A stretch of 64,000 nt of DNA from Planctomycetales bacterium ZRK34 (GTDB taxonomy: Bacteria > Planctomycetota > Phycisphaerae > Phycisphaerales > Zrk34), in NCBI GenBank assembly GCA_014873095.1, contig CP050848.1, positions 2,601,850 through 2,665,849 of the forward strand, given 5' to 3'. Made by a program: the position numbers and the translations under genes. This document shows, one piece after another, positions 1 through 64,000 of the stretch (the first letter of the stretch is position 1; the number at the start of each line of letters is the position of its first letter). Below the pieces are notes generated by a model. The model did no database searches, had not been told where the DNA came from, and saw nothing but the letters and a program-made list of their open reading frames with translations.

Positions 1-2
1 TG

Positions 3-1568
3 ACGCTGGTGAGTCGGCTGTTCGGGCTGGTGCGTGACTGGTCGCTGGCGTGGGTGTTCGGCTTCGGGTGGGTCTATGACGCATTCGTGATCGCGTTCAT
101 GATTCCGAATCTGTTTCGACGCCTGTTCGGCGAAGGGGCGCTGGCGGCGGCATTCGTCCCGCAGTACACCCGCCTGCGGCGCAAGCACGAGCAAAGCGCG
201 CATGCATTTGCAACCAGCGTGCTGTGGCGCATCACCATCGCGCTGACAGGCATTGCGCTGGTGACGGTGGCCACGCTGATCGTGGTCGACCTGGCGGCAT
301 CGCTGAGCCAGCGGGCGGACCTGACGGTGAAGCTGACGTCGATCACGTTGTGGTACGCGCCGCTGGTTTGCGTGGCGGCGATACTCGGCGCGATTCTGCA
401 GGTGCACGGGCGGTTCGGTCCGCCGGCCGCGGCGCCGGTGATTCTGAATCTGTTCATCATCGGGGCCTGCTTTGTGGCCGGTTACGCCATGGGGCCGGAC
501 GTGGTCGTCGAGCGGCGGATCATGATGGTGTGCATCGCGGTGATCATGGCGGGCCTGGTGCAGGTCGGCTGGCAGGCGGCGCTGCGCCCGAAGGGATCGA
601 CCTATGAGCGGCCGCATGAAGGGCTGGTCAGCGATGCGATGGGCCGACTGATGCGGCAGTGGGGGCCGACGGTCGTGGGGCTGGCGGTATTTCAGGTGAA
701 CGTGCTGGCGGACTCGCTGATCGCGTGGTTCTTCTCGTCGCCGCCGGGCGCGCAGGCGGGGGCGACGATGCACCTGATGGGGTGGCAACCGCAGTACCCG
801 ATGCAGACGGGGTCGGTGTCGGTGCTCGGGGCCACGGCGCGGCTCTACGAATTTCCGATCGGTGTGTTCGGCATCGCGGTCGCCACGGCGATCTTTCCGC
901 AACTGGCGGCGGCGGCTGAAGATCGCATACGTTTTACCGATCTGCTGCACCGCGGTCTGCGCCTGACGATACTCATCGGTCTGCCGGCGTCGATCGGGCT
1001 GGTGCTGATCCGCGAACCACTGGCTACGGCGATCTACTACCGCGGCGGCAAACTCACCGCCGACGATGCCGCCCGCATCGCCTGGGTGCTCAGCGGGTAC
1101 GCCCCGGCCGTGTGGGCCTACTCGATGAACCACCTGTTGACGCGCACTTTCTATGCTCATCAGAATACCCTCACGCCGATGCGCGTGGCGGTGTCGATGG
1201 TCGCGTTGAATGTGACGTTGAATCTGCTGTTGATCTGGCCGCTGGGGGCGGCGGGGCTCGCCTGGTCCACCGCCATCTGCGCGGCGATTCAATCAGTGAT
1301 TCTTCTGCGACTGGTTTGTCGATACGTCGATCGCCCGCTCGACGGCGCGGTGCTGGCGAGCTGGGGGCGCAGCGGAATCGTCACGGTGGTGATGGCGGCG
1401 GTGCTGATCGGAGTCTTGCGGCCGTTCGAGTTGGACACGATGTCGAGATGGCAGGTGGTCGGGCTGTTGCTCGGCGCCACGGGGGCGGGAACGCTCGCCG
1501 TCGCCGCCTCGGCATGGCTGCTGAAAATGCCTGAAATCCGCTGGATTTTCAGTCGCCGCGGCGCTTAA
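3..1568 (+). CDS. murJ: Lipid II flippase MurJ (5' end cut by window)
   Basis: MurJ flips lipid-linked peptidoglycan precursor across the inner membrane. The reading frame is open to the window edge. The codons before the first GTG at position 9 read Thr-Leu, giving TLVSRLFGLVRD, which matches the usual MurJ N-terminal helix, so the true start lies upstream and only a few dozen residues are missing. The motif NLFRRLFGEGALAAAFVPQY is a hallmark of MurJ/MviN in the MOP exporter superfamily. About 13 further hydrophobic segments follow and the length (about 520 aa) is normal. It ends in TAA at 1568. Function is assigned by family, with high certainty. Confidence 0.95.
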   Translation, partial: TLVSRLFGLVRDWSLAWVFGFGWVYDAFVIAFMIPNLFRRLFGEGALAAAFVPQYTRLRRKHEQSAHAFATSVLWRITIALTGIALVTVATLIVVDLAASLSQRADLTVKLTSITLWYAPLVCVAAILGAILQVHGRFGPPAAAPVILNLFIIGACFVAGYAMGPDVVVERRIMMVCIAVIMAGLVQVGWQAALRPKGSTYERPHEGLVSDAMGRLMRQWGPTVVGLAVFQVNVLADSLIAWFFSSPPGAQAGATMHLMGWQPQYPMQTGSVSVLGATARLYEFPIGVFGIAVATAIFPQLAAAAEDRIRFTDLLHRGLRLTILIGLPASIGLVLIREPLATAIYYRGGKLTADDAARIAWVLSGYAPAVWAYSMNHLLTRTFYAHQNTLTPMRVAVSMVALNVTLNLLLIWPLGAAGLAWSTAICAAIQSVILLRLVCRYVDRPLDGAVLASWGRSGIVTVVMAAVLIGVLRPFELDTMSRWQVVGLLLGATGAGTLAVAASAWLLKMPEIRWIFSRRGA

Positions 1569-1642
1569 TTCCGATCGGGGCGGCGATGGCGCACCCCGCC
1601 CCTAAGGAAAAGTCGATACATGCTTTTCAGCAAATTACCGAG

Positions 1643-1670
1643 TTGGTAAACCCTCAGAGCGTGATATATT
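1643..1670 (+). promoter_or_regulatory. Candidate sigma70-type promoter
   Basis: TTGGTA at 1643-1648 and TATATT at 1665-1670 are separated by 16 nt. The pair lies in the gap after murJ and would start a transcript near 1677 that runs to the terminator at 1870-1906. It was read by eye and motif quality is moderate. Confidence 0.4.
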
Positions 1671-1676
1671 TACCCA

Positions 1677-1906
1677 CAACGACATTGGGATCGCAGCCCA
1701 CGATCAGCAACAGACAAAGTTCCCCTAAGTCGGGCGAAGGAAGATGAAAAGAAGGGTGATCACGTCATCATGCATCAATAACGATGACACACATGACGGT
1801 CGCGAAGGTTGAAAGATGAGCGTTTGTCGAGCTTTGGCACGGGCTCGGCAAACGCAACAAGGGAACTCGGAGCGTTGTTCTTTAACGGGAACAACGCTCT
1901 TTTTTT
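1677..1906 (+). ncRNA. Candidate structured small RNA, about 230 nt
   Basis: This gap holds no convincing protein gene. It has a promoter-like pair upstream and two strong hairpins at its 3' end. The first pairs 1820-1833 with 1842-1855, allowing two G-U pairs. The second (1870-1880 with 1889-1899) is followed by seven T. A 22-codon ORF (1744-1812, ATG preceded by AAGGAAG) could be a leader peptide, but it may be chance. The sequence does not look like tmRNA, RNase P RNA, SRP RNA or 6S RNA to me. The alternative is that this is simply the long 3' UTR of murJ. Confidence 0.35.
1870..1906 (+). terminator. Rho-independent terminator
   Basis: A perfect 11-bp stem GAGCGTTGTTC / GAACAACGCTC (1870-1880, 1889-1899) with an 8-nt loop is followed directly by seven T. 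The T run touches the stop codon of the convergent GH16 gene. On the minus strand the hairpin has no T tract, so it mainly serves plus-strand transcription. Confidence 0.85.
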
Positions 1907-2720
1907 ATTCATCAGCATCGGCCCGCTGCCAGACGCGAATGTAATCCACTTCGTACTCGGTGGGGAAGCCCTCGGGCGAGGCGTTGCGGCGCAGCGGTGC
2001 ACGAACCCCGAACGACAGCGCCACATCCAGCGGTTGATCCCAGTAGGTGTTTTCTCGCTCGCGGACAACCTCGCCGTCGATATGCCACGTGATCTTCGTC
2101 GGCGTCCACAGACAACCGTATACGTGAAAATCATCGCGTGGATTCCACGGGGCGGTCCAATGGTGGCCCTCCCGCAGCGGCGCTTTGTCAGCCGGCAGCT
2201 TCGGGTGTTTGAACACGTGCGTATTCACATGCATGATGCTCGGATTGGTTTTCCACTGGGTCAGTTCGATGAAATCGATCTCCGTCCAGCGGTCACCCTC
2301 ATTACGCCACGTCCAGAACGCCGGGCAGACTCCCGGAAAGCGCGTCGCGCCTTTGAGGCGGGCTTCGAAATATCCGTAACGGATCGGCTCGGCCCGCGAG
2401 CGGATGATGCCGGAGGTGTAGTAGATGTCGCGCTGGTTGCGCTTGTGTGGTTCGTAGGCCATGCGCAGGTGCAGATGCCCCCCGGCGACCTGCACATTGT
2501 CCGGCTCCCAGGACCAGTCGCCCCAGTCTCTGACATCGTTATCCCACTTTTCCAGGTCGAGCGAAGGCCCGTCAAACTCATCACTGAATGCCTGCTGGAG
2601 CACCCAACGTCCTTCGACGGAGGCTGTGGGCTTCGGCGTTGTGGTGCAGGCGCCGAGCGCCAGGCACATCGCCACGAGAGTCATCATGGCGCACTGTGAT
2701 TTAATCGTGATCGTACTCAT
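1905..2720 (-). CDS. GH16 family glycanase, lipoprotein
   Basis: This is a probable endo-acting hydrolase of beta-linked galactans or glucans, in the agarase/porphyranase/carrageenase part of GH16. The catalytic motif EIDFIE is present with E147 and E152 as nucleophile and acid/base, preceded by FWTWRNEGDRW. The N-terminus carries a lipobox (LGAC, Cys25), so the enzyme is probably anchored in the envelope. At 271 aa it is a single catalytic domain without a binding module. The first ATG lies in the loop of an inverted repeat (2704-2734); an internal start at Met12 or Met13 would still leave a full lipoprotein signal. It lies 35 nt downstream of queF. The substrate is not fixed by the sequence. 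Confidence 0.88.
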   Translation of the reverse strand: MSTITIKSQCAMMTLVAMCLALGACTTTPKPTASVEGRWVLQQAFSDEFDGPSLDLEKWDNDVRDWGDWSWEPDNVQVAGGHLHLRMAYEPHKRNQRDIYYTSGIIRSRAEPIRYGYFEARLKGATRFPGVCPAFWTWRNEGDRWTEIDFIELTQWKTNPSIMHVNTHVFKHPKLPADKAPLREGHHWTAPWNPRDDFHVYGCLWTPTKITWHIDGEVVRERENTYWDQPLDVALSFGVRAPLRRNASPEGFPTEYEVDYIRVWQRADADE

Positions 2721-2734
2721 GTACGATCAACGAT
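2704..2734. promoter_or_regulatory. Inverted repeat around the GH16 start codon
   Basis: TGATCGTAC (2708-2716) pairs with GTACGATCA (2721-2729) across a 4-nt loop, and ATCG/CGAT extend the stem past one bulged base. The annotated start codon occupies the loop. It may be a repressor operator or an mRNA hairpin controlling translation. Confidence 0.45.
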
Positions 2735-2755
2735 GGCTGCGCGAGGTGTAATGCT

Positions 2756-3121
2756 TCAGAGATATTCCAGCGGGACTTCACCGGCGGTGGCGGTGATGGC
2801 TGAACGAATGCCGCCGCGGCCGCGCCACTGGGTTTGAATCACCAGCCAGCGAGGCTTCATGATTTCGGTCAGGTCGTCGCAGATCACGTTTGTGACCTTC
2901 TCGTAAAACGCGCCTTCGTTGCGGAACGACTGGTAATACAGCTTCAGCGCCTTCAGCTCAACGCAAACCTTGTCGGGGCAGTACCGCAGCACGACGTCGC
3001 CAAAGTCGGGGTGGCCCGTTTTGGGGCAGACGCTGGTGAACTCCTCGCTGACGTGTTCGATCACGTAGTCGCGCGAGGGTGCGGGGTTATCGAAGACTTC
3101 AAGCAGGCTGGTGTCGGGCAT
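2756..3121 (-). CDS. queF: NADPH-dependent 7-cyano-7-deazaguanine reductase (preQ1 synthase)
   Basis: QueF reduces the nitrile of preQ0 to the amine of preQ1 in queuosine biosynthesis. It is of the short unimodular type. Counted from the ATG at 3121, the catalytic pair is Cys32 and Asp39 in SVCPKTGHPDFG, with the seven-residue spacing seen in the family, and the signature ELKALKLYYQSFRNEG follows. A GTG at 3178 would add 19 residues and overlap the upstream stop by 4 nt. That segment contains a terminator-like hairpin and no family similarity, so ATG 3121 is preferred. The protein is 121 aa and cytosolic. Confidence 0.93.
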   Translation of the reverse strand: MPDTSLLEVFDNPAPSRDYVIEHVSEEFTSVCPKTGHPDFGDVVLRYCPDKVCVELKALKLYYQSFRNEGAFYEKVTNVICDDLTEIMKPRWLVIQTQWRGRGGIRSAITATAGEVPLEYL

Positions 3122-3137
3122 GGTTGATTCTGTGAGT

Positions 3138-3159
3138 GAAAACACGCCGCAAGCGGCGT
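3138..3159 (-). terminator. Terminator-like hairpin before queF
   Basis: ACGCCGC (3144-3150) and GCGGCGT (3153-3159) form a 7-bp stem with a 2-nt loop. On the minus strand it is followed by GTTTT. It lies between the TPR gene and the preferred queF start, so it could end the TPR transcript or attenuate read-through. The T tract is short. Confidence 0.45.
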
Positions 3160-3174
3160 CGCTGAACAGGGAAA

Positions 3175-4170
3175 TCACAGGCGCGAGTAGCGGCTGATCA
3201 GATCGAGGATTTTGGGCTGGTCGAGATTCAGACGCACGGACTTCTGCCAGGCGGTGACGGCCCGGTTGCGAAGCTTGAGATCGGTGCGGTCGCTTTGGAT
3301 GTAGCGCGTCATGAGGTTGACGCCGAGCCCGTTGAGGGCTGCGGTGTTTTCGTCGTCGAGCTTCAGAGCCTGCTCGTAAGCTTCCTGGCTGGCGTCGAGG
3401 TTTTCGAGTTTGTACTGGGCGTAGCCGAGGCGCTCGTAGTACGTGGCGGTCGGGTTGGTTTTGATCAGTTTGGTCAGCAGTTCGACGGCCTTTTGCGGGG
3501 AGCCTGATTTGAGTTCGGCCGTGGCGAGGTTGACCGCGACGTGTTCATCCAGTTCGCCGGCGTTGGCTTCGACGGTGCGATACTGAGCCAGGGCTTTGTC
3601 ATGCTGGCCGAGCGCAGCGTAAATCGCGCCGAGATTGACACGGGCCGGCTGATGGTCCGGGTCCAGTTCGACGGCCCGCTGAGCGTACGGCAGGGCGAGC
3701 CTGGGCTCACCGATCTGAAGATACGCCGTGGCCAGGTTGAGGTTGGCCTCCATCGAGGAGGGATTGATCGTCAGGGCGGTGAGGTAGGTGCGGATGGCGT
3801 CGCGCAGACGGTTGAGCAGGTGATAGGCCAGCCCGAGTTTGAAGTTGGCATCGTAACTGTTGGGCTTCAGATCGCGGGCCGCCTTGTATTCCCTGGCGGC
3901 CTCGACGTAGTTGCCGGTCATCTGATGCAGATCACCGATGCCGATGTGTGCGTCGACGTTTTCGTGATCTTTCGCCAGAGCTTCCTGGAACAACTCCATC
4001 GCCAACTCCAGGTTGCCCATCTCCATGACGGCGCTGGCCTGCTCGGCGAGTTCGGTGGCCTCTCGGGTTTTGGCCGATGATGACTTGGGAGCCATCGTGC
4101 ACCCGGCTGTCAAACCCATCGCCGCGGCGATCATCATCATCCACAACGTGTATTTCATCTGCTGTTTCAT
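3175..4170 (-). CDS. TPR-repeat lipoprotein
   Basis: 331 aa with a lipoprotein signal (LTAGC, Cys24) followed by about seven tetratricopeptide repeats from roughly residue 40 to 290. Repeat cores such as NLNLATAYLQIGEPRLALPYAQRA and ARVNLGAIYAALGQHDKALAQY show the helix-pair pattern; only short pieces are cited here. TPR arrays hold other proteins, so it probably acts as a periplasmic or outer-membrane scaffold. No enzymatic domain is visible. It precedes queF and GH16 on the same strand, but the hairpin after it suggests a separate transcript. The specific partner is unknown. Confidence 0.85.
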   Translation of the reverse strand: MKQQMKYTLWMMMIAAAMGLTAGCTMAPKSSSAKTREATELAEQASAVMEMGNLELAMELFQEALAKDHENVDAHIGIGDLHQMTGNYVEAAREYKAARDLKPNSYDANFKLGLAYHLLNRLRDAIRTYLTALTINPSSMEANLNLATAYLQIGEPRLALPYAQRAVELDPDHQPARVNLGAIYAALGQHDKALAQYRTVEANAGELDEHVAVNLATAELKSGSPQKAVELLTKLIKTNPTATYYERLGYAQYKLENLDASQEAYEQALKLDDENTAALNGLGVNLMTRYIQSDRTDLKLRNRAVTAWQKSVRLNLDQPKILDLISRYSRL

Positions 4171-4230
4171 GCAATAACAGTACGACTGCGCGCTGTTGAA
4201 TGCAATCCCTCCATCGCGGCGGGGCGGTTT

Positions 4231-6228
4231 CTAACGAATCCGATACAGGCTGATGGTCGACCACCGCTGGACGGGGCTCAGCACGTTGGCGACCAGTTGA
4301 TCGAGTCGGTCGCGGGTGATCGCAGGGTCGTAACCGTAGTTGCCCGGGCTGGTCCACAACGAAAGCATGCCCCAGTCGATCAACACGTGGGTGTAGTCGT
4401 GGTCGATCAACCACTGGCGAGCCCCGGTGACGCCGCCTTCGCTGAGGGCCGCCCCGAGCGGGCTGGCGTCCCAGACGGTGTGATAGGTGATCGGCCGCTG
4501 AATATACAGCGGCGTGGCGTAGCCCTCGGCGTAGACCTTCGCGTGGGGCGGCAACTGGTTGATGACATTCGTAGGCAGGTAGACCGGGGATTGGTAGTTG
4601 AGTTTGGTCTGCCAATTTACGCCGTCGATATACATCCAGGCGTTGCCCTCGCGCTGATTCAGGTACAGGGCGAACGACGCGACCGTCAGCAGCCCCACAC
4701 CGATGATCCCGCCGAGCATCGTCAGTCGCCCGCCGAGCATCAGGCCGATCAACACGCACGCCGGCAGCAACATCGGTATCGCAAAGCGACTTTGATGATG
4801 CGTCATGAACACCCAAAACCCCGCCTGCACGATCAGCATCAACACCATCGCAATCGCGACCCGCCGCCTGCCTGCGTCCAGCCACCCAAAGATCGCACCG
4901 ACCAACGCCGCCGGCCAGACGATATACCCGAATTGAAAATCACCGAGCACGCGCGCCGCGAAAAGACGCATTGCTTCGGGTAGCGACACATCAGGCGTGT
5001 GCGCCGACTTCCATCTCGCGACTTGCTCCGGCGTCCAGTGGGCGGTGCCGAACAACTCAGTTGCAAAGGGAAAAGTCGGATTGCCGGTCCACACCCCGTT
5101 GCGGATCATCCACAGCCCGAGCATCACGCCGGCTCCGAGCGCGAAGGTGATCACCCGGGTGATCTGCGCGCGCGCCCCGCTGCGTCGATCGATGAGCACG
5201 ACCATTACGATCGGCAGCGCGATCATGCCCGCCGCGGTGAGTTTGCACAGCATGCCGACGCCGCAGAGCAGACCGATGATCAGTCCGCGTCGCGCGTCTT
5301 GGGTCAGCGTTGTCGACTGGTCACCGCGCAGGGCTGTCAGCAGCGCCGCAGCGCCGAGGGCCATCACCGCCTGCTCATCGTAGGCCATGGAGCCGGTCAC
5401 GATCGTCCAAGGCGTTGCGAGGTAGACACCCGCCGCGATCGCCCCGGCCCGGTCGCCGGCAAAGGCGTCGACGATGCGGCCGATGCCCGTCGCTGCCGTC
5501 AGCGTGATCATTGCCGTCAACATCTGGGCTGCATACGCCGCCTCCGCCGCTGATCCGAACCAGCAGGCCAGATGCATGAACGTCGCTTCGGCGAGATTCG
5601 GCAGGTAGGAATAAACGTTGTGCTCGAGCCCGGTGATCGCGCCGTTTCGCATCCACTCCTGCGGTAGTTGCAGGTGGTAGCTGAGCACGTCGTAGCCGAA
5701 GAACTCGCTGGACCACAGTCCGCCCGGGGCCAGGCATGTCGCGCCGATCAGCAGGCCCGCCGCCGGCGCCGCCGCGATGATCGGCCAGGGCCACGTCGGC
5801 CATCGCTCCGGGTCGTTCCACTGCCCACGGGTTGCGCCCAACTGCCAGGCCAGCCCGCCCCAACCTGCCGCCGTGACTACCCACGCGGTGGTTGGATTAA
5901 GCATTCCGCCGAGCCCCAGGGCCCAGTCGATCAGCCCCAGCCCTGCGATGCCGAGCCCCGTCTGTGCGACCAGCCCGACGCCGAGTTCACCATCCGGTCC
6001 GGCCAGCGCCCGTCGCAGAACATACCCCAGTCCGATCGCCGCCGTCAGCCACGCCCCGGCCGCCAGCGCCGATTCGATCACCAATGCCAGCAACACCCCG
6101 AACCGCGCCGCCAGCGGCGACAGGCCCTGACTGACGACCACCAGCCCGGCCACAAACAACACCACCGTCCCGACGGCCAGCAACCGATCGCGAAGTCCGG
6201 TGGATTGTGTTGTTTCCGGTTGCGTCAT
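4231..6228 (-). CDS. Polytopic membrane protein, GT-C glycosyltransferase-like
   Basis: About 665 aa from the preferred ATG at 6228 (MTQPET), with more than ten hydrophobic segments and a C-terminal soluble part from about residue 560. The topology and the loop FFGYDVLSYHLQLPQEW after the early helices resemble GT-C (PMT/ArnT-like) glycosyltransferases, which use polyprenyl-linked sugars at the membrane. The canonical DD/DE metal pair is not obvious. An ATG seven codons upstream lies inside a dispersed repeat (6232-6267) and is therefore not favoured. The exact function is unknown; an alternative is a non-catalytic membrane protein of the same fold. Confidence 0.7.
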   Translation of the reverse strand: MTQPETTQSTGLRDRLLAVGTVVLFVAGLVVVSQGLSPLAARFGVLLALVIESALAAGAWLTAAIGLGYVLRRALAGPDGELGVGLVAQTGLGIAGLGLIDWALGLGGMLNPTTAWVVTAAGWGGLAWQLGATRGQWNDPERWPTWPWPIIAAAPAAGLLIGATCLAPGGLWSSEFFGYDVLSYHLQLPQEWMRNGAITGLEHNVYSYLPNLAEATFMHLACWFGSAAEAAYAAQMLTAMITLTAATGIGRIVDAFAGDRAGAIAAGVYLATPWTIVTGSMAYDEQAVMALGAAALLTALRGDQSTTLTQDARRGLIIGLLCGVGMLCKLTAAGMIALPIVMVVLIDRRSGARAQITRVITFALGAGVMLGLWMIRNGVWTGNPTFPFATELFGTAHWTPEQVARWKSAHTPDVSLPEAMRLFAARVLGDFQFGYIVWPAALVGAIFGWLDAGRRRVAIAMVLMLIVQAGFWVFMTHHQSRFAIPMLLPACVLIGLMLGGRLTMLGGIIGVGLLTVASFALYLNQREGNAWMYIDGVNWQTKLNYQSPVYLPTNVINQLPPHAKVYAEGYATPLYIQRPITYHTVWDASPLGAALSEGGVTGARQWLIDHDYTHVLIDWGMLSLWTSPGNYGYDPAITRDRLDQLVANVLSPVQRWSTISLYRIR

Positions 6229-6231
6229 GTT

Positions 6232-6267
6232 GAAACCACAGATGAACACAGATAAACACGGATGATC
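6232..6267. repeat. Left arm of inverted repeat flanking the GxxExxY gene
   Basis: The arm starts GAAACCACAGATGAACACAG and continues with a degenerate second copy of the ACACAGAT-type unit, ending at GATC. It is the inverse of 6642-6674 and sits directly after the GxxExxY stop codon. Confidence 0.8.
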
Positions 6268-6664
6268 AGATCATGAGTCGCTTGATGCCTACCTTGGGCG
6301 TCCCAAAATTGAGCACCAATCCAACGGGAATTTGTGTTGCGCGCAGGTAGTTCAAACATTGGGCCACATGAATATCATCAATCGCACGACAGGATTTCAA
6401 TTCGATGAGAACATTGTTTTCGACAATCAGATCAGCAACATATTCACCGACCACGATACCCTCGTAATATACGTGAATAGGCTGTTGTTGAACCGTATGC
6501 AAACCCATCTTACGCAGTTCATGCGTCAGGGCGTTTTCATAAACTTTCTCGAGAAATCCACTGCCCAGTTGATTTGAAACCCTGAATGCACCCTCGATGA
6601 TACGTTCAGTCAATCCGGCGTGATTCGTCGCGCCAATACTCGATCTGTGTTCATCTGTGTTCAT
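6266..6664 (-). CDS. GxxExxY family protein (PD-(D/E)XK-like)
   Basis: This is a small protein of the GxxExxY family, named for the motif seen here as GSGFLEKVYENAL (G, E, Y). The C-terminal half has VGEYVADLIVENNVLIELKS, in which the D and the ExK spacing match a PD-(D/E)XK nuclease-like core. Biochemical function of the family is not established. The ATG at 6664 opens with MNTDEHR, encoded by the right inverted repeat itself; a GTG at 6676 would add four residues. The gene is almost exactly framed by inverted repeats (6232-6267, 6642-6674), suggesting that gene and repeats travel together. Its base composition is lower in GC than its neighbours. Confidence 0.85.
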   Translation of the reverse strand: MNTDEHRSSIGATNHAGLTERIIEGAFRVSNQLGSGFLEKVYENALTHELRKMGLHTVQQQPIHVYYEGIVVGEYVADLIVENNVLIELKSCRAIDDIHVAQCLNYLRATQIPVGLVLNFGTPKVGIKRLMI

Positions 6665-6674
6665 CTGTGGTTCC
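6642..6674. repeat. Right arm of inverted repeat flanking the GxxExxY gene
   Basis: GATCTGTGTTCATCTGTG begins two tandem copies of a 10-nt unit followed by GTTCC. It is the reverse complement, with few changes, of the left arm. It supplies the first codons of the GxxExxY protein. Confidence 0.8.
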
Positions 6675-6682
6675 ACACGACT

Positions 6683-7990
6683 TTAACGCGGCTCGGTGCG
6701 TTCGGGTTGGTCCATGTCTTCCTCGTCATCGAGTTCGAACAGGCGGCGCAGCGCGGTGGCGTACATTGCGGCGGCGTCGGAGCGACCGCGGCCGAGTTCG
6801 CTGATGGGCCGATGCAGAATCTTGTTGACCACGCGATGCGTGTGCTCTTCGATGATCGGCTGCAACATCGAAGGGTCCGCGCCGCGTAGCTTGTTGACGG
6901 TGCGGCCGGACTCCGCCTGCCCGATCTCGTGAAGCTGATCGCGCAGCTTGCGGATCAGATCCGCGAAGTCATTCTGCTGAACGGCGGTGTAACACTCCAT
7001 GACGATCGGTTCGAGAATCGCCTCGGCGGCGCTGATCTGCTCGCTGCGTGCCGCATGATCATCCGCCAGGGCGCGTTGCAGGTCGTCCATGTTGTAGAGG
7101 TACACATTGGCCAGTTCGCCGACTGCTTCGCTGAAGTCGCGCGGCACCGCCATGTCGATCACGAACAACGGTCGAAACCGCCGCTTCTTGATCAGCGGTT
7201 TGAACCGCTCGGCGGTGACGATCGGTTCAGTCGCGCCCGTCGAGGTGATCACCACGTCCGCTTCGATCAGCGCCTCATCGAGTTGTTCAAACGGCCGAGC
7301 CTCGCCGCCGTATTTTGCCGCCAGCGGCAGGGCGCGTTCGATCGTGCGGTTGCACACGATCAGTTTCTCCGGCTTCAGCGCCATGAACTGCGCCAGCGTC
7401 AGGTCCGTCATCTTGCCAGCGCCGATCACGAGCACCGTCTTGTCGTCAAAGCGGTAGTACAGATGGCGCGCGAAGTCGACTGCGACGCTCGAAACACTGC
7501 GGCGGCCGGCCCCCAGCAGTGTCTGCGTGCGCACCCGCTTACCGGTCGCCAGCGCCGACTGAAAGACCTTGTGCAGCACCTTGCCGACGGCCTGCTCCTG
7601 TTTGGCCAGTTCGTAGGCCGCCCGCACCTGCCCGATGATCTGATTCTCGCCGAGCACCATCGAGTCGAGTCCCGACGACACACGGAACAGGTGGCGGATC
7701 GCTTTTTCGTTGTCGTGGTGATACGCCGCGGTCGCCAGTTCGTCGGCCGGCAGGTTACGCGAGTCGGCGAAGTAAGACAACACGCTGTCGATGCGCGGGT
7801 GGCCGTGCAGCGGACGCGCCACGTATAGCTCGGTGCGGTTGCACGTGGACAGCAGCGTCATTTCCGCATTGGGGTACAGCGCCTTGAGTTCACGCAACGT
7901 CTGCGCCGCCGCCGCCTCATTCATCGCCAGCTTCTCGCGCAGCGCCACAGATGCCGTCTGATGTGAGAGCCCCACACAGATCAGATGCAT
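6683..7990 (-). CDS. hemA: Glutamyl-tRNA reductase
   Basis: HemA reduces glutamyl-tRNA(Glu) to glutamate-1-semialdehyde with NADPH, the first step of C5-pathway tetrapyrrole synthesis. The catalytic Cys50 lies in LLSTCNRTELY, followed by LFRVSSGLDSMVLGE and a Rossmann segment VLVIGAGKMTDL. Length is 435 aa, typical. The C-terminal dimerisation helix is present and ends in an acidic tail. The start overlaps the end of the upstream HemX-like gene by 10 nt, so it is the third gene of a cysG-hemX-hemA operon on the minus strand. The cytosolic enzyme needs no signal and none is seen. Confidence 0.97.
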   Translation of the reverse strand: MHLICVGLSHQTASVALREKLAMNEAAAAQTLRELKALYPNAEMTLLSTCNRTELYVARPLHGHPRIDSVLSYFADSRNLPADELATAAYHHDNEKAIRHLFRVSSGLDSMVLGENQIIGQVRAAYELAKQEQAVGKVLHKVFQSALATGKRVRTQTLLGAGRRSVSSVAVDFARHLYYRFDDKTVLVIGAGKMTDLTLAQFMALKPEKLIVCNRTIERALPLAAKYGGEARPFEQLDEALIEADVVITSTGATEPIVTAERFKPLIKKRRFRPLFVIDMAVPRDFSEAVGELANVYLYNMDDLQRALADDHAARSEQISAAEAILEPIVMECYTAVQQNDFADLIRKLRDQLHEIGQAESGRTVNKLRGADPSMLQPIIEEHTHRVVNKILHRPISELGRGRSDAAAMYATALRRLFELDDEEDMDQPERTEPR

Positions 7991-8946
7991 TCAGACGCCT
8001 CCTTGGGAGGCCGTTCACAGTTCACAGTTGCAAGTTCAAAGTGGTGTGTGGCGCACAGTCGCGGCTCACTTTGAACTTTGAACAATGAACTTTGAACGGT
8101 CTTCGGGCCCGGCAGCGCCTGCGAAATCCCCAGCACCACGATCAACAACACCAGGCCCACAATCGACAGAATCGCCGCCCGTCGTCCCCGGAAGGTCGGC
8201 ACGAAACGCACATGCATCACCAGTGCATAGATGGCCCACACCCCGGCGGCCAGCACCACCTTCGCCGAGTACCACCAGCCCGGCCCCAGGCGCGATTCGC
8301 CGCCGGTGGTGATGATCAGGCCGGTGATCAGACCGATCGTGAGCAGCACGAAGCCGATCGTCGCCGAGCGGGTGATGCCGACTTCGATGGATTCAAGGTT
8401 GGCCAGCGCGCCCAGTCGGTGCAGGCGCTGGGCCTGGTGCGTGCGCGCTCGAAGCTGACGATCCACATAAAGCCAAAGCGCCCCCTTGGCCGCCGCCGCC
8501 GCCACCGACAGCGTGCCGATGTATACGCTGAACAGATGCACGCTTGTCCACACACTGCTGATGTCAAACGGCTTCCACGACCACCATCCCGCGCAAACGC
8601 CCCACAGCGACACCAGCGCCATCACCGGCAGAAGGAACACGTTGAGGCCCTGCAGTCGCCGGGTCCAGTACGACCACATCACCACCATGCCGACCAGCCC
8701 CGCAAGCAGCGCGAGCCCGTCGACGTGACTCTGCAGCGGCACCCAACTCCGGTGCACGGCGAAAGCCCTGTACATGAAGACAGCGCCGCAGATTACCGTC
8801 GCTGTGATGACCGCGGTGATCTCCAGCGTCCGTCCGCGCTGGGGCATTCGAAGCAGTCGCACGGCCGCGGCGATACACGCGACGATGCTGCTGATCGTGG
8901 CGGCGATCAAGCCCGCCGTCGTAAACCAATCCTGGGGTCCGTTCAT
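7981..8946 (-). CDS. HemX/CcsA-like cytochrome c assembly membrane protein
   Basis: An integral membrane protein with about eight hydrophobic helices from the CcmC/CcsA/HemX family, whose members handle haem at the membrane. Here the family's tryptophan-rich segment reads GPGWWYSAK, so the WWD signature of true CcsA is degenerate and a HemX-type role beside HemA is more likely. ATG 8946 is chosen because it forms an ATGA overlap with the upstream stop (8943), although the frame is open further upstream. The last ~30 residues are encoded by a dispersed AACTTTG-type repeat (8013-8098) and look unlike protein, so the ancestral C-terminus probably lay near residue 290. Confidence 0.85.
   Translation of the reverse strand: MNGPQDWFTTAGLIAATISSIVACIAAAVRLLRMPQRGRTLEITAVITATVICGAVFMYRAFAVHRSWVPLQSHVDGLALLAGLVGMVVMWSYWTRRLQGLNVFLLPVMALVSLWGVCAGWWSWKPFDISSVWTSVHLFSVYIGTLSVAAAAAKGALWLYVDRQLRARTHQAQRLHRLGALANLESIEVGITRSATIGFVLLTIGLITGLIITTGGESRLGPGWWYSAKVVLAAGVWAIYALVMHVRFVPTFRGRRAAILSIVGLVLLIVVLGISQALPGPKTVQSSLFKVQSEPRLCATHHFELATVNCERPPKEASECI
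8013..8098. repeat. AACTTTGAAC / GTTCACAG repeat tract inside hemX 3' end
   Basis: The tract has GTTCACAGTTCACAGTT at 8013 onwards, a 26-nt spacer, then ACTTTGAACTTTGAACAATG from 8069. The two ends are roughly inverted relative to each other. It is low in GC relative to its surroundings and lies inside the coding frame of the HemX-like protein. Confidence 0.7.
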
Positions 8947-9563
8947 GATTCGTCCACCACGCGCCGGCAATGATCGGCCAGCGCGGCGGCGCCTTCCTGC
9001 TTGAGTACTTGCATCGCCTCGGCGTCGGTCAACCGATGCAGCGCCGCGGTGCGCTTGTCCGCGTCCGTGATCTTCTCCTGAGCCTCGGCGCGAAACGGCT
9101 GTACCGTCTCCAGCAGCTTCACCCAGTCCTTGTCCATGGCCGCGATCAGTTGATCACGAATGACCGCCGCGGCCTTGGCGCTGATGCCGCTGGTGCTGAC
9201 CGCGATCGTGATCGGCCCGACGTGCGCATGAGCCGGCACGATAAAGTCGCCGCCTTCGGGTTCATCGGCACGGTTGACCATGACTCCCGCCTCCGCGGCG
9301 TCGCGCGTCACCTGCTCGTTGACCGCCGCATCGCACGTGGCCACGACCACGACCGCCGCGCCTGCCAGGTCGCCCGTCTCGTAGCCGCGTCGATGTGTCA
9401 TGACGCCGAGTTGCTCGATGACCGAGTCGACCTCCGGGGCGATGACCTCGACCTTCGCGCCTGCCGCCGCCAGCGCCGCCGCCCGTCGGCGCGCCACGCC
9501 GCCGCCGCCGACGACCACCGCCCGTCGGCCCCGAATTTTCAGTACTGCCGGTAAATCCGCCAT
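8943..9563 (-). CDS. Precorrin-2 dehydrogenase / sirohydrochlorin ferrochelatase (CysG N-terminal/Met8p type)
   Basis: A 206-residue protein carrying only the NAD-binding bifunctional module that oxidises precorrin-2 and may insert iron to make sirohaem. The Rossmann motif VVVGGGGVARRRAAAL lies near residue 20, and NRADEPEGGDFIVPA plus STSGISAKAAAVIRDQL are the other family blocks. No uroporphyrinogen methyltransferase domain is attached, so the methylated substrate must come from elsewhere. ATG 9563 is preferred; a GTG two codons upstream is possible. It is the first gene of the hemX/hemA operon, with a 4-nt overlap into hemX. Confidence 0.93.
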   Translation of the reverse strand: MADLPAVLKIRGRRAVVVGGGGVARRRAAALAAAGAKVEVIAPEVDSVIEQLGVMTHRRGYETGDLAGAAVVVVATCDAAVNEQVTRDAAEAGVMVNRADEPEGGDFIVPAHAHVGPITIAVSTSGISAKAAAVIRDQLIAAMDKDWVKLLETVQPFRAEAQEKITDADKRTAALHRLTDAEAMQVLKQEGAAALADHCRRVVDES

Positions 9564-9684
9564 CCCCACATCTTACCATGTTAGTACCGCCCCGCAGCGA
9601 GCCCCGGCGAGCGAAGCGGCGGGGGATCGTCTACCATAGTCTCCTGCAAACCGCTGAACCCCAAACCCCGAATCCCCACACGCC

Positions 9685-11043
9685 ATGATCGACCTCAAAG
9701 ACCTCCGCGACAATCCCAACAAGTACCGCGACGGCCAGATCGCCAAAAACTACGACCCGACGCTCGTGGACCGCCTGCTTGAATACGACGAGTCCCTGCG
9801 CTCGGCCATGCATCAGCGCGAGCAACTCGTCGCCGAGAAAAACAAGATCGGCAAAGAGATCGGCCCCCTGATGGGCCGCATGAAGAAAGCCTCCGACGCC
9901 GAGAAGGCCGAACTCGAATCGCAGGTCGCTGCGCTGAAGCAGAAGTCCGAACAGCTCAAGGCCGACGAGCAGCAGCACATCGACACGATTGCAAAACTCG
10001 AACCGTTGCGCGACGCCCTGTGGCTCGAAGTCGCCCAGCCCCCCGACCCCGATGTGCCGCGCGGCCAGAGCGCCGATGACAACGTCGAAATCAGTCGATG
10101 GAACCCTGACGATTTCGACACCGCCAAATCGTTTGAAGACAATCGCGGATTCGCCCCGAAGTCGCACATCGATCTGATGACCGCCCTGGGCATGGTCGAC
10201 TTCGAGCGCGGCGTCAAAATCGCCGGCTCACGCAGTTACATCCTCACCGGCGCCGGCATGCAGTTACACAACGCGATCCTCCGCTTCGCCTTCGACTTCA
10301 TGACGATGGAAAACGGATTCACCGCCGCGTCGGTTCCGGTTCTCGTGCGTGACAGCATGATGGAGGGCACGGGTTTCTTCCCGCATGGCAAGGACCAGGC
10401 CTACGAAATCGCCAACCCGACCGGCGAGGGTTACAACCTGTATCTGACCGGCACGGGTGAAGTCGGGCTCATGGGTCTGCACGCCGATGAAATCGTCGAT
10501 GCTGACAAGCTGCCGCTGTGTTACACGACCGTGTCGACGTGCTTCCGTCGCGAGGCGGGCTCAGCGGGTAAAGACACCGCGGGGCTTTACCGCATTCATC
10601 AGTTCGACAAGGTCGAGCAGGTGGTGATCTGCAAAGCGGATGAGGCTGAGAGCCGGGCGTGGCACAAGAAGATGATCGGCTTCGTTGAATCGATGCTGCA
10701 GAAGCTTGGTTTGCCGTACCGCCTGTTGCAATGCTGCACCGGCGACCTGGGCCCGAAGAACGCCGACATGATCGACCTTGAATGCTGGATGCCCAGCCGC
10801 GAAGGGTATGGCGAAACGCACAGCGCATCGCGCTTGTACGACTACCAGACCCGCCGGTTGAACATTCGCTACAAGGATCCGGAAACCAAGAAGAACACCA
10901 TCGCGCACTCGCTGAACAACACCGTCGCCGCCAGCCCGCGTATTCTGATTCCGATCATCGAGATGTATCAGAACGCCGACGGTTCGATCACCGTACCGCC
11001 GGCGTTGCGTCCGTACATGGGCAACATCGAAAAGATCGGGTGA
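9685..11043 (+). CDS. serS: Seryl-tRNA synthetase
   Basis: SerRS charges tRNA(Ser) with serine. The N-terminal long antiparallel coiled coil that contacts the tRNA variable arm spans about residues 30-105. Class II motif 2 is FRREAGSAGKDTAGLYRIHQF and motif 3 includes NNTVAASPRILIPIIE followed by VPPALRPYMG; only parts are listed here. At 452 aa it is slightly longer than the usual 425, with the extra residues in surface loops of the catalytic domain. The gene is monocistronic and ends one base before the convergent membrane-protein gene. Confidence 0.98.
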   Translation: MIDLKDLRDNPNKYRDGQIAKNYDPTLVDRLLEYDESLRSAMHQREQLVAEKNKIGKEIGPLMGRMKKASDAEKAELESQVAALKQKSEQLKADEQQHIDTIAKLEPLRDALWLEVAQPPDPDVPRGQSADDNVEISRWNPDDFDTAKSFEDNRGFAPKSHIDLMTALGMVDFERGVKIAGSRSYILTGAGMQLHNAILRFAFDFMTMENGFTAASVPVLVRDSMMEGTGFFPHGKDQAYEIANPTGEGYNLYLTGTGEVGLMGLHADEIVDADKLPLCYTTVSTCFRREAGSAGKDTAGLYRIHQFDKVEQVVICKADEAESRAWHKKMIGFVESMLQKLGLPYRLLQCCTGDLGPKNADMIDLECWMPSREGYGETHSASRLYDYQTRRLNIRYKDPETKKNTIAHSLNNTVAASPRILIPIIEMYQNADGSITVPPALRPYMGNIEKIG

Positions 11044-11400
11044 TCAAGCCCACGATTCTTTGATCACGCCCATGATGAGCATGATCAGTCCCGCGCCGAT
11101 CGCCGTGATGTGGGCCGCCCTCAGCAGGTGCGAACTCTTGCGTCCTCGCATGTGGTTGCTCAGTAAATACGAGCCACCCATGGCTCCCAGAGTAAAACAG
11201 GCCAGCGCTGCCCATGCATACAGTGGCTGCAGTTCACTTCGTGCGATGTCTGCGATGATCACGCCGATGCCGCTCAGGGCCACTGCCGCGTGACCGAACG
11301 CCAGAATCAGCGGAACGTGCTTGCCGCTGAGAACCAGCGTCAGCATGGCCAGCCCTCCGGCAGCAGCCCCCAGCATCAGTATCAACGCAATCCACAACAT
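11044..11400 (-). CDS. Small four-helix membrane protein, unknown function
   Basis: 118 aa with four predicted transmembrane helices, beginning MLWIALILMLGAAAGG. The short cytoplasmic loop MRGRKSSHLL carries positive charge. No recognised catalytic motif is seen. Its stop codon abuts the serS stop with no gap, and it starts 8 nt after the stop of the small Cys-rich protein on the same strand, so the two are probably co-transcribed. Function is unknown; it resembles small membrane proteins common in planctomycetes. Confidence 0.75.
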   Translation of the reverse strand: MLWIALILMLGAAAGGLAMLTLVLSGKHVPLILAFGHAAVALSGIGVIIADIARSELQPLYAWAALACFTLGAMGGSYLLSNHMRGRKSSHLLRAAHITAIGAGLIMLIMGVIKESWA

Positions 11401-11408
11401 GATTCACA

Positions 11409-11618
11409 TCACGCCGCCTGGGCGGGTTCGAAACCATCACAACTCGATAGCGGTGTGACCTGCAGGTGCAGCGAAGCATGGCGGGGGTGGCCGCACTCGT
11501 CGAGCATGTCTTCAGGGGCTTCGTGTTTGACGCGGATCTGCACCAGCTTGGGCTGCTCGGCGTGGTGTTCGCCGAAGTGGGCACACATGCCGCACTGTCC
11601 TTCGTGAATCTCATGCAT
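11409..11618 (-). CDS. Small Cys/His-rich conserved protein
   Basis: 69 aa, starting MHEIHEGQCGMCAHFGEHH. A CxxC pair (C9, C12), several histidines, and two later cysteines (C42, C60) suggest a metal-binding or redox site. A strong Shine-Dalgarno AAGGAG lies six bases before the ATG, which supports a real gene despite the small size. The motif KLVQIRVKHEAPEDMLDECGHPRHA looks like a compact beta-rich domain; I recall similar short proteins in planctomycete genomes but cannot name a function. It is probably co-transcribed with the membrane protein downstream. Confidence 0.75.
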   Translation of the reverse strand: MHEIHEGQCGMCAHFGEHHAEQPKLVQIRVKHEAPEDMLDECGHPRHASLHLQVTPLSSCDGFEPAQAA

Positions 11619-11796
11619 GACAGGCTCCTTGTCTTAACCGGTGGTGAGTGCCTTTGTCGCCTATGCATCATTGATAGACGTGCACATTCACGGCGCACAT
11701 TAGGCTGGGGCTGATTGGAGCCTCATGAAGATGCTGATTTGCCGGCCCGGTTTAGATCGCAGTGGCGGCTGATGGGCTTGCCTGCGACATGAGCGC

Positions 11797-11834
11797 AAAA
11801 AAAAGCGAACCGCTGTCGATCACTCAGCGGTTCG
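11797..11834 (-). terminator. Rho-independent terminator
   Basis: A perfect 10-bp stem CGAACCGCTG / CAGCGGTTCG (11806-11815, 11825-11834) with a 9-nt loop is followed on the minus strand by C and eight T. It is one of the strongest terminators in the window, yet the nearest protein-gene stop upstream on that strand is about 380 nt away. Confidence 0.9.
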
Positions 11835-11842
11835 TCCCCCCA

Positions 11843-11896
11843 GGGATCTTTCCCCCATCCAGAACCTTTCTCCCGCCCAGAATCTTTCACCCGCCC
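11843..11896. repeat. Three tandem 18-nt repeats
   Basis: Units at 11843-11860, 11861-11878 and 11879-11896 follow the plus-strand pattern AGAATCTTTCACCCGCCC, with five to six changes in the most divergent copy. On the minus strand each is purine-rich (GGGCGGG-GAAAG). The array lies within the candidate RNA, just upstream of its terminator. Confidence 0.8.
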
Positions 11897-12149
11897 GGCA
11901 ATGGCCATCTTCCCGCTCCGCCTGCCGCATGGTCCCCAAGAGCAACAGGCGCATGAGCCGAATCGCCCTCGGACGGTTTGTGGCAATCAAGCTTGCCACA
12001 TATCAGCCCGACCGGCGACATAATTGGTACTGCTGCAAACGATGCTGTTGATTATCAAGTCCGTTTGTTACGAATCGATTTGAAATCCGTTTCGACGACC
12101 CTGCACATCTTCCACCGTGGCACAACTTCGCCGTCGAATGCTGGTTTCC

Positions 12150-12177
12150 ATTAAAACGCGCCGCGTTGGTTTGTCAA
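12150..12177 (-). promoter_or_regulatory. Strong sigma70-type promoter
   Basis: On the minus strand a perfect TTGACA (12177-12172) is followed after 16 nt by TTTAAT (12155-12150). It points into the 11797-12143 gap, away from the amidotransferase gene, whose stop lies 34 nt upstream. It is the best promoter match I see in the window. Confidence 0.65.
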
Positions 12178-12210
12178 CAACTTTTTTGCCCGATTCCGCG
12201 GCATGACCGC

Positions 12211-12927
12211 TTATTTTTTCATCGCCCGCGATATCAGTGCCTTAAACAAGCCTATCCCCAAGGCCGCCGCCTCCGTACGCTCGGGGTGCCACTGCACGCC
12301 GAGGTAAAACCGTTCGGCATCCGGCAGGTCAATCGCTTCGATCACCCGCCCCGTATTCGGCGTATCGCTGACGGCAACGCAACGCAGCGAGCCGGCGTCC
12401 CGCACCGCCTGGTGGTGGCGGCTGTACACGCTGCCGTGCGGCGGCAGCAGGGGGTGCGCATCGATGATGCATGTGATGTCATGGGGCGCATCGCGGTGGG
12501 CCTCGGCCTGGGCGGGTGTGATCAGTGGGGCTTCGGGCAGGTGTTGGTGCAGCGAGCCCCCGGCGCATAGCGCCATCATCTGCATCCCCAGGCAGACACC
12601 GAGCACGGGTTGCGTAGTCGAACGCAGCTTCTCCAGCAGCGCCGTTTCGAAGGCTTGTCGCGCCGGGTGCATGACTTTCGCGGCTGGATGCGTCGGTTCG
12701 CCGAACGGCGTGGTGTCCGGGTCGTCGCCGCCGCTGAATACGAATCCGTCGCACATGGCGACGTAGCGATCGACATGATCGACTTCACACGGCAACAGAA
12801 TCGGCACACCGCCGGCGCGCGTCACAGCCTGGGCATACGATGCCGGCGAGTCATAGGCGAAATCATCAGGGGCCCGATGACGATGTGTGTCGCAGGTGAC
12901 GCCGATGAGGGGTTTCATCCGCGTCAT
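12211..12927 (-). CDS. Class-I glutamine amidotransferase-like hydrolase (peptidase C26, PuuD-like)
   Basis: 238 aa with the peptidase C26 fold. The nucleophile Cys112 lies in VLGVCLGMQMM, and the His of the triad in GVQWHPERTE near residue 214. FSGGDDPD near residue 65 is the family's substrate-loop block. Members hydrolyse gamma-glutamyl amides such as gamma-glutamyl-GABA, but no putrescine-pathway genes are nearby, so the substrate is open. The start overlaps the upstream gene's stop by 4 nt (ATGA), which indicates coupling with the secreted protein 12924-13847. Confidence 0.88.
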   Translation of the reverse strand: MTRMKPLIGVTCDTHRHRAPDDFAYDSPASYAQAVTRAGGVPILLPCEVDHVDRYVAMCDGFVFSGGDDPDTTPFGEPTHPAAKVMHPARQAFETALLEKLRSTTQPVLGVCLGMQMMALCAGGSLHQHLPEAPLITPAQAEAHRDAPHDITCIIDAHPLLPPHGSVYSRHHQAVRDAGSLRCVAVSDTPNTGRVIEAIDLPDAERFYLGVQWHPERTEAAALGIGLFKALISRAMKK

Positions 12928-13847
12928 TGTAACAGGCGTAGGCGCTCGCGCAGATTTTCAAACGGATTGACGGGTTGATCGTCGGGGTTGATCCCGGCAA
13001 ACCCGATGCCCAGTATTTGCAGTTTGGTCCACGTCACGCCGACGGCTTGCTCATGTTTGATCGGCTCGAAGGCGAGGGTGGTCGACTGCTCAGGTTCAAC
13101 CTCGGCGTTTAAGCGCAGGCTCAACGGGTCGCCGTCGCGCACGGGCAAGGCGACGGTCAGGCTCGTGATCTTTCGTGCGGCGTTGTTGACGACGCCGAGT
13201 TGGAGGATCACGCCTTCGGTGGTCTTGCGAACGCCCTTGAACCGAACGGGAACGGTCTGCGTCGTCATCGTCTGGCGCAGCATGGCGTAGACCTGTCGGG
13301 CCATGTTGTCGCAGTCGGTGACCACGCGATCGTCGGCATCGCGTTGCTTGTCGGTGGTGGTGGTCAGCTTGCGGCTGGCCAGGCGATTCCAGGAGGCGCC
13401 GGCTTTGGGGTGTTGTGAAATGGTCGTTTGAACATACAGCCGGTGCTCGCTGGAGCCGATGTCGCCGATGCTGCGCTGAATCAAGGTGACCAGCACCACA
13501 GTGCCGATGCCCTTTGACTCGGCGTCGGCCAGCGCTTCGCGGGCGGACTTCTCATATTCAACGATGGCGCTGAACCCGTCGATCATCGCCTGGCGGTTGC
13601 GAGCGTCTTTCAACGCCAGGCCGGCGGTGATTTTTGCTTCGCGCGGACTGATGGCCGCCAGGCGCTCCAGCGGATGGCCGACGGTATTTTTCTGTCCGGG
13701 GTATTTATCCGAGAGTTCGACGATGACCATGGTCCGGGACAGGTCCGGCGTCACGGGCTCATCCGGGGTCTGATCCGCCGCGTGAACGACAGCGCCGGCG
13801 GTCAGCATCGCCCATACGATCGCAACCCCACAGCATGTCCGGCGCAT
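12924..13847 (-). CDS. Secreted protein of unknown function
   Basis: 307 aa with a Sec signal peptide ending near VVHAADQ (about residue 24). Residues 30-190 form an alpha/beta region with ALADAESKGIGTVVLVTLIQ, and the C-terminal 110 residues look like an immunoglobulin-like beta sandwich with alternating hydrophobics (GVILQLGVVNNAARKITSL). No catalytic motif is recognised. It is translationally coupled to the C26 hydrolase. The two-part layout recalls periplasmic lipoproteins that monitor the cell envelope, but this is only a guess. Confidence 0.75.
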   Translation of the reverse strand: MRRTCCGVAIVWAMLTAGAVVHAADQTPDEPVTPDLSRTMVIVELSDKYPGQKNTVGHPLERLAAISPREAKITAGLALKDARNRQAMIDGFSAIVEYEKSAREALADAESKGIGTVVLVTLIQRSIGDIGSSEHRLYVQTTISQHPKAGASWNRLASRKLTTTTDKQRDADDRVVTDCDNMARQVYAMLRQTMTTQTVPVRFKGVRKTTEGVILQLGVVNNAARKITSLTVALPVRDGDPLSLRLNAEVEPEQSTTLAFEPIKHEQAVGVTWTKLQILGIGFAGINPDDQPVNPFENLRERLRLLQ

Positions 13848-13917
13848 AGCAGTCCCCTTGTTTGACGGTAGAACCTACCGCCGAGCGCCCGAGTGGTTGC
13901 GATCCCGCCAAGGCTGA

Positions 13918-14187
13918 TCACGCAATATCGCCCACCGTGCGAAGAATCCCCTCGTAAATCCGCTGATGGCGCATCGATTCGATGACCTGAATCATCTGCT
14001 CATCCTCACCGGCCTCGCGCATGCGCTTGGCGACACGGGCGATCTGCACCGCTCGCTCGTCATCCGACTTATCCTGCAATGTCAGCAGCCACTCGCGCAA
14101 GGTCTGATCCTCCGCGACGGCGGCGATGAAATCTGAGGCGCGACCGACAAACCACGCATGCTGCGTCGGACGCTGCGGCTTGGACAT
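13918..14187 (-). CDS. Small cytosolic protein of unknown function
   Basis: About 89 aa from ATG 14187 (MSKPQRPTQ); an in-frame start at 14217 would add ten residues. It is helical and charged, with a block DERAVQIARVAKRMREAGED. No signal peptide or membrane segment is seen. Codon use matches its neighbours and supports coding. I do not recognise the family. Confidence 0.6.
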   Translation of the reverse strand: MSKPQRPTQHAWFVGRASDFIAAVAEDQTLREWLLTLQDKSDDERAVQIARVAKRMREAGEDEQMIQVIESMRHQRIYEGILRTVGDIA

Positions 14188-14257
14188 GACAAACCCTCTC
14201 GTTAAAAACAAACCCACCCACGGCTGATCTTATGCGTCCATTGGTCAACAGGCGAAC

Positions 14258-15727
14258 TCAGGGCGCCGCGGGCTGTTGGACCGCCGGCGGGGAAGGTTTC
14301 GGCCCGGCGGAGAGTCCTGTCTGCCGGTCAATCATGAAATAACACACCGCGGTCACGATCACCACACCGATCAGATTGAGCTTGAAGCCGGCCCGGACCA
14401 TCTGCGGAATCGTGATCTGATCGGAACCGAAGACGATGGCGTTCGGCGGCGTGGCGACCGGGAGCATGAAGGCGCAACTCGCCGACAGCGCCGCGGGAAT
14501 CATGAAGGCCGCCGGATCGACCCCCACGCCGATCGCCGTCGCGCCGAGTATCGGCATCAGCAGCGTCGTCGTGGCCGTGTTGGATGTGACTTCGGTCATG
14601 AAGGTGACGGTGAAGCAGATTACAGCGATGACGACTACCGGGTGCATGTCGCTGAGCACCTGCAGGGATTGGCCGATTTCCGTGGCCAGTCCGGTTTCCT
14701 GAAACGCCTTGGCGATGGCGATACCGCCGCCGAAGAGAATCAGGATGCCCCAGGGGATGTCGCGGGCGGTCGGCCAGTCCAGCAGATAGCTGCGGGCCAT
14801 GCCATCGCGGCGCGGCTCGGCGGGGATCAGAAACATCATCACGACCGCCGCCAGTCCCACCGTGGCGTCCTGTGCCATCGGCATGTGCAGTAGTTTGGAC
14901 CACCCGCCGAACGGGCTGGTTCGGGTGATCCACAAAAAGGCGGTCGTCGCCAGCACGATCAGCACACGTCGCTGCGCCGTTGTCCATGGTCCAAGGTCTT
15001 TGACGTGCCCGCCGCCCCCGCCGCGCACCGGCAGCGTCAACACCACGCCCGCGGCGATCAGCATCAGCACGCTCACCGGCACGCCGATCTTCATCCACGT
15101 GACGAAATCGACCGTCTTGTGTGCGACCTGCTCGTAGTTGGAAACGAACACGCCGTTGGGCGGTGTGCCGACGATCGTGGCGATTCCGCCGATACTCGCC
15201 CCGTACGCGATCGCCAGCAGCAGCGACACGGCAAACTTCGGCGCGTCTTGATGTTCTTCGATCACGGCCAGAGCCACCGGCAGCATGATCAACGCCGTGG
15301 CGGTGTTGGAGATCCACATCGAGCAGAAGGCCGTCGCCAGCATGAACCCGATGATGATGCGGCGGTTGGAATCGGTTCCGACCAGTCGCATCATGCCGTG
15401 CGCGACGCGCAGGTGAGTCTGCGACTTTTCCGCCGCCCGGCTGAGCATGAACCCGGCCATGAACAGCAGCACGAACTTGTCGCCGTACGCTGAGGCGAGT
15501 TTGCCGTGATCGAGCACGCCGGCCAGGGGAAAGATCGCGAAAGGGACCAGGGCCGTGACAGGGATCGGGATCGCCTCGGTGCACCACCAGGCGGCGCAGA
15601 GCGTGGTCACGGCGCCGGTCATCGCCGCGGGAGACTCGAGTCCGAGGTATCGAACACAATAAAAATACGCCCCGACTGCGAGCCCCAACCCGATCAACAG
15701 CGGGTAGAGCTTCAGTTGCCTCGTCAT
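14258..15727 (-). CDS. DASS (SLC13-type) anion:sodium symporter
   Basis: A membrane transporter of the divalent anion:Na+ symporter family, carrying dicarboxylates, sulfate or similar anions. About twelve hydrophobic helices are visible. The two conserved SNT-type clamshell motifs appear as MWISNTATALIMLP and VTSNTATTTLLMPI, and CAFMLPVATPPNAIVFGS is the C-terminal family signature. Length is 489 aa from ATG 15727, typical; an upstream start at 15769 is less likely. The substrate cannot be read from sequence; with sulfatases in the same window, sulfate is conceivable but unproven. Confidence 0.92.
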   Translation of the reverse strand: MTRQLKLYPLLIGLGLAVGAYFYCVRYLGLESPAAMTGAVTTLCAAWWCTEAIPIPVTALVPFAIFPLAGVLDHGKLASAYGDKFVLLFMAGFMLSRAAEKSQTHLRVAHGMMRLVGTDSNRRIIIGFMLATAFCSMWISNTATALIMLPVALAVIEEHQDAPKFAVSLLLAIAYGASIGGIATIVGTPPNGVFVSNYEQVAHKTVDFVTWMKIGVPVSVLMLIAAGVVLTLPVRGGGGGHVKDLGPWTTAQRRVLIVLATTAFLWITRTSPFGGWSKLLHMPMAQDATVGLAAVVMMFLIPAEPRRDGMARSYLLDWPTARDIPWGILILFGGGIAIAKAFQETGLATEIGQSLQVLSDMHPVVVIAVICFTVTFMTEVTSNTATTTLLMPILGATAIGVGVDPAAFMIPAALSASCAFMLPVATPPNAIVFGSDQITIPQMVRAGFKLNLIGVVIVTAVCYFMIDRQTGLSAGPKPSPPAVQQPAAP

Positions 15728-15807
15728 GTGTGCCCTTATGCTTGTTTTTGCGTGACTTGTCAACGACAATATTCACATCGCGATCCACAACCTGACAGGG
15801 AGTCATC

Positions 15808-16122
15808 ATGGGTAAGTTTTATCACTGCGTTCACTTCTGGCTGCGTGACGGTCTGACCGACGCGCAACTTGCGGAGTTCATCGACGGCGTGCGTGCGCTG
15901 GGCGGCAGCGAAAATGTCGAATCCGTGCGCGTGGCTGTCCCCGCCGGCACCGATCGGCCCGTCGTCGATAATTCCTACGGTGTGCAATTGCTGGCGATCT
16001 TCCCCGACGCCGCTGCCCATGAGCGGTACCAGTCCGGCGACCCGATACACGAAGCGTTTATCGAGAAATTCAACACCTGTTGGACGCGCGTGCTGATTTA
16101 CGATTCAGTCGAGCCGGCCTGA
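15808..16122 (+). CDS. Dabb domain (stress-responsive A/B barrel) protein
   Basis: 104 aa, a single ferredoxin-like Dabb domain starting MGKFYHCVHFWLRDG and containing YGVQLLAIFPDAAAHERYQ and a conserved histidine near the end of a beta strand. The ATG is preceded by AGGGAG-type purines. Such proteins dimerise into barrels; enzymatic roles vary and none can be assigned here. It is cytosolic and is followed 20 nt later by msrA. Confidence 0.88.
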   Translation: MGKFYHCVHFWLRDGLTDAQLAEFIDGVRALGGSENVESVRVAVPAGTDRPVVDNSYGVQLLAIFPDAAAHERYQSGDPIHEAFIEKFNTCWTRVLIYDSVEPA

Positions 16123-16142
16123 TGTAACGCCTATCGTTTTGG

Positions 16143-16928
16143 ATGCATCCCATGCACATGATCAAATTGTCGGGTTTTATCACGGTCTTCGTCGCAGCGG
16201 CATTCACAGCCGGGTGCAGTCCCGCAGCCGAGTCGCACGCCTCGGGCGCTTCCGGGGCCGGGGCCGGGGCTGATGCGCCTGCCGCCGCATCGTCGTCTCA
16301 AACGAAAGAGAGCAAACCCATGGCCAGCGAATCCGTCGGCGATGTGCTCCCAGCCCCGAAAGTCGATCTGCCCAAAGCCGAGTCCGATGGCAACACGAAA
16401 CAGGCCGTCTTCGCAGGCGGATGTTTCTGGTGTACCGAGGCGGTGTTTGAACAGCTCGAAGGCGTCACCGAAGTGACCAGCGGGTACTGCGGTGGCGAGG
16501 CCGACACAGCCAACTACAAAGCCGTGTGCACCGGTCAGACCGGTCATGCCGAGGCGATCCGTATCACCTACGATCCGTCGAAGATCACCTTCGGCCAGTT
16601 GCTGCGCGTTCACTTCGCTACGCACGATCCGACCACCCTCAATCGCCAGGGCGCCGACCGCGGCACGCAGTATCGCTCCGCGATCTTCTACGCTAACGAC
16701 GAGGAAAAACACGTCGCCGAGGCGTACATCAAGCAGCTTGATGAAGCCAAGGAATTCTCTTCGCCGATCGTCACGACGCTGGAACCGCTCAATGCGTTTT
16801 ATCCCGCCGAGGATTATCACCAGGATTACGTGAAGCGCAATCCCTGGCAGCCATACGTGCGTGGTGTGGCGATGCCGAAGGTGGACAAGGTCCAGAAGAA
16901 GTTTCCGGATCAATTGAAAAAGCCGTAA
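16143..16928 (+). CDS. msrA: Peptide methionine sulfoxide reductase A, lipoprotein
   Basis: MsrA repairs methionine-S-sulfoxide in proteins. The catalytic Cys94 is in AGGCFWCTEAVFEQLEGV. YCGGEADTANYKAVCTGQTGHAEAIR, cited only as a landmark around residue 120, and the YHQDY acid motif near the C-terminus are typical. Unlike cytosolic MsrA it carries a lipobox (FTAGC, Cys25) and a low-complexity Ala/Gly/Ser linker to about residue 80, so it likely protects envelope proteins. Three in-frame ATGs (16143, 16152, 16158) are possible starts. A TATCGT box lies 5 nt before the first. Confidence 0.95.
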   Translation: MHPMHMIKLSGFITVFVAAAFTAGCSPAAESHASGASGAGAGADAPAAASSSQTKESKPMASESVGDVLPAPKVDLPKAESDGNTKQAVFAGGCFWCTEAVFEQLEGVTEVTSGYCGGEADTANYKAVCTGQTGHAEAIRITYDPSKITFGQLLRVHFATHDPTTLNRQGADRGTQYRSAIFYANDEEKHVAEAYIKQLDEAKEFSSPIVTTLEPLNAFYPAEDYHQDYVKRNPWQPYVRGVAMPKVDKVQKKFPDQLKKP

Positions 16929-16950
16929 GTGGGTTTTCACGAGGCCGAAG

Positions 16951-18024
16951 ATGAAATCAATCGTCGGGTGTGTGGCGTGTTTTGCGGCGTTGCTTTTTGC
17001 GGGATGTGCCGCGGCGCCAAAGCAAGCAGTCTACGTGTCGACTTCCGGTGATGGCCAGGTGGTCGTGTATGACCTCGACAACGCTTCGGGGCGATTGACG
17101 CTCAAGCAACGTGTTGATGTCGGTAAAAAGGTCGGGCCGATCACGTTGTCGTCGGATCGTCGCTTTGCCTATGCCGCAGTGCGGGGTGAGCGAGCGGTCG
17201 CGGCGCTGGCGGTCGATGACGACGGCACACTCACGCTGCTGGATAAAACCGGCATTGACACCAACGCGGCATACATCAGCCTTGATCGCACGGAGCAGTG
17301 GATGTTGACCGCTGACTACGGCGGCGGCAAAGTCGGCGTGTATCGCCTCGGCGATAATCATCAAGTGAAGCCGCAGCCGATTCAGGTCGTGACCACCGAC
17401 CGCAACGCCCACGCGATCTATACCGATGTGAGCAACCGGTTCGCCTTCGTCCCACACACCGGGCCCAGCGCCATTTACCAGTTTCAATTCGACGACCAGG
17501 CCGGTCGACTGACGCCGAACGATCCCCCGGTCGTGATCGCGCCGAATCGGGCCGGCCCGCGCCACTATCACTACCATCCCGTGCTGAACGTGGTCTACTT
17601 CATCAACGAGCTTGACTCGACAATCACCGCGTACCATTTCGACTCGCAGCGCGGCACCCTCGCCGAGTTTCAGAATGTATCGACGTTGCCGGCGGATTTC
17701 ACAGCCAAGAACACCTGCGCCCAGATCCACATGACGCCGGACGGCCGCTTCCTGTACGGCTCCAACCGTGGCCATGATTCGATCGCCGCCTTCGCGGTCG
17801 ATCCCGCCACCGGCGAGCTGTCGCCGATCGGTCGCTTCGCCACGGAAAAAAGACCTCGGGGTTTCAGCCTGGATGCCACCGGTCGATGGCTTTTCGCCGC
17901 CGGGCAGGATACGGGCAGGCTCGCGGTCTACCGGATTGACCCGCAGACCGGCACTTTGACCCGCACGGCCACCTATGACGTTGGCCCTGATCCGACATGG
18001 GTGCAGTTGATGACACTTCCGTGA
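16951..18024 (+). CDS. Lactonase-family seven-bladed propeller lipoprotein
   Basis: 357 aa with a lipobox (LFAGC, Cys19) and a beta-propeller of the 6-phosphogluconolactonase/carboxy-cis,cis-muconate cyclase family. Landmarks are GPRHYHYHPVLNVVYFINEL and CAQIHMTPDGRFLYGSNRGHDS, where the conserved His and Arg of the family lie. As a lipoprotein it is more likely a periplasmic sugar-lactone hydrolase or binding propeller than the pentose-phosphate enzyme. It follows msrA by 22 nt and may share its transcript. Confidence 0.87.
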   Translation: MKSIVGCVACFAALLFAGCAAAPKQAVYVSTSGDGQVVVYDLDNASGRLTLKQRVDVGKKVGPITLSSDRRFAYAAVRGERAVAALAVDDDGTLTLLDKTGIDTNAAYISLDRTEQWMLTADYGGGKVGVYRLGDNHQVKPQPIQVVTTDRNAHAIYTDVSNRFAFVPHTGPSAIYQFQFDDQAGRLTPNDPPVVIAPNRAGPRHYHYHPVLNVVYFINELDSTITAYHFDSQRGTLAEFQNVSTLPADFTAKNTCAQIHMTPDGRFLYGSNRGHDSIAAFAVDPATGELSPIGRFATEKRPRGFSLDATGRWLFAAGQDTGRLAVYRIDPQTGTLTRTATYDVGPDPTWVQLMTLP

Positions 18025-18056
18025 CATCTCTTACAGCTGAATTTGGATAATTTTCA

Positions 18057-18086
18057 TTGAACTTTGGGCTGCGCTCGTCGTACAAT
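18057..18086 (+). promoter_or_regulatory. Candidate sigma70-type promoter
   Basis: TTGAAC (18057-18062) and TACAAT (18081-18086) are separated by 18 nt. They lie 48 nt before the ATG of the doubled Cys-motif protein at 18134. Confidence 0.6.
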
Positions 18087-18133
18087 ACCCATACGCAGTA
18101 GGACTATCCCCTAAACCTGAAAGCGAGTACCTG

Positions 18134-18514
18134 ATGAAGAAGATTCAACCTGTTCGTCTGATGCTGATGATGTTGCTGGGCCTGGTGCTGGCTGGCGGCG
18201 TGCTGATCGCCGCCGAACAATCCAAGCCGATCAACAGCAAGTGCCCGATGAGCGGCAAGAGCGTCGATGCCGAGAAGACCAGTCAATACACCGTGCAGTT
18301 CTGCTGCGGCAAGTGTAAGTCGAAGTTCGACAAGAACCCCGCCGCCTACACGCAGAAGGTCGCCCATGCCGAAGAGGGCAAGTGCCCGATGAGCGGCAAG
18401 GATGTCGACGAAGAAAAAAGCTCGACCGTCACCGTCGGCTTCTGCTGCGGCAAGTGCAAGGCGAAGTTCGACAAGGATCCCAAAAAGTACATCGGCAAGG
18501 TCAACCCTTCGTAA
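18134..18514 (+). CDS. Exported protein with two tandem YHS/TRASH-like Cys motifs
   Basis: 126 aa with an N-terminal signal peptide or anchor (residues 1-26). Two near-identical 45-residue modules follow, each with CPMSGK, then FCCGKCKxKFDK and a Y-x-x-K-V end. The cysteines are C37/C57/C58/C61 and C84/C104/C105/C108. The pattern matches YHS/TRASH-type metal-binding folds, so periplasmic metal (for example copper or iron) binding is likely but unproven. It has its own promoter and a terminator right after the gene, so it is monocistronic. Confidence 0.85.
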   Translation: MKKIQPVRLMLMMLLGLVLAGGVLIAAEQSKPINSKCPMSGKSVDAEKTSQYTVQFCCGKCKSKFDKNPAAYTQKVAHAEEGKCPMSGKDVDEEKSSTVTVGFCCGKCKAKFDKDPKKYIGKVNPS

Positions 18515-18539
18515 CCGACCTGTCTTCATGAACATCACA

Positions 18540-18569
18540 CAAGACCCCGGCCCACAAGCCGGGGTCTTG
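18540..18569 (+). terminator. Rho-independent terminator
   Basis: A perfect 12-bp GC-rich stem CAAGACCCCGGC / GCCGGGGTCTTG (18540-18551, 18558-18569) with a 6-nt loop, followed by TTCATT. The T run is weak but the stem is strong, and it lies 26 nt after the stop codon. Confidence 0.75.
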
Positions 18570-18604
18570 TTCATTATGCGGCATCCTTTATCCTGTGGGG
18601 CATC

Positions 18605-19264
18605 ATGGCTACATATCTCATCACCGGCGCCAATCGCGGCATTGGACTCGAACTGGTTCGCCAACTTCGTCAGCGTGATCAGATGGTCATTGCTGTTTGT
18701 CGTCAGGCTTCGCAGCCGCTGAAAGCGCTGGATGTCGAAATCATCACGGATGTCGATGTGACCGACGACGACTCGGTCGGCAGGCTCGCCCGGGAGCTGG
18801 AAGGGCGAACGATTGATGTGCTGATCAACAACGCGGGCGTGCTGACGAATCAGACGCTCGACACGTTGAATTTCGAGGCGATCCGCGGGCAGTTTGAGGT
18901 CAACGCGCTGGGGCCGCTGCGCATCACCGCGGCGCTGCGCCATCAACTGGACGCCGGCTCCAAGGTGGTGATCATCACCAGCCGGATGGGCTCGATCGGA
19001 GACAACACCTCCGGCGGGCACTACGGGTATCGCATGTCCAAGGCGGCGGTCAACATGGCGGGCGTTTCACTGGCGCAGGATCTGCATCCGGCCGGCGTAG
19101 CCGTGCTCATTCTGCACCCGGGCATGGTCGCCACCGATATGACTGGTCGGCGCGGCATCGACGTCGCCGAGTCCGCGTCGAATCTGCTTGCCCGCATCGA
19201 TGAGCTTGGCCTCGATGAAACCGGCAGTTTTCACCACGCCAACGGCGAACCGCTGCCCTGGTGA
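18605..19264 (+). CDS. Short-chain dehydrogenase/reductase
   Basis: 219 aa classical SDR. The nucleotide-binding motif TGANRGIG is at residues 7-14, NNAG near 78, and the catalytic Ser (TSRMGS) and YGYRMSK with Tyr and Lys are all present. It resembles the C-factor/sniffer-type subgroup that acts on small carbonyls. The cofactor cannot be settled by eye. It stands alone between a terminator and comEC. Confidence 0.92.
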   Translation: MATYLITGANRGIGLELVRQLRQRDQMVIAVCRQASQPLKALDVEIITDVDVTDDDSVGRLARELEGRTIDVLINNAGVLTNQTLDTLNFEAIRGQFEVNALGPLRITAALRHQLDAGSKVVIITSRMGSIGDNTSGGHYGYRMSKAAVNMAGVSLAQDLHPAGVAVLILHPGMVATDMTGRRGIDVAESASNLLARIDELGLDETGSFHHANGEPLPW

Positions 19265-19330
19265 TCGCATCCGCGAACGCCATGCAGAAAGAATCGCTGG
19301 TGACGCCGGACGATGCGGTATCATGCTCGC

Positions 19331-21862
19331 GTGAATGATGCCGGGTCACATGGTCATGTGAATAACGAATCGCCGCCCACCGATCAGGCGCCAAAGGCGG
19401 TCTGGCCGTATAGCCCGCTGGTCTGGGCAGCAGTGTGTTGGGTCATCGGCCTGATGCTGGGATCGCGGCACGATGAACCGGCGGCCTGGCTGGCGGGGGC
19501 GGTGGCGACACTGGGCATCGGCGGGGTGCTTTGCTTTTGCAGGCATCACCGGACAGCGATCGGGTTGGTGGGCGCGTCGGTCGTTTGCGCTGCGGCGGTC
19601 TGGTGGTCATTGGATGCGGGGCGGGATGGTGTTTGGGGACTGAAGCCGAGCACGACGAGCCGCTTGGTGCGGATTGAAGGTGTGGTCGAGGGTGACATTT
19701 TTCGACGTACGCAGGCAAGCGGATCGATGGGGCGATTCGACTACCGCGGTCCCGCGACAAAGTTCATCGTGCGAGCGGATCGGGTATGCGACGAACAGGG
19801 TTGGCGCGATGCCCGGGTGGGCGTGCTTGTCGATGTTTCAGACTACGACGGCCGTGTGCATCCCGGCGATCGGGTGCGTTGCATCGGTTGGCTGGCGTCT
19901 TTTCGTCAGGCGGCCAATCCCGGCGAAGGGGATTTTGCGCAGATGATGCGCCGCCAGGGTGTGGTCGGTCGATTAGCGATCAAGGCACGCGGCAACTGCC
20001 AGATCATCGAAGAAGCGGACCATCCGCTGACGCGTGCGCGCAATGTGTTGATCCGTGGCGCGACCATGACACTCGACTACGGCATGCCGGATCAGGCTTC
20101 GCAGACCAACGCCTTGTTACACACGCTGCTGCTGGGGGATCGTCGACAGCAACTCGGCGATCTGGATGAGGCATTTCGCGATGCGGGGCTGGCCCACCTG
20201 CTGGCGATCAGCGGTTTGCACCTGGGCATTCTCGTGGCCGGGACATGGTGGCTGGCATCGTGGTTCACCGGTAGGCCTCGGTGGGCTGCGATCGTGGCGA
20301 TCGCCACGGTGTTGTTGTACATCACGATTGTTCCGCCGCGCGTGCCGATTCTTCGTGCGGCGGTGATGACCGTGGTGGGGTGTTGGGCGATGACGCTGGG
20401 GCATCGCATCAGCGCCGTCGCTGCGATGGCGCTGGCGGGGATGGCGCTGCTGATCTGGCGTCCGAGCGATGTGTTTTCAGCGGGATTTCAGTTGAGCTTC
20501 ACAGTAGTTGCCGGGCTGGTCATCTTCGCCGGACCGATTGCAGCACGTTGGTTCAAAGATCCGTTGCTGGATCGATTCGGCACGGGTTCACTCACCTTGC
20601 GACGGTATGGGTTGGACTACCTGGCGGTGACGATCACCGCATGGAGCGTGTCGCTGCCGCTGGTTGCGTACCACTTTCATGCGATCAGCCCGGCGGGGCT
20701 GGTGATGGCGCTGGTGATGCTGCCGGTGATGGCGGTGGTGTTGTGGCTGGGGTATTTCAAAATGCTGTTGACGGCGGTGTGGCCGGGCGGCGGGGCGGTG
20801 GTCGGCGTGATGTTACACACCGCTGGCGAGTGGACCGGCGAACTGGTCGAGACCGCTGCGCGGACGCCGGGGGCTGCGATCACGGTCGCCCAGCCGTCGG
20901 CGCTGTGGGCAGTAGCGACCATGGCGGTCGTGGCGGCGCTGCTTGCGGGGTGGTTTCGCAGGCGGTGGATCGCGGGGATGATCAGCGTGTTGATCTGCGT
21001 GGTGTGGATCGCCGGGCCGACGATCGCGCAACGACAGGCGGGCGCCGAGGCGGCGCTGCGTGTGAATATGTTTGCGGTTGGCGATGGGTCATGTTTCCTG
21101 CTCCGCAGCGGCGATCAGACGATGATGTTTGACTGCGGGTCGAGTAACTATTTTGACATCACCAGCGTGGCGATCGGCCCGGCGCTGCGCACGCTGGGCG
21201 TCAAACGCATCGACACGCTCGTGCTGTCACATCCCGATACCGATCACTTCAGCGGCACGCTCGAGTTGGTTGATCGCTTTGAGGTCGGGCGCGTGATCAC
21301 GACGCAGGCGTTTTACGACGAAGCGGATGAGCGGCCGTGGACGGCCGCCCGCTTTCTGCTCGATGAGTTGGAACAACGTGGAAAGTCCGCCGAGCGTGTG
21401 GCTGCCGGATGGCAAATGACACTTGGTGAAGCCGAGGTCGAGGCAATCTGGCCGCCGGGGAATCGACGTTTTGAACGAAACAACGATGCCTCGCTGGTGT
21501 TGTTGATTCGGGCCGGCAGACGGCGCGTCTTGCTGTGCGGCGATGCGCAACATGAAGCGATCACCTCGATGCTGCAAGCCGGCGTCGATGTCAAGGCCGA
21601 TGTGCTCGAACTGCCGCACCACGGATCGTTCATCGATGTATCACCGCAATGGCTGACGGCGGTATCGCCCGAGGTCGCGATGCAATCGTCCGGTTTCGCG
21701 CGGCTGCGTTATGATCCCTGGCCCCCATACCTGGCGGGTATCACACGCTGTGTGACCGCCCGTCATGGGATGGTGGAAGTCCGCATTCAGCCGGACGGAA
21801 CCCTGCAGATTTGGCGGTTTCTGGACGATATGGAACCTGTCGCCAGCCCGAACATAAAATGA
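19331..21862 (+). CDS. comEC: ComEC/Rec2 DNA-uptake channel protein
   Basis: ComEC moves single-stranded DNA across the inner membrane during natural transformation. The order is N-terminal helices and OB-like domain (to about residue 240), the ComEC polytopic core with HLLAISGLHLGILVAG near 290, and a C-terminal metallo-beta-lactamase-like domain with LSHPDTDHFSG and ELPHHGSF. The lactamase-like metal motif is intact. GTG 19331 is preferred because a TATCAT box lies 6 nt upstream; an ATG at 19313 overlaps that box. Other competence genes are not in the window. Confidence 0.93.
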   Translation: MNDAGSHGHVNNESPPTDQAPKAVWPYSPLVWAAVCWVIGLMLGSRHDEPAAWLAGAVATLGIGGVLCFCRHHRTAIGLVGASVVCAAAVWWSLDAGRDGVWGLKPSTTSRLVRIEGVVEGDIFRRTQASGSMGRFDYRGPATKFIVRADRVCDEQGWRDARVGVLVDVSDYDGRVHPGDRVRCIGWLASFRQAANPGEGDFAQMMRRQGVVGRLAIKARGNCQIIEEADHPLTRARNVLIRGATMTLDYGMPDQASQTNALLHTLLLGDRRQQLGDLDEAFRDAGLAHLLAISGLHLGILVAGTWWLASWFTGRPRWAAIVAIATVLLYITIVPPRVPILRAAVMTVVGCWAMTLGHRISAVAAMALAGMALLIWRPSDVFSAGFQLSFTVVAGLVIFAGPIAARWFKDPLLDRFGTGSLTLRRYGLDYLAVTITAWSVSLPLVAYHFHAISPAGLVMALVMLPVMAVVLWLGYFKMLLTAVWPGGGAVVGVMLHTAGEWTGELVETAARTPGAAITVAQPSALWAVATMAVVAALLAGWFRRRWIAGMISVLICVVWIAGPTIAQRQAGAEAALRVNMFAVGDGSCFLLRSGDQTMMFDCGSSNYFDITSVAIGPALRTLGVKRIDTLVLSHPDTDHFSGTLELVDRFEVGRVITTQAFYDEADERPWTAARFLLDELEQRGKSAERVAAGWQMTLGEAEVEAIWPPGNRRFERNNDASLVLLIRAGRRRVLLCGDAQHEAITSMLQAGVDVKADVLELPHHGSFIDVSPQWLTAVSPEVAMQSSGFARLRYDPWPPYLAGITRCVTARHGMVEVRIQPDGTLQIWRFLDDMEPVASPNIK

Positions 21863-21865
21863 CCC

Positions 21866-22693
21866 ATGAGGCGAGAACTCGCCATCTTCGCGCTTATGTT
21901 GATTACCGCGCCGTGCGCCTTCGCCCAGAGCAGCGCGGAAGTCGCGGCGTTGCGGGCGCAGTTGCAGCAGTTGCGAATGGAACTCGACCGCACTCGCTCG
22001 CAACTCGTCGAGGCTCAACAGCAGATCAACACGCTGACGGATGTGGCCAGCGGGGGACTGTCATTTGAGCAGTGGCGCACCGAGCGGTCGAAGATCGCCG
22101 CAGAGCAGCGGGCATTGACGCGTGAGAAGATCCGTGTCGACCAGGCCCGCGAAGCGTTGACACGCACCGCGGCGGCTGAGTCACGCAAGGTCGAAGCGCT
22201 GCAGGCGCATGTGGATGATGATTCGCAACCACTCGATAAGCTGCCGTCGCGCTCGACGGACCACGCGCTGGGCTACGGCTACACGCAGCAGTACGGCTGG
22301 CCGTATGCATATGACGGCGCATACATCGGCTACCCCGGCGCATATTTCTCGACCGGCGTGTATCGGCCATACGGATTTGGCTACTACCCGTACGGATATT
22401 ACCGACCGTATTACTATCGCCCGCAGCGCTATCGCAGCAGTATCCGCTTCGGGTACGACGGCGATCATGTCCGTTTCCGGTTTCACAGCGGATCGAATCG
22501 GTCGCATGATCATCGGTCGGAGGTTCACCTGCCGGATCGTGATGTGACGCCGACCCCGCGGCCGACCCTGCCCCCGACGCCGATTGCGCCGCCCGTCAGC
22601 GCGCCGCGCTTCGAGTTACCGAGCAAGCCGATGCGCCGCGCCGCAGAGACCCGGCCGCACCCGGCGTTTCAGCTTCGCTTGCGCGACAACTGA
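21866..22693 (+). CDS. Secreted coiled-coil protein with Tyr/Gly/Pro-rich tail
   Basis: 275 aa. A signal peptide ends near CAFAQ (residue 21) and a coiled coil spans about residues 22-110. Then comes a striking aromatic stretch (about 130-195) dominated by Tyr, Gly and Pro, for example FGYYPYGYYRPYYYRP, and a His/Arg/Pro-rich tail. The layout suggests a structural or adhesive envelope protein, possibly prone to phase separation or cross-linking. It starts 3 nt after the comEC stop, so it is translationally linked to comEC. I do not recognise a named family. Confidence 0.75.
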   Translation: MRRELAIFALMLITAPCAFAQSSAEVAALRAQLQQLRMELDRTRSQLVEAQQQINTLTDVASGGLSFEQWRTERSKIAAEQRALTREKIRVDQAREALTRTAAAESRKVEALQAHVDDDSQPLDKLPSRSTDHALGYGYTQQYGWPYAYDGAYIGYPGAYFSTGVYRPYGFGYYPYGYYRPYYYRPQRYRSSIRFGYDGDHVRFRFHSGSNRSHDHRSEVHLPDRDVTPTPRPTLPPTPIAPPVSAPRFELPSKPMRRAAETRPHPAFQLRLRDN

Positions 22694-22695
22694 GT

Positions 22696-24420
22696 TCAGC
22701 GCGTCAGCCAGCGGGTCTGGTAGGGGCTCAGGTGTAACTTGTCGGATTCAATCTTGCGACCGGTCAACAGGTCGGTCGCTCCTTCGAGGGGGCCCAGTCG
22801 AAGATTGGCGGGGGGATCGATCGTGATGCGCTTGCCGGTGAGATTCGAGGTGCAAACGATCGACTGGCGTCCTTCCGGACTGGTGCGTTCAAACAGGAAC
22901 GCACGCCGGCCTACATCAAACACCTGCTGTGAAGCGTCCGGGCTGAAGGCTGGCTGTGCGCGCCGCACGCGGATCATGCGGCGATACTCGTCAAACACTT
23001 TCGCGGTGGCGGAATGGCTGTCGGCCAGCCGATCGCGCAGACGCTGATCATCCCACTGATGTCGATTGATGGCGCGGGGGTAGCCGCGGCGGTCGACGTT
23101 GTCGTAATCGTTTTCGGTGGCGGTGAGGCTATGGATGTAGATGGCAGGAATGCCGCGCAGGCCCAGGGCGATCGCCTGCGAGCAGAGGAAGCGTTTGACG
23201 TGGTGCTCGTCGTCCTCATCGCCGTTGGCCAGGGCGGAGAAGTAGGTGATGTTCAGCTCGTAAGGGCTGGATGTGCCATCGGGGTTTGACTTTTCGCTGA
23301 CGTGGCCACCGCGTGCCCGGACGTGATCCGCCAGCGCAGCGATCTGTTCGGGCGGCAGGATGCCTTCCAGCGGGCGCACCCCGATGCCATCGTGACTGGC
23401 GGTGAAGTTCAGGAATGTGCAGCCAGCTGCGGGCTCGGGCTGCGTTATCGCCCACTGCGTGAGCGTCGTGCCGTCGCCGGTCGTCAACGCGTGCAGCAGC
23501 AGCGGCGGCAGCGAGAAGTTGTACACGATGTGAGCTTCATCGCCGTAGCCAAAGTATGAGATGTTCTGCTCGTGCGGCACATTCGTCTCGGTCAGCAGCA
23601 GCGACTGCGGCGCGGCGACGTTCAGCAGATCGCGCATGAGCTTGACGACTTCGTGCGTCTGCGGCAGGTGGACACACGTGGTGCCGATCTGTTTCCACAG
23701 GTAGGCGATGGCGTCGAGGCGGATGATGTGCGCGCCGTGGGCGACGTAGAACAGCAGGATATCGAGAAACTCGAGCAGGACATCCGGGTTGGCGAAGTTC
23801 AGGTCGACCTGATCGTCGGAAAAAGTCGTCCAGACCCATCGTTCGCCGCTGCGCGTGGTGACCTTGGTCAGCAGGGGGCTTGTCCGCGGTCGTGTCACCT
23901 GCGACAGGTCCGTGCCGGGGGCCATTTCGATGAAGTAGTAGCGCTCCGGGGCGATGCCGGTCAGGTAATCGTGGAACCAGTCCGAGCGCTTGGAGCAGTG
24001 GTTCAGCACGAGGTCGAACATGAGCCGAAAGTTTGACCCGATCGCGTCGACGTCGGACCACTTGCCCAGATTCTGATCGACCTTGCGGTAATCGATCACG
24101 GAAAAACCATCGTCGCTGGACCACGGAAAAAACGGCAGGATGTGCACCGTGTCGATGACATCGCCCAAGTGGTCGTTGAGGAAACGATTCAGTGTCGCCA
24201 GCGGTTTTTCATCGGTCGTGCGGATCGAGTCGCCGTAGGTGATCAACACGTTGTCGGCCGAAGTCCATCTTTGCGGCGGCACAATGATGGGAATCTCATC
24301 TTCGTAGATGCCGAGGATCAGCTTGAGTCGGCGGATGCACAGCTTGCCGGTCTCGCCGTAGAGCCGCTTGAACCGGTCGTGCAGTCGGGCCAGGATTTCG
24401 CGGCGTTCAATATCGTTCAT
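22696..24420 (-). CDS. GH13_18 sucrose-phosphorylase-like enzyme, likely glucosylglycerate phosphorylase
   Basis: 574 aa (beta/alpha)8 enzyme of GH13 subfamily 18. The nucleophile is D236 (IIRLDAIAYLW), the acid/base E278 (LLTETNVPH) and the transition-state Asp D344 (TASHDGIG). Sucrose phosphorylases have about 490-505 residues; the longer form and the gene neighbours (GpgS, GT4) favour glucosylglycerate phosphorylase, which releases glucose-1-phosphate and glycerate. The acceptor specificity is inference from context. It lies 22 nt after the GT4 gene on the same strand, so the two are probably co-transcribed. Confidence 0.85.
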   Translation of the reverse strand: MNDIERREILARLHDRFKRLYGETGKLCIRRLKLILGIYEDEIPIIVPPQRWTSADNVLITYGDSIRTTDEKPLATLNRFLNDHLGDVIDTVHILPFFPWSSDDGFSVIDYRKVDQNLGKWSDVDAIGSNFRLMFDLVLNHCSKRSDWFHDYLTGIAPERYYFIEMAPGTDLSQVTRPRTSPLLTKVTTRSGERWVWTTFSDDQVDLNFANPDVLLEFLDILLFYVAHGAHIIRLDAIAYLWKQIGTTCVHLPQTHEVVKLMRDLLNVAAPQSLLLTETNVPHEQNISYFGYGDEAHIVYNFSLPPLLLHALTTGDGTTLTQWAITQPEPAAGCTFLNFTASHDGIGVRPLEGILPPEQIAALADHVRARGGHVSEKSNPDGTSSPYELNITYFSALANGDEDDEHHVKRFLCSQAIALGLRGIPAIYIHSLTATENDYDNVDRRGYPRAINRHQWDDQRLRDRLADSHSATAKVFDEYRRMIRVRRAQPAFSPDASQQVFDVGRRAFLFERTSPEGRQSIVCTSNLTGKRITIDPPANLRLGPLEGATDLLTGRKIESDKLHLSPYQTRWLTR

Positions 24421-24442
24421 GGGTCTGGGCCGGGTCGGGGGT

Positions 24443-25705
24443 TCAGTCGCCGAGGAAGTTGGAGATCAGCGCGTTGAGCTTGCGACGCGCCACCGCATAA
24501 CTGAAGAAGCGCGAGGCGATCGAGTAGTTGTGATCGACGGTCTGCTGGCGATAGGCGCGGTCTTCGATCAGTTGCCGAACGTCTTCCACGACGCGGCGTG
24601 TCACGAGGTTGTCGATCGTCGGTATGCGCAGGCCCAGCGGTTCGATGTCACGGGCGAAGATTTCGTAGCGGTTGATCGCCAGCGGAATCTTGAAGTAGAT
24701 CGCCTCCAGCAGGGCGTTGCCGAAGCCTTCGTAGGTCGAGAAGTACGTGACGAAATCCGCGTGCGGGTAAAGATCCCAGAGCGTGTAGATCTTGCGGCCT
24801 TCAACGTCGATCTGGCGGACCTCGCCGATGCGGGTGGAAATGAAACGAATGTCGACACCCGCTTCGTGGGCCAGCTCGCTGAGTACATGGAAGTAGTCGA
24901 AGCCTTCGTCGCCGGCGTCGTGACTGATCACGAGCTTGTAGCGCGGGTCGCCGAGCATCTGCACCATCTTGATGGCGTGTTCGATGCCCTTGCGCGGTAC
25001 GATGCGCGTCGGCTGCAGGATCATCACGTCGTCTGGCTCCAGGCCGATCTCCTGTCGCAGGTCGGAGGAATAATGATCGATCTGCGGAGGCGGCTGCTCG
25101 AAGTCGAACACGTTCGGCAGCAGCACGGCCGGAATGCCCTTGCGCCAGGCGAGTTCTTCACGCTGGCCCTGATTGATCACCACGTGCTGGATCGAGCCCA
25201 GCCGCGGCGGGAAAGCGCTGTCGAGATAGTCGTCGATGCTCGTGCCCTGGAAGCGCACGCGCTCCCAGTAGAAATCGTGGTGATGCGCGATGCTCGGAAT
25301 GCCCGTCTCGGCGATCAACTCCGTCACGGCCAGTCCCAGCGGAATGTGCATCGGAATCGTCAGCACATTCTGGGGGATCAGCAGATCGAGATCGAACCGC
25401 TCCATGAAGTCGTACAGCGAATCTTTGAGAAAGTCCGCCAGCTCACGGATGCGCCGGGTCACGACGCGCGAACGGGTGCGCCGTCCGAGCACGCGCTGAT
25501 TGATCCAGACGTTGGCCGGGTGGGTGAAGTATGCTTCAGGTACACACCAGCTGGCCTCCGGCGCGCGGTCCAATCGACCGGCGTACCAGAAGCTGACGTG
25601 CCGATCCATGTCCCAGAGGACTTGGGCCCACTTGGCGCTTTCGAGAGATACCCCGTCGGTGCCGGCGAAACGTGTTGAAATAAAACCGATTTTTGAGGAT
25701 GCCAT
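24443..25705 (-). CDS. GT4 glycosyltransferase of compatible-solute locus
   Basis: 420 aa GT-B fold enzyme. The N-terminal half begins KIGFISTRFAGTDGVSLE with an acceptor-site GTDGVS loop. The C-terminal half has PTRIVPRKGIEHAI and the EX7E motif EGFGNALLE typical of retaining GT4 enzymes. The neighbourhood (gpgS, GH13_18 phosphorylase) suggests transfer of a sugar onto glucosyl(-3-phospho)glycerate, as in mannosylglucosylglycerate synthesis; this is inference. The gene is divergent from the M20/gpgS pair with a 97-bp intergenic region. Confidence 0.82.
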   Translation of the reverse strand: MASSKIGFISTRFAGTDGVSLESAKWAQVLWDMDRHVSFWYAGRLDRAPEASWCVPEAYFTHPANVWINQRVLGRRTRSRVVTRRIRELADFLKDSLYDFMERFDLDLLIPQNVLTIPMHIPLGLAVTELIAETGIPSIAHHHDFYWERVRFQGTSIDDYLDSAFPPRLGSIQHVVINQGQREELAWRKGIPAVLLPNVFDFEQPPPQIDHYSSDLRQEIGLEPDDVMILQPTRIVPRKGIEHAIKMVQMLGDPRYKLVISHDAGDEGFDYFHVLSELAHEAGVDIRFISTRIGEVRQIDVEGRKIYTLWDLYPHADFVTYFSTYEGFGNALLEAIYFKIPLAINRYEIFARDIEPLGLRIPTIDNLVTRRVVEDVRQLIEDRAYRQQTVDHNYSIASRFFSYAVARRKLNALISNFLGD

Positions 25706-25802
25706 GTGTCTCCGCCGGGCGCCTCGGTGCTGCGAATCTGCCTGTTGTTACGAGATATGCTATGGTAGGACGCGTTGATGTCAACGATCCGCATTCACAA
25801 CC

Positions 25803-27002
25803 ATGAAAAATGACCCCCCCGACATTCCGATTCAGTCGCTGGCGGACATCACGCCGCGCCTTGGGGAGATCCGCAAAACGCTCGCCGATTCACGTGAAAT
25901 GCTGCTGGCGAATCTCGTGATGATCTCCGAAATCCCCGCCCCGACGTTCAGCGAAGCCCAGCGTGTGCGATTTCTCGTCGACCGATTTGCCGAGTGCGGC
26001 CTGGACCGCACGAGCACCGATGAAGTCGGCAACGGCGTCGGCGTGCTCGAAGGCGCTGCCGAAGATCCGACACAAAATATCCTTGTCGTGGCCCATGCCG
26101 ATACCAACTTCGATACCACCGATGATCACACCGTCTCGATGCGTGAAGATCGGGTGCTCGGCGCCGGCGTCGGTGACAACAGCCTCGGTATGGCCACGCT
26201 CGCCACGCTGCCGACGTTGCTCGATCGACTGGGCATCGAGCTTCAATCGAACCTGATTCTGCTGGGCGCTACACGCTCACTGGGCCGCGGCGATCTGCAG
26301 GGCCTGCGCTTCTTCCTGGAAAATGCCGACACCCCGATCGAGGCGGCGGTGTGCATCGAAGGCGTGCAATTGGGGCGACTCAGCTACGCTTCGCTCGGCA
26401 TGCTGCGCGGCGAGATCACAGTGACTGTTCCCGAGGTCTATGACTGGACTCGCTTCGGCGCTTCCAGCGCCATCCTGATCCTCAACGACGTGATCAACCG
26501 CCTGATGGCCATCCCGCTGCCGCGCAAGCCGCGCACGAGCATCCTGCTTGGCTCAGTACGCGGCGGCACGTCGTACAACACGCTCGCGACCAGTGCCACG
26601 CTCCGTTTTGAGATCCGCAGTGAGTCGTCGAAGATTGTCCACAACGTCGGCGATGCCATCCGCGACATCACCGATGAGCTTTCGGCGCAGACCGCGGCCG
26701 AGGTCAAGGTCGACATCTTCGCTCAGCGCGAGCCCGGCGGTGTGCCGTTCGGTCATCCGCTGGTCGCCGCGACGCGACACATCATGCAGCACCTCGACAT
26801 CGACCCGCACATCACGCCTTCGATGAGCGAGTTAGCCACGCTGATCGGACGGAACATTCCCGCCGTGACGCTCGGATTGACCACCGGCGAGAATCTTCAC
26901 ACCGGTCGCGAGATGATCCGCATCGAACCCGTATACACCGGCCTGGCGCAGTTGATCGGCGTGCTGATGGCCATCGACCAGGGGGTGCGCCGTGCACATT
27001 GA
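25803..27002 (+). CDS. M20-fold peptidase homologue lacking the catalytic Glu pair
   Basis: 399 aa with the M20 di-zinc peptidase architecture. Metal-site residues H98 and D100 (VVAHADTN), D125 (GVGDNSLG) and a C-terminal His (GENLHTGRE) are kept. Where active relatives have GEEGLGDLRG, this protein has RSLGRGDLQG: the surrounding GxGD-L-x-G is conserved but the two glutamates (catalytic base and bridging ligand) are Ser159 and Leu160. It is thus probably a pseudo-peptidase or an enzyme with a changed chemistry. It overlaps gpgS by 11 nt, which ties it to solute metabolism. Confidence 0.85.
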   Translation: MKNDPPDIPIQSLADITPRLGEIRKTLADSREMLLANLVMISEIPAPTFSEAQRVRFLVDRFAECGLDRTSTDEVGNGVGVLEGAAEDPTQNILVVAHADTNFDTTDDHTVSMREDRVLGAGVGDNSLGMATLATLPTLLDRLGIELQSNLILLGATRSLGRGDLQGLRFFLENADTPIEAAVCIEGVQLGRLSYASLGMLRGEITVTVPEVYDWTRFGASSAILILNDVINRLMAIPLPRKPRTSILLGSVRGGTSYNTLATSATLRFEIRSESSKIVHNVGDAIRDITDELSAQTAAEVKVDIFAQREPGGVPFGHPLVAATRHIMQHLDIDPHITPSMSELATLIGRNIPAVTLGLTTGENLHTGREMIRIEPVYTGLAQLIGVLMAIDQGVRRAH

Positions 27003-27972
27003 CACCTGGCTTCGTGAAAACACCTTCCACCACCGCGATTTCTGGGACTTGCGCCAGCTCGTCGCCGCCAAGGAAAAGCAGAACCTCCGCGTATCGTTGT
27101 GCATCCCCACGCTCAACGAAGAAAAAACGATCGGCAAGGAGATCGTCATCTTCAAGAGCGAGTTGATGCAGCGGTACCCGCTGGTCGATGAGATCGCGGT
27201 CGTTGATTCGGGTTCATCCGATCGGACGCTCGAAGTCGCTGCCAGCTTTGGCGCGGATGTTTACCTGTCGTCGGAGATTCTGCCCGAGCAGGGATTCAAA
27301 CGCGGCAAGGGCGAGAACCTCTGGAAGGCGATCTACCAACTGACCGGCGATGTGATCGTCTACGTCGACGCCGACATCACCAACATCCACCCGCGCTTTG
27401 TCACGGGACTGGTCGCGCCGCTGATCTATCGGCCGGAGATGCAGTACGTCAAGGCGTTTTACGATCGACCGTTGGCGGTGGCGCCCGGCGTGACGAGACC
27501 GTCCGGCGGGGGGCGTGTCACGGAGATCCTCGTGCGCCCTCTGTTTTCGCTGTTCTTCCCGGAGCTTACAGCGATCGTTCAGCCGCTGTCCGGCGAGTAC
27601 GCAGTGCGGCGAGGCGTGCTGGAGCAGATTCCTTTCCCTGTCGGCTACGGCGTCGAAACGGCGCACCTGATCGATGTCTACGCCAAATCGGGGATGTCCG
27701 CTTTCGGTCAGACCGACCTCGAGCAGCGCGTGCACCGCAATCAGCCGACGTCCGACCTCGGCAAGATGTCGTTCGGCATCTTGCAGACGTTCCTCAACCG
27801 CATGAAGGGGCTCGGCATGATCAGCCAACTGCCCGAGATGTCGACGATCATGCGCCAGTTCCAGGTCAAGGACCGCGAGTTTCAGCAGACCGAGCGCCAG
27901 ATCATCGAAGACGAACGCCCACCGATGATCACGATCGACGCTTACCGCGAGAAATTTCACAGCAAGCGCTGA
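26992..27972 (+). CDS. gpgS: Glucosyl-3-phosphoglycerate synthase (GT81)
   Basis: 326 aa GT-A fold enzyme that joins glucose from a nucleotide sugar to 3-phosphoglycerate, the first step to the compatible solute glucosylglycerate. CIPTLNEEKTIG binds nucleotide, DSGSSDRT follows, and the metal-binding DAD is D126-A-D128 in VYVDADITN. GYGVETAHLIDVY near residue 215 is a GpgS landmark. The GTG start at 26992 lies inside the M20 gene, so translation is coupled. The matching phosphatase (GpgP) is not adjacent. Confidence 0.9.
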   Translation: MHIDTWLRENTFHHRDFWDLRQLVAAKEKQNLRVSLCIPTLNEEKTIGKEIVIFKSELMQRYPLVDEIAVVDSGSSDRTLEVAASFGADVYLSSEILPEQGFKRGKGENLWKAIYQLTGDVIVYVDADITNIHPRFVTGLVAPLIYRPEMQYVKAFYDRPLAVAPGVTRPSGGGRVTEILVRPLFSLFFPELTAIVQPLSGEYAVRRGVLEQIPFPVGYGVETAHLIDVYAKSGMSAFGQTDLEQRVHRNQPTSDLGKMSFGILQTFLNRMKGLGMISQLPEMSTIMRQFQVKDREFQQTERQIIEDERPPMITIDAYREKFHSKR

Positions 27973-27977
27973 ACGAA

Positions 27978-28961
27978 TCAGTCCTTGAGCTTGACGACAA
28001 TCTTGCCGTTGACGTGGCCGGTTTCCTGCTCGGCGTGCGCGGCGGGCAGGTCTTCCAGCTTGACAGTTTTACAGACATGCGTTTTGAGTCTGTCGGCGTC
28101 GATGAGTTCAGCGGCGGTGGCGAGAATTTCGCCCTGTGACTCGACGTCGAGGTTATTGACCTGTTTGGCGCCCATGAATTCCAGGTGCAGCGAGGCGCTT
28201 TTGCGGAACAGGGCCGGCACGATCTTGTCGGACTGATTCAGCACGATGCCGACGACGCGCCCGAGAACGCCCACGCACTCCAGGCATTGGTTGAAGGTTT
28301 CGCCGCCGACGTTGTCCATGACCACATGACAACCGCGGTTGTCGGTTTCCTGCATGACGCGCTCGACGACGTTTTCGTTCTTGTAGTTGATCACGACGTC
28401 GGCGCCGAGTTGCTTGCACAGATCGACGGAGCTGTCAGAGGAGGCCGTGGTAATCACGCGGCACTTGTGCAGTTTGGCGAGTTGAAGTCCAATGTGACCG
28501 ACACCGCCGGCGCCGGCCTGAATGAGCACGGTTTCGCCTTCGTGCATGCGGGCTTTTTCGTGCAGGGCTTCCCACGCGGTGAGCGTGACCAATGGAAAGG
28601 CGGCTGCAGTGACATGGTCGATGCTCTTGGGTTTGATCGCCGCAACGCGGGCATCCAGCAGAACGAACTCCGCATGGGCGCCGTGGTTCGCAAGCGACGG
28701 CGAAGCGAACACCTCATCGCCGACCTTGAAGTTCTCGACGCCCGGGCCGACTTCGACAATGACGCCGGACACGTCGTAACCAGGGATCAACGGAAAAGTC
28801 TTGGGGCCGTGCAATCCCTTGCGGATCTTCGTGTCGACGGGGTTCAGCGCCGCGGCATGGACTTCCACAAGCAATTGTCCCGGGCCGGGCGTCGGCTTGG
28901 GCATGTCCTGAATCTTGAGCACTTCCGGGGAGCCGAATTCGGTGATGGTCATGGCGCGCAT
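27978..28961 (-). CDS. Medium-chain zinc-free NAD(P)H:quinone oxidoreductase
   Basis: MDR superfamily enzyme of about 327 aa from ATG 28961 (MRAMTITEFGSPEVL), with a GGAG site upstream. The cofactor motif is AGAGGVGHIGLQLA and the GroES-like domain is complete. The catalytic and structural zinc cysteines of alcohol dehydrogenases are absent, pointing to the quinone-oxidoreductase/enoyl-reductase branch. It is convergent with gpgS (5-nt gap) and divergent from the aminotransferase. Confidence 0.9.
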   Translation of the reverse strand: MRAMTITEFGSPEVLKIQDMPKPTPGPGQLLVEVHAAALNPVDTKIRKGLHGPKTFPLIPGYDVSGVIVEVGPGVENFKVGDEVFASPSLANHGAHAEFVLLDARVAAIKPKSIDHVTAAAFPLVTLTAWEALHEKARMHEGETVLIQAGAGGVGHIGLQLAKLHKCRVITTASSDSSVDLCKQLGADVVINYKNENVVERVMQETDNRGCHVVMDNVGGETFNQCLECVGVLGRVVGIVLNQSDKIVPALFRKSASLHLEFMGAKQVNNLDVESQGEILATAAELIDADRLKTHVCKTVKLEDLPAAHAEQETGHVNGKIVVKLKD

Positions 28962-29040
28962 GGGGTTACTCCAGGCTAGAATGCGGGGCTTATCCCGCCG
29001 ATTGACACGTCTGTTTGTTCCGCCATTGTACAATACGCAT

Positions 29041-30342
29041 ATGATCGCGAACTCCACCCCATCGTTTCATTTTTCTCAGCGAGCCGCACGCACTGTCGAG
29101 CAACCCATCGGTTACCTGATGGCTCAGGCCGTGGACAATCCCGATGTCATCTCGCTGGCGGCGGGGCTTGTTGATTACCCGACGCTGCCCAGTGAAACGG
29201 CTTCAAAGCTGCTCGGCGATATTCTCAACGATCCCAAGCGCTCTAAGATCGCACTTCAGTACGGCACAACCGAAGGCCTCGGTGATCTGCGCCGCATGCT
29301 GTTGGAGCACATCGCTTCGCTGGATGAGGTCAAGGTCACCGAACTGGACGCATCGCCGGATGATGTGGTGATCACGACCGGGTCTCAGCAGTCGCTGTTC
29401 ATTCTGACGGATCTGCTGGTCGATCCCGGCGACATTGTCATCACGGCCTGGCCGAGTTACTTCGTCTACACCGGCGCGCTGGCGAGTTTCGGAGCGCGCG
29501 TGCGAAGCGTCGAGATGGACGAGCAGGGGATGGTACCCGAGTCGCTGGAGCGCGTGCTCGGTGAAATCGCCGAGGCGGGTGAACTGGAGCGCGTGAAGAT
29601 CGTTTATGTCTGCAGCTATCACCAGAACCCGACGGGCCTCACGCTTGCCGAGTCGCGCCGCCCGCGGGTGCTCGACATCGTCAAGCGTTACAGCCGGGGG
29701 CACCGCATTCTACTGCTGGAAGACGCGGCGTATCGCGAATTGACCTATGCCGGGACCGCGCCGCCTTCGATCAAACGATGGGATACGGAAAACCGATACG
29801 TCGCGCTGGCTCAGACATTCAGCAAACCGTTTGCGCCCGGATTGAAAACCGGGTACGTACTGCTGCCACGTGATCTTGTCGAACCGATGCTGTTACAGAA
29901 GGGGTCGCATGACTTCGGATCGGTCAATCTTGTGCAGCATCTGTTGGCTGAAGCGATCCGCCAGGGCGTATATGCCGAGCATGTGCAAATGCTCTGCGAT
30001 CACTACACGCATAAGCGTGATGCGATGCTTGAGGCGCTGGATGAACATCTGGGCGATTTCGAACCCGGCCAGACCCGTTGGACGCATCCGACCGGTGGGT
30101 TGTATGTGTGGCTGACGCTGCCGTCGCGATTGGACACAGGGCGCGGCTCGAAGCTGTTCGATCAGGCGATCAGCGAAGGGGTGTTATATGTGCCGGGGGC
30201 GTTCTGCTATCCGGCTGATTCGGCGCGCACCGCGCCGTGTCATCACATGCGATTGAGCTTCGGTACGGCAGGCATCGATCAGATTCGCGAAGGGGTCAAA
30301 CGCCTGGGGCGAGCGATTCGTGCCGTCGGCGGTGATCAATAA
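29041..30342 (+). CDS. PLP-dependent class I/II aminotransferase
   Basis: 433 aa fold-type I aminotransferase. The PLP lysine is in TFSKPFAPGLKTGYV. Residues SYHQNPTGLTL and LLLEDAAYREL are the usual PLP-ring and phosphate contacts. It resembles the 2-aminoadipate/multisubstrate aminotransferase group related to MocR regulators, but no DNA-binding domain is present. ATG 29041 fits both homology and a TACAAT box ending 6 nt upstream, suggesting a leaderless message. The amino-acid substrate is not assigned. Confidence 0.9.
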   Translation: MIANSTPSFHFSQRAARTVEQPIGYLMAQAVDNPDVISLAAGLVDYPTLPSETASKLLGDILNDPKRSKIALQYGTTEGLGDLRRMLLEHIASLDEVKVTELDASPDDVVITTGSQQSLFILTDLLVDPGDIVITAWPSYFVYTGALASFGARVRSVEMDEQGMVPESLERVLGEIAEAGELERVKIVYVCSYHQNPTGLTLAESRRPRVLDIVKRYSRGHRILLLEDAAYRELTYAGTAPPSIKRWDTENRYVALAQTFSKPFAPGLKTGYVLLPRDLVEPMLLQKGSHDFGSVNLVQHLLAEAIRQGVYAEHVQMLCDHYTHKRDAMLEALDEHLGDFEPGQTRWTHPTGGLYVWLTLPSRLDTGRGSKLFDQAISEGVLYVPGAFCYPADSARTAPCHHMRLSFGTAGIDQIREGVKRLGRAIRAVGGDQ

Positions 30343-30349
30343 TCGTCAT

Positions 30350-30379
30350 AAAAAACTGCGGCGGGACGATACCCGCCGC
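30350..30379 (-). terminator. Rho-independent terminator of the sulfatase gene
   Basis: GCGGCGGG / CCCGCCGC (30358-30365, 30372-30379) forms an 8-bp stem with a 6-nt loop. On the minus strand it is followed by AG and six T. It lies 33 nt after the sulfatase stop and 8 nt past the convergent aminotransferase stop. Confidence 0.85.
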
Positions 30380-30411
30380 TGAGTATTGATCCACGTTGCG
30401 ATTTAAGAAGA

Positions 30412-32502
30412 TCAGTTCTTCGCCCATGCGCTGAGTGTCTTGTTGTCGATCGCCCCGTAATAGATGCGCAGGTCGCTGATATTTCCGGCAAAAGGCATCG
30501 GTGCTTCATACTCACCGACGGAATCGCCGGAATCCTCGCCGAGCGACAGGCCTTCGGCGGGCCGCTTGGCGATGGCGGCTCCCTCTCCGCTGGCGACTGA
30601 CTTGCCATCGATGTACAGGTGAAGCTTCGTCTTGCCGTCGAGCACGCCGACAATGTTCACGGGCTTGTTCATCGGCACGGCTTTCGGACTGCTGACACCG
30701 ATGAGAAACCCATCGCTTCGCAACACGAAATTCGGCTTGCCGTCTTTGAGGTACAGGCTGTACCCCTGCGCTCCGCCGCCCTGGGCGATGATCACGCCAT
30801 CGGGCTTGGTGGGGGTGCAGGTTGCGCCGACACTAAACGGCTTGGCCGAGGGGTCCACATTTTTCGGAGCGGGCTTGTCGATGCCGTCGCGTTCGAGTAC
30901 GGCCTTCAGCGCGGTGGGCTTGATCTTCGGAGCTTTTTGCCTGCGAATCTGGTTGAGAATTTCGGAATAAGTGATGTCGGGGTTGGTGTCGCCGTACTGT
31001 TTCTGCAGATCACGAAGCTTGGCTTTGAGTTGTTTCACCGTGTCGGCGTAGGCCGGGTCGTCGTAGACGCTCTTGAGCTGTTTGGGATCCTTCTGCATGT
31101 CGTAGAGTTCCCATTCGTCGACCATTGGGAATCGCGCGAGCATGAAGTTTTTCGTGCGAATGCCATAGTGCGGCTGAACATCGTGGGGGCCGGGCTTGTA
31201 CTCGTAATAGTGGTAGTAGAAGGCATCGCGCCAGTCGCCGGGAGTCTTGCCTTTGAGGATCGGCACGAAGCTGCGGCCCTGCATGTCGTCGGGAACTTTC
31301 ACGCCGGCGGCGTCGAGAATCGTCTCGGCGAAGTCGAGATTGCTGACGAACGCCTCAGACTGCGAGCCGGGTTTGACCACGCCGGGCCAGCGCACCAGCA
31401 GCGGTGTCCGTAGCGACTCTTCGTAGATCCAGCGCTTGTCAAACCACCCGTGTTCGCCGAGGTAAAACCCCTGGTCAGAGCTGTAGATCACGATCGTGTT
31501 GTCCGCGAGGCCGGATTCGTCCAGATAGTCCAGGACGCGGCCGACGTTGCGATCGACCGAGTGCACGCAGCGCAGGTAGTCTTTCATGTATCGCTGATAC
31601 TTCCAACTGACCAGTTCGCTGCCGGAGAGATTCATCTTCTTGAAGGCTTCATTTTTCGGATCGTACGCGGCGTTCCATTTTTCCTTTTGCTCGGGCGTCA
31701 TGGCGCCGGGTGTAAAGTCCACTTTCAGGTCATGCTTCATGCGCATCGTTTTTTCAATGCTCATGTCCTGGTTGTGGGCGGGCGTGCCGCGGCCTGAGTA
31801 ATCATCAAAGAGCGTGTCGGGCTCGGGGATTTTGCGATCGTCGTAGAGCGAGAGGTCTTCCAGCGCCGGCTCCCAGGAGCGGTGGGGCGCTTTGTGCTGA
31901 TACATCACGAGGAAGGGCTTGTTGGGATCGCGTTTGTTTTTGAGCCAGTCGAGGGTGACATCGGTAATCACATCGGTGACGTAGCCTTCGTGGACAACCT
32001 GCTTGCCGTTGTCGATCATCGGCGGGTTGTAGTAGCGACCCTGGCCGGGGAGGATGTGCCAGTAGTCGTAGCCTTGGGGGTCGGTGACCAGGTGCCACTT
32101 GCCGATGACGGCGGTCTGGTAACCGGCCTGATGCATCAGCTTGGGCATCGTCTGCTGAGAGCCATCGAATTTTTCGGCGCCGGAGTTGCCGTAGTAGCCG
32201 TTGAGGTGGCTGTATTTGCCGGTCTGCACCACTGCGCGACTCGGGCCGCACAGGGAGTTGGTCACGAAGCAGTTCTTGAACAGCATGCCTTCTTTGGCAA
32301 TGCGGTCAAGGTTGGGCGTCTGGTTGATGTTGTGCCCGTAGGCGCTGAGGGCCTGGTAGGCGTGGTCATCGCAGAAGATGAACAGGATATTCGGCCGGCT
32401 TTTGGCCGACTTGGCTGCGGCTTCGGCGGCTATCGACGGGCCGAACAGGCTCAAGGTCAGCAGCAGGGCCATCCACAGGGGCAGGTACACGCGTTGGGGC
32501 AT
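30412..32502 (-). CDS. Arylsulfatase-family sulfatase with C-terminal ConA-like domain
   Basis: 696 aa secreted sulfatase, with a signal peptide to about residue 26. The formylglycine site is C85-G-P-S-R in TNSLCGPSRAVVQTG, and the metal ligands DDH (CDDHAYQ) and YSSDQGFYLGEHGWFDKRW (residues cited as landmark) are in place. After the catalytic domain (to about 500) comes a laminin-G/ConA-like fold of about 140 residues, likely a glycan-binding module. It probably removes sulfate from an algal polysaccharide; the exact ester is unknown. A dedicated formylglycine-generating enzyme is not in the window. Confidence 0.93.
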   Translation of the reverse strand: MPQRVYLPLWMALLLTLSLFGPSIAAEAAAKSAKSRPNILFIFCDDHAYQALSAYGHNINQTPNLDRIAKEGMLFKNCFVTNSLCGPSRAVVQTGKYSHLNGYYGNSGAEKFDGSQQTMPKLMHQAGYQTAVIGKWHLVTDPQGYDYWHILPGQGRYYNPPMIDNGKQVVHEGYVTDVITDVTLDWLKNKRDPNKPFLVMYQHKAPHRSWEPALEDLSLYDDRKIPEPDTLFDDYSGRGTPAHNQDMSIEKTMRMKHDLKVDFTPGAMTPEQKEKWNAAYDPKNEAFKKMNLSGSELVSWKYQRYMKDYLRCVHSVDRNVGRVLDYLDESGLADNTIVIYSSDQGFYLGEHGWFDKRWIYEESLRTPLLVRWPGVVKPGSQSEAFVSNLDFAETILDAAGVKVPDDMQGRSFVPILKGKTPGDWRDAFYYHYYEYKPGPHDVQPHYGIRTKNFMLARFPMVDEWELYDMQKDPKQLKSVYDDPAYADTVKQLKAKLRDLQKQYGDTNPDITYSEILNQIRRQKAPKIKPTALKAVLERDGIDKPAPKNVDPSAKPFSVGATCTPTKPDGVIIAQGGGAQGYSLYLKDGKPNFVLRSDGFLIGVSSPKAVPMNKPVNIVGVLDGKTKLHLYIDGKSVASGEGAAIAKRPAEGLSLGEDSGDSVGEYEAPMPFAGNISDLRIYYGAIDNKTLSAWAKN

Positions 32503-32577
32503 GGGGTTAACTCCGATTTAGTCGTCAAGTCGATTGGCGTTTGGCAGTCTAATACATGCGACGCCTATAGTGAAACC

Positions 32578-32805
32578 ATGGAATGCAACATTGATAAACG
32601 AGGGCGTATGGCTCGGGCGGTCTGGGGCATTGTCATGCTGCTCGGAGCCGTCGCCATGGTGGTTTGCGCGGTGGCGGGCTTTTTGAGCGGCTGGTGGGTC
32701 TGGGTTGTGGCCGCCGCACTGCTCGTTGCCGGGCTTTTCGGGCTCTACGAGGCTCGCAAAGGATGGTGCATGATGCGGGCGATGGGCTTTCGCACACCGA
32801 TGTGA
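32578..32805 (+). CDS. Small DUF2892-type inner-membrane protein
   Basis: 75 aa beginning MECNIDKRGRMARAVWG, with two hydrophobic helices and a C-terminal Cys motif (ARKGWCMMRAMGF). This is the DUF2892/YgaP-membrane layout: N-terminal Cys, two helices, then GWC. It starts at an ATG 6 nt after a TATAGT box, so the mRNA may be leaderless. The open frame continues far upstream, but that part is antisense to the sulfatase and is not coding. Confidence 0.82.
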   Translation: MECNIDKRGRMARAVWGIVMLLGAVAMVVCAVAGFLSGWWVWVVAAALLVAGLFGLYEARKGWCMMRAMGFRTPM

Positions 32806-32914
32806 TCAGTCCCGAACACTTTTGGCCTGTTATTGCGAACCTCTTACAATAACAGGATTCGACAACGCTTTATTGCAGCCGGCTGACGAGGCCGGACACC
32901 AAACCGGAGGGCAC

Positions 32915-33841
32915 ATGGACACGCAAGCTTCACTCATTCGGCGATGGCTCGTTGGATCGATCGGTGCGGTCATGGTGCTGGTTGTGCTGCATACTGCGGT
33001 GATTGGCGACACCCGCTCCGAGCGCCGCATTGAAGACATCCAATACGCCATTCGTGACAAGCAGGAAATCATCGACAAGTTGGTCGTGCAGCGTGAGAAG
33101 ATCGACCCGATCGTGACCCGTGAAAAGACCGCCTACGAAGAAGCGGAAAAGGAATACGACTCGCTGGAGGCAGAACTGGCTGAAGCGCGCAAGGCGGCGG
33201 GTGAAGCGAACAACGCCCTTCAGGATATTACACGGCAGCTTCAAGAGCAGATCGCCGCCGAGCCGCGCGTCGTCGAAGCTCAGCAGGCGGCCGATGCGGC
33301 ACGCGAGCGTTATGACCAGGTGCGTGAGCAGGCGATGGGACCGATCACGCAGGCCTCGGAATATCGCGAACTGGTTTCAGAAACCGAGAGCCGTCAGGAG
33401 AAGTTGAAGCTGATGCAGGATGCCGCGGCGGTGGTCGATCCGCTGGAGATTCAAACCCTGCAGTTCGAAATCAGTCAATTGCAGATCAAGAAACGCCAGT
33501 ATGTGGACAGTGAACTGGAGAAGGTGACGCAGGTCGCCGAGGCCAAGGAGGCGGTGGATCAGGCCAGCCGCAATCTCGCGCAGGTCCGGGCCCAGTATCA
33601 CCAGCAGATCGAGAACAACCCCCAACGTCGCGAGGCGGACAAAACCGCCACTGAAGCCCGGCAGAATATCGCTGAACTGTCTGCGAAGCTGCGCCAGGCG
33701 CGGGCTGATCTGGCGCGTTCCAAGGCGCGATACGCCAAAGCTTATTCCGTGGTGGCCGCTTTACAGAAGAAGATCGACTTCCAGGAAAAACTCATGGAAG
33801 GTTTGCAGGACGAACTTCGAGTGGCGCGTCAGGATCGGTAA
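32915..33841 (+). CDS. Membrane-anchored long coiled-coil protein
   Basis: 308 aa. One transmembrane segment (about residues 11-30) is followed by nearly continuous heptad-rich helix to the C-terminus, with repeats such as EKTAYEEAEKEYDSLEAELAEA. GGAGG precedes ATG 32915. No enzymatic motif is seen. The layout suggests a periplasmic or cytoplasmic rod that spaces or tethers envelope parts. The family is not recognised. Confidence 0.8.
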   Translation: MDTQASLIRRWLVGSIGAVMVLVVLHTAVIGDTRSERRIEDIQYAIRDKQEIIDKLVVQREKIDPIVTREKTAYEEAEKEYDSLEAELAEARKAAGEANNALQDITRQLQEQIAAEPRVVEAQQAADAARERYDQVREQAMGPITQASEYRELVSETESRQEKLKLMQDAAAVVDPLEIQTLQFEISQLQIKKRQYVDSELEKVTQVAEAKEAVDQASRNLAQVRAQYHQQIENNPQRREADKTATEARQNIAELSAKLRQARADLARSKARYAKAYSVVAALQKKIDFQEKLMEGLQDELRVARQDR

Positions 33842-33899
33842 GCGACTTCTGCATGTGATGTGACTTGGCCTGTGACGCTGATGCGTGTATTTAAAGGGT

Positions 33900-35330
33900 A
33901 TGAGTAGCGACAGATCGATTGCGATCGTTCATTATCATTTGCGTGGGGGCGGGGTGACGCGCGTGATCAGTCACGCCGCCGCGGCCATGCGAGCCGCGGG
34001 GTGGCGTTGTGTGGTGATTGTCGGTGAGGCGCCGCGCGTGCCGGTGGATTTTGATGTGCGTGTGATTGACGCACTGCGTTACGATGTGGATCAGACAAGC
34101 CCTGTTGGCGCAGCCGCCTTGAGCCGCGCGATTCGCGATGCAGCCGGCAAGGTCGACCTCTACCATATTCACAACCACAGCCTCGGAAAGGCCGCCGCGT
34201 TGCCTGGTGCTGCGCGATCCCTTGCCGCCGAGGGGCATCGGCTGGTCCTGCAGCCTCACGATTTTGCTGAGGATGGCCGGCCTGCAAACTATCGCCACCT
34301 CTCACATGCCGGGGCGTTGCGCGATCTGTATCCCGTAGCCGACCACATTCATTACGCCACGCTGAACTCGCGCGACCGCAGCGCCCTCGTCGAAGCCGGC
34401 CTTGACCCGGTCCGTATTCGCACACTGCCCAACGCCATCGATCTGCCGATTGACGACAGCGATCCGCCACATCAGCACGGCCGTTTGTTTCTCTACCCCA
34501 CACGCGCGATTCGTCGCAAGAATATGGGTGAGATGCTGCTCTGGGCCGCAGCCAGTCGAAAGGCTCATCCCGAGGCGCGTTTTGCCGCCACCTTGGCGCC
34601 GACCAGTGCCGTGGACATCCCCATCTACGAAGATTGGAAACGTCTGGCCGCGTCGCTGAACCTGCCGGCGGAATTCGAGGTCGGTTCCAACTGTGATGCG
34701 TCGTTCACCGCGCTGTTGCGATCGGCCCACGCATTGATGACCACCTCTGTGGCCGAGGGATTTGGGTTGGCTTTTCTGGAGCCGATGCTGCTCGGTCAGC
34801 GTCTTGTGGGGCGAGATTTGCCCGACATCAGCGCCGACTTCAAAGCCGACGACATCGATCTGTCTTCGTTATACGCACGGCTTGATGTACCACTGTCGTG
34901 GGTCAGCGCCGAAACCCTGCGTGAGCACATCGCGACAAAGCTGCACGCCTCGCTTGAAGCCTACGGCCAACCTTGCGAAGCCGCGCATGTCGATGCCGCC
35001 TTGCACGCCGCCGCTCCCGGCGACACCGTTGACTTCGGACGTCTTGATGAATCCCTGCAGCGACGGGTCATCGAGCGTCTGGCTGCAGATGATGCCGCCT
35101 GCTCGCAACTCGAGCCTGACTGGCTGGATGTCGATCTGGATCCGTCTCGGCTGGCGAATAATCAGCGTCTCGTCGCCGAGCGGTATAACCTCCAAACCTA
35201 TGGCCAGCGTTTGATGTCGCTTTATCAGTGCGTTCTGGATGCGCCGGTCAGTTCCGTCGATGCGCTTGAGCCCCGCCGTGTACTTGATCAGTTTCTGGCG
35301 CCTGAGCGCTTTTTCCTGCTGAGAACCTGA
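33900..35330 (+). CDS. GT4-like glycosyltransferase
   Basis: 476 aa GT-B enzyme. The N-terminus IAIVHYHLRGGGVTRVI has the Gly-rich acceptor loop, and the C-terminal half has the EX7E motif EGFGLAFLE. PTRAIRRKNMGEML is the nucleotide-sugar block. ATG 33900 is chosen because TTGGCC-N17-TATTTA ends 6 nt before it. A HAD hydrolase starts 3 nt after the stop, so the two form an operon and may build and dephosphorylate, or otherwise modify, one glycoside. The acceptor and sugar are unknown. Confidence 0.82.
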   Translation: MSSDRSIAIVHYHLRGGGVTRVISHAAAAMRAAGWRCVVIVGEAPRVPVDFDVRVIDALRYDVDQTSPVGAAALSRAIRDAAGKVDLYHIHNHSLGKAAALPGAARSLAAEGHRLVLQPHDFAEDGRPANYRHLSHAGALRDLYPVADHIHYATLNSRDRSALVEAGLDPVRIRTLPNAIDLPIDDSDPPHQHGRLFLYPTRAIRRKNMGEMLLWAAASRKAHPEARFAATLAPTSAVDIPIYEDWKRLAASLNLPAEFEVGSNCDASFTALLRSAHALMTTSVAEGFGLAFLEPMLLGQRLVGRDLPDISADFKADDIDLSSLYARLDVPLSWVSAETLREHIATKLHASLEAYGQPCEAAHVDAALHAAAPGDTVDFGRLDESLQRRVIERLAADDAACSQLEPDWLDVDLDPSRLANNQRLVAERYNLQTYGQRLMSLYQCVLDAPVSSVDALEPRRVLDQFLAPERFFLLRT

Positions 35331-35332
35331 CC

Positions 35333-36205
35333 ATGAGTCTTATCCAGCGTATTGGTGAGTTGTCGCAACCGCTTGAACCCATTGCCACGGATGTCACGGA
35401 GAAGCTGTCGCCGCTCAACGATATTCGCGCGGTGCTTTTCGATGTCTACGGCACCCTGATCATCTCGGGCTCCGGCGACATCGGCATCTCGATGGCGCAG
35501 GACAGCGCCTCCGCCTTCGCCGCCGCACTGAAGGCTGTCGAGCTTTCCGCAGAATCAATCGATCCGCAGCAAGGTTTCGCGCGTCTTCACGAAGCCATTC
35601 AGCGTCACCATGCCGTACGTCGAACTGCGGGCATCGAGTATCCCGAAGTCGAGATTCGAGATGTCTGGGCCGAGGTGCTGACCGCCATGGGGCTGACGCA
35701 ACTTTCACCTGATACCGTCGAAGCGATGGCGGTTGAATATGAGTGTCGTGTCAACCCAACATGGCCCATGCCCGATTTGCTGTCAACACTGACCGCGCTG
35801 CGCGAGCGCGATCTCACGCTCGGCATCGTTTCCAACGCTCAGTTCTTTACGCCGTTGCTTTTTGAGGCCCTGGCTGATCACGACCTGGTTCAGCTCGGCT
35901 TCGATCTTGAACAGTGTGTGTATTCCTTCGAGTTGCTGGAAGCCAAGCCTTCGACAGTTTTGTATGAGCAGGCTGCCGACCGCTTGCGCGATCATCGGGG
36001 TATTCGACCTGAGCAAGTGCTCTACGTGGGTAATGACATGCTCAATGACATCACCCCGGCCCAGCAGGTCGGTTTTAAAACCGCGCTGTTCGCCGGAGAC
36101 CAGCGATCGCTTCGTCTGCGCCTCGGCGACCCGCGCGTCGTTCGCACGCAACCCGATCTGATCGTGACCACCCTGGCCAGCCTGCCCCCGTTGCTGTCAC
36201 CATGA
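35333..36205 (+). CDS. HAD-superfamily hydrolase, haloacid-dehalogenase-like motif
   Basis: 290 aa HAD enzyme. Motif I is FDVYGTL (D37, Y39), motif II IVSNAQ, motif III a Lys in EAKPSTV, and motif IV VGNDMLNDI. In phosphatases the residue two after the nucleophile is usually Asp; here it is Tyr, as in L-2-haloacid dehalogenases and some HAD phosphatases. An extra N-terminal stretch of about 30 residues precedes the fold. Operon position after the glycosyltransferase favours a sugar-phosphate-type substrate, but the motif leaves this open. Confidence 0.82.
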   Translation: MSLIQRIGELSQPLEPIATDVTEKLSPLNDIRAVLFDVYGTLIISGSGDIGISMAQDSASAFAAALKAVELSAESIDPQQGFARLHEAIQRHHAVRRTAGIEYPEVEIRDVWAEVLTAMGLTQLSPDTVEAMAVEYECRVNPTWPMPDLLSTLTALRERDLTLGIVSNAQFFTPLLFEALADHDLVQLGFDLEQCVYSFELLEAKPSTVLYEQAADRLRDHRGIRPEQVLYVGNDMLNDITPAQQVGFKTALFAGDQRSLRLRLGDPRVVRTQPDLIVTTLASLPPLLSP

Positions 36206-36244
36206 CGGCTCGTGTGGCGAAGCTGTAGTCATCTCACTGAATGT

Positions 36245-37150
36245 TTATGACTGGCGTGGTTGCACCTTTGGATCCATCGCGTCGCGCAATGCATCGCCGA
36301 TCACGTGCACCGCGAGGCAGAGAATGAACACCGCCCCGGCCGCCGCGGCCATCTGCCACCACGCTCCCTGGCTGATCTCCATCCGAGCCTCATCGATCAT
36401 CGTCCCCCAGGACGGACGATCGGTCGGCCCCAATCCCAGAAAGCTCAGCGTGACCTCGGCGTTGATGAATCCGACGGACATCAGCGACGCCTTGATGATG
36501 AGCAGGTGCCCGACGTTCGGCAGAATATGGGCGTAAATGATGCGGGCACGCGAGCATCCAATTGCGGTGGCGGCCTGTATGTATTCGCGCTGCTGATGCT
36601 TGATGACTTCGCCGCGGATCAGCCGACAGGTACCGACCCATGCCGTCGCTCCAATCGCCAGGCTCACCGCAGGCACACCACGCAGCGACATGCCCAGCAC
36701 GCTGGCATCCCGCAGCACGAATGCCAGCGCCAGCATCATTAACAGTCCCGGCACCGATCCGACCGTTGTGTACAACCACACGATCATGTGGTCGACCCAT
36801 CCCCGGAAGTACCCCGCCGCTGCGCCGAGCAGCGCACCGACTGAGATGGTGATCGTGGTCGCAATGACGGTCACACTCACCGAGGTGGCGGCCCCAACGA
36901 ACATCTTCCGCAAGACCGATCGTCCCAGTCGATCCGTTCCCAGCAGATGCTGCATCGATGGCGGCGCCATTGAGGGTCCCACACGGTCGTTCCAGTTGCC
37001 GGCGAGCCATCCTGTGCCGGCGGCGCACGCGATGATCAGATATATCGCCACGATCACCAGCATCACCGCTGCCCAGCGATCAGCCAGCAAATGCCGCAGG
37101 CTGCGCGGCATGGCCATCGACCCTCGTGTTGTGGCCGCGGACAGGGTCAT
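36245..37150 (-). CDS. Peptide/oligosaccharide ABC transporter permease (OppC/DppC family)
   Basis: 301 aa inner-membrane permease with six helices. The EAA loop appears as IQAATAIGCSRARIIYAHILPN and the C-terminal part SFLGLGPTDRPSWGTMIDEAR is typical of the C subunit. ATG 37150 gives a 4-nt ATGA overlap with the B subunit. It is the last gene of the SBP-permease-permease operon. No ATPase gene follows. Confidence 0.92.
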   Translation of the reverse strand: MTLSAATTRGSMAMPRSLRHLLADRWAAVMLVIVAIYLIIACAAGTGWLAGNWNDRVGPSMAPPSMQHLLGTDRLGRSVLRKMFVGAATSVSVTVIATTITISVGALLGAAAGYFRGWVDHMIVWLYTTVGSVPGLLMMLALAFVLRDASVLGMSLRGVPAVSLAIGATAWVGTCRLIRGEVIKHQQREYIQAATAIGCSRARIIYAHILPNVGHLLIIKASLMSVGFINAEVTLSFLGLGPTDRPSWGTMIDEARMEISQGAWWQMAAAAGAVFILCLAVHVIGDALRDAMDPKVQPRQS

Positions 37151-38115
37151 TGCAGTCTGATCCTTGGGTCGACCCATGCGTAACACAGATCGCTGGCGAG
37201 ATTGCCTGCGACAAACAGAATGGCGCCCAGGTATGTCATCGCAATGATGACCGGCAGATCGCGCCCGCTCATCGCTTCCACGAGCATGTATCCGACGCCG
37301 GGGATGCCGAAAAACCGCTCCAGCAACAGCGACCCGAGCATCAGAAACGGAATCGCCATGACCAGTCGCGTCACGATCGGCACCATGGCGTTGCGTAACA
37401 CGTGTCCAAACAACAGGCGTGATTCACTGACGCCCTTAGCCCGACCCGTGCGGACGTAATCATGATGCATTTCGTCGAGAATGACCGTACGGTAGAAGCG
37501 CACGTTGCCCCCAAGTCCCGCGGCGATCCCCACGAGCACCGGCAGGATCACAAACCTCGGCGAGCCGTATCCATACGTCGGAAACCACTGCATTTCGTAG
37601 GCGAAAAGATATTGAGCGATCACAATCAGTGCGAGCATCGGCACATTCATCGCCACAACGCACCCCAGCAGCATCGCGCGGTCGATTCGCGTTCCCCGGC
37701 GCGCCGCGGCGAAGATGCCGAGCGCGATCGAAGCGATCGAAAGCCCCACGAAAATCGGAATCGTCAGTGACAGCGAAGGCCCGATGCCGTCGGCAAGCAT
37801 CCGGCTGACGCGCTGGTGCGTGCGCCATGAGCGGCCGAGATCAAATGTGATCAATCCCCAGAAGTGATCGGCGAACTGTGAATCGAATACGTCGGTCCAG
37901 CGGCCGTCGCGCGCCGCGTCGAAGTTCAGCAGCATCGGTTTGTCGAGGCCGAAGGCCCAGCGGATATCTTCACGCGTTGATTGTTCACGAACCCTGGGCG
38001 CCATCTCGTCGGCGATGTCGGTCGGCAGCAGGCGGAAAAGCACGAAAGTGATCAGCATCACACCCAGCAGCGTCGGCACACACATGATCAGTCGGCGGAT
38101 CGTGTACACAAGCAC
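37147..38115 (-). CDS. Peptide/oligosaccharide ABC transporter permease (OppB/DppB family)
   Basis: 322 aa permease starting VLVYTIRRLIMCVPTLLG from GTG 38115, which has AAGGAG eight bases upstream; the start overlaps no coding sequence of the SBP gene, whose stop is just before. The TM pattern is of the B subunit, with RTGRAKGVSESRLLFGHVLRNAM as the EAA-type loop (cited in part) and a C-terminal FGIPGVGYMLVEA. It pairs with the C subunit downstream. Confidence 0.92.
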   Translation of the reverse strand: MLVYTIRRLIMCVPTLLGVMLITFVLFRLLPTDIADEMAPRVREQSTREDIRWAFGLDKPMLLNFDAARDGRWTDVFDSQFADHFWGLITFDLGRSWRTHQRVSRMLADGIGPSLSLTIPIFVGLSIASIALGIFAAARRGTRIDRAMLLGCVVAMNVPMLALIVIAQYLFAYEMQWFPTYGYGSPRFVILPVLVGIAAGLGGNVRFYRTVILDEMHHDYVRTGRAKGVSESRLLFGHVLRNAMVPIVTRLVMAIPFLMLGSLLLERFFGIPGVGYMLVEAMSGRDLPVIIAMTYLGAILFVAGNLASDLCYAWVDPRIRLQ

Positions 38116-38119
38116 GTGG

Positions 38120-39997
38120 CTACTCCTTGCCGACCAGGCGACGGACGCGCAGGTTTGTGTCGACACGCAGGTATTTGGCCATGCCGTGCAATCCGTAAAA
38201 GGCATGCGGTTTGAAATTTTCGAGCCAGTCGTATCGCACCGACATCCAGTTGTAGCTCAGAAAGATCACGCAGGGCCGATCGTTCATCACGAGTTGCTGC
38301 ATCTGTCGTGCAAGTCGCGTCCGCTGAGGCGAATCGGTCATCGTTGAAACCCGTCGATACAGGTCATCAAACGCCTTATTTTGATAGTGATACCGATTGT
38401 CGCCGTCGCCGGAATAAAAGTGTGAAAACAGATCGCAGACATCCGGGTAGCGCACGCCGTAACCCGCATCGAAGAAGAGCGATGCGGGACTTCGACGCAT
38501 CGCCGCGGCGACCTCGTTCTCCGATACATACTCGATCTGAATCGACAGGCCGACGTTGTCGAACCATCGTGTGATCAACTGGCCGACCTGCCGAAAGACC
38601 CCGCCGCCTCCGCCGCCCAACACCATGCGCAGTGGTGGTATCGGCTCACCTCGCTCGGCTTCAACCTTTGCAATCAGTCGTCGCGCCTCGTCGGGGTCGA
38701 ATCGTGTGAACGAGTCGATGTAGTCGGGGTCGTGTTCCTTGAGCACCGGGGGAATCAGACTCGTCGGCACATCGTTTCGACCATTGAGGAAGATTTCGTT
38801 GAACTCTTCACGGTCGATCGCGAGACTGATCGCCTGTCGCAGCTTCAGGCTTGATCCGATGATCGGGTCGTTCATGTTAAACCCGATCCATCGTGTGAAC
38901 ACCGCCGGGAAGCGTGTGAGTATCAGGCCGTGCTTGACGAGGTCCGGTTGCAGTTGGCGGCCGGTGGTCATGACATTATCAAACTGTTTGCCGCCGGGCA
39001 CACCGTGCATGTCGAGCTGACCCTGCATGAGCATGAGCCAGGTGGGTTCCGCCGCGGGAATGAACCGGAATGACAACTCATCGACGAACGGCATCTTGCG
39101 TCCGGCGTCATCGAGCAGGTCAGCTTTGCGGTCGCCGGGTTCTCCCTCGGTCGGATAAGTTTCGCCGCGATAGCTGGGTGAACGTTCGAGCATGATCTCG
39201 ACATCGGTGATCCATTGCTTAAGTCGGTAGGGCCCTGTGCCGACGGGGTGTCGCATGAACTGGTCGCCGTAGTGTTCAACCGCTTCCCGTGCCACGACCG
39301 ACAGGCAAGCCTCCGCCATCACCATCGGCAGTTGGGGCCAGGGGCGTGTCAGGCGAATTCGAATTTGAGTTGGCGACAGCGCGGTCAACCCTTCGACAGG
39401 AGCATCGGTCAGCGATTGGTTGGTCGGATCGTCTTTGATCGCCTGGCGGTAATCATCGAGGCCGACAATGTGTTCGGCGAGCAGCGACCACGCGGCGGTG
39501 GCGTTGCGTGGGTCGGCGATACGCTTGCAGGAATAGATCCAGTCGGCGGCGGTGACGGTGCGCCCTTTGCCGCTGTCAAAACATGCATCGTCTTCAAAGC
39601 GGACATCGTCACGCAGGGTGATCATCCATGTGAGCCCATCGTCAGATACTTGCGGCATGTCCGCTGCCAGACAGGGGGTCAGCACGTAGGGGCGTTTGAG
39701 ATAGTGGTACTGATACAGCGGTTCGTAAATGTTGATGGCGATGGCGAAACCCGAAGAGCCGTACCCGCCGACGCTGATCGGGTCGATGCCCGTGATACGA
39801 TCGCGATACATGCTGTAGATGGTGTTGCTCGAAGCGTGGCGACGTAGCGCCTGGCCCGCTTCTGAGCGCATCATGGTCAGCCATCCGATCAGCATCGTCA
39901 TGAGCAACATGATCGCGCCGATGGCGATCCATCGGACGCGCCGTGTCGGGGCGGATTCGCAACTCATGTCTATCACGGAATCTGTATGTGACATCAT
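38120..39997 (-). CDS. ABC transporter substrate-binding protein, family 5
   Basis: 625 aa SBP of the peptide/nickel/oligosaccharide class. An N-terminal hydrophobic segment (about residues 24-43) acts as signal or anchor. WMITLRDDVRFED and HPVGTGPYRLKQW are class landmarks. It is somewhat longer than the usual 500-550. The start at 39997 or at the internal ATG 39967 cannot be decided. The gene is divergent from the TonB-dependent receptor, so outer- and inner-membrane uptake of the same ligand is plausible. Confidence 0.9.
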   Translation of the reverse strand: MMSHTDSVIDMSCESAPTRRVRWIAIGAIMLLMTMLIGWLTMMRSEAGQALRRHASSNTIYSMYRDRITGIDPISVGGYGSSGFAIAINIYEPLYQYHYLKRPYVLTPCLAADMPQVSDDGLTWMITLRDDVRFEDDACFDSGKGRTVTAADWIYSCKRIADPRNATAAWSLLAEHIVGLDDYRQAIKDDPTNQSLTDAPVEGLTALSPTQIRIRLTRPWPQLPMVMAEACLSVVAREAVEHYGDQFMRHPVGTGPYRLKQWITDVEIMLERSPSYRGETYPTEGEPGDRKADLLDDAGRKMPFVDELSFRFIPAAEPTWLMLMQGQLDMHGVPGGKQFDNVMTTGRQLQPDLVKHGLILTRFPAVFTRWIGFNMNDPIIGSSLKLRQAISLAIDREEFNEIFLNGRNDVPTSLIPPVLKEHDPDYIDSFTRFDPDEARRLIAKVEAERGEPIPPLRMVLGGGGGGVFRQVGQLITRWFDNVGLSIQIEYVSENEVAAAMRRSPASLFFDAGYGVRYPDVCDLFSHFYSGDGDNRYHYQNKAFDDLYRRVSTMTDSPQRTRLARQMQQLVMNDRPCVIFLSYNWMSVRYDWLENFKPHAFYGLHGMAKYLRVDTNLRVRRLVGKE

Positions 39998-40165
39998 TTC
40001 GTCAGGATAGCGTGCCGGAAGCGGTGTCCTATCTGACGTGAATATCCATCATGATCACACCGGCGGGCAACAATTGCTCGTTTTGGGCGAATCAGACGTG
40101 CTGTGTTAAAGAGCAAACCCGCTATTCGGATTTGTGTCTCTGGTTCATTGTTTGGAGTTCGACTC

Positions 40166-42289
40166 ATGCGTGCGGTTTCGATTTGCCTGGCTGGAATGTT
40201 GTTGGTCGCCGTCACAGGTTTTGCCTTTGGAGCTGAAGACACCCCTGCCGCGCCTGAAGCGGATCTTGGTCAACAGAAGGTGACAGCCCAGAAACTGCTC
40301 GATGAACAAACCTATCTCGTGGATGAATCCAACACGGCCACGCACACTGATACCGCACTGCTCGACTTGCCGCTTTCGCTGCAGGTGGTCCCCGAGCAGG
40401 TGATGCAAGACCAGGCGGCCAAGGATGTCTACGAAGCGCTGCGCAACGTCAGCGGTGTGCACCAGAATCGCGGCATTGCCTACAACAGCACCGACGACGG
40501 CGGCATCATCCGTGGTTTTCAGAACACGCAGATGTACTACAACGGATTTTTGATCGAGGCTTCGTCGGCTTTCAATGTGCCGAATCTTTCACGTGTTGAG
40601 GTGCTCAAAGGGCCGTCGTCGATGTTGTACGGCGTCGTGCAGCCCGGCGGCATCATCAACGTCGTGACCAAGACCCCGCAGCCGACGCAGGACGCTTACA
40701 TTCAGCAGTGGTTCGGCAGCTACGACAGCTATCGCTCGACGCTGGATGTGACCGGTCCGATCAGCGACGACGGCACACTGCTGTATCGACTCAACGGTGG
40801 TTACTACAACGAAGGCTCATTCCGAGATTACGTTGAGGAAGAACGCTTCTGGGCAGCCCCTAGCCTGACATTCCGACCCACGGATCAAACGACAATCACT
40901 GTCGACATGTCCTACGGCGAGCGCAAGCGTACACTCGACGAAGGTGTCTCCTTCGGTCCCAACGGCAAACCCGTCGGATCGATCGAGCGCTTTCTCGGTG
41001 AGCCCGGCCTGCCCGGACAGCAGCAGGAGGACTTCTTCGTCGGTGCGCGACTCGAACATGAGATCAGCGATGTTTTGACACTGCGCACCGGCATGCTGTA
41101 TCACCACTGGAAAATCAACCTCGATGGCGTGCGCCGGTCGTCGACGACGATCAGTCCGACAGGCGACGTCAATCGTCTTTACGACAACTCAGACTTCACG
41201 GAAGATTCATTTCAGTGGAACGGCGAGCTGCTCTGGAAATTCGACCTCGGCCCGACCAAGCATCAGCTACTCACCGGCGTGGATGTTCGCCATCGCAACC
41301 AGGCGATTGACCTGGAACGTGCCGGCTACACCACGGTGAATATCTACAACCCGCAGTACGGCGACCCGCTGCCGGCGACGCCGTTTCTCCTGCGACTTGA
41401 GTTCGATCGAACCTGGGCTGGTGTCTACATGCAGGATCAGATTTCCATGCTGGAGGATGATCGCCTCAAGCTTCTGCTTGGCGGACGTTATGACTGGGTC
41501 GAAACCACCGATGTCAACACCGCCGGCACGCCCAAGGAAACAGATCGCAGCGACAGCGTTTTCACTGGTCGCGCGGGTCTGCTGTATGAGTTGACCGATA
41601 CGATGGGCGCTTATGGCAGCGTCAGTCAATCCTTTTTGCCGTCGAGCACCAGCAGCCGCACCGTTTCCGGCGATCTGCTGGACCCCGAGGAAGGCCTGCA
41701 GTACGAAACCGGCCTCAAGTTCCGTTTTTTCGAGGATCGCCTGCTGACAACGGTAGCGGTGTACGAGTTGACCAAGGACAACGTTGCAGTGGCGGATCCG
41801 ACCAATCCCAGCTTTTCGATCAACGGGGGTGAGCAGCGCAGCCGCGGCGTCGAGTTCGATTTCAGCGGTGATCTCGGTGGCGGCTGGAGCGTCATCGGCA
41901 ACTACACCTACACCGATACCGAGGTGCTGAGTTCCGACAGCCTGCCTGTGGGTGGGCGCTTTCCCAACGTGCCGTTGCATTCAGGCAGCATCTGGATGCG
42001 CTACACGCTGCTCAACGGCGACTTCAAAGGCCTCGGCTTCGGGGCCGGTGTCTTCACCGCCAGCGAGCGCTCCGGCGACAACAACAGTTCCTTCCAGATC
42101 GGCGGCTACGAACGCGTCGACCTGGGCATCTTCTACGACGGCCAACTGCCTACCGGCCAACCCTTCCACGCTCAACTCAACGTCAAAAACGTTTTTGATA
42201 CCGAGTACTACGAATCATCGTTCGGCTTGACGCGCGTTTTCCCGGGCGATCCGCTGACCGTGGTCTTCACCGTCGGTATGCACTTTTAA
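40166..42289 (+). CDS. TonB-dependent outer-membrane receptor, siderophore type
   Basis: 707 aa from ATG 40166, with a Sec signal peptide (MRAVSICLAG to about residue 26). The plug domain has LPLSLQVVPEQVMQDQAA and VEVLKGPSSMLYGVVQPGGIIN, and the barrel ends in Phe (VGMHF) as needed for BAM recognition. This matches the FhuA/FecA-like siderophore-receptor branch. A plausible TonB box lies near residue 35. I see no clear Fur box upstream. GGAG precedes the start. The ligand is unknown. Confidence 0.92.
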   Translation: MRAVSICLAGMLLVAVTGFAFGAEDTPAAPEADLGQQKVTAQKLLDEQTYLVDESNTATHTDTALLDLPLSLQVVPEQVMQDQAAKDVYEALRNVSGVHQNRGIAYNSTDDGGIIRGFQNTQMYYNGFLIEASSAFNVPNLSRVEVLKGPSSMLYGVVQPGGIINVVTKTPQPTQDAYIQQWFGSYDSYRSTLDVTGPISDDGTLLYRLNGGYYNEGSFRDYVEEERFWAAPSLTFRPTDQTTITVDMSYGERKRTLDEGVSFGPNGKPVGSIERFLGEPGLPGQQQEDFFVGARLEHEISDVLTLRTGMLYHHWKINLDGVRRSSTTISPTGDVNRLYDNSDFTEDSFQWNGELLWKFDLGPTKHQLLTGVDVRHRNQAIDLERAGYTTVNIYNPQYGDPLPATPFLLRLEFDRTWAGVYMQDQISMLEDDRLKLLLGGRYDWVETTDVNTAGTPKETDRSDSVFTGRAGLLYELTDTMGAYGSVSQSFLPSSTSSRTVSGDLLDPEEGLQYETGLKFRFFEDRLLTTVAVYELTKDNVAVADPTNPSFSINGGEQRSRGVEFDFSGDLGGGWSVIGNYTYTDTEVLSSDSLPVGGRFPNVPLHSGSIWMRYTLLNGDFKGLGFGAGVFTASERSGDNNSSFQIGGYERVDLGIFYDGQLPTGQPFHAQLNVKNVFDTEYYESSFGLTRVFPGDPLTVVFTVGMHF

Positions 42290-42311
42290 ACCAATATTCA
42301 GCGAGGCTGGC

Positions 42312-43229
42312 ATGAACACTCAAAGCTGCTGCGATACGGAAATCATCACCCCCAACCCGCGCGGCGGAGCTGCCACCGCAGTCGTTGACGGACGCATCTA
42401 CCTGTTGGGCGGCGGGCACAACCAGTGGATCCATCTCGGCGATACCGACTGCTACGACACGGCGACTGGGTCCTGGCAATCGTGTGCCTCGATGCCGACG
42501 CCGCGCAGCAATGTGACCTGCGCCGTCGTGGACAAAACCATCTACGTCATTGCCGGCCTGATGAACCCCGATGCTCGAACCACCGATACGTCCATTCCCT
42601 CGGCGCAAGTTGAGGCGTTTGACACGGCAACCGGACAGTGGCGACGCTGTGCCGACCTTCCTTTTGCACGGGTCAAACCGGCCGTCGCCGCTGTTGACGG
42701 ATATATCTACGCAGCCGGCGGGCGTCATGAAGACACCAACACGACGCAGATTGTTCGCTACGACCCGGCTACTGACACATGGGAGCAAGTCGGCGAATTG
42801 CCCCTTGCGGTGCGTCATGCCGCGGGTTGCGCCGCCGGCGGCAAAATGTATATCAGCGGCGGGTGGGAAGCGCCGGCCGAACCGGGACAAGCACCGACGA
42901 TTCATGATCAACTCATCGAGTTTGATCCGGCGACCGGCGCCTGCTGCGTCATAGCGAAAATGCCGACGGAGCGCTGCACGCATGCAATGGTGGCGGTTGA
43001 TGATCGCCTGTACATCATTGGAGGCGTGCGCGGCAAGAAGGAATTTCTGCCGACGACGGATGTTTACTCTTTAAACCAGGCCTGTTGGGAGAAGGGGCCC
43101 GAACTACAGACCGGCCGCGCTATTTTCATGGCTGGAGTCGTCGACAAGGCGATCCATCTCGTTGGCGGGTGGTCACGGCTGTACAAGGTGCCTGTTGCGG
43201 TATGTGAGTGTCTGACTGCCGGCCGCTAG
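42312..43229 (+). CDS. Kelch-repeat beta-propeller protein
   Basis: 305 aa with six Kelch blades, each marked by a GG pair after a hydrophobic strand: IYLLGGG, IYVIAGL, IYAAGGR, MYISGGW, LYIIGGV, IHLVGGW. No signal peptide is seen, so it is likely cytosolic or exported by an unrecognised route. It follows the TonB receptor by 22 nt and is probably co-transcribed. The fold occurs in N-acetylneuraminate epimerases and in carbohydrate-binding propellers; the role here is unknown. Confidence 0.88.
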   Translation: MNTQSCCDTEIITPNPRGGAATAVVDGRIYLLGGGHNQWIHLGDTDCYDTATGSWQSCASMPTPRSNVTCAVVDKTIYVIAGLMNPDARTTDTSIPSAQVEAFDTATGQWRRCADLPFARVKPAVAAVDGYIYAAGGRHEDTNTTQIVRYDPATDTWEQVGELPLAVRHAAGCAAGGKMYISGGWEAPAEPGQAPTIHDQLIEFDPATGACCVIAKMPTERCTHAMVAVDDRLYIIGGVRGKKEFLPTTDVYSLNQACWEKGPELQTGRAIFMAGVVDKAIHLVGGWSRLYKVPVAVCECLTAGR

Positions 43230-43864
43230 CCATACATCATTAAGACCTGCTGCTGTACTTTGGTATCGCAAGCATGAGTTGTGATGCGTCAACGTGACGA
43301 ACCCCCTGCCGGGAATTCCCCCATTTGTTGTGGCGGGACCCAGATCGACGCGTTGGATTGTTCGGCACAGGGCTGAACAATCCGCCGGTTCAGATTGTGT
43401 TGTGCTAGTTTTAGTAGGGTGGCGCATGTGGTCGCGGACCATCTGAAAGTAAATGTAAGTGCTTTTAAGCGCTGTTTATCTGTCGTATTCAGAAGCTGGT
43501 CGGCTTGGGTGTGAGGTGGGTGGTTGTTGGCTTCTTGCGGGAATGGGGCATCTCACTGGCGGCTTTCAGATAGACGGTCGTTTGGGGGATGTGGCATTTT
43601 GCAAATCGGGTGAAATGTATTGAGACGACCACCGTTATCCCAATATATATACTCGAATATTGGAATTTGGCGACGCTTGATCTGACAGGCCGCCGTGGGT
43701 CATTGGTCGAGCCATACGGTTCGATACGCCTGCCTTTCCCGTCGCAGTGTTGACACCGTAGGGCGAGTGTTTGCGCAGGTAACAGACCCAATGTCATATA
43801 TCTCGCTTTTACAGCCTGTCCGAAAGCTTCCTCCGAATATCCACCGGATTTGAGGCGATTTGCG
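43230..43864. other. Long intergenic region before the coiled-coil operon
   Basis: About 635 bp, lower in GC than the rest, with no frame that looks like protein. It contains a strong hairpin (43355-43366 with 43372-43383, including GGATTGTTC / GAACAATCC) without a T tract. An AT-rich tract (43636-43665) and GAGG nine bases before ATG 43865 could be the promoter and ribosome site of the downstream operon. No firm promoter pair is called. Confidence 0.6.
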
Positions 43865-46800
43865 ATGAGCACCAAGACCGTTCTGTCGTTGACCGTTGCC
43901 TTTGCGATGTTGATGGGCGCTGTAGTTCACGCCGCGGATCAACCGCAATCCGCTGACGCCGCACCCCCGCCAAACGCCGAGGCCAAGGCGAAGGCCGACT
44001 ACGAAGGCGCCGAGAAAGCGGCCAAGGAGGCGGAGGTCAAAGTTGCGCCTTTAAGAGAGGCCATGCAGAAGGCCGACAAGGCGTATGCCGAAGCGAGAAA
44101 GATCGCAGACGCCAAGCGCCAGAAGGCGACGACTGCGAAAAACCTGGCGGGTGAACCGGGGCAGGCAGACCTCAACCGAGCCGAGGACAGTTTGCCGGCC
44201 GCCGTGAAAGCCCTGGATGAGGCGACCAAGGCAAAGCCTCCCTTGGACAAGGCATTAGCAGATGCCAAGGCTGAGGCAACCCCGTTGCAAGAGACTTACG
44301 ATGCCGCCGAGAAGGTGGCCCGTGAAGCCGAGGCAGTCGCCAAGGCCGCCTCTGATGCCGCCAACAAACTCGACAACGAAGCCAAGCGGGCCGCGGCTCA
44401 GGCGACGACCCTTCGACGAGTTGCGGATACTGCCAAGGCCGCCCTGGCCCGTGCTCAGCAAAGCGAACAGAACCTGCAGAAACAGGCCAACGAGGCGCCG
44501 GCAAAGTTGGCCGAGGCCGAAACACAGAAGAAGGCTGCTGATGCGGCATTGGCTGAAGCCAGGAAAAAAGTCGACGCAGCCACAAAGGCTTACCAGGCCG
44601 CCGAACAGGCTGCCGTTGCTGCCGAGGCCAACGCCAAGCCGGTGACCGAAGCCGAATTGAAACAATCCGCAGCCGACGCAGCCGCCAAACGCAAGGCCGC
44701 CGATGCGGCCAAAGCCGCCCTGGCTCAGACCCAGCAGGCCGAAAAGCAAGCCCAGGCTAAAGCTGGTGAAGCCGCCAAACAGTTGGCCGACGCTTCTGCC
44801 AAAAAGAAAGCGGCCGAAGGGACACTGGCTGGCGCCAAGAGCAAGGCGGCTTCCGCTGCCGCGGCTTCTCAGGTTGCCGAGTCCGCAGCCCAGGCTGCTG
44901 CGGCGACAGCCAAGGCGATCACTGATGATGCCGCCAAATCTCCAGAACAGAAGAAGATGGCTGCGGATGAAGCGGCTGCGGTTCGCAAGTCATCTGATGA
45001 AGCCAAGGCCGCGTTGACCCAGGCGCAACAAAACGAAAAACTAGCCCAGGCCCAGGTCAACACCGCCGCGAAGAATCTCGCTGATGCGACGGCGCAGAAA
45101 AAAGCTGCCGATGACGCTCTAGGTGTTGCCAAGAAAAAGGTGTCTGATGCGAGTGCTGCCCACCAGGCCGCCGAGCAGGTCGCCCAGAAAGCACAAGCCT
45201 CTGCCAAGTTGATCGCTGATCGTGCCGGTCGATCCGACGAGCAGAAGAAGCAGGCTGCCGCCGATGCCGCTGCCAAGCGCAAGGCCGCCGAAGCGGCGAA
45301 AGCCACCCTCGCCCAGGCCAAAGCCGCCGAGGATAGCGCGCAGAAACCGGTCACAGCCGCAGCACAGAAGCTGGCGCGTGCAACCGCGCAGAAGAAACTG
45401 GCCGACGCGCAACTGGCGGGCATCAAGAAGCAGGTAGCCTCTGCGGTTGCTGCATTGTCCGCTGCGGAGAAGTCAGCCAAGGCGGCAGAAACCACAGCCG
45501 AGCAAAAGAAACAGGCCGCCGCCCAGGCCGCCGCCAAACGTAAAGCCGCTGCGGACACCGCCGCCGCTCTGGCTAAAGCGCAACAGGCTGCCAACAAGGC
45601 GCAAGCAGAAGCCGCAGCCGCGTCGAAAAAGTCCACTGAAGCCCAGGCACAGAAAAAGTCAGCCGACGATGCACTCGCCGGCGCCAAGCAACAACTTGCC
45701 GCCGCGACCGAAGCATTAGCATCTGCTGAGAAAGTCGCCCAGGATGCAGCCGCCAGGGCCAAGCAGATTTCAGAGGATGCCGCCAAACCGGACCCCGAAA
45801 AGAAACAAGCCGCCGCAGACGCCGCCGCCAAACGCACCGCGGCTGACAAAGCCAAGGCCGACCTGGCCAAAGCCCAGGAGGCCGAGAAGCAGGCGCAGGC
45901 CAAGGCCGCGGATGCTGAAAAGAAACTCGCTGAAGCGCAGAAGCAGAAAAACGCCGCTGATCAGTCGGTAGCTGAAGCCAATGCGGCGGTAGCTTCCGCA
46001 ACCGCGGCTAACCAGCCTACGTATGAAGCGGCCAAGGAATTGTTGCAACTGGATGCGGTCGCCAAACAGACCGCCTCTGTCGCCGCCGAGAAGCGAAAGA
46101 TCGCCAACCAGGCCAAGGCTACTCTCGCTCCCAAGGCCAAGGCCCTGGAACAGGCGACGGTTCAGGCAAGGCGAGCCGCGCAGGCCCTGGACCGGGCTCA
46201 AAAGCGCAAGAAATCAGCCGAAGAAGGACTGGCGAATCTCAAGAAACGAATCGCCGAAGCCAAAGAGTCCCATGTCGCAGATGATAAAGCAGCCCAGGAG
46301 GCTGAGGCCGTCGCAGCGCCGTTGAAGACCGAAGCGGAAAAAACACGCGCTGCATATCTTGCTGCTAAAAATACCGCGGATGACAGGCGCGCCCAGGCCC
46401 AGCAGGCCAAGGCCAAATGGTACCGGCTGGTTGCGGCCAGGCGGGTGGCCAGCCTGATGGAAGCCTCCGAGCAGCCGAAACCCGCAAACCGAATTGATGA
46501 GATCGTATTTGCGAAGTTGAAGACGCTGGGCATACAGCCGGCCCTGTGTTCCGATCCGGTGTTTGTCCGTCGTGCCTACCTGGATGTGACCGGCACACTG
46601 CCCACCGCCGAAGAAGCCAAGGCGTTCATCCAGAATACAGACAAGAACAAACGCGTCGCTCTGATCGATCACCTGCTCAATCGTACCGAACACTTCGATT
46701 ACTGGGCGATGAAATGGTGTGACATTCTCAGGGTTAAAGCGGAGTTTCCGGTGAAGGTCTGGCCGAACGGGGCGCAGGCGTATCACCGCTGGGTTTGGGA

Positions 46801-48037
46801 ATCGATCGCCGAGAATAAACCTTACAATCAATTTGCCCGCGAACTGCTGACCTCCAGCGGGAGCAACTTCCGCGTCGGTGCTGTCAACTTCTATCGCGCG
46901 ATTCAGGACAAAACCCCCGAAGGCATCGCTGCGGCTGTAGGCCTGGCGATGATGGGGACGCGGGTCCATTACTGGCCCGAGGATCGTCGCGCCGGCATGG
47001 CGGTGTTTTTCTCGCAGGTTGGTTACAAGCCCACCAGCGAATGGAAAGAAGAGATCGTTTTCTGGGATCCCCTGAACTCGACGGCCGTGTCCGGCAGCAT
47101 CTCGCCGGGATACGACGCCGTGGCCAAGTCGGTGTCCGCCACCAACAAGATTCCGCAGGCGCTGGCTCAACCGATCAGTGAAAACAGGCCGTTGAACGCC
47201 GTCTATCCCGATGGCGGCAAGGCCACCATTCCGCCTGATCGCGATCCGCGTGTGACATTTGCCGACTGGCTGATTCGACCGGACAATCCCTGGTTTGCCA
47301 GGGCTGCGGTCAACCGAACCTGGGCATGGATCATCGGGCGCGGCATCGTTCACGAAGCTGACGACATGCGCGATGACAACCCGCCGGCCAATCCGGAACT
47401 GCTCGCGTATCTGGCGCAGGAACTGGTCTCCAGCGGATACGACCTCAAGCACATTCAGCGGCTGATTCTCACTTCAACCACATACCAGTTTTCACCCATC
47501 GTGCGGTCCGACAAGCCGGAGGCCAAGGCCAACTTCGCCAGCTACCAGTTGCGGCGTGTTGAAGCTGAAGTGCTCAACGATGCCATCAACACCATCACCG
47601 GCAGTACGGACCTTTACACCAGCGCGGTTCCCGAGCCTTTCACGTATATCCCCGACGAGATGGATGCGGTGGAAGTGGCCGACGGCAGCATCACCAGCCC
47701 CTTCCTGACGTTGTTCGGGCGTTCGGCGCGGGCGACGGGTATGGAAAGCGAGCGTGTGAACGAACTGGCCTCGCGCCAGTGGCTGTACATGCTCAACTCG
47801 GCCTCGATGCAGAACAAACTGCAGAAAGGCTCAAAACTCGCTGCGATGGTCTCTTCGGGCAGCCCGAAAGAAATTACAGAGCGGCTTTACCTGGCTGTTT
47901 TGTCGCGGTTCCCAACGGAATCGGACCTCCAGGCCGCCGAGGAATATGCCAAGTCAGGCGTGACCAAGGGGCGCGACGTATGGATCGACTTGGCCTGGGC
48001 GCTGATCAACAGCCCCGAGTTCTTACTGCGACATTGA
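43865..48037 (+). CDS. Giant Ala-rich coiled-coil protein fused to DUF1549/DUF1553
   Basis: 1390 aa from ATG 43865. A signal peptide ends near VVHA (residue 23). Residues 30-860 form an Ala/Lys/Glu/Gln-rich coiled coil built partly of repeats of about 97 residues (see 44393-46080). The C-terminal 520 residues are planctomycete DUF1549 (DEIVFAKLKTLGIQPA, FVRRAYLDVTGTLPT) and DUF1553 (FADWLIRPDNPWFARAAVNR, GYDLKHIQRLILTSTTYQ). These domains normally follow a cytochrome-like PSCyt1 domain, which is absent, and no CxxCH haem motif is seen. It is the first gene of an operon with DUF1501 and PPC proteins. It is exported; function unknown. Confidence 0.9.
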   Translation: MSTKTVLSLTVAFAMLMGAVVHAADQPQSADAAPPPNAEAKAKADYEGAEKAAKEAEVKVAPLREAMQKADKAYAEARKIADAKRQKATTAKNLAGEPGQADLNRAEDSLPAAVKALDEATKAKPPLDKALADAKAEATPLQETYDAAEKVAREAEAVAKAASDAANKLDNEAKRAAAQATTLRRVADTAKAALARAQQSEQNLQKQANEAPAKLAEAETQKKAADAALAEARKKVDAATKAYQAAEQAAVAAEANAKPVTEAELKQSAADAAAKRKAADAAKAALAQTQQAEKQAQAKAGEAAKQLADASAKKKAAEGTLAGAKSKAASAAAASQVAESAAQAAAATAKAITDDAAKSPEQKKMAADEAAAVRKSSDEAKAALTQAQQNEKLAQAQVNTAAKNLADATAQKKAADDALGVAKKKVSDASAAHQAAEQVAQKAQASAKLIADRAGRSDEQKKQAAADAAAKRKAAEAAKATLAQAKAAEDSAQKPVTAAAQKLARATAQKKLADAQLAGIKKQVASAVAALSAAEKSAKAAETTAEQKKQAAAQAAAKRKAAADTAAALAKAQQAANKAQAEAAAASKKSTEAQAQKKSADDALAGAKQQLAAATEALASAEKVAQDAAARAKQISEDAAKPDPEKKQAAADAAAKRTAADKAKADLAKAQEAEKQAQAKAADAEKKLAEAQKQKNAADQSVAEANAAVASATAANQPTYEAAKELLQLDAVAKQTASVAAEKRKIANQAKATLAPKAKALEQATVQARRAAQALDRAQKRKKSAEEGLANLKKRIAEAKESHVADDKAAQEAEAVAAPLKTEAEKTRAAYLAAKNTADDRRAQAQQAKAKWYRLVAARRVASLMEASEQPKPANRIDEIVFAKLKTLGIQPALCSDPVFVRRAYLDVTGTLPTAEEAKAFIQNTDKNKRVALIDHLLNRTEHFDYWAMKWCDILRVKAEFPVKVWPNGAQAYHRWVWESIAENKPYNQFARELLTSSGSNFRVGAVNFYRAIQDKTPEGIAAAVGLAMMGTRVHYWPEDRRAGMAVFFSQVGYKPTSEWKEEIVFWDPLNSTAVSGSISPGYDAVAKSVSATNKIPQALAQPISENRPLNAVYPDGGKATIPPDRDPRVTFADWLIRPDNPWFARAAVNRTWAWIIGRGIVHEADDMRDDNPPANPELLAYLAQELVSSGYDLKHIQRLILTSTTYQFSPIVRSDKPEAKANFASYQLRRVEAEVLNDAINTITGSTDLYTSAVPEPFTYIPDEMDAVEVADGSITSPFLTLFGRSARATGMESERVNELASRQWLYMLNSASMQNKLQKGSKLAAMVSSGSPKEITERLYLAVLSRFPTESDLQAAEEYAKSGVTKGRDVWIDLAWALINSPEFLLRH
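44393..46080 (+). repeat. Six roughly 290-nt tandem repeats encoding coiled coil
   Basis: Repeat units begin near 44393, 44672, 44960, 45253, 45513 and 45809, giving spacings of about 279, 288, 293, 260 and 296 nt. Each encodes a segment opening AAADAAAKRKAADAAKA-like, then AQKKAADxALAxAKK, and usually closing with xPEQKKQ. Copies differ at many positions, so the array is old or diversified rather than recently amplified. Confidence 0.8.
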
Positions 48038-48119
48038 TTGTGAATAAGCGTGGAGTCATGACGCAAACAGTCCGCCATCTGCAACGCAACGCACAACGGA
48101 CTCAAGGAGCACGGTAATC

Positions 48120-49535
48120 ATGAATACCAACCACCATCAGGACAACCCGGCGAATGTATCACGACGCGAAGCCATGCGGCGTGGCGCTTTGGGCGCCGCC
48201 GGCGTGATCGCCGCCGGTGATCTGAATTCCCATGTCTTCGCCGAGGACAAAAAGAAGACACCTGAGCAGGTCGCCGCAGAGTTGAAAGCATCTCGCGACG
48301 CCGCGGCGCTGGAGAAGGCCAAGAAGAAGGGCAAGATCAAGTCGGTCATCCAGATCTTCCTCTGGGGCGGCATGTCGCACAACGACACCTGGGATCCGAA
48401 GCCGGACACCGGCTGGGAATACATGGGCGAGTTCGGCAAGGTCATCCCGACCAATGTCGATCACATCAAGCTCGGAGCCCTGTTCCCCCATCTGGCCAAG
48501 CAGGCGGACAAGTTCTCCCTGATCCGCAGCATGACCCACGGCAACAACGGCCACGAAACTGCGGCCTACCTGATGCAGACCGGTCACAAGCCCGGCGGCC
48601 GATTGGCGTTTCCCAGCGTGGGCGCTGACTTCACATACTTCAAGAAGGACGAGTACAAGGGGCTGCTCCCGCCCTATATCGTGATGCTTCGGGCCGCGGG
48701 ACGATTCTCCGAAGAGGGCTTCCTGGGTCCGGGTTACAAACCTTTCGCTACCGGCGGCAATCCGAACTCCGATCGTTTCGAGGTCGAGGGAATCATCAAC
48801 CGGGGCATCGATGACAAACGGCAGGTCGCTCGCCGCGCCTTGCTCGATAAGGTCAATCTCATCGGCTACGGCCTTTCCGATGTGCCCGAGATGACGGCCG
48901 CCGAGTCCGCCAAGCAGAAAGCCTACGGACTGATCCTCGGCAGAGGCAGGGAGGTCTTCAATCTCGACAACGAACCGACTGTGCTTCGCGATCGCTACGG
49001 CCGCAATACCTTCGGGCAGGAATGTCTGGCGGCTCGGCGCATGGTCGAAGCGGGTGTGCCTTATGTCACGATCAGCTTCCCCGGTGGGTGGGACACGCAC
49101 TCGAATCACTTCCCGACGATGAAGCGACAGTGCCCTTGGTTGGACCAGGGACTGGCCACCTTGCTGGCGGATCTCCAGGACCGCGGCCTGCTGGAGAGCA
49201 CGCTCGTGTGGTGCACCGGGGAGTTCGGCCGCACGCCCAAGATTTCGTGGGAACCGCCCTGGAACGGCGGGCGTCACCACTACGGTAGAGTCTTCACGGT
49301 CATGGTCGCCGGCGGCGGGTTTAAGGGTGGGTGCGTCGTTGGTGCGTCTGATGAAAAAGGCGAAAAGGTCGCCGAAAGACCTGTTTATCCGACGGATCTT
49401 CTGGGCAGCTTCTACCTGATGGCCGGTATCGATGCCAAAGCCAAACTGCCCCATCCGCTCGGCTTTGATGCGCAGGTATTGGATTCACAGGCCGAAGGCA
49501 TGAAATCGACCGGACTTCTCGAAGAGATCATGTAG
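48120..49535 (+). CDS. DUF1501 protein, Tat-exported
   Basis: 471 aa DUF1501 protein of the alkaline-phosphatase-like/sulfatase-like fold. The N-terminus SRREAMRRGALGAAGVIAAG is a twin-arginine signal. Landmarks are IFLWGGMSHNDTWDPKP, GGWDTHSNHFPTMKR and CTGEFGRTPK, where the fold's metal ligands would lie. DUF1501 genes are regularly next to DUF1549/DUF1553 genes in planctomycetes, and no biochemical function is established to my knowledge. It starts 82 nt after the coiled-coil gene. Confidence 0.93.
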   Translation: MNTNHHQDNPANVSRREAMRRGALGAAGVIAAGDLNSHVFAEDKKKTPEQVAAELKASRDAAALEKAKKKGKIKSVIQIFLWGGMSHNDTWDPKPDTGWEYMGEFGKVIPTNVDHIKLGALFPHLAKQADKFSLIRSMTHGNNGHETAAYLMQTGHKPGGRLAFPSVGADFTYFKKDEYKGLLPPYIVMLRAAGRFSEEGFLGPGYKPFATGGNPNSDRFEVEGIINRGIDDKRQVARRALLDKVNLIGYGLSDVPEMTAAESAKQKAYGLILGRGREVFNLDNEPTVLRDRYGRNTFGQECLAARRMVEAGVPYVTISFPGGWDTHSNHFPTMKRQCPWLDQGLATLLADLQDRGLLESTLVWCTGEFGRTPKISWEPPWNGGRHHYGRVFTVMVAGGGFKGGCVVGASDEKGEKVAERPVYPTDLLGSFYLMAGIDAKAKLPHPLGFDAQVLDSQAEGMKSTGLLEEIM

Positions 49536-49569
49536 ACGACATGAATCAGCCATCCATCGGAGCGGCTCC

Positions 49570-51762
49570 ATGAATTGTTTCAACCGGCTTTGGGGTATCG
49601 GATTGGTCATTGTTCTGACAGTGGCCGGCTCTGCCTGGGCGCAGAGCCAGTACATCGGCTACGTCTATCCTGCCGGCGGCCAGCGAGGCAGCACCTTCAC
49701 CATCAAACTGGGTGGACAAAGACTCACCCATCCCAGTGATGTCGTCGTCACTGGTGAGGGCATCACCGCTCGCCTGGTTGAGTATTACCCTGTTCTGAAC
49801 AACCAGGAAATGGGGATGCTCCGGCAGTTGCTCAAGGAACTGCGTAAGAAAGAAACCACCCTTGGTGATGTGATGGCCGCCAAGATGGCTTGGTATGAAT
49901 TTCCCATGCCGATTGGCCCGACGGCGCCTTTGGCGGCTGTGTCTGATTCCAAAGACGCGCCATCCGAAAAGGAAGTGGCCAAGCAGAACCTGATTAAACG
50001 GATCGAGATGGTGTTCTCCGAAGATGAACGTAATCCAGCCGTCGCCGCTCAACGCGAGATTGTCTTTGCCGAGGTCACCATCGCGCCGGATGCCAAACCC
50101 GGTCGGCACGAGATTCGGGTCATCACCAAGCACGGTGTTTCCAATGCGCTGCCTTTTTACGTGGCCCAGGTTCCCGAAGTCGCCCGCAAGCCGGTGAATA
50201 CCTGTCAGAAGCCAACGCTCGGCAAGGAATCCCAGGCCCAAGTCAAAAGACCGGCGGATCAGGAGGAAATGCGCATCACACCGCCGTGTACAGTGAACGG
50301 CCAGATCGCCGCGGGCTGGGTGGACCGGTATCGCTTTGAAGCCAGCAAAGGCCAGCGACTGGTGATCGAAGCCAAGGCACGGGACTTGATCCCTTACGTT
50401 GCCGATGGCGTTCCCGGGTGGTTTCAGGCGGTGATGAAGCTCTATGACGCCAAGGGCAACGAAGTCGCCTACAACGACGACTTCTTCTTTCACCCCGATC
50501 CGGTGATCTACTATGAAGTCCCTGCCGACGGCGAATATGTGCTGACGATCACGGATGCACTGTTTCGCGGCCGCGAGAGTTTTACCTACCGAATCACGGT
50601 CAGCCAATCACCGTTTGTAACCAGTATCTTCCCGCTCGGCGGCCGCGTGGGTGAACCGGTGAAGATCGAAGCCCAGGGCTGGAACCTGGATAAGGCCAAG
50701 GTGGCGGCGCCTCCGAAAGACGCCAAGCCGGGCCCCCACATGATTGTCGCCAGCAACGGAAACTTTGTCTCGAATGCCGTGCCATTCGCCTTGGACACGT
50801 TGCCCGAGTGTTTGGATGCTGAGTCCAACGATGAACCGGCCAAGGCTCAAAAGGTGAGTCTTCCCATCATCGTCAACGGACGCATGGATCATCCCGGTGA
50901 TTGGGATGTCTTTGAGATCGATGCGAAAGCCGGCCAGACGATTGTTGCGGAAGTCAACGCGCGACGGCTTGGTTCGCCGTTTGATTCCTTCATCAAGATC
51001 ACCAACGCCCAAGGTAAAGTGGTCGCCCTGAATGACGATCATCATGATGCCGCGTCGGGGTTGAACACCGACCACGCCGATTCCTATCTCATGGCCAAAC
51101 TGCCCGCCGATGGAAAGTACCACATTCACATCGGCGACACCCGGCGGCACGCCGGCAAGGCTTACGCCTATCGCCTTCGCATCAGCCAGCCGCAGCCCGA
51201 TTTCGAGTTGCGCGTGATCCCTTCACGCGTCGTGATTCGCAGTAAGTCTGCGGCAAACCTGACCGTCTTCGCCATTCGCAAGGATGGGTACACCGGCCCG
51301 ATCAAGTTGAACTTCAAAGACCTGCCCAAGGGGCTCGAATCATCCGGCGCCACCCTGGGAGCTAATGCCGAGGTCGTGAAACTGACGGTGAAGACCACTC
51401 TGACGGATATGGAAGGACCGGTCGATCTCACGCTCATCGGTAGCGGGGCCGACGGAGATCGGCAAATCGTTCGCGAAGCCGTCCCTGCCGAAGACACCAT
51501 GCAGGCCTTCCTTTGGCGGCATCTGCTGCCCGCGGAAAACCTGCCGGCCCTGGTCTACAACTCCGCATATCAGCCGCCCGCCGATCGTGTGCGTCCGCCG
51601 ATTCGCGACGAGGATCGCCCCAAAGGGCTGAAGCGCAACCTGACCAAGGCGTCGGTCACACGACGTTTGAATGAAATCGAACGCCTTTATCAGAACTGGC
51701 TCTTTACCGATGATTTCGCCAACCGTGAGATCGCGAATATCGAAGCCCGCCTGATCAAATGA
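49570..51762 (+). CDS. Secreted protein with PPC domains
   Basis: 730 aa with a signal peptide (to about residue 25, AWAQS). An Ig-like YPAGGQRGSTFTIKLGG domain is followed by two bacterial pre-peptidase C-terminal (PPC) domains. The first has WVDRYRFEASKGQRLVIEA (about residue 253) and YNDDFFFHPDP. The second has DVFEIDAKAGQTIVAEV (about 445) and LNDDHHDAASG. It is the third gene of the DUF1549/DUF1501 operon, and similar triads are common in planctomycetes. It is probably periplasmic or surface-located; no catalytic residues are seen. Confidence 0.88.
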   Translation: MNCFNRLWGIGLVIVLTVAGSAWAQSQYIGYVYPAGGQRGSTFTIKLGGQRLTHPSDVVVTGEGITARLVEYYPVLNNQEMGMLRQLLKELRKKETTLGDVMAAKMAWYEFPMPIGPTAPLAAVSDSKDAPSEKEVAKQNLIKRIEMVFSEDERNPAVAAQREIVFAEVTIAPDAKPGRHEIRVITKHGVSNALPFYVAQVPEVARKPVNTCQKPTLGKESQAQVKRPADQEEMRITPPCTVNGQIAAGWVDRYRFEASKGQRLVIEAKARDLIPYVADGVPGWFQAVMKLYDAKGNEVAYNDDFFFHPDPVIYYEVPADGEYVLTITDALFRGRESFTYRITVSQSPFVTSIFPLGGRVGEPVKIEAQGWNLDKAKVAAPPKDAKPGPHMIVASNGNFVSNAVPFALDTLPECLDAESNDEPAKAQKVSLPIIVNGRMDHPGDWDVFEIDAKAGQTIVAEVNARRLGSPFDSFIKITNAQGKVVALNDDHHDAASGLNTDHADSYLMAKLPADGKYHIHIGDTRRHAGKAYAYRLRISQPQPDFELRVIPSRVVIRSKSAANLTVFAIRKDGYTGPIKLNFKDLPKGLESSGATLGANAEVVKLTVKTTLTDMEGPVDLTLIGSGADGDRQIVREAVPAEDTMQAFLWRHLLPAENLPALVYNSAYQPPADRVRPPIRDEDRPKGLKRNLTKASVTRRLNEIERLYQNWLFTDDFANREIANIEARLIK

Positions 51763-51879
51763 CATTCGCATAGAACGATCTTGTCAGCGATGGTGATCGC
51801 TATCACCGGCGAAGAGCATGACAAAGATGATCTCACTGATCGCACGTCCTGCGTCCATCCGCGGGGTGTCGGGTGTCTG

Positions 51880-53825
<1,946 letters not shown>

Positions 53826-53857
53826 GGGGGGATCTTTCGAATCGAAGAACGGTTGGA

Positions 53858-55159
53858 TCAGTGATCGTGACTGGCGCCGGCCTTGCCGAGGTCGGCCTTG
53901 AGGATGAAGCTGCCGTTGGCGACGTAATGTTCGCCTTCTCGCAGGCCGTCGAGTAAAGGCGCCATCCGGCCGATCGGTTGCCCGATGCGAACGGGGCGCT
54001 TGGCGAATGTGTTGGGCTCGTCTGCAACCGGGACAAATACACAGGTATCGCCTTCGACGTTCTGCACGGCGACTTCGGGAACAGCCAGGGCCGGCTCATC
54101 CGCGGTGTTGATGAACTCGATCTGGGCCTGTGCGAACATGCCCGGCCGCAACAGCAACTCGGGATCAGGCACCTCGATACGTACGGGAATCGTGCGCGTC
54201 GCAGTATTCAGTTGCGTGCCGATGTATGTGACGGCGCCTTTGAATTCACGCCCACGATACGCAGGTACGGAAACATGAGCCTTGGAGCCGACACCGATCT
54301 CACCAAGGCGCGCTTCCGGTACGTCGGCAATCACCCAGAGCGTCTGCAAATCTGCGATCACCAACAGCGCGTCGCGATCAGGCCCAACAGCCTCACCCAG
54401 CTTCGCCTCACGTTGTACAACGCGCCCGGCAAAGGGAGCGCGTAGAACGTAGTTGGGGTTGATCTCTTGAGTTTCAGCCAGCTGCTTAATTGCCTGCTGA
54501 TCCATCCCCAGCACGTGCAGTGCGTTTTCGGCGGCAGTGACAGCGCTGCGTGTGGCGACCAACTCACCCTCAGCGGCGCGTAGTTCCGCCTCACGCTTCT
54601 GCACTTCACTTAAGGCAATACCCTGACTTTCATCGTAAAGCGCCTTCGCGCGTTCGTACAGACTTCGAGCGACCTCGACGGTGGCTTCGGCGGTCCCGAT
54701 GGCGCTGCGGTTCTGAAGGTACTGGCTCTGGGTCTGACCGAGTTCCGGACTAACGATCACCATCGGCACATCATCAGCTTTGACGTCATCGCCTATGCGC
54801 ACTTGAATCTGGCTGACTCGACCGGACACCACCGAGCCGACATGCGCGATGCGCTCATTGTTGAATGAAATTCGGGCTGGGGCGATGAGTGTTTCGGTCA
54901 ATACATGCCGCTTCAGCGGTTCGACACGAATGTCCCATCGCTCGATCGCTTCAGGGGTGAGCCTGACTTCATCGGCGTGTTCTTCCTCTTGGTCATGCGC
55001 ATCGGCGTGTTCGTCGCCATGATCATGCGCATCAACATCTTCATGATCTTTATGGTCGCTGGCGTGTGCTGCAGCAGGTTTGTGCGCGTTATCTTCGCAG
55101 CCACCAAAAAATAACAGGCTCAGGGGCAGGAGTGCGATGATCAGTGCATGTAACTTCAT
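53858..55159 (-). CDS. czcB: CzcB/CusB periplasmic adaptor of RND metal efflux
   Basis: 433 aa membrane-fusion protein. A lipobox (FFGGC, Cys20) is followed by a His/Asp/Glu-rich stretch (residues 25-65) such as HDHGDEHADAHDQEEEH, which likely binds Zn, Co, Cd or Cu. The barrel-sandwich and helical hairpin domains follow, with VRIGDDVKADDVPMVIVSPEL and APFAGRVVQREAKLGEAVGP. Its start overlaps the czcC stop by 4 nt. It looks intact although the downstream pump is decayed. Confidence 0.92.
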   Translation of the reverse strand: MKLHALIIALLPLSLLFFGGCEDNAHKPAAAHASDHKDHEDVDAHDHGDEHADAHDQEEEHADEVRLTPEAIERWDIRVEPLKRHVLTETLIAPARISFNNERIAHVGSVVSGRVSQIQVRIGDDVKADDVPMVIVSPELGQTQSQYLQNRSAIGTAEATVEVARSLYERAKALYDESQGIALSEVQKREAELRAAEGELVATRSAVTAAENALHVLGMDQQAIKQLAETQEINPNYVLRAPFAGRVVQREAKLGEAVGPDRDALLVIADLQTLWVIADVPEARLGEIGVGSKAHVSVPAYRGREFKGAVTYIGTQLNTATRTIPVRIEVPDPELLLRPGMFAQAQIEFINTADEPALAVPEVAVQNVEGDTCVFVPVADEPNTFAKRPVRIGQPIGRMAPLLDGLREGEHYVANGSFILKADLGKAGASHDH

Positions 55160-56541
55160 GGTTCTTCCTTGTTGGTCAATTGGGTAGGGGCCGAGGCAGG
55201 ATGCTCGGCGACGCCGGGTGTTCGCGCTGGACCACCGACGGCCCGATACAGATCGATCAGGGATTCGGCTGTGCGTCGCTCCAGTTCAATCAATCGGGCG
55301 TGGCCGGCTTGAAGATCCTGCTCTGCGAGAATCAACGGCGTGACGTCGCTCTGTCCGGCGCGGAAGGCGGACTCGGCCTGCTTAAGGCGCTGCTCAAGCA
55401 GGGGAATCAGTTGATCATTCGCTTTTCGGTAAGCATCAAGCAGTCGGATATGTGCAAGATGGGCGGTGCGAACTTCCTCAACGACGGTGCGCCGCGTCTG
55501 CGTCAACTCATGCAGCGATTCGAGCACGGCGGCCTCAGCCATTTCGCGTTTGGCCTGGCCCCAGTCAAACAGCGGCAGAGGTACCGTCGCGCCGGACCCA
55601 ATCGACCATTCGCCGGCATCCCGCTCAGCTTCGACACCGACTTCCAGCGGCTCCAGCAACGCCCATTGAGCCAGGCGCACATCCGCGCCCAGTGCTTCGA
55701 TTTGCCAGATGGTCGCCTGCACTTCGGGGCGCTGTTTCAATGCCGCCGTCACCCACGCTGATTCACCAGCCATGGGAATATCCGGCAGACGCCATGGGTC
55801 AAGCGTCCAGTCCGCCGTTGCGGACGGCTCGCCGATCAGCCGTGCCAAGGCCAAGCGTGCGGTGCGATTATCGATCTGCCGCTCAGTAATCACGACATCC
55901 AAGTCGACTCGTTGGGCTTGAAGCGTGGTCAGATCCAGCCGTGTGCCTTCGCCGGCGTCAAGACGTTGACGAGCCAGTTTGACCAGTCGGTCCAGCAGTC
56001 GGGCGCGTTGCTCGAGCACCGGCAGCAGCGCATCAAGCGACTGCACTTCGACAAACCGCCGTTGTGTTTCAGCTACGACATCGAGAACAGAAATTAACAC
56101 CCGCGCGCTGGCGGCCTGAAGTCGTTTGTCAGCTGCATCGATCTCGCCCGGCTTACGCAACAATGAAAGAAGCTCTGCCGCCAGCCCTGCCTCGACGGTT
56201 GGACTGCCCCCGCTTTCAGGCCACCGCAGAACAACGCTGACGATTGGGTTTGGCAGCAGTCGCGCTTGATGTGAATCGGCCGCGGCCGCTCGAACACGCG
56301 CCAGTGTGATCTGAATACTCGGATCATGTCGCAGCGATCGACGGACCGCTTCGGCCATCGACAGTCGATCCTCGATCGATACGCCAACATCGACCGCTTC
56401 GCCATCGAGTCGTAACTCGATGGCATTCTCAAGATCTGTCGCCAGATCGGCAGATCGTTCTGGATCTGGCCAGGGTGCCGTGGTGGCACAGCCGCCAGCA
56501 AGTGTAAACAGGATCAACAGACACACCGATGTCCATCGCAT
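55156..56541 (-). CDS. czcC: CzcC/CusC outer-membrane efflux protein (TolC family)
   Basis: 461 aa from ATG 56541 (MRWTSVCLLILF), with a lipobox (LAGGCATT). TolC-family repeats are present, including RRSLRHDPSIQITLARVRAA and LRDAEGTRLDLTTLQAQ-like coiled helices. It is the second gene, after the small secreted protein, of the czc operon on the minus strand. It is the outer-membrane duct of a tripartite metal pump. Longer in-frame starts upstream lack a signal-peptide-like beginning. Confidence 0.88.
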   Translation of the reverse strand: MRWTSVCLLILFTLAGGCATTAPWPDPERSADLATDLENAIELRLDGEAVDVGVSIEDRLSMAEAVRRSLRHDPSIQITLARVRAAAADSHQARLLPNPIVSVVLRWPESGGSPTVEAGLAAELLSLLRKPGEIDAADKRLQAASARVLISVLDVVAETQRRFVEVQSLDALLPVLEQRARLLDRLVKLARQRLDAGEGTRLDLTTLQAQRVDLDVVITERQIDNRTARLALARLIGEPSATADWTLDPWRLPDIPMAGESAWVTAALKQRPEVQATIWQIEALGADVRLAQWALLEPLEVGVEAERDAGEWSIGSGATVPLPLFDWGQAKREMAEAAVLESLHELTQTRRTVVEEVRTAHLAHIRLLDAYRKANDQLIPLLEQRLKQAESAFRAGQSDVTPLILAEQDLQAGHARLIELERRTAESLIDLYRAVGGPARTPGVAEHPASAPTQLTNKEEP

Positions 56542-56664
56542 AAATATCACCATCAACCTGGGGTGGGAGGTATGAAGTACGCGCGGCTCAGCCGATGGAT
56601 ATACCATCCAACGGCAATGAAACAAACGCCGAGCAACTCGCTATGAATTGGAACGGTTAGATCA

Positions 56665-56683
56665 AACGATCAGAACGATCGTT
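56665..56683. repeat. Intergenic hairpin in the czc leader
   Basis: AACGATC (56665-56671) and GATCGTT (56677-56683) form a 7-bp stem with a 5-nt loop. It lies between the small secreted-protein gene and czcC. It may be an mRNA hairpin or a regulator site; no T tract follows. Confidence 0.35.
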
Positions 56684-56694
56684 CGCAAGGCATG

Positions 56695-57057
56695 CTAAGC
56701 ACCGCTTGCAGGTGGCATTCGGTCCACCCATCGAAAAGACCTCGATGGATCCAGAAACAAAAGGGTTGCAATCTGATCCAGAGGCTTCAAATCAAAGGCC
56801 AGAGACGCCTGGCCCCGGAGACTGGACCAAGGGGCCACCAGAAGCGTGCCAAGCAGCGTGTCGGTACAGGTTGATGGATCAATGGTTGATTCGCAATGAT
56901 CCAAAGCCCTCGAGGCGACCGCGCCCAGGCTGCTGCGCTGATCGTGCATGTACTCCACCTGCTCATGTCCATCAGCGCCATCACACCGAACCAATGGACG
57001 TGTCATGCCAAACTGCATCAGCATGAGAAATGTAATTATCAAGCTCTTGCGGATCAT
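56695..57057 (-). CDS. Small secreted czc-operon protein (CzcI-like)
   Basis: About 120 aa from ATG 57057 (MIRKSLIITFLMLM), a typical signal peptide. It is followed by RCDGADGHEQVEYMHD and spaced Cys/His residues (HCES, STCTD). Small Cys/His-bearing exported proteins of this shape precede czcC in many metal-efflux operons, so a metal-sensing or regulatory role is plausible. A longer start at 57093 is possible. The protein is short and divergent, so the call depends partly on context. Confidence 0.55.
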   Translation of the reverse strand: MIRKSLIITFLMLMQFGMTRPLVRCDGADGHEQVEYMHDQRSSLGAVASRALDHCESTIDPSTCTDTLLGTLLVAPWSSLRGQASLAFDLKPLDQIATLLFLDPSRSFRWVDRMPPASGA

Positions 57058-57228
57058 CGTGGCAACGATAGACCGCATATTCGGACGGGGCAATCAACCG
57101 CATCTCATCGTGTGATGTAACTGTTCACAGCCTGGCGCACTGCCGGCGCAGGCCGCTCGGGTATGACTGACGCCTGCAGAACGTTGCACTCAGCTAAATA
57201 CAATGCCCGGCGGCACATCCGATAGTCT

Positions 57229-58095
57229 TCAGAATTGCCATTGAATCCCGCAGCGGGTCAAGTACTCCAGGCTTCGCTGGATACCGGCCTCAACATCCTC
57301 GGTAGGTTCATACTCGATCAGGTATACACCACGGTATGTCATCTGCTTCAACAGGGTGGCGTAATCCAGGTCGTCATCCCCGATAGCCACAGCTTCCCAG
57401 CCTTCACCTCGGCGGCGCCAATCCTTGAGGTGGCAGTAATCGATGCGGGCGTCGAGCAGGTCCAGGCCATAGCGGGTGTCATCCGGGGCGACGGCTTTGA
57501 GATTGCCAGGGTCGTAGTTGAATGTGACGGTTGGTGGGAGTTCATCAAGCAAACGCTGCAGGCCGGTGCGGTCGGTGGTGACGGTGTGTTCGTGGTGGGC
57601 GGCGCCGTTTTGGACGGTGATGCGACCGTGGGTCTCGATTGCGAGGGTCATATGCAGCGCGCGGCACAGGTCGTCGCAGAGATGCAGTGCGTCGAGCAAG
57701 CGTCGCCAGACAGGCTCGGTCATGGCGGCGGCGGGGGTGAACCCGGCAAAGAGCCGCACGTGGGTCGCCCCGCAGTCGCCGGCTTGTTCGATCTGTTCAA
57801 GGGTCTGTCGCAACATGCGATCGTGATCGTCAGCCGCGGGCAGGGTGAAGTCATTTTCAAGGCAACAGAAGGGGGTCTGGATGTGGTGACGCTCGCCGAG
57901 ATCGACAAAAGCGTCGATCTGCGAAAGGCTCAATTCGGCTGGCAGACGTCCGGCCTGGCCACCCCCGATGCCGAATTCCATCACGTTGAAGCCGAGCTTC
58001 TTAGCAATCGCAAAGTGTTCTTCAATAGGGAGTTGTCGAAACCCCCACTCCCCACATCCGATTGTGATGACATCATCTGAACTGGCCATTGGCAC
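57229..58095 (-). CDS. Sugar phosphate isomerase/epimerase-like TIM-barrel protein
   Basis: 288 aa AP-endonuclease-2-type TIM barrel (xylose-isomerase-like). Metal-site positions are LAIETHGRITVQNG, FNYDPGNLK, DYCHLKDWRR and LIEYEPTED, where Glu, Asp and His ligands are kept. Starts at 58095 or at the internal ATG 58089 are possible. Members isomerise or epimerise sugars and inositols; the substrate is unknown. It is divergent from the IclR regulator and probably controlled by it. Confidence 0.88.
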   Translation of the reverse strand: MPMASSDDVITIGCGEWGFRQLPIEEHFAIAKKLGFNVMEFGIGGGQAGRLPAELSLSQIDAFVDLGERHHIQTPFCCLENDFTLPAADDHDRMLRQTLEQIEQAGDCGATHVRLFAGFTPAAAMTEPVWRRLLDALHLCDDLCRALHMTLAIETHGRITVQNGAAHHEHTVTTDRTGLQRLLDELPPTVTFNYDPGNLKAVAPDDTRYGLDLLDARIDYCHLKDWRRRGEGWEAVAIGDDDLDYATLLKQMTYRGVYLIEYEPTEDVEAGIQRSLEYLTRCGIQWQF

Positions 58096-58123
58096 ACCTA
58101 CGCAGTCGTGAAAAAGAAAATGC

Positions 58124-58162
58124 TTGACATCGATATATCAACTGATAGATTATATATCAACT
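58124..58162 (+). promoter_or_regulatory. IclR promoter with 11-bp direct repeats (probable operator)
   Basis: TTGACA (58124-58129) and TAGATT (58146-58151) are 16 nt apart. The 11-bp sequence ATATATCAACT occurs twice, at 58133-58143 and 58152-58162, with 19-nt spacing, about two helical turns. The second copy covers the likely transcription start. This suits autoregulation by IclR and control of the divergent isomerase gene. Confidence 0.6.
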
Positions 58163-58177
58163 CATCTGAGGCGCAGC

Positions 58178-58990
58178 ATGACAAAATCTCATTCACGTTT
58201 TGAGCAGGGCGGGTCCGAGCGGTACCACGTGCCGAATCTGGCTCGTGCGTTGCGTGTGCTGGAGTTGCTGGCCGCCCGATCTGAGCAGTCGATCTCTGAA
58301 ATTGCTGAAGTGCTGGAGATACCCCGCAACAGCGCCTTCCGTATCGTCACGACGCTGCGCGACAACGGCTACCTCGACCGCGACCAGTCCGAAAAGACGT
58401 ACCGGCTGTCACGCAAATTGTTGTCACTGGGGCATGCGGTCGTCGAAAACGAAGGTTTGCTGGCGCACTCGATCGACGTGTTGTTTGATCTGCGTGACGC
58501 CACCGGGGAGACGGCACTGATCGCCACGCTCGTGGAAGACGGCGGCGTCGTGCTAGAGCAGGCGATTTCCAACCAGGCGGTAAAGGTGTCGATTCAGATC
58601 GGGCATCGTTTTCCGCTGCACACCGCCGCGCCGGCCAAGGCCATGCTGGCGTATCTGCCGGCGGCGTTTCGCAATCGCATGCTCAAAACCTGTGACTTCA
58701 AAAAATACACCGACGCCACGATCACCTCGCGTGACGCGCTGTTGGCGGAGCTCGACGAGGTCAAGGCACAGGGCTACGCCGTCGACCGCGGCGAAGAGCT
58801 GCCCGACCTGCACTGCGTGGCGGCGCCGGTGTTTGATCATCGCAGTCGGCCGATTGCCAGTGTATGGGTGACGGGGCCGTCGCCGCGGATGCCGCAGTCG
58901 GAATTCGGGAATCTTGCTCAGGTCGTCACCGATCACGCCCGGCGGATTTCGCGTCGGCTGGGTTACACCGACCTGTCGATCGCGTCTTAG
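58178..58990 (+). CDS. IclR-family transcriptional regulator
   Basis: 270 aa from ATG 58178 (MTKSHSRFEQGG), which has GAGG upstream. The winged helix is at about residues 22-82 (NLARALRVLELLAARSE, SISEIAEVLEIPRNSAFRI). The IclR effector domain follows, with LHTAAPAKAMLAYLP, GYAVDRGEELPDLHCVAAPV and ASVWVTGPSPRMP. A small-molecule effector binds the C-terminal domain; its identity is unknown. Position and operator suggest control of the isomerase and perhaps the downstream polysaccharide genes. Confidence 0.93.
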   Translation: MTKSHSRFEQGGSERYHVPNLARALRVLELLAARSEQSISEIAEVLEIPRNSAFRIVTTLRDNGYLDRDQSEKTYRLSRKLLSLGHAVVENEGLLAHSIDVLFDLRDATGETALIATLVEDGGVVLEQAISNQAVKVSIQIGHRFPLHTAAPAKAMLAYLPAAFRNRMLKTCDFKKYTDATITSRDALLAELDEVKAQGYAVDRGEELPDLHCVAAPVFDHRSRPIASVWVTGPSPRMPQSEFGNLAQVVTDHARRISRRLGYTDLSIAS

Positions 58991-59066
58991 ACGCTTCGGG
59001 ATGAAGGCAACAGTTCGGTTTTGTGGAGGGTCAATCATGTCACATCGGAAACCAGGAGAATGCAGC

Positions 59067-60530
59067 ATGTGGACACAACGACTGATCATCGCGGCGACCT
59101 TGATGGTGGCCGCTGCACTGACGTCAAACCAACCGGCAGCGGCTGACACCGTATCACCCGACGCCATCTCTGATCTGGCTTTCTGGCTGAACGCCGGTGA
59201 CCTGGCTTTGACCAATGGCGACCCGGTCAGTGCCTGGGCTGACAGTTCGGGCAGCACGACCGGCGCTGCCGCGGCGTCCGGCGCAGAGCCGACCTATATC
59301 GATTCGGTCGTCTCGCTGAACAATCAGGCCGCGGTCCGTTTCAATGGCTCGACGCAGCTCATGACCGTCGCCGACCAGATTCTGCCGACAAGTCTGTCGG
59401 AGATGACCATCTTCGCGGTGGCTCAGACCAACGAAATCGGTGACTTCAGCGTCTTTGCGCTGCGCAGTGGATCCACCAACCCCCTGGTTCAGCTTGACCA
59501 AGACGGCTCTGGTAATGTGCGCTTTATTCTGCGGGATGGCGCCGGTCGCACGATCAACGCCAGTTCCGGTACCGCCGCTGGCACCGATTACGGCATATAC
59601 AGCGGCAGGCTCAGCCAGAGCGGCTCGACCTACACTGGCGTGGCGGGTTTCAACGGCAGCGAAGGCGCCGTCTCCTCGCATGCCAGCATCAACACCGGCT
59701 CGATGGGTGACGAGCCGCAGGCCGTCGGCGGCATCGACGGCTTCGGTCCCACCGCCTACTGGAATGGCGACATCGCCGAGATCGTCATCTACAACCGCGA
59801 GTTGACTGCGTTCGAGCGTAATCTCGTCGGGTTCAACCTCGCTCAGAAGTACGCCTTGCAGACCGAATACCACGGCGGCGTCTACATCGACTACGGCGAG
59901 TCCGGCCAGAATGTACAGACAGGTTTTACTCAGCAGGATGTCGGCGCCGCCACCACAACCAGCGACATTGTGACGACAGTCATTGATCCGTTCGGCGATG
60001 GCAACGATGTCGATGTGCGACTTTCCAGCGGTGGGGCCGGCATACAGGGCCGCGATCGCCATGCGCTCAGCAACACCGATGAGAACATGAACAACCTCGT
60101 CGACGATCTCGTGTTCAACGCCGGCTTCAGCGATCTGACACTGACGATCGGCGATGGAGGCACCGCCGTCGAAGCTGGCCGGTATCTGTTCACCGGATAT
60201 TTCAACGATTCGTTCTTCAACTCGTCGACTCAAAGCGCCGGCTTGTCCGACTTGGGCGTCGCCGCCTACATCGGCGCCAACGACGGCACACCGGACGGTA
60301 CAACCACCGTCTCGGACTTCCGCTCGTCGAACCCCACCGACCCGCTGGGTGTGATCCGCTTGCTGCTGATCAGCGACGGTATCAACCCGCTTGTCGTCAC
60401 GCTGGAAGGCGCCAGCGTCGACGGCCGTTTTGCCTTCAACGGTTTCACGCTGACGGCGATCCCCGAACCGGCCAGTGCCGCGATGCTGGGCGTGGGTGTG
60501 CTCGCGTTGATGCGCCGCCGCAATCGATAG
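59067..60530 (+). CDS. LamG/ConA-like surface protein with PEP-CTERM anchor
   Basis: 487 aa from ATG 59067 (MWTQRLIIAATL), with AGGAG eight bases upstream. The signal peptide ends near AAADT (residue 28). A LamG-like jellyroll domain covers about residues 35-265 (FWLNAGDL, AVRFNGSTQLMTV, WNGDIAEIVIYNRELTAFE). A second beta-rich region follows. The C-terminus IPEPASAAMLGVGVLALMRR is a PEP-CTERM sorting signal. It is likely a surface or extracellular-matrix glycan-binding protein. Confidence 0.9.
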   Translation: MWTQRLIIAATLMVAAALTSNQPAAADTVSPDAISDLAFWLNAGDLALTNGDPVSAWADSSGSTTGAAAASGAEPTYIDSVVSLNNQAAVRFNGSTQLMTVADQILPTSLSEMTIFAVAQTNEIGDFSVFALRSGSTNPLVQLDQDGSGNVRFILRDGAGRTINASSGTAAGTDYGIYSGRLSQSGSTYTGVAGFNGSEGAVSSHASINTGSMGDEPQAVGGIDGFGPTAYWNGDIAEIVIYNRELTAFERNLVGFNLAQKYALQTEYHGGVYIDYGESGQNVQTGFTQQDVGAATTTSDIVTTVIDPFGDGNDVDVRLSSGGAGIQGRDRHALSNTDENMNNLVDDLVFNAGFSDLTLTIGDGGTAVEAGRYLFTGYFNDSFFNSSTQSAGLSDLGVAAYIGANDGTPDGTTTVSDFRSSNPTDPLGVIRLLLISDGINPLVVTLEGASVDGRFAFNGFTLTAIPEPASAAMLGVGVLALMRRRNR

Positions 60531-60593
60531 TCGCGATGCAACGTATCGTGGACCGCAGAGCATTGCTCCGCGGCTATTGAGGACAAGTCACCC

Positions 60594-61316
60594 ATGCGTC
60601 GACAAGCCTTCACGCTGATCGAACTGCTGGTCGTCATCAGTATCATCGCATTGCTGATTGCGATACTGCTGCCGTCGCTGAGCAAGGCGAGAGAGACCGC
60701 TCGCATCACGGTCTGCGGCACGCAGCTTCATCAGCACGCAATTGGTGTGTTTGCCTATGCGCAGGATTTTCGCGGCGCGGTCCCGCCGGGCAACGACGGC
60801 ACCAGCAGCGGAATGAAGCGGTCCGGCCAGACCAACGTATACAAGGTCATCGGCAATATGAAGTACTGGGGGCCCGGCCTGCTGGCGATCCGTCATTACA
60901 TCGACCCTCAGATGATGTGGTGCCCCAATCGCGGCGGCGAACTGTTCGGCGAGTTGCATGGTTCCCGGGGTTACTTCGACACATGGCCCGACGGACCGAG
61001 CGTTGAAACGTCCTACGTTCATCGCAACGACCATCGGTTTTCTGGGCTCGAGCCGTACCCGTTGCTGGTCGATGTCGGACGCAAAGCATGGCTCGTTGAC
61101 CTTGGCTTTTTCTTCAATGTTCACCCGACAGTGCCCGATGCCAGCCGCGGGTACAACCATGAAGATGGCTACCAGGTGATGTATTTCGACGGTTCGGTGG
61201 TGTGGTACGCCGACCCGAATCACGTGTTGCACTCCGACGGCGACGGCGGTCTTTCCGAGACAATCGATCCGGTCTATGGGCGCGACGCATGGGTGAAGTT
61301 CGATCGAGGTAACTAA
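60594..61316 (+). CDS. Type IV pilin-like protein with prepilin signal
   Basis: 240 aa beginning MRRQAFTLIELLVVI. Cleavage is expected before Phe6, with Glu10 at position 5 of the mature protein, and a hydrophobic helix ends near residue 35. A C-terminal DGSVVWYAD block matches the planctomycete pseudopilin families that occur next to secreted sulfatase and glycanase genes. It probably belongs to a type II secretion or pilus-like machine. It ends in TAATG overlapping the sulfatase start. Confidence 0.92.
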   Translation: MRRQAFTLIELLVVISIIALLIAILLPSLSKARETARITVCGTQLHQHAIGVFAYAQDFRGAVPPGNDGTSSGMKRSGQTNVYKVIGNMKYWGPGLLAIRHYIDPQMMWCPNRGGELFGELHGSRGYFDTWPDGPSVETSYVHRNDHRFSGLEPYPLLVDVGRKAWLVDLGFFFNVHPTVPDASRGYNHEDGYQVMYFDGSVVWYADPNHVLHSDGDGGLSETIDPVYGRDAWVKFDRGN

Positions 61317-62719
61317 TGACGAATGGCAAAGGCATGTTGTGCGCGGCGATGGTGTTGCTGTCGCTGTGTGGTGGGTTGATTCAGGCAGGCGAGCGGCCCA
61401 ACATCATGGTCGTCATCTCCGATGATCAGTCATGGTGGACCACTTCCGCGGCGGGGTGTGAGGCGATCAGCACGCCGGCCTTTGACCGGGTCGCTCAGCA
61501 GGGAGTGATGCTCAATTATGGATATTGCTTCGCACCGCAATGCGCCCCGGCGCGGGCCACACTGCTGACTGGACGACCGATCTGGCAACTCGAAGAAGGG
61601 GCCGTGCAACGGTCGCACCTGCCGGCCAAGTTCACCTGCTACACGAACCTGTTCAAACAGGCGGGTTATCACGTGGGCTGCGCGGTCAAAGGATGGGGCC
61701 CCGGCAAACTCGGTGATCGCAAGCAGAACCCGGCCGGCAAGCAGTACAAGGACTTCAGCCGTTTTCTCAAAGCAAGAAAATCTGGTCAGCCTTTCTGCTT
61801 TTGGGTTGGCAGCCGTAACCCGCATCGACCATTTAATCAGGGGCACGACGGCACGGTCGACATCGACAAGATTCAAGTGCCGGGCTACCTGCCGGATGTG
61901 CCGGAGGTGCGTAGCGAACTGGCGGGGTATCTCCGCGAGATTGTGCAGTTTGATCGCGAGTTGGCCGACCTGATGCAACAGCTTGAAGAAACCGGGGAGG
62001 CGGACAATACGATCGTCATCGTCACCTCGGACAACGGTATGCCGTTTCCGCGTGGCAAGTGCAACTGCTATGACGCCGGCGTGCGCGTACCGCTGGCGAT
62101 TCGCTGGCCGGCGAAGGTCAAACCCGGGCGAACCGTCGACGATTTCGTGAGCTTTCCGGATATCGCGCCGACGCTGCTGGAGGCCGCGGGTATCCAAACG
62201 CCGGACGACATGGTCGGACGCAGCTTCATGAATGTGTTAACCGCTGACGGAAGCGGTCAGATTGACAAGACGCGCGACGCGGTCATCTACGGCCGCGAGC
62301 GCCACATGGTCACCCGTCCCCAGCGCACGGGCTACCCGATTCGCGCGATCCGCACCCACGATTACCTGTACCTGTGGAATTGCCGCCCGAAACGCAGCCC
62401 GACCGGGCGGCCGTACGGCATCGCCGACGTCGGCCCGACCGAGGCGGGTGATTACATGTTGGCACATCGCGAACGGTCGAGCGTGGCGCCGCTGTTTGAG
62501 TTGTGCTATGTCGAGCGCCCCGAGTTCGAGTTGTATGACATTCGAAAAGACCCCGATCAGATTCACAACATCATCGATGACCCCGCCAGCGCCCAGGTTG
62601 CTCAGCGTCTGAATCAGCGCCTGATGGACTACCTGCACAAAACCGGCGACCCGCGCGTCGGACCCGATGGCGATGTATTCGATCGTTACCCGTTCTGGCT
62701 GACCAAACGCGAAAAGTAA
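61316..62719 (+). CDS. Sulfatase (CxPxR type)
   Basis: 467 aa secreted sulfatase, signal peptide to about residue 25. The formylglycine site is C76-A-P-A-R80 in APQCAPARATLLTGR; the second position is Ala rather than the usual Ser. DDQSW (metal ligands) and IVTSDNGMPFPRG follow. It has no C-terminal binding module, unlike the sulfatase at 30412-32502, and shares little sequence with it. It overlaps the pilin stop by one base and precedes the oxidoreductase by 20 nt, so it is in an operon. Confidence 0.93.
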   Translation: MTNGKGMLCAAMVLLSLCGGLIQAGERPNIMVVISDDQSWWTTSAAGCEAISTPAFDRVAQQGVMLNYGYCFAPQCAPARATLLTGRPIWQLEEGAVQRSHLPAKFTCYTNLFKQAGYHVGCAVKGWGPGKLGDRKQNPAGKQYKDFSRFLKARKSGQPFCFWVGSRNPHRPFNQGHDGTVDIDKIQVPGYLPDVPEVRSELAGYLREIVQFDRELADLMQQLEETGEADNTIVIVTSDNGMPFPRGKCNCYDAGVRVPLAIRWPAKVKPGRTVDDFVSFPDIAPTLLEAAGIQTPDDMVGRSFMNVLTADGSGQIDKTRDAVIYGRERHMVTRPQRTGYPIRAIRTHDYLYLWNCRPKRSPTGRPYGIADVGPTEAGDYMLAHRERSSVAPLFELCYVERPEFELYDIRKDPDQIHNIIDDPASAQVAQRLNQRLMDYLHKTGDPRVGPDGDVFDRYPFWLTKREK

Positions 62720-62739
62720 CCCCCCACACGGAATGATCA

Positions 62740-64000
62740 ATGATGCAACGAGTTGTTATAGCTGTTTGCCTGTCGTGTCTGTGGGCCTCTATGGCGTTCG
62801 CTGCTGCGCCGGTGAAAACTGATCTGTTGATTGTCGGCGGGTCTGAATCGGCGGTGGCGGCGGCGATCACCGCGGCGAGGCTCAGGGTTAAATCGATCAC
62901 GATGGTCAGCGACACCGACTGGCTCGGCGGGCAATTCACCAGCGAAGCGCTGATGGCGATCGATGAGAATCGCGGCGCACGCGGATACGACCAGACGGTG
63001 CCGATGCCGCGCCACGGCATGTTCAAGGAAACCATCGAACGCATCGAAGCACACAACAAACGCAAGTACGGCCAGCCGCGCCCCGGTAACACGCGCGTGA
63101 TCACGACGACCTGCCCTGCTGATGCGGCGCAGGTGTTCGAAGACATGGTGCAGCCTTATGTCAAAAGCGGCCAACTCCGCATCATCCGCCGAATGATCCC
63201 CACGCAGGCGATCCTGTCCGCGGATAACAATACCGTGCAGGGCGTTGACTTCGTGTCGCTGGACGATGCGCAGAAAACGCTGCGTATCAAGGCCAAGTTG
63301 ACCGTCGATGCCTCGGATTGGGGCGACGTGATCAAACTCGCCGGCGCCGGTTACGAGTTTGGCCCCGATCTCAAGGACGCCTACGGCGAACCCGAAGCGC
63401 CTGCCTCGCGCGACACCCACCCCATCACCGATATGAACCCGATCACTTACACCATGGTGATCGTCGAAACCGACGAGTACAAACCGATCGATCAGCCCGA
63501 CGGGTACAAACCCGACAGCTACCGCAAGCACCGCTATCCGAAAGACCCCGGTTGGCTCTACGGCACACGCCGTCTGATCGATCATTACCACTTCAAGAAT
63601 ATCGATCATCCCGATGTGCTGCTGCTGTGCTTCCCGGCGTTTGATTATCCGCTGGATGTGCTGCCGAAAGCAGTGGTCGATGCGCTGGAAGCCGATGAAC
63701 CAGGCGCCTCGAAAAAGAACATCGTGCAGATGCCACGGCACCAACGACAGATCGTGTTTGACGACGCCAAGCAGTTCTCGCAAGGCTTTCTGTATTTTCT
63801 TCAGACCGAAGCCCACGACGGGATGAAAGACAAAACGCACTCGTTCCGCCGGTTCAAGCTGACAGACGAGTTCGGCACACCTGATCGCATGCCGCCCAAG
63901 CCGTATGTTCGCGAGGGGCTGCGGCTCAAGGCGATGTATATGTCGCGCCAGCAGGACACGATGGGGTCCGGCAGTCCCAATCACTTCGCCAACGCGATGT
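62740..64000 (+). CDS. FAD-dependent oxidoreductase, secreted (3' end beyond window)
   Basis: The frame from ATG 62740 stays open to the window edge (420 codons read). A signal peptide (about residues 1-22, AFAAAP) is followed by the FAD-binding LLIVGGSESAVAAAITAARL, then LGGQFTSEALMAIDEN and KLTVDASDWGDVIKLAGAGYEFG, typical of planctomycete FAD-dependent oxidoreductases (FAD_oxidored family). The GxGxxG motif is the variant GGSESA. Its position after a sulfatase suggests oxidation of a sugar or aglycone from polysaccharide breakdown. An ATG at 62743 is an alternative. Confidence 0.9.
   Translation, partial: MMQRVVIAVCLSCLWASMAFAAAPVKTDLLIVGGSESAVAAAITAARLRVKSITMVSDTDWLGGQFTSEALMAIDENRGARGYDQTVPMPRHGMFKETIERIEAHNKRKYGQPRPGNTRVITTTCPADAAQVFEDMVQPYVKSGQLRIIRRMIPTQAILSADNNTVQGVDFVSLDDAQKTLRIKAKLTVDASDWGDVIKLAGAGYEFGPDLKDAYGEPEAPASRDTHPITDMNPITYTMVIVETDEYKPIDQPDGYKPDSYRKHRYPKDPGWLYGTRRLIDHYHFKNIDHPDVLLLCFPAFDYPLDVLPKAVVDALEADEPGASKKNIVQMPRHQRQIVFDDAKQFSQGFLYFLQTEAHDGMKDKTHSFRRFKLTDEFGTPDRMPPKPYVREGLRLKAMYMSRQQDTMGSGSPNHFANAM

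What the first reader, a model, noticed from the sequence alone, without database searches (positions are those of the whole stretch)
43865..48037. Repeat-built giant coiled coil fused to DUF1549/DUF1553
Seen: one frame encodes a signal peptide, about 830 residues of Ala/Lys/Glu/Gln-rich heptad sequence with six repeats of about 97 residues, then DUF1549 and DUF1553. Known: these domains in planctomycetes usually follow a PSCyt1 cytochrome-like domain. No CxxCH appears here. Inference: a long rod, perhaps 100 nm or more, could hold the DUF1549/1553 head away from the membrane or cross the large planctomycete periplasm.
Basis: partly seen in the sequence, partly recalled or inferred. Interest (0 to 1): 0.72.

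Follow-up and report, generated by a model that had tools for sequence, protein, structure and literature searches.

The report
Unit-built rod on heme-less protein
This gene encodes a protein, predicted to be exported, whose alanine-rich front part is built from whole repeat units predicted to form long helices and whose head resembles planctomycete cytochromes but lacks both of their heme-binding motifs; related bacteria carry the same kind of rod with more or fewer units, so it likely serves as a spacer of set length.

Summary
In detail: window 43865-48037 encodes 1390 aa with a predicted signal peptide, an Ala/Lys-rich rod (aa ~39-860) and DUF1549+DUF1553, without CxxCH. It is not a one-off. 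Of 40 genome loci with heads 69-80% identical, all 36 with a visible N-terminus have an Ala-rich N-terminal region, in Planctomycetota, Verrucomicrobiota, Kiritimatiellota and Lentisphaerota. Downstream follow DUF1501 (32 of 32 testable loci, one a fragment) and a PPC protein (31 of 32). The rod has near-constant ends (N-cap 142 residues in 119 of 133, C-cap 118 in 133) and a varying number of 87- or 98-residue units. In rods of 600 residues or more, length moves in steps of about 94; shorter rods do not show the step. In the window's length class 21 of 21 rod pairs align without gaps, at identities down to 52%. The head belongs to a subfamily without either heme motif; its rod-less relatives have the same operon, and this genome holds both. 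No membrane anchor was found, and AlphaFold2 breaks the helices once per 98-residue unit, so a straight >100 nm stalk is not supported. Best reading: a helical spacer or assembly arm for an extracytoplasmic complex of unknown function.

The parts
43865..43933 (+). predicted Sec signal peptide, aa 1-23 (cleavage ...VVHA/AD by eye)
   Evidence: sequence; hydrophobic leader in 128 of 133 rods with placed N-cap
43979..44401 (+). rod N-cap, aa 39-179, near-constant length in the family
   Evidence: N-cap start to first unit is 142 residues in 119 of 133, 141 in 8, 140 to 327 in the other 6
44402..44680 (+). rod unit 1 (93 aa), aa 180-272
   Evidence: unit alignment and HMM
44681..44974 (+). rod unit 2 (98 aa), aa 273-370
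44975..45268 (+). rod unit 3 (98 aa), aa 371-468
45269..45529 (+). rod unit 4 (87 aa; lacks an 11-residue segment that holds the helix break in units 2, 3 and 5), aa 469-555
   Evidence: model shows an unbroken helix over aa 459-637
45530..45823 (+). rod unit 5 (98 aa), aa 556-653
45824..46087 (+). rod unit 6 (88 aa), aa 654-741
46088..46444 (+). rod C-cap and neck, aa 742-860
   Evidence: last unit start to neck anchor 118 residues in 133 of 133
46490..46912 (+). DUF1549 (PF07583), aa 876-1016, partial profile match
46949..46990 (+). segment that holds the internal CxxCH in heme-bearing relatives; here MMGTRVHYWPEDRR, aa 1029-1042
   Evidence: comparison by eye with L044, L045, L046
47249..47947 (+). 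DUF1553 (PF07587), aa 1129-1361
48120..49535 (+). DUF1501 protein (PF07394), second gene of the operon; AAGGAG upstream of its ATG
   Evidence: 301.9 bits; sequence
49570..51762 (+). PPC-domain protein (PF04151), third gene of the operon
   Evidence: 36.8 bits; conserved position

Best explanation
The protein is predicted to be exported and carries a rod built from repeat units, predicted to be helical, between two near-constant caps, in front of a DUF1549/DUF1553 head without heme motifs, and the rod likely acts as a spacer or assembly arm of set length for a complex with the DUF1501 and PPC proteins of its operon. Shown by sequence: the architecture, the near-constant caps, the change of length by whole units in rods of 600 residues or more, gap-free conservation in the window's length class, the absence of heme motifs from all heads of this subfamily that I examined, and the conserved three-gene order. 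Predicted: signal peptide, helices with a turn per 98-residue unit, antiparallel pairing of neighbouring helices. Inferred: the three products meet outside the cytoplasm; the head does not transfer electrons as proposed for its heme-bearing cousins but keeps a binding or catalytic role; the number of units sets reach or spacing between parts of the assembly.
For: Clade: in a tree of 182 heads the 133 rod proteins are one side of a branch, SH-aLRT 100. Length: 133 rods with both ends placed run from 404 to 1262; the window has 820. After removal of three duplicates, 130 rods give R 0.54 at period 93, reached by 0 of 2000 smoothed resamples; the 62 rods of 600 or more give R 0.89 at period 94. 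Caps: N-cap 142 residues in 119 of 133, C-cap 118 in 133 of 133. The unit order 91-98-98-87-98-87 recurs to within 6 residues per unit in 12 of 12 members of the 815-821 class, and the best match of a unit is the unit in the same position in 513 of 792 tests, chance 1/6. Window rod against L065 and L058: 822 codons, no gap, 65% and 53% identity. Hydrophobic period 3.45-3.55 in 126 of 130. Operon: of 32 rod loci with >=4.5 kb downstream, DUF1501 in 32 (L084 only a fragment) and PPC in 31. Uncut partners diverge with the head class: DUF1501 784-891 bits in rod operons, 428-703 in rod-less; PPC 985-1206 against 325-807. Heme motifs: 0 of 80 heads.
Against: Rods under 600 residues (68 of 130) show no step of about 93 (best R 0.26, at the edge of the range); counted over distinct lengths the period is weaker (R 0.35, 1 of 2000 resamples). 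Gap-free alignment fails in part: 540 class 4 of 10 pairs, 722 class 0 of 3, 624 class 28 of 36. No function is known for any of the three families; no PDB sequence relative of the head (best E 0.25) or of DUF1501 at E 1. The arrangement of the helices is low confidence (pTM 0.37). A complex of the three products is inferred from gene order and co-divergence only; lower partner scores may only mirror greater distance of the whole operon. Why a spacer should differ by several units between relatives is unexplained (at least 56 changes of unit number on a poorly resolved tree).
Confidence: 0.42

Rival explanations
1. A straight rod of 100 nm or more holds the head away from the membrane or crosses the planctomycete periplasm.
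For: Long helices and heptad periodicity; 820 residues as one straight helix would be about 122 nm (arithmetic, 0.149 nm per residue).
Confidence: 0.15
2. The rod is mainly an oligomerisation or partner-binding scaffold (for example for polysaccharide, cell wall or the PPC protein); its length follows from the number of binding sites rather than from a distance.
For: Unit number changes often (at least 56 changes, poorly resolved tree) and rods under 600 residues are not stepped; the rod of the window protein has 146 Lys+Arg against 110 Asp+Glu; structural matches include the peptidoglycan hydrolases RipA and Cg1735.
Against: Near-constant caps and gap-free alignment in the 820 class (21 of 21 pairs) point to a constraint on geometry; the structural matches are a common helical arrangement and show no function.
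Confidence: 0.32
3. The rod is low-complexity drift, an assembly artefact or an Ala-rich reading of GC-rich DNA without function.
For: Composition is biased and units are repetitive.
Against: Excess of 3rd-codon differences and 53-65% identity over 817-822 codons with 0-5 gap columns against four relatives; the same kind of rod in many assemblies; one place only in this genome at E 1e-5; DNA repeats are weak (40-44% in ungapped lag comparison; no long array), so collapse or expansion in assembly is unlikely.
Confidence: 0.03

Closest known systems
PSCyt1-PSCyt2(DUF1549)-PSD1(DUF1553) proteins with DUF1501 neighbours in PVC bacteria
   Same: DUF1549 and DUF1553 above Pfam cut-offs, DUF1501 next door
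   Different: no PSCyt1 match, no N-terminal and no internal heme motif, and a rod of about 820 residues instead
Heme-less, rod-less relatives (P0122 in the same genome; L086 and others)
   Same: no heme motif, same DUF1501-PPC operon, 43-63% identical head in 40 loci
   Different: N-terminus of 10-162 residues (upper bounds, read from stop to stop) without rod in 38 of 38 visible cases; P0122 has a Pro/Lys/Ala-rich stretch instead
PrgA of Enterococcus (PDB 6z9l)
   Different: rmsd 68-75 A, so only a common arrangement; wall-anchored Gram-positive adhesin (recalled); no sequence relation shown
Colicin E3/E9, RipA and Cg1735 helical domains
   Same: superpose on parts of the models at 3.2-4.0 A over 129-181 residues; I recall them as antiparallel helical hairpins
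TolA domain II (recalled)
   Same: Ala/Lys-rich long helical extracytoplasmic domain
   Different: TolA has an inner-membrane anchor (recalled), none found here; not compared by any search

Membership tests
DUF1549 / PSCyt2 (PF07583) | profile match above the curated cut-off | tested here: met
   99 bits against 29.8, but only profile positions 1-148 of 209
DUF1549 / PSCyt2 as a cytochrome-like protein | CxxCH 154-185 residues into the domain, as in 13 of 15 members of this genome | tested here: not met
   absent in the window protein and in P0122
DUF1553 / PSD1 (PF07587) | profile match above the curated cut-off | tested here: met
   142.9 bits against 28.5, profile 2-243 of 244
PSCyt1 cytochrome domain (PF07635) | profile match or N-terminal CxxCH | tested here: not met
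   no match at E 0.01, no CxxCH
coiled coil | heptad periodicity of the hydrophobic positions | tested here: met
   peak at 3.50 in the window rod; 126 of 130 rods at 3.45-3.55
coiled coil | two or more helices packed together | tested here: inconclusive
   hairpin-like matches of AlphaFold2 models with pTM 0.37 and 0.55; coordinates were not seen; oligomers not testable
anchored stalk (PrgA- or TolA-like) | membrane or wall anchor | tested here: inconclusive
   no lipobox or later membrane helix in the window protein by script; wall-sorting signals were not searched

The most novel reading that the evidence does not exclude
The operon encodes an extracytoplasmic molecular ruler: a helical arm of constant caps and a counted number of 98/87-residue units that sets a distance, in whole-unit steps in its longer forms, for a heme-free offshoot of the planctomycete cytochrome family, and that has spread as a three-gene cassette among PVC phyla.
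Probability: 0.25. Interest if true: 0.72.

Novelty: new variant of a known kind. Interest (0 to 1): 0.55.

Why it matters
DUF1549 and DUF1553 are abundant in some planctomycetes (41 copies each in Rhodopirellula baltica, PMC2754498, passage), and papers seen here call these domains, and DUF1501, of unknown function (PMC5615132, passages; PMC4452313, passages). A subfamily without either heme motif that keeps its head at 69-83% identity in bins of four phyla suggests that heme is dispensable for some role of this fold, which argues against a purely redox role. The rod, with near-constant ends and counted units, is a natural series of length variants, so whether a bacterial extracytoplasmic coiled coil sets a distance can be tested directly. 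The papers found (listings; passages of three) gave no description of this architecture; most subscription journals are not held.

Tried and rejected
Recurrent neighbours beyond the three-gene operon: clustering of 438 flanking ORFs of 80 loci gave no family in more than 3 of the 39 rod loci, apart from a cluster of minus-strand frames in 11 rod loci that I read as antisense ORFs of the operon. PDB sequence relatives of head (E up to 10, best 0.25) and DUF1501 (E up to 1): none convincing. NCBIfam: only an SMC match to the rod, 18.4 bits against a cut-off of 567, which I read as coiled-coil composition. Rod elsewhere in this genome: only itself at E 1e-5. Rfam: no match in the window at gathering scores. 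Sigma-70 promoter scan: nothing in 43200-52400. Horizontal transfer: phylum labels need 11 changes against a least possible 4 on the tree of 67 rows (shuffled mean 19.8), but many branches are open, bins may be mixed and paralogues split groups, so transfer is suggested, not shown. Prevalence: rod-type heads in 2 of 294 genomes of the phylum sample, this genome included (the other, G336, partial at 75%), at E 1e-100, and in none of the 60 other genomes (best identity there 62%), so the class is rare. The protein search only admits lengths of 765-2432 aa, lists 120 of 716 hits and so favours long N-termini; the length-blind genome scan is the fair test. The likeness of the two rod ends (132 of 133 beyond all 20 shuffles) is not used as evidence of a closing hairpin, because shuffling also destroys heptads.

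Rows dropped: 27 of 160 rod-type rows had no N-cap placed or were cut. In one search, L042, L092, L097, L112, L120 and P0128 were left out, and 5 of 121 proteins of the P0122 class (P0122 and the hits listed) were used. In one search the first 45 of 66 pairs of the 630 class were aligned, one of its 13 rows (P0090) being dropped for a misplaced N-cap; that row also failed in the period count (128 of 133), repeated. Three pairs among the 133 are near-identical or the same protein from two collections (P0033/L050, P0091/L108, P0117/L113); one search counts them once. In one search the score cut put L112 (77% identical, contig starts inside the head) with the rod-less rows; by identity there are 40 rod-type and 40 rod-less loci. 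Searches ended in script errors; the part printed before the error is used.

Full report
What is there. Window 43865-48037 (+) is one open frame of 1390 aa with a predicted signal peptide, an Ala/Lys/Gln/Glu-rich region (aa ~39-860), DUF1549 (aa 876-1016, only profile positions 1-148 of 209) and DUF1553 (aa 1129-1361). There is no CxxCH. Directly downstream lie a DUF1501 protein (48120-49535) and a PPC-domain protein (49570-51762). A GAGG lies upstream of ATG 43865 and an AAGGAG before the DUF1501 start.

The repeats. Self-similarity peaks at lags 98, 185 and 283, and hydrophobic residues at period 3.50, i.e. heptads. Six central units of 93, 98, 98, 87, 98 and 88 aa (borders as; the profile-based starts give 91, 98, 98, 87, 98, 87) are 42-58% identical to each other. 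Unit 4 lacks an 11-residue stretch that in units 2, 3 and 5 holds the helix break. Unit lengths over the family peak at 87 (114 cases) and 98 (97 cases), with a smaller peak at 92 (31).

It is a family. A search with the head (candidates 765-2432 aa) gave 716 hits; the 120 listed are 74-83% identical, and 120 of 120 have an N-terminus with at least 29% Ala and no CxxCH. Because that search favours long proteins, the length-blind scan of genome contigs is the fair test: of 80 loci kept (119 found), 40 have heads 69-80% identical and 40 have heads 43-63% identical. Among the first 40, four contigs start at or inside the head; the other 36 have an Ala-rich (27-41%) N-terminus of 237 residues or more. 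Among the second 40, two are cut; the other 38 have 10-162 residues and no rod (where the score cut places truncated L112 with the second group). A search with P0122 (353-1125 aa admitted, 120 of 7991 hits listed) gave 0 of 120 with CxxCH, and a median N-terminus of 27 residues in the 111 that could be measured. In a tree of 182 heads the rod proteins are one side of a branch (SH-aLRT 100) and need one change. Ten assemblies among the 80 loci hold both classes (read from the record names), as does the window's own genome (window and P0122).

Heme. In this genome 13 of 15 DUF1549 proteins carry a CxxCH 154-185 residues into the domain, 8 of them also one further N-terminal; the window protein and P0122 carry neither. 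None of the 80 heads has one; one frame (L066) has such a motif about 1200 residues upstream of its head. The four heme-bearing relatives used for comparison (L044, L045, L046, L049) have both. The partial DUF1549 match is thus explained by a changed segment where others hold the heme motif (aa 1029-1042, by eye). The rod did not replace PSCyt1 directly: the rod-less relatives lack heme motifs too, so the simplest order is loss of heme first and gain of the rod later (inference, with the heme-bearing rows as outgroup).

A counted length. In 133 of 160 rod-type proteins both ends could be placed. The distance from N-cap to neck runs from 404 to 1262; the window has 820. Counting three duplicated proteins once, 130 rods give R 0.54 at period 93, reached by 0 of 2000 smoothed resamples; over 78 distinct lengths R is 0.35, reached by 1 of 2000. 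The signal comes from the 62 rods of 600 residues or more (R 0.89 at 94; classes near 624-630, 722-730, 815-821, 991-994, 1095-1107). The 68 shorter rods fill 404-592 almost continuously and show no such step (R 0.26 at the edge of the range). The caps hardly vary: 142 residues in 119 of 133 and 141 in 8 for the N-cap, 118 in 133 of 133 for the C-cap. Among proteins of exactly equal rod length (which favours this result), gap-free rod pairs are 21 of 21 at 820 (identity down to 52%), 43 of 45 at 630 (down to 41%), 28 of 36 at 624, 6 of 6 at 545, 4 of 10 at 540 and 0 of 3 at 722; the heads of the 820 pairs are gap-free in 15 of 21. Units keep their place: same-position identity between proteins is 0.58, other positions 0.49, units within one protein 0.52, and the best match is the same position in 513 of 792 tests. 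The rod is thus old, and its units descend as units; the least number of unit-number changes on the tree is 56, a figure raised by poor resolution and by rounding of the short rods.

Where it is and with whom. By a hydropathy script a hydrophobic leader is present in 128 of 133, a lipobox-like motif in 2, a possible later membrane helix in 2, so a soluble exported protein is predicted. Of 32 rod loci with at least 4.5 kb downstream, 32 have a DUF1501 match (L084 only a fragment of 37 bits) and 31 have PPC; of 25 rows of the other class, 25 and 25. Partners diverge with the head class. No other neighbour family is found in more than 3 of 39 rod loci, apart from a set of minus-strand frames over the operon. 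The class is rare and scattered: 2 of 294 genomes in the phylum sample, this one included, yet present in bins named after four phyla.

Mechanism. Shown: architecture, near-constant caps, stepped length in the longer rods, absence of heme motifs, operon. Predicted: export, helices, turns. Inferred: a complex outside the cytoplasm in which the rod sets reach or spacing and the head binds or acts together with DUF1501. The papers give no function: He et al. 2017 write that nothing is known about the functions of these domains, though some proteins also carry carbohydrate-binding modules (PMC5615132, passages; 'coiled' occurs 0 times in its main text); a redox role is suggested for a DUF1549-DUF1553 protein of Rhodopirellula (PMC2754498, passage), which is unlikely to hold through bound heme for members without CxxCH; DUF1501 is called uncharacterised in PMC4452313 (passages).

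Verdict. I rate it a new variant of a known kind: a rod-bearing class, without heme motifs, of the DUF1549/DUF1553 family, with ruler-like length classes among its longer rods.

Noticed in passing
L039:3183-8874 (-): A complete paralogous operon (rod-less, heme-less DUF1549/1553 P0122; DUF1501; PPC protein) lies elsewhere in the same genome.
   Followed up: yes
window 40103-42289 and 42312-43229: A TonB-dependent siderophore-type receptor (TIGR01783, 366 bits against 223.5) is followed by a kelch-repeat protein upstream of the operon; I did not look for this pair in the other loci.
   Followed up: no
L042:7618-9299 (-): In genome G051 the heme-less DUF1549 and DUF1553 parts lie in two overlapping frames, a split gene or a sequencing error.
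   Followed up: no
L066:2895-9575 (+): A Lentisphaerae member has a frame with 1699 residues before the head, including a CxxCH-like motif about 1200 residues upstream of it; more than rod units may be fused here.
   Followed up: no
L088, L090: Two Lentisphaerae rod-less operons carry two PPC-like frames in a row instead of one.
   Followed up: no
L084:8250-16249: The rod protein is a full frame, but the DUF1501 match downstream is a short fragment and no PPC match is found.
   Followed up: no
P0148: A heme-less, rod-less relative has long Pro/Lys/Thr-rich stretches both at its N-terminus and between DUF1549 and DUF1553, so low-complexity inserts occur at two sites in this subfamily.
   Followed up: no
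first 60 and last 75 residues of the rod, window 43979-44158 and 46220-46444: The two ends of the rod resemble each other (132 of 133 members beyond all 20 shuffles); part of this may be shared heptad register.
   Followed up: partly
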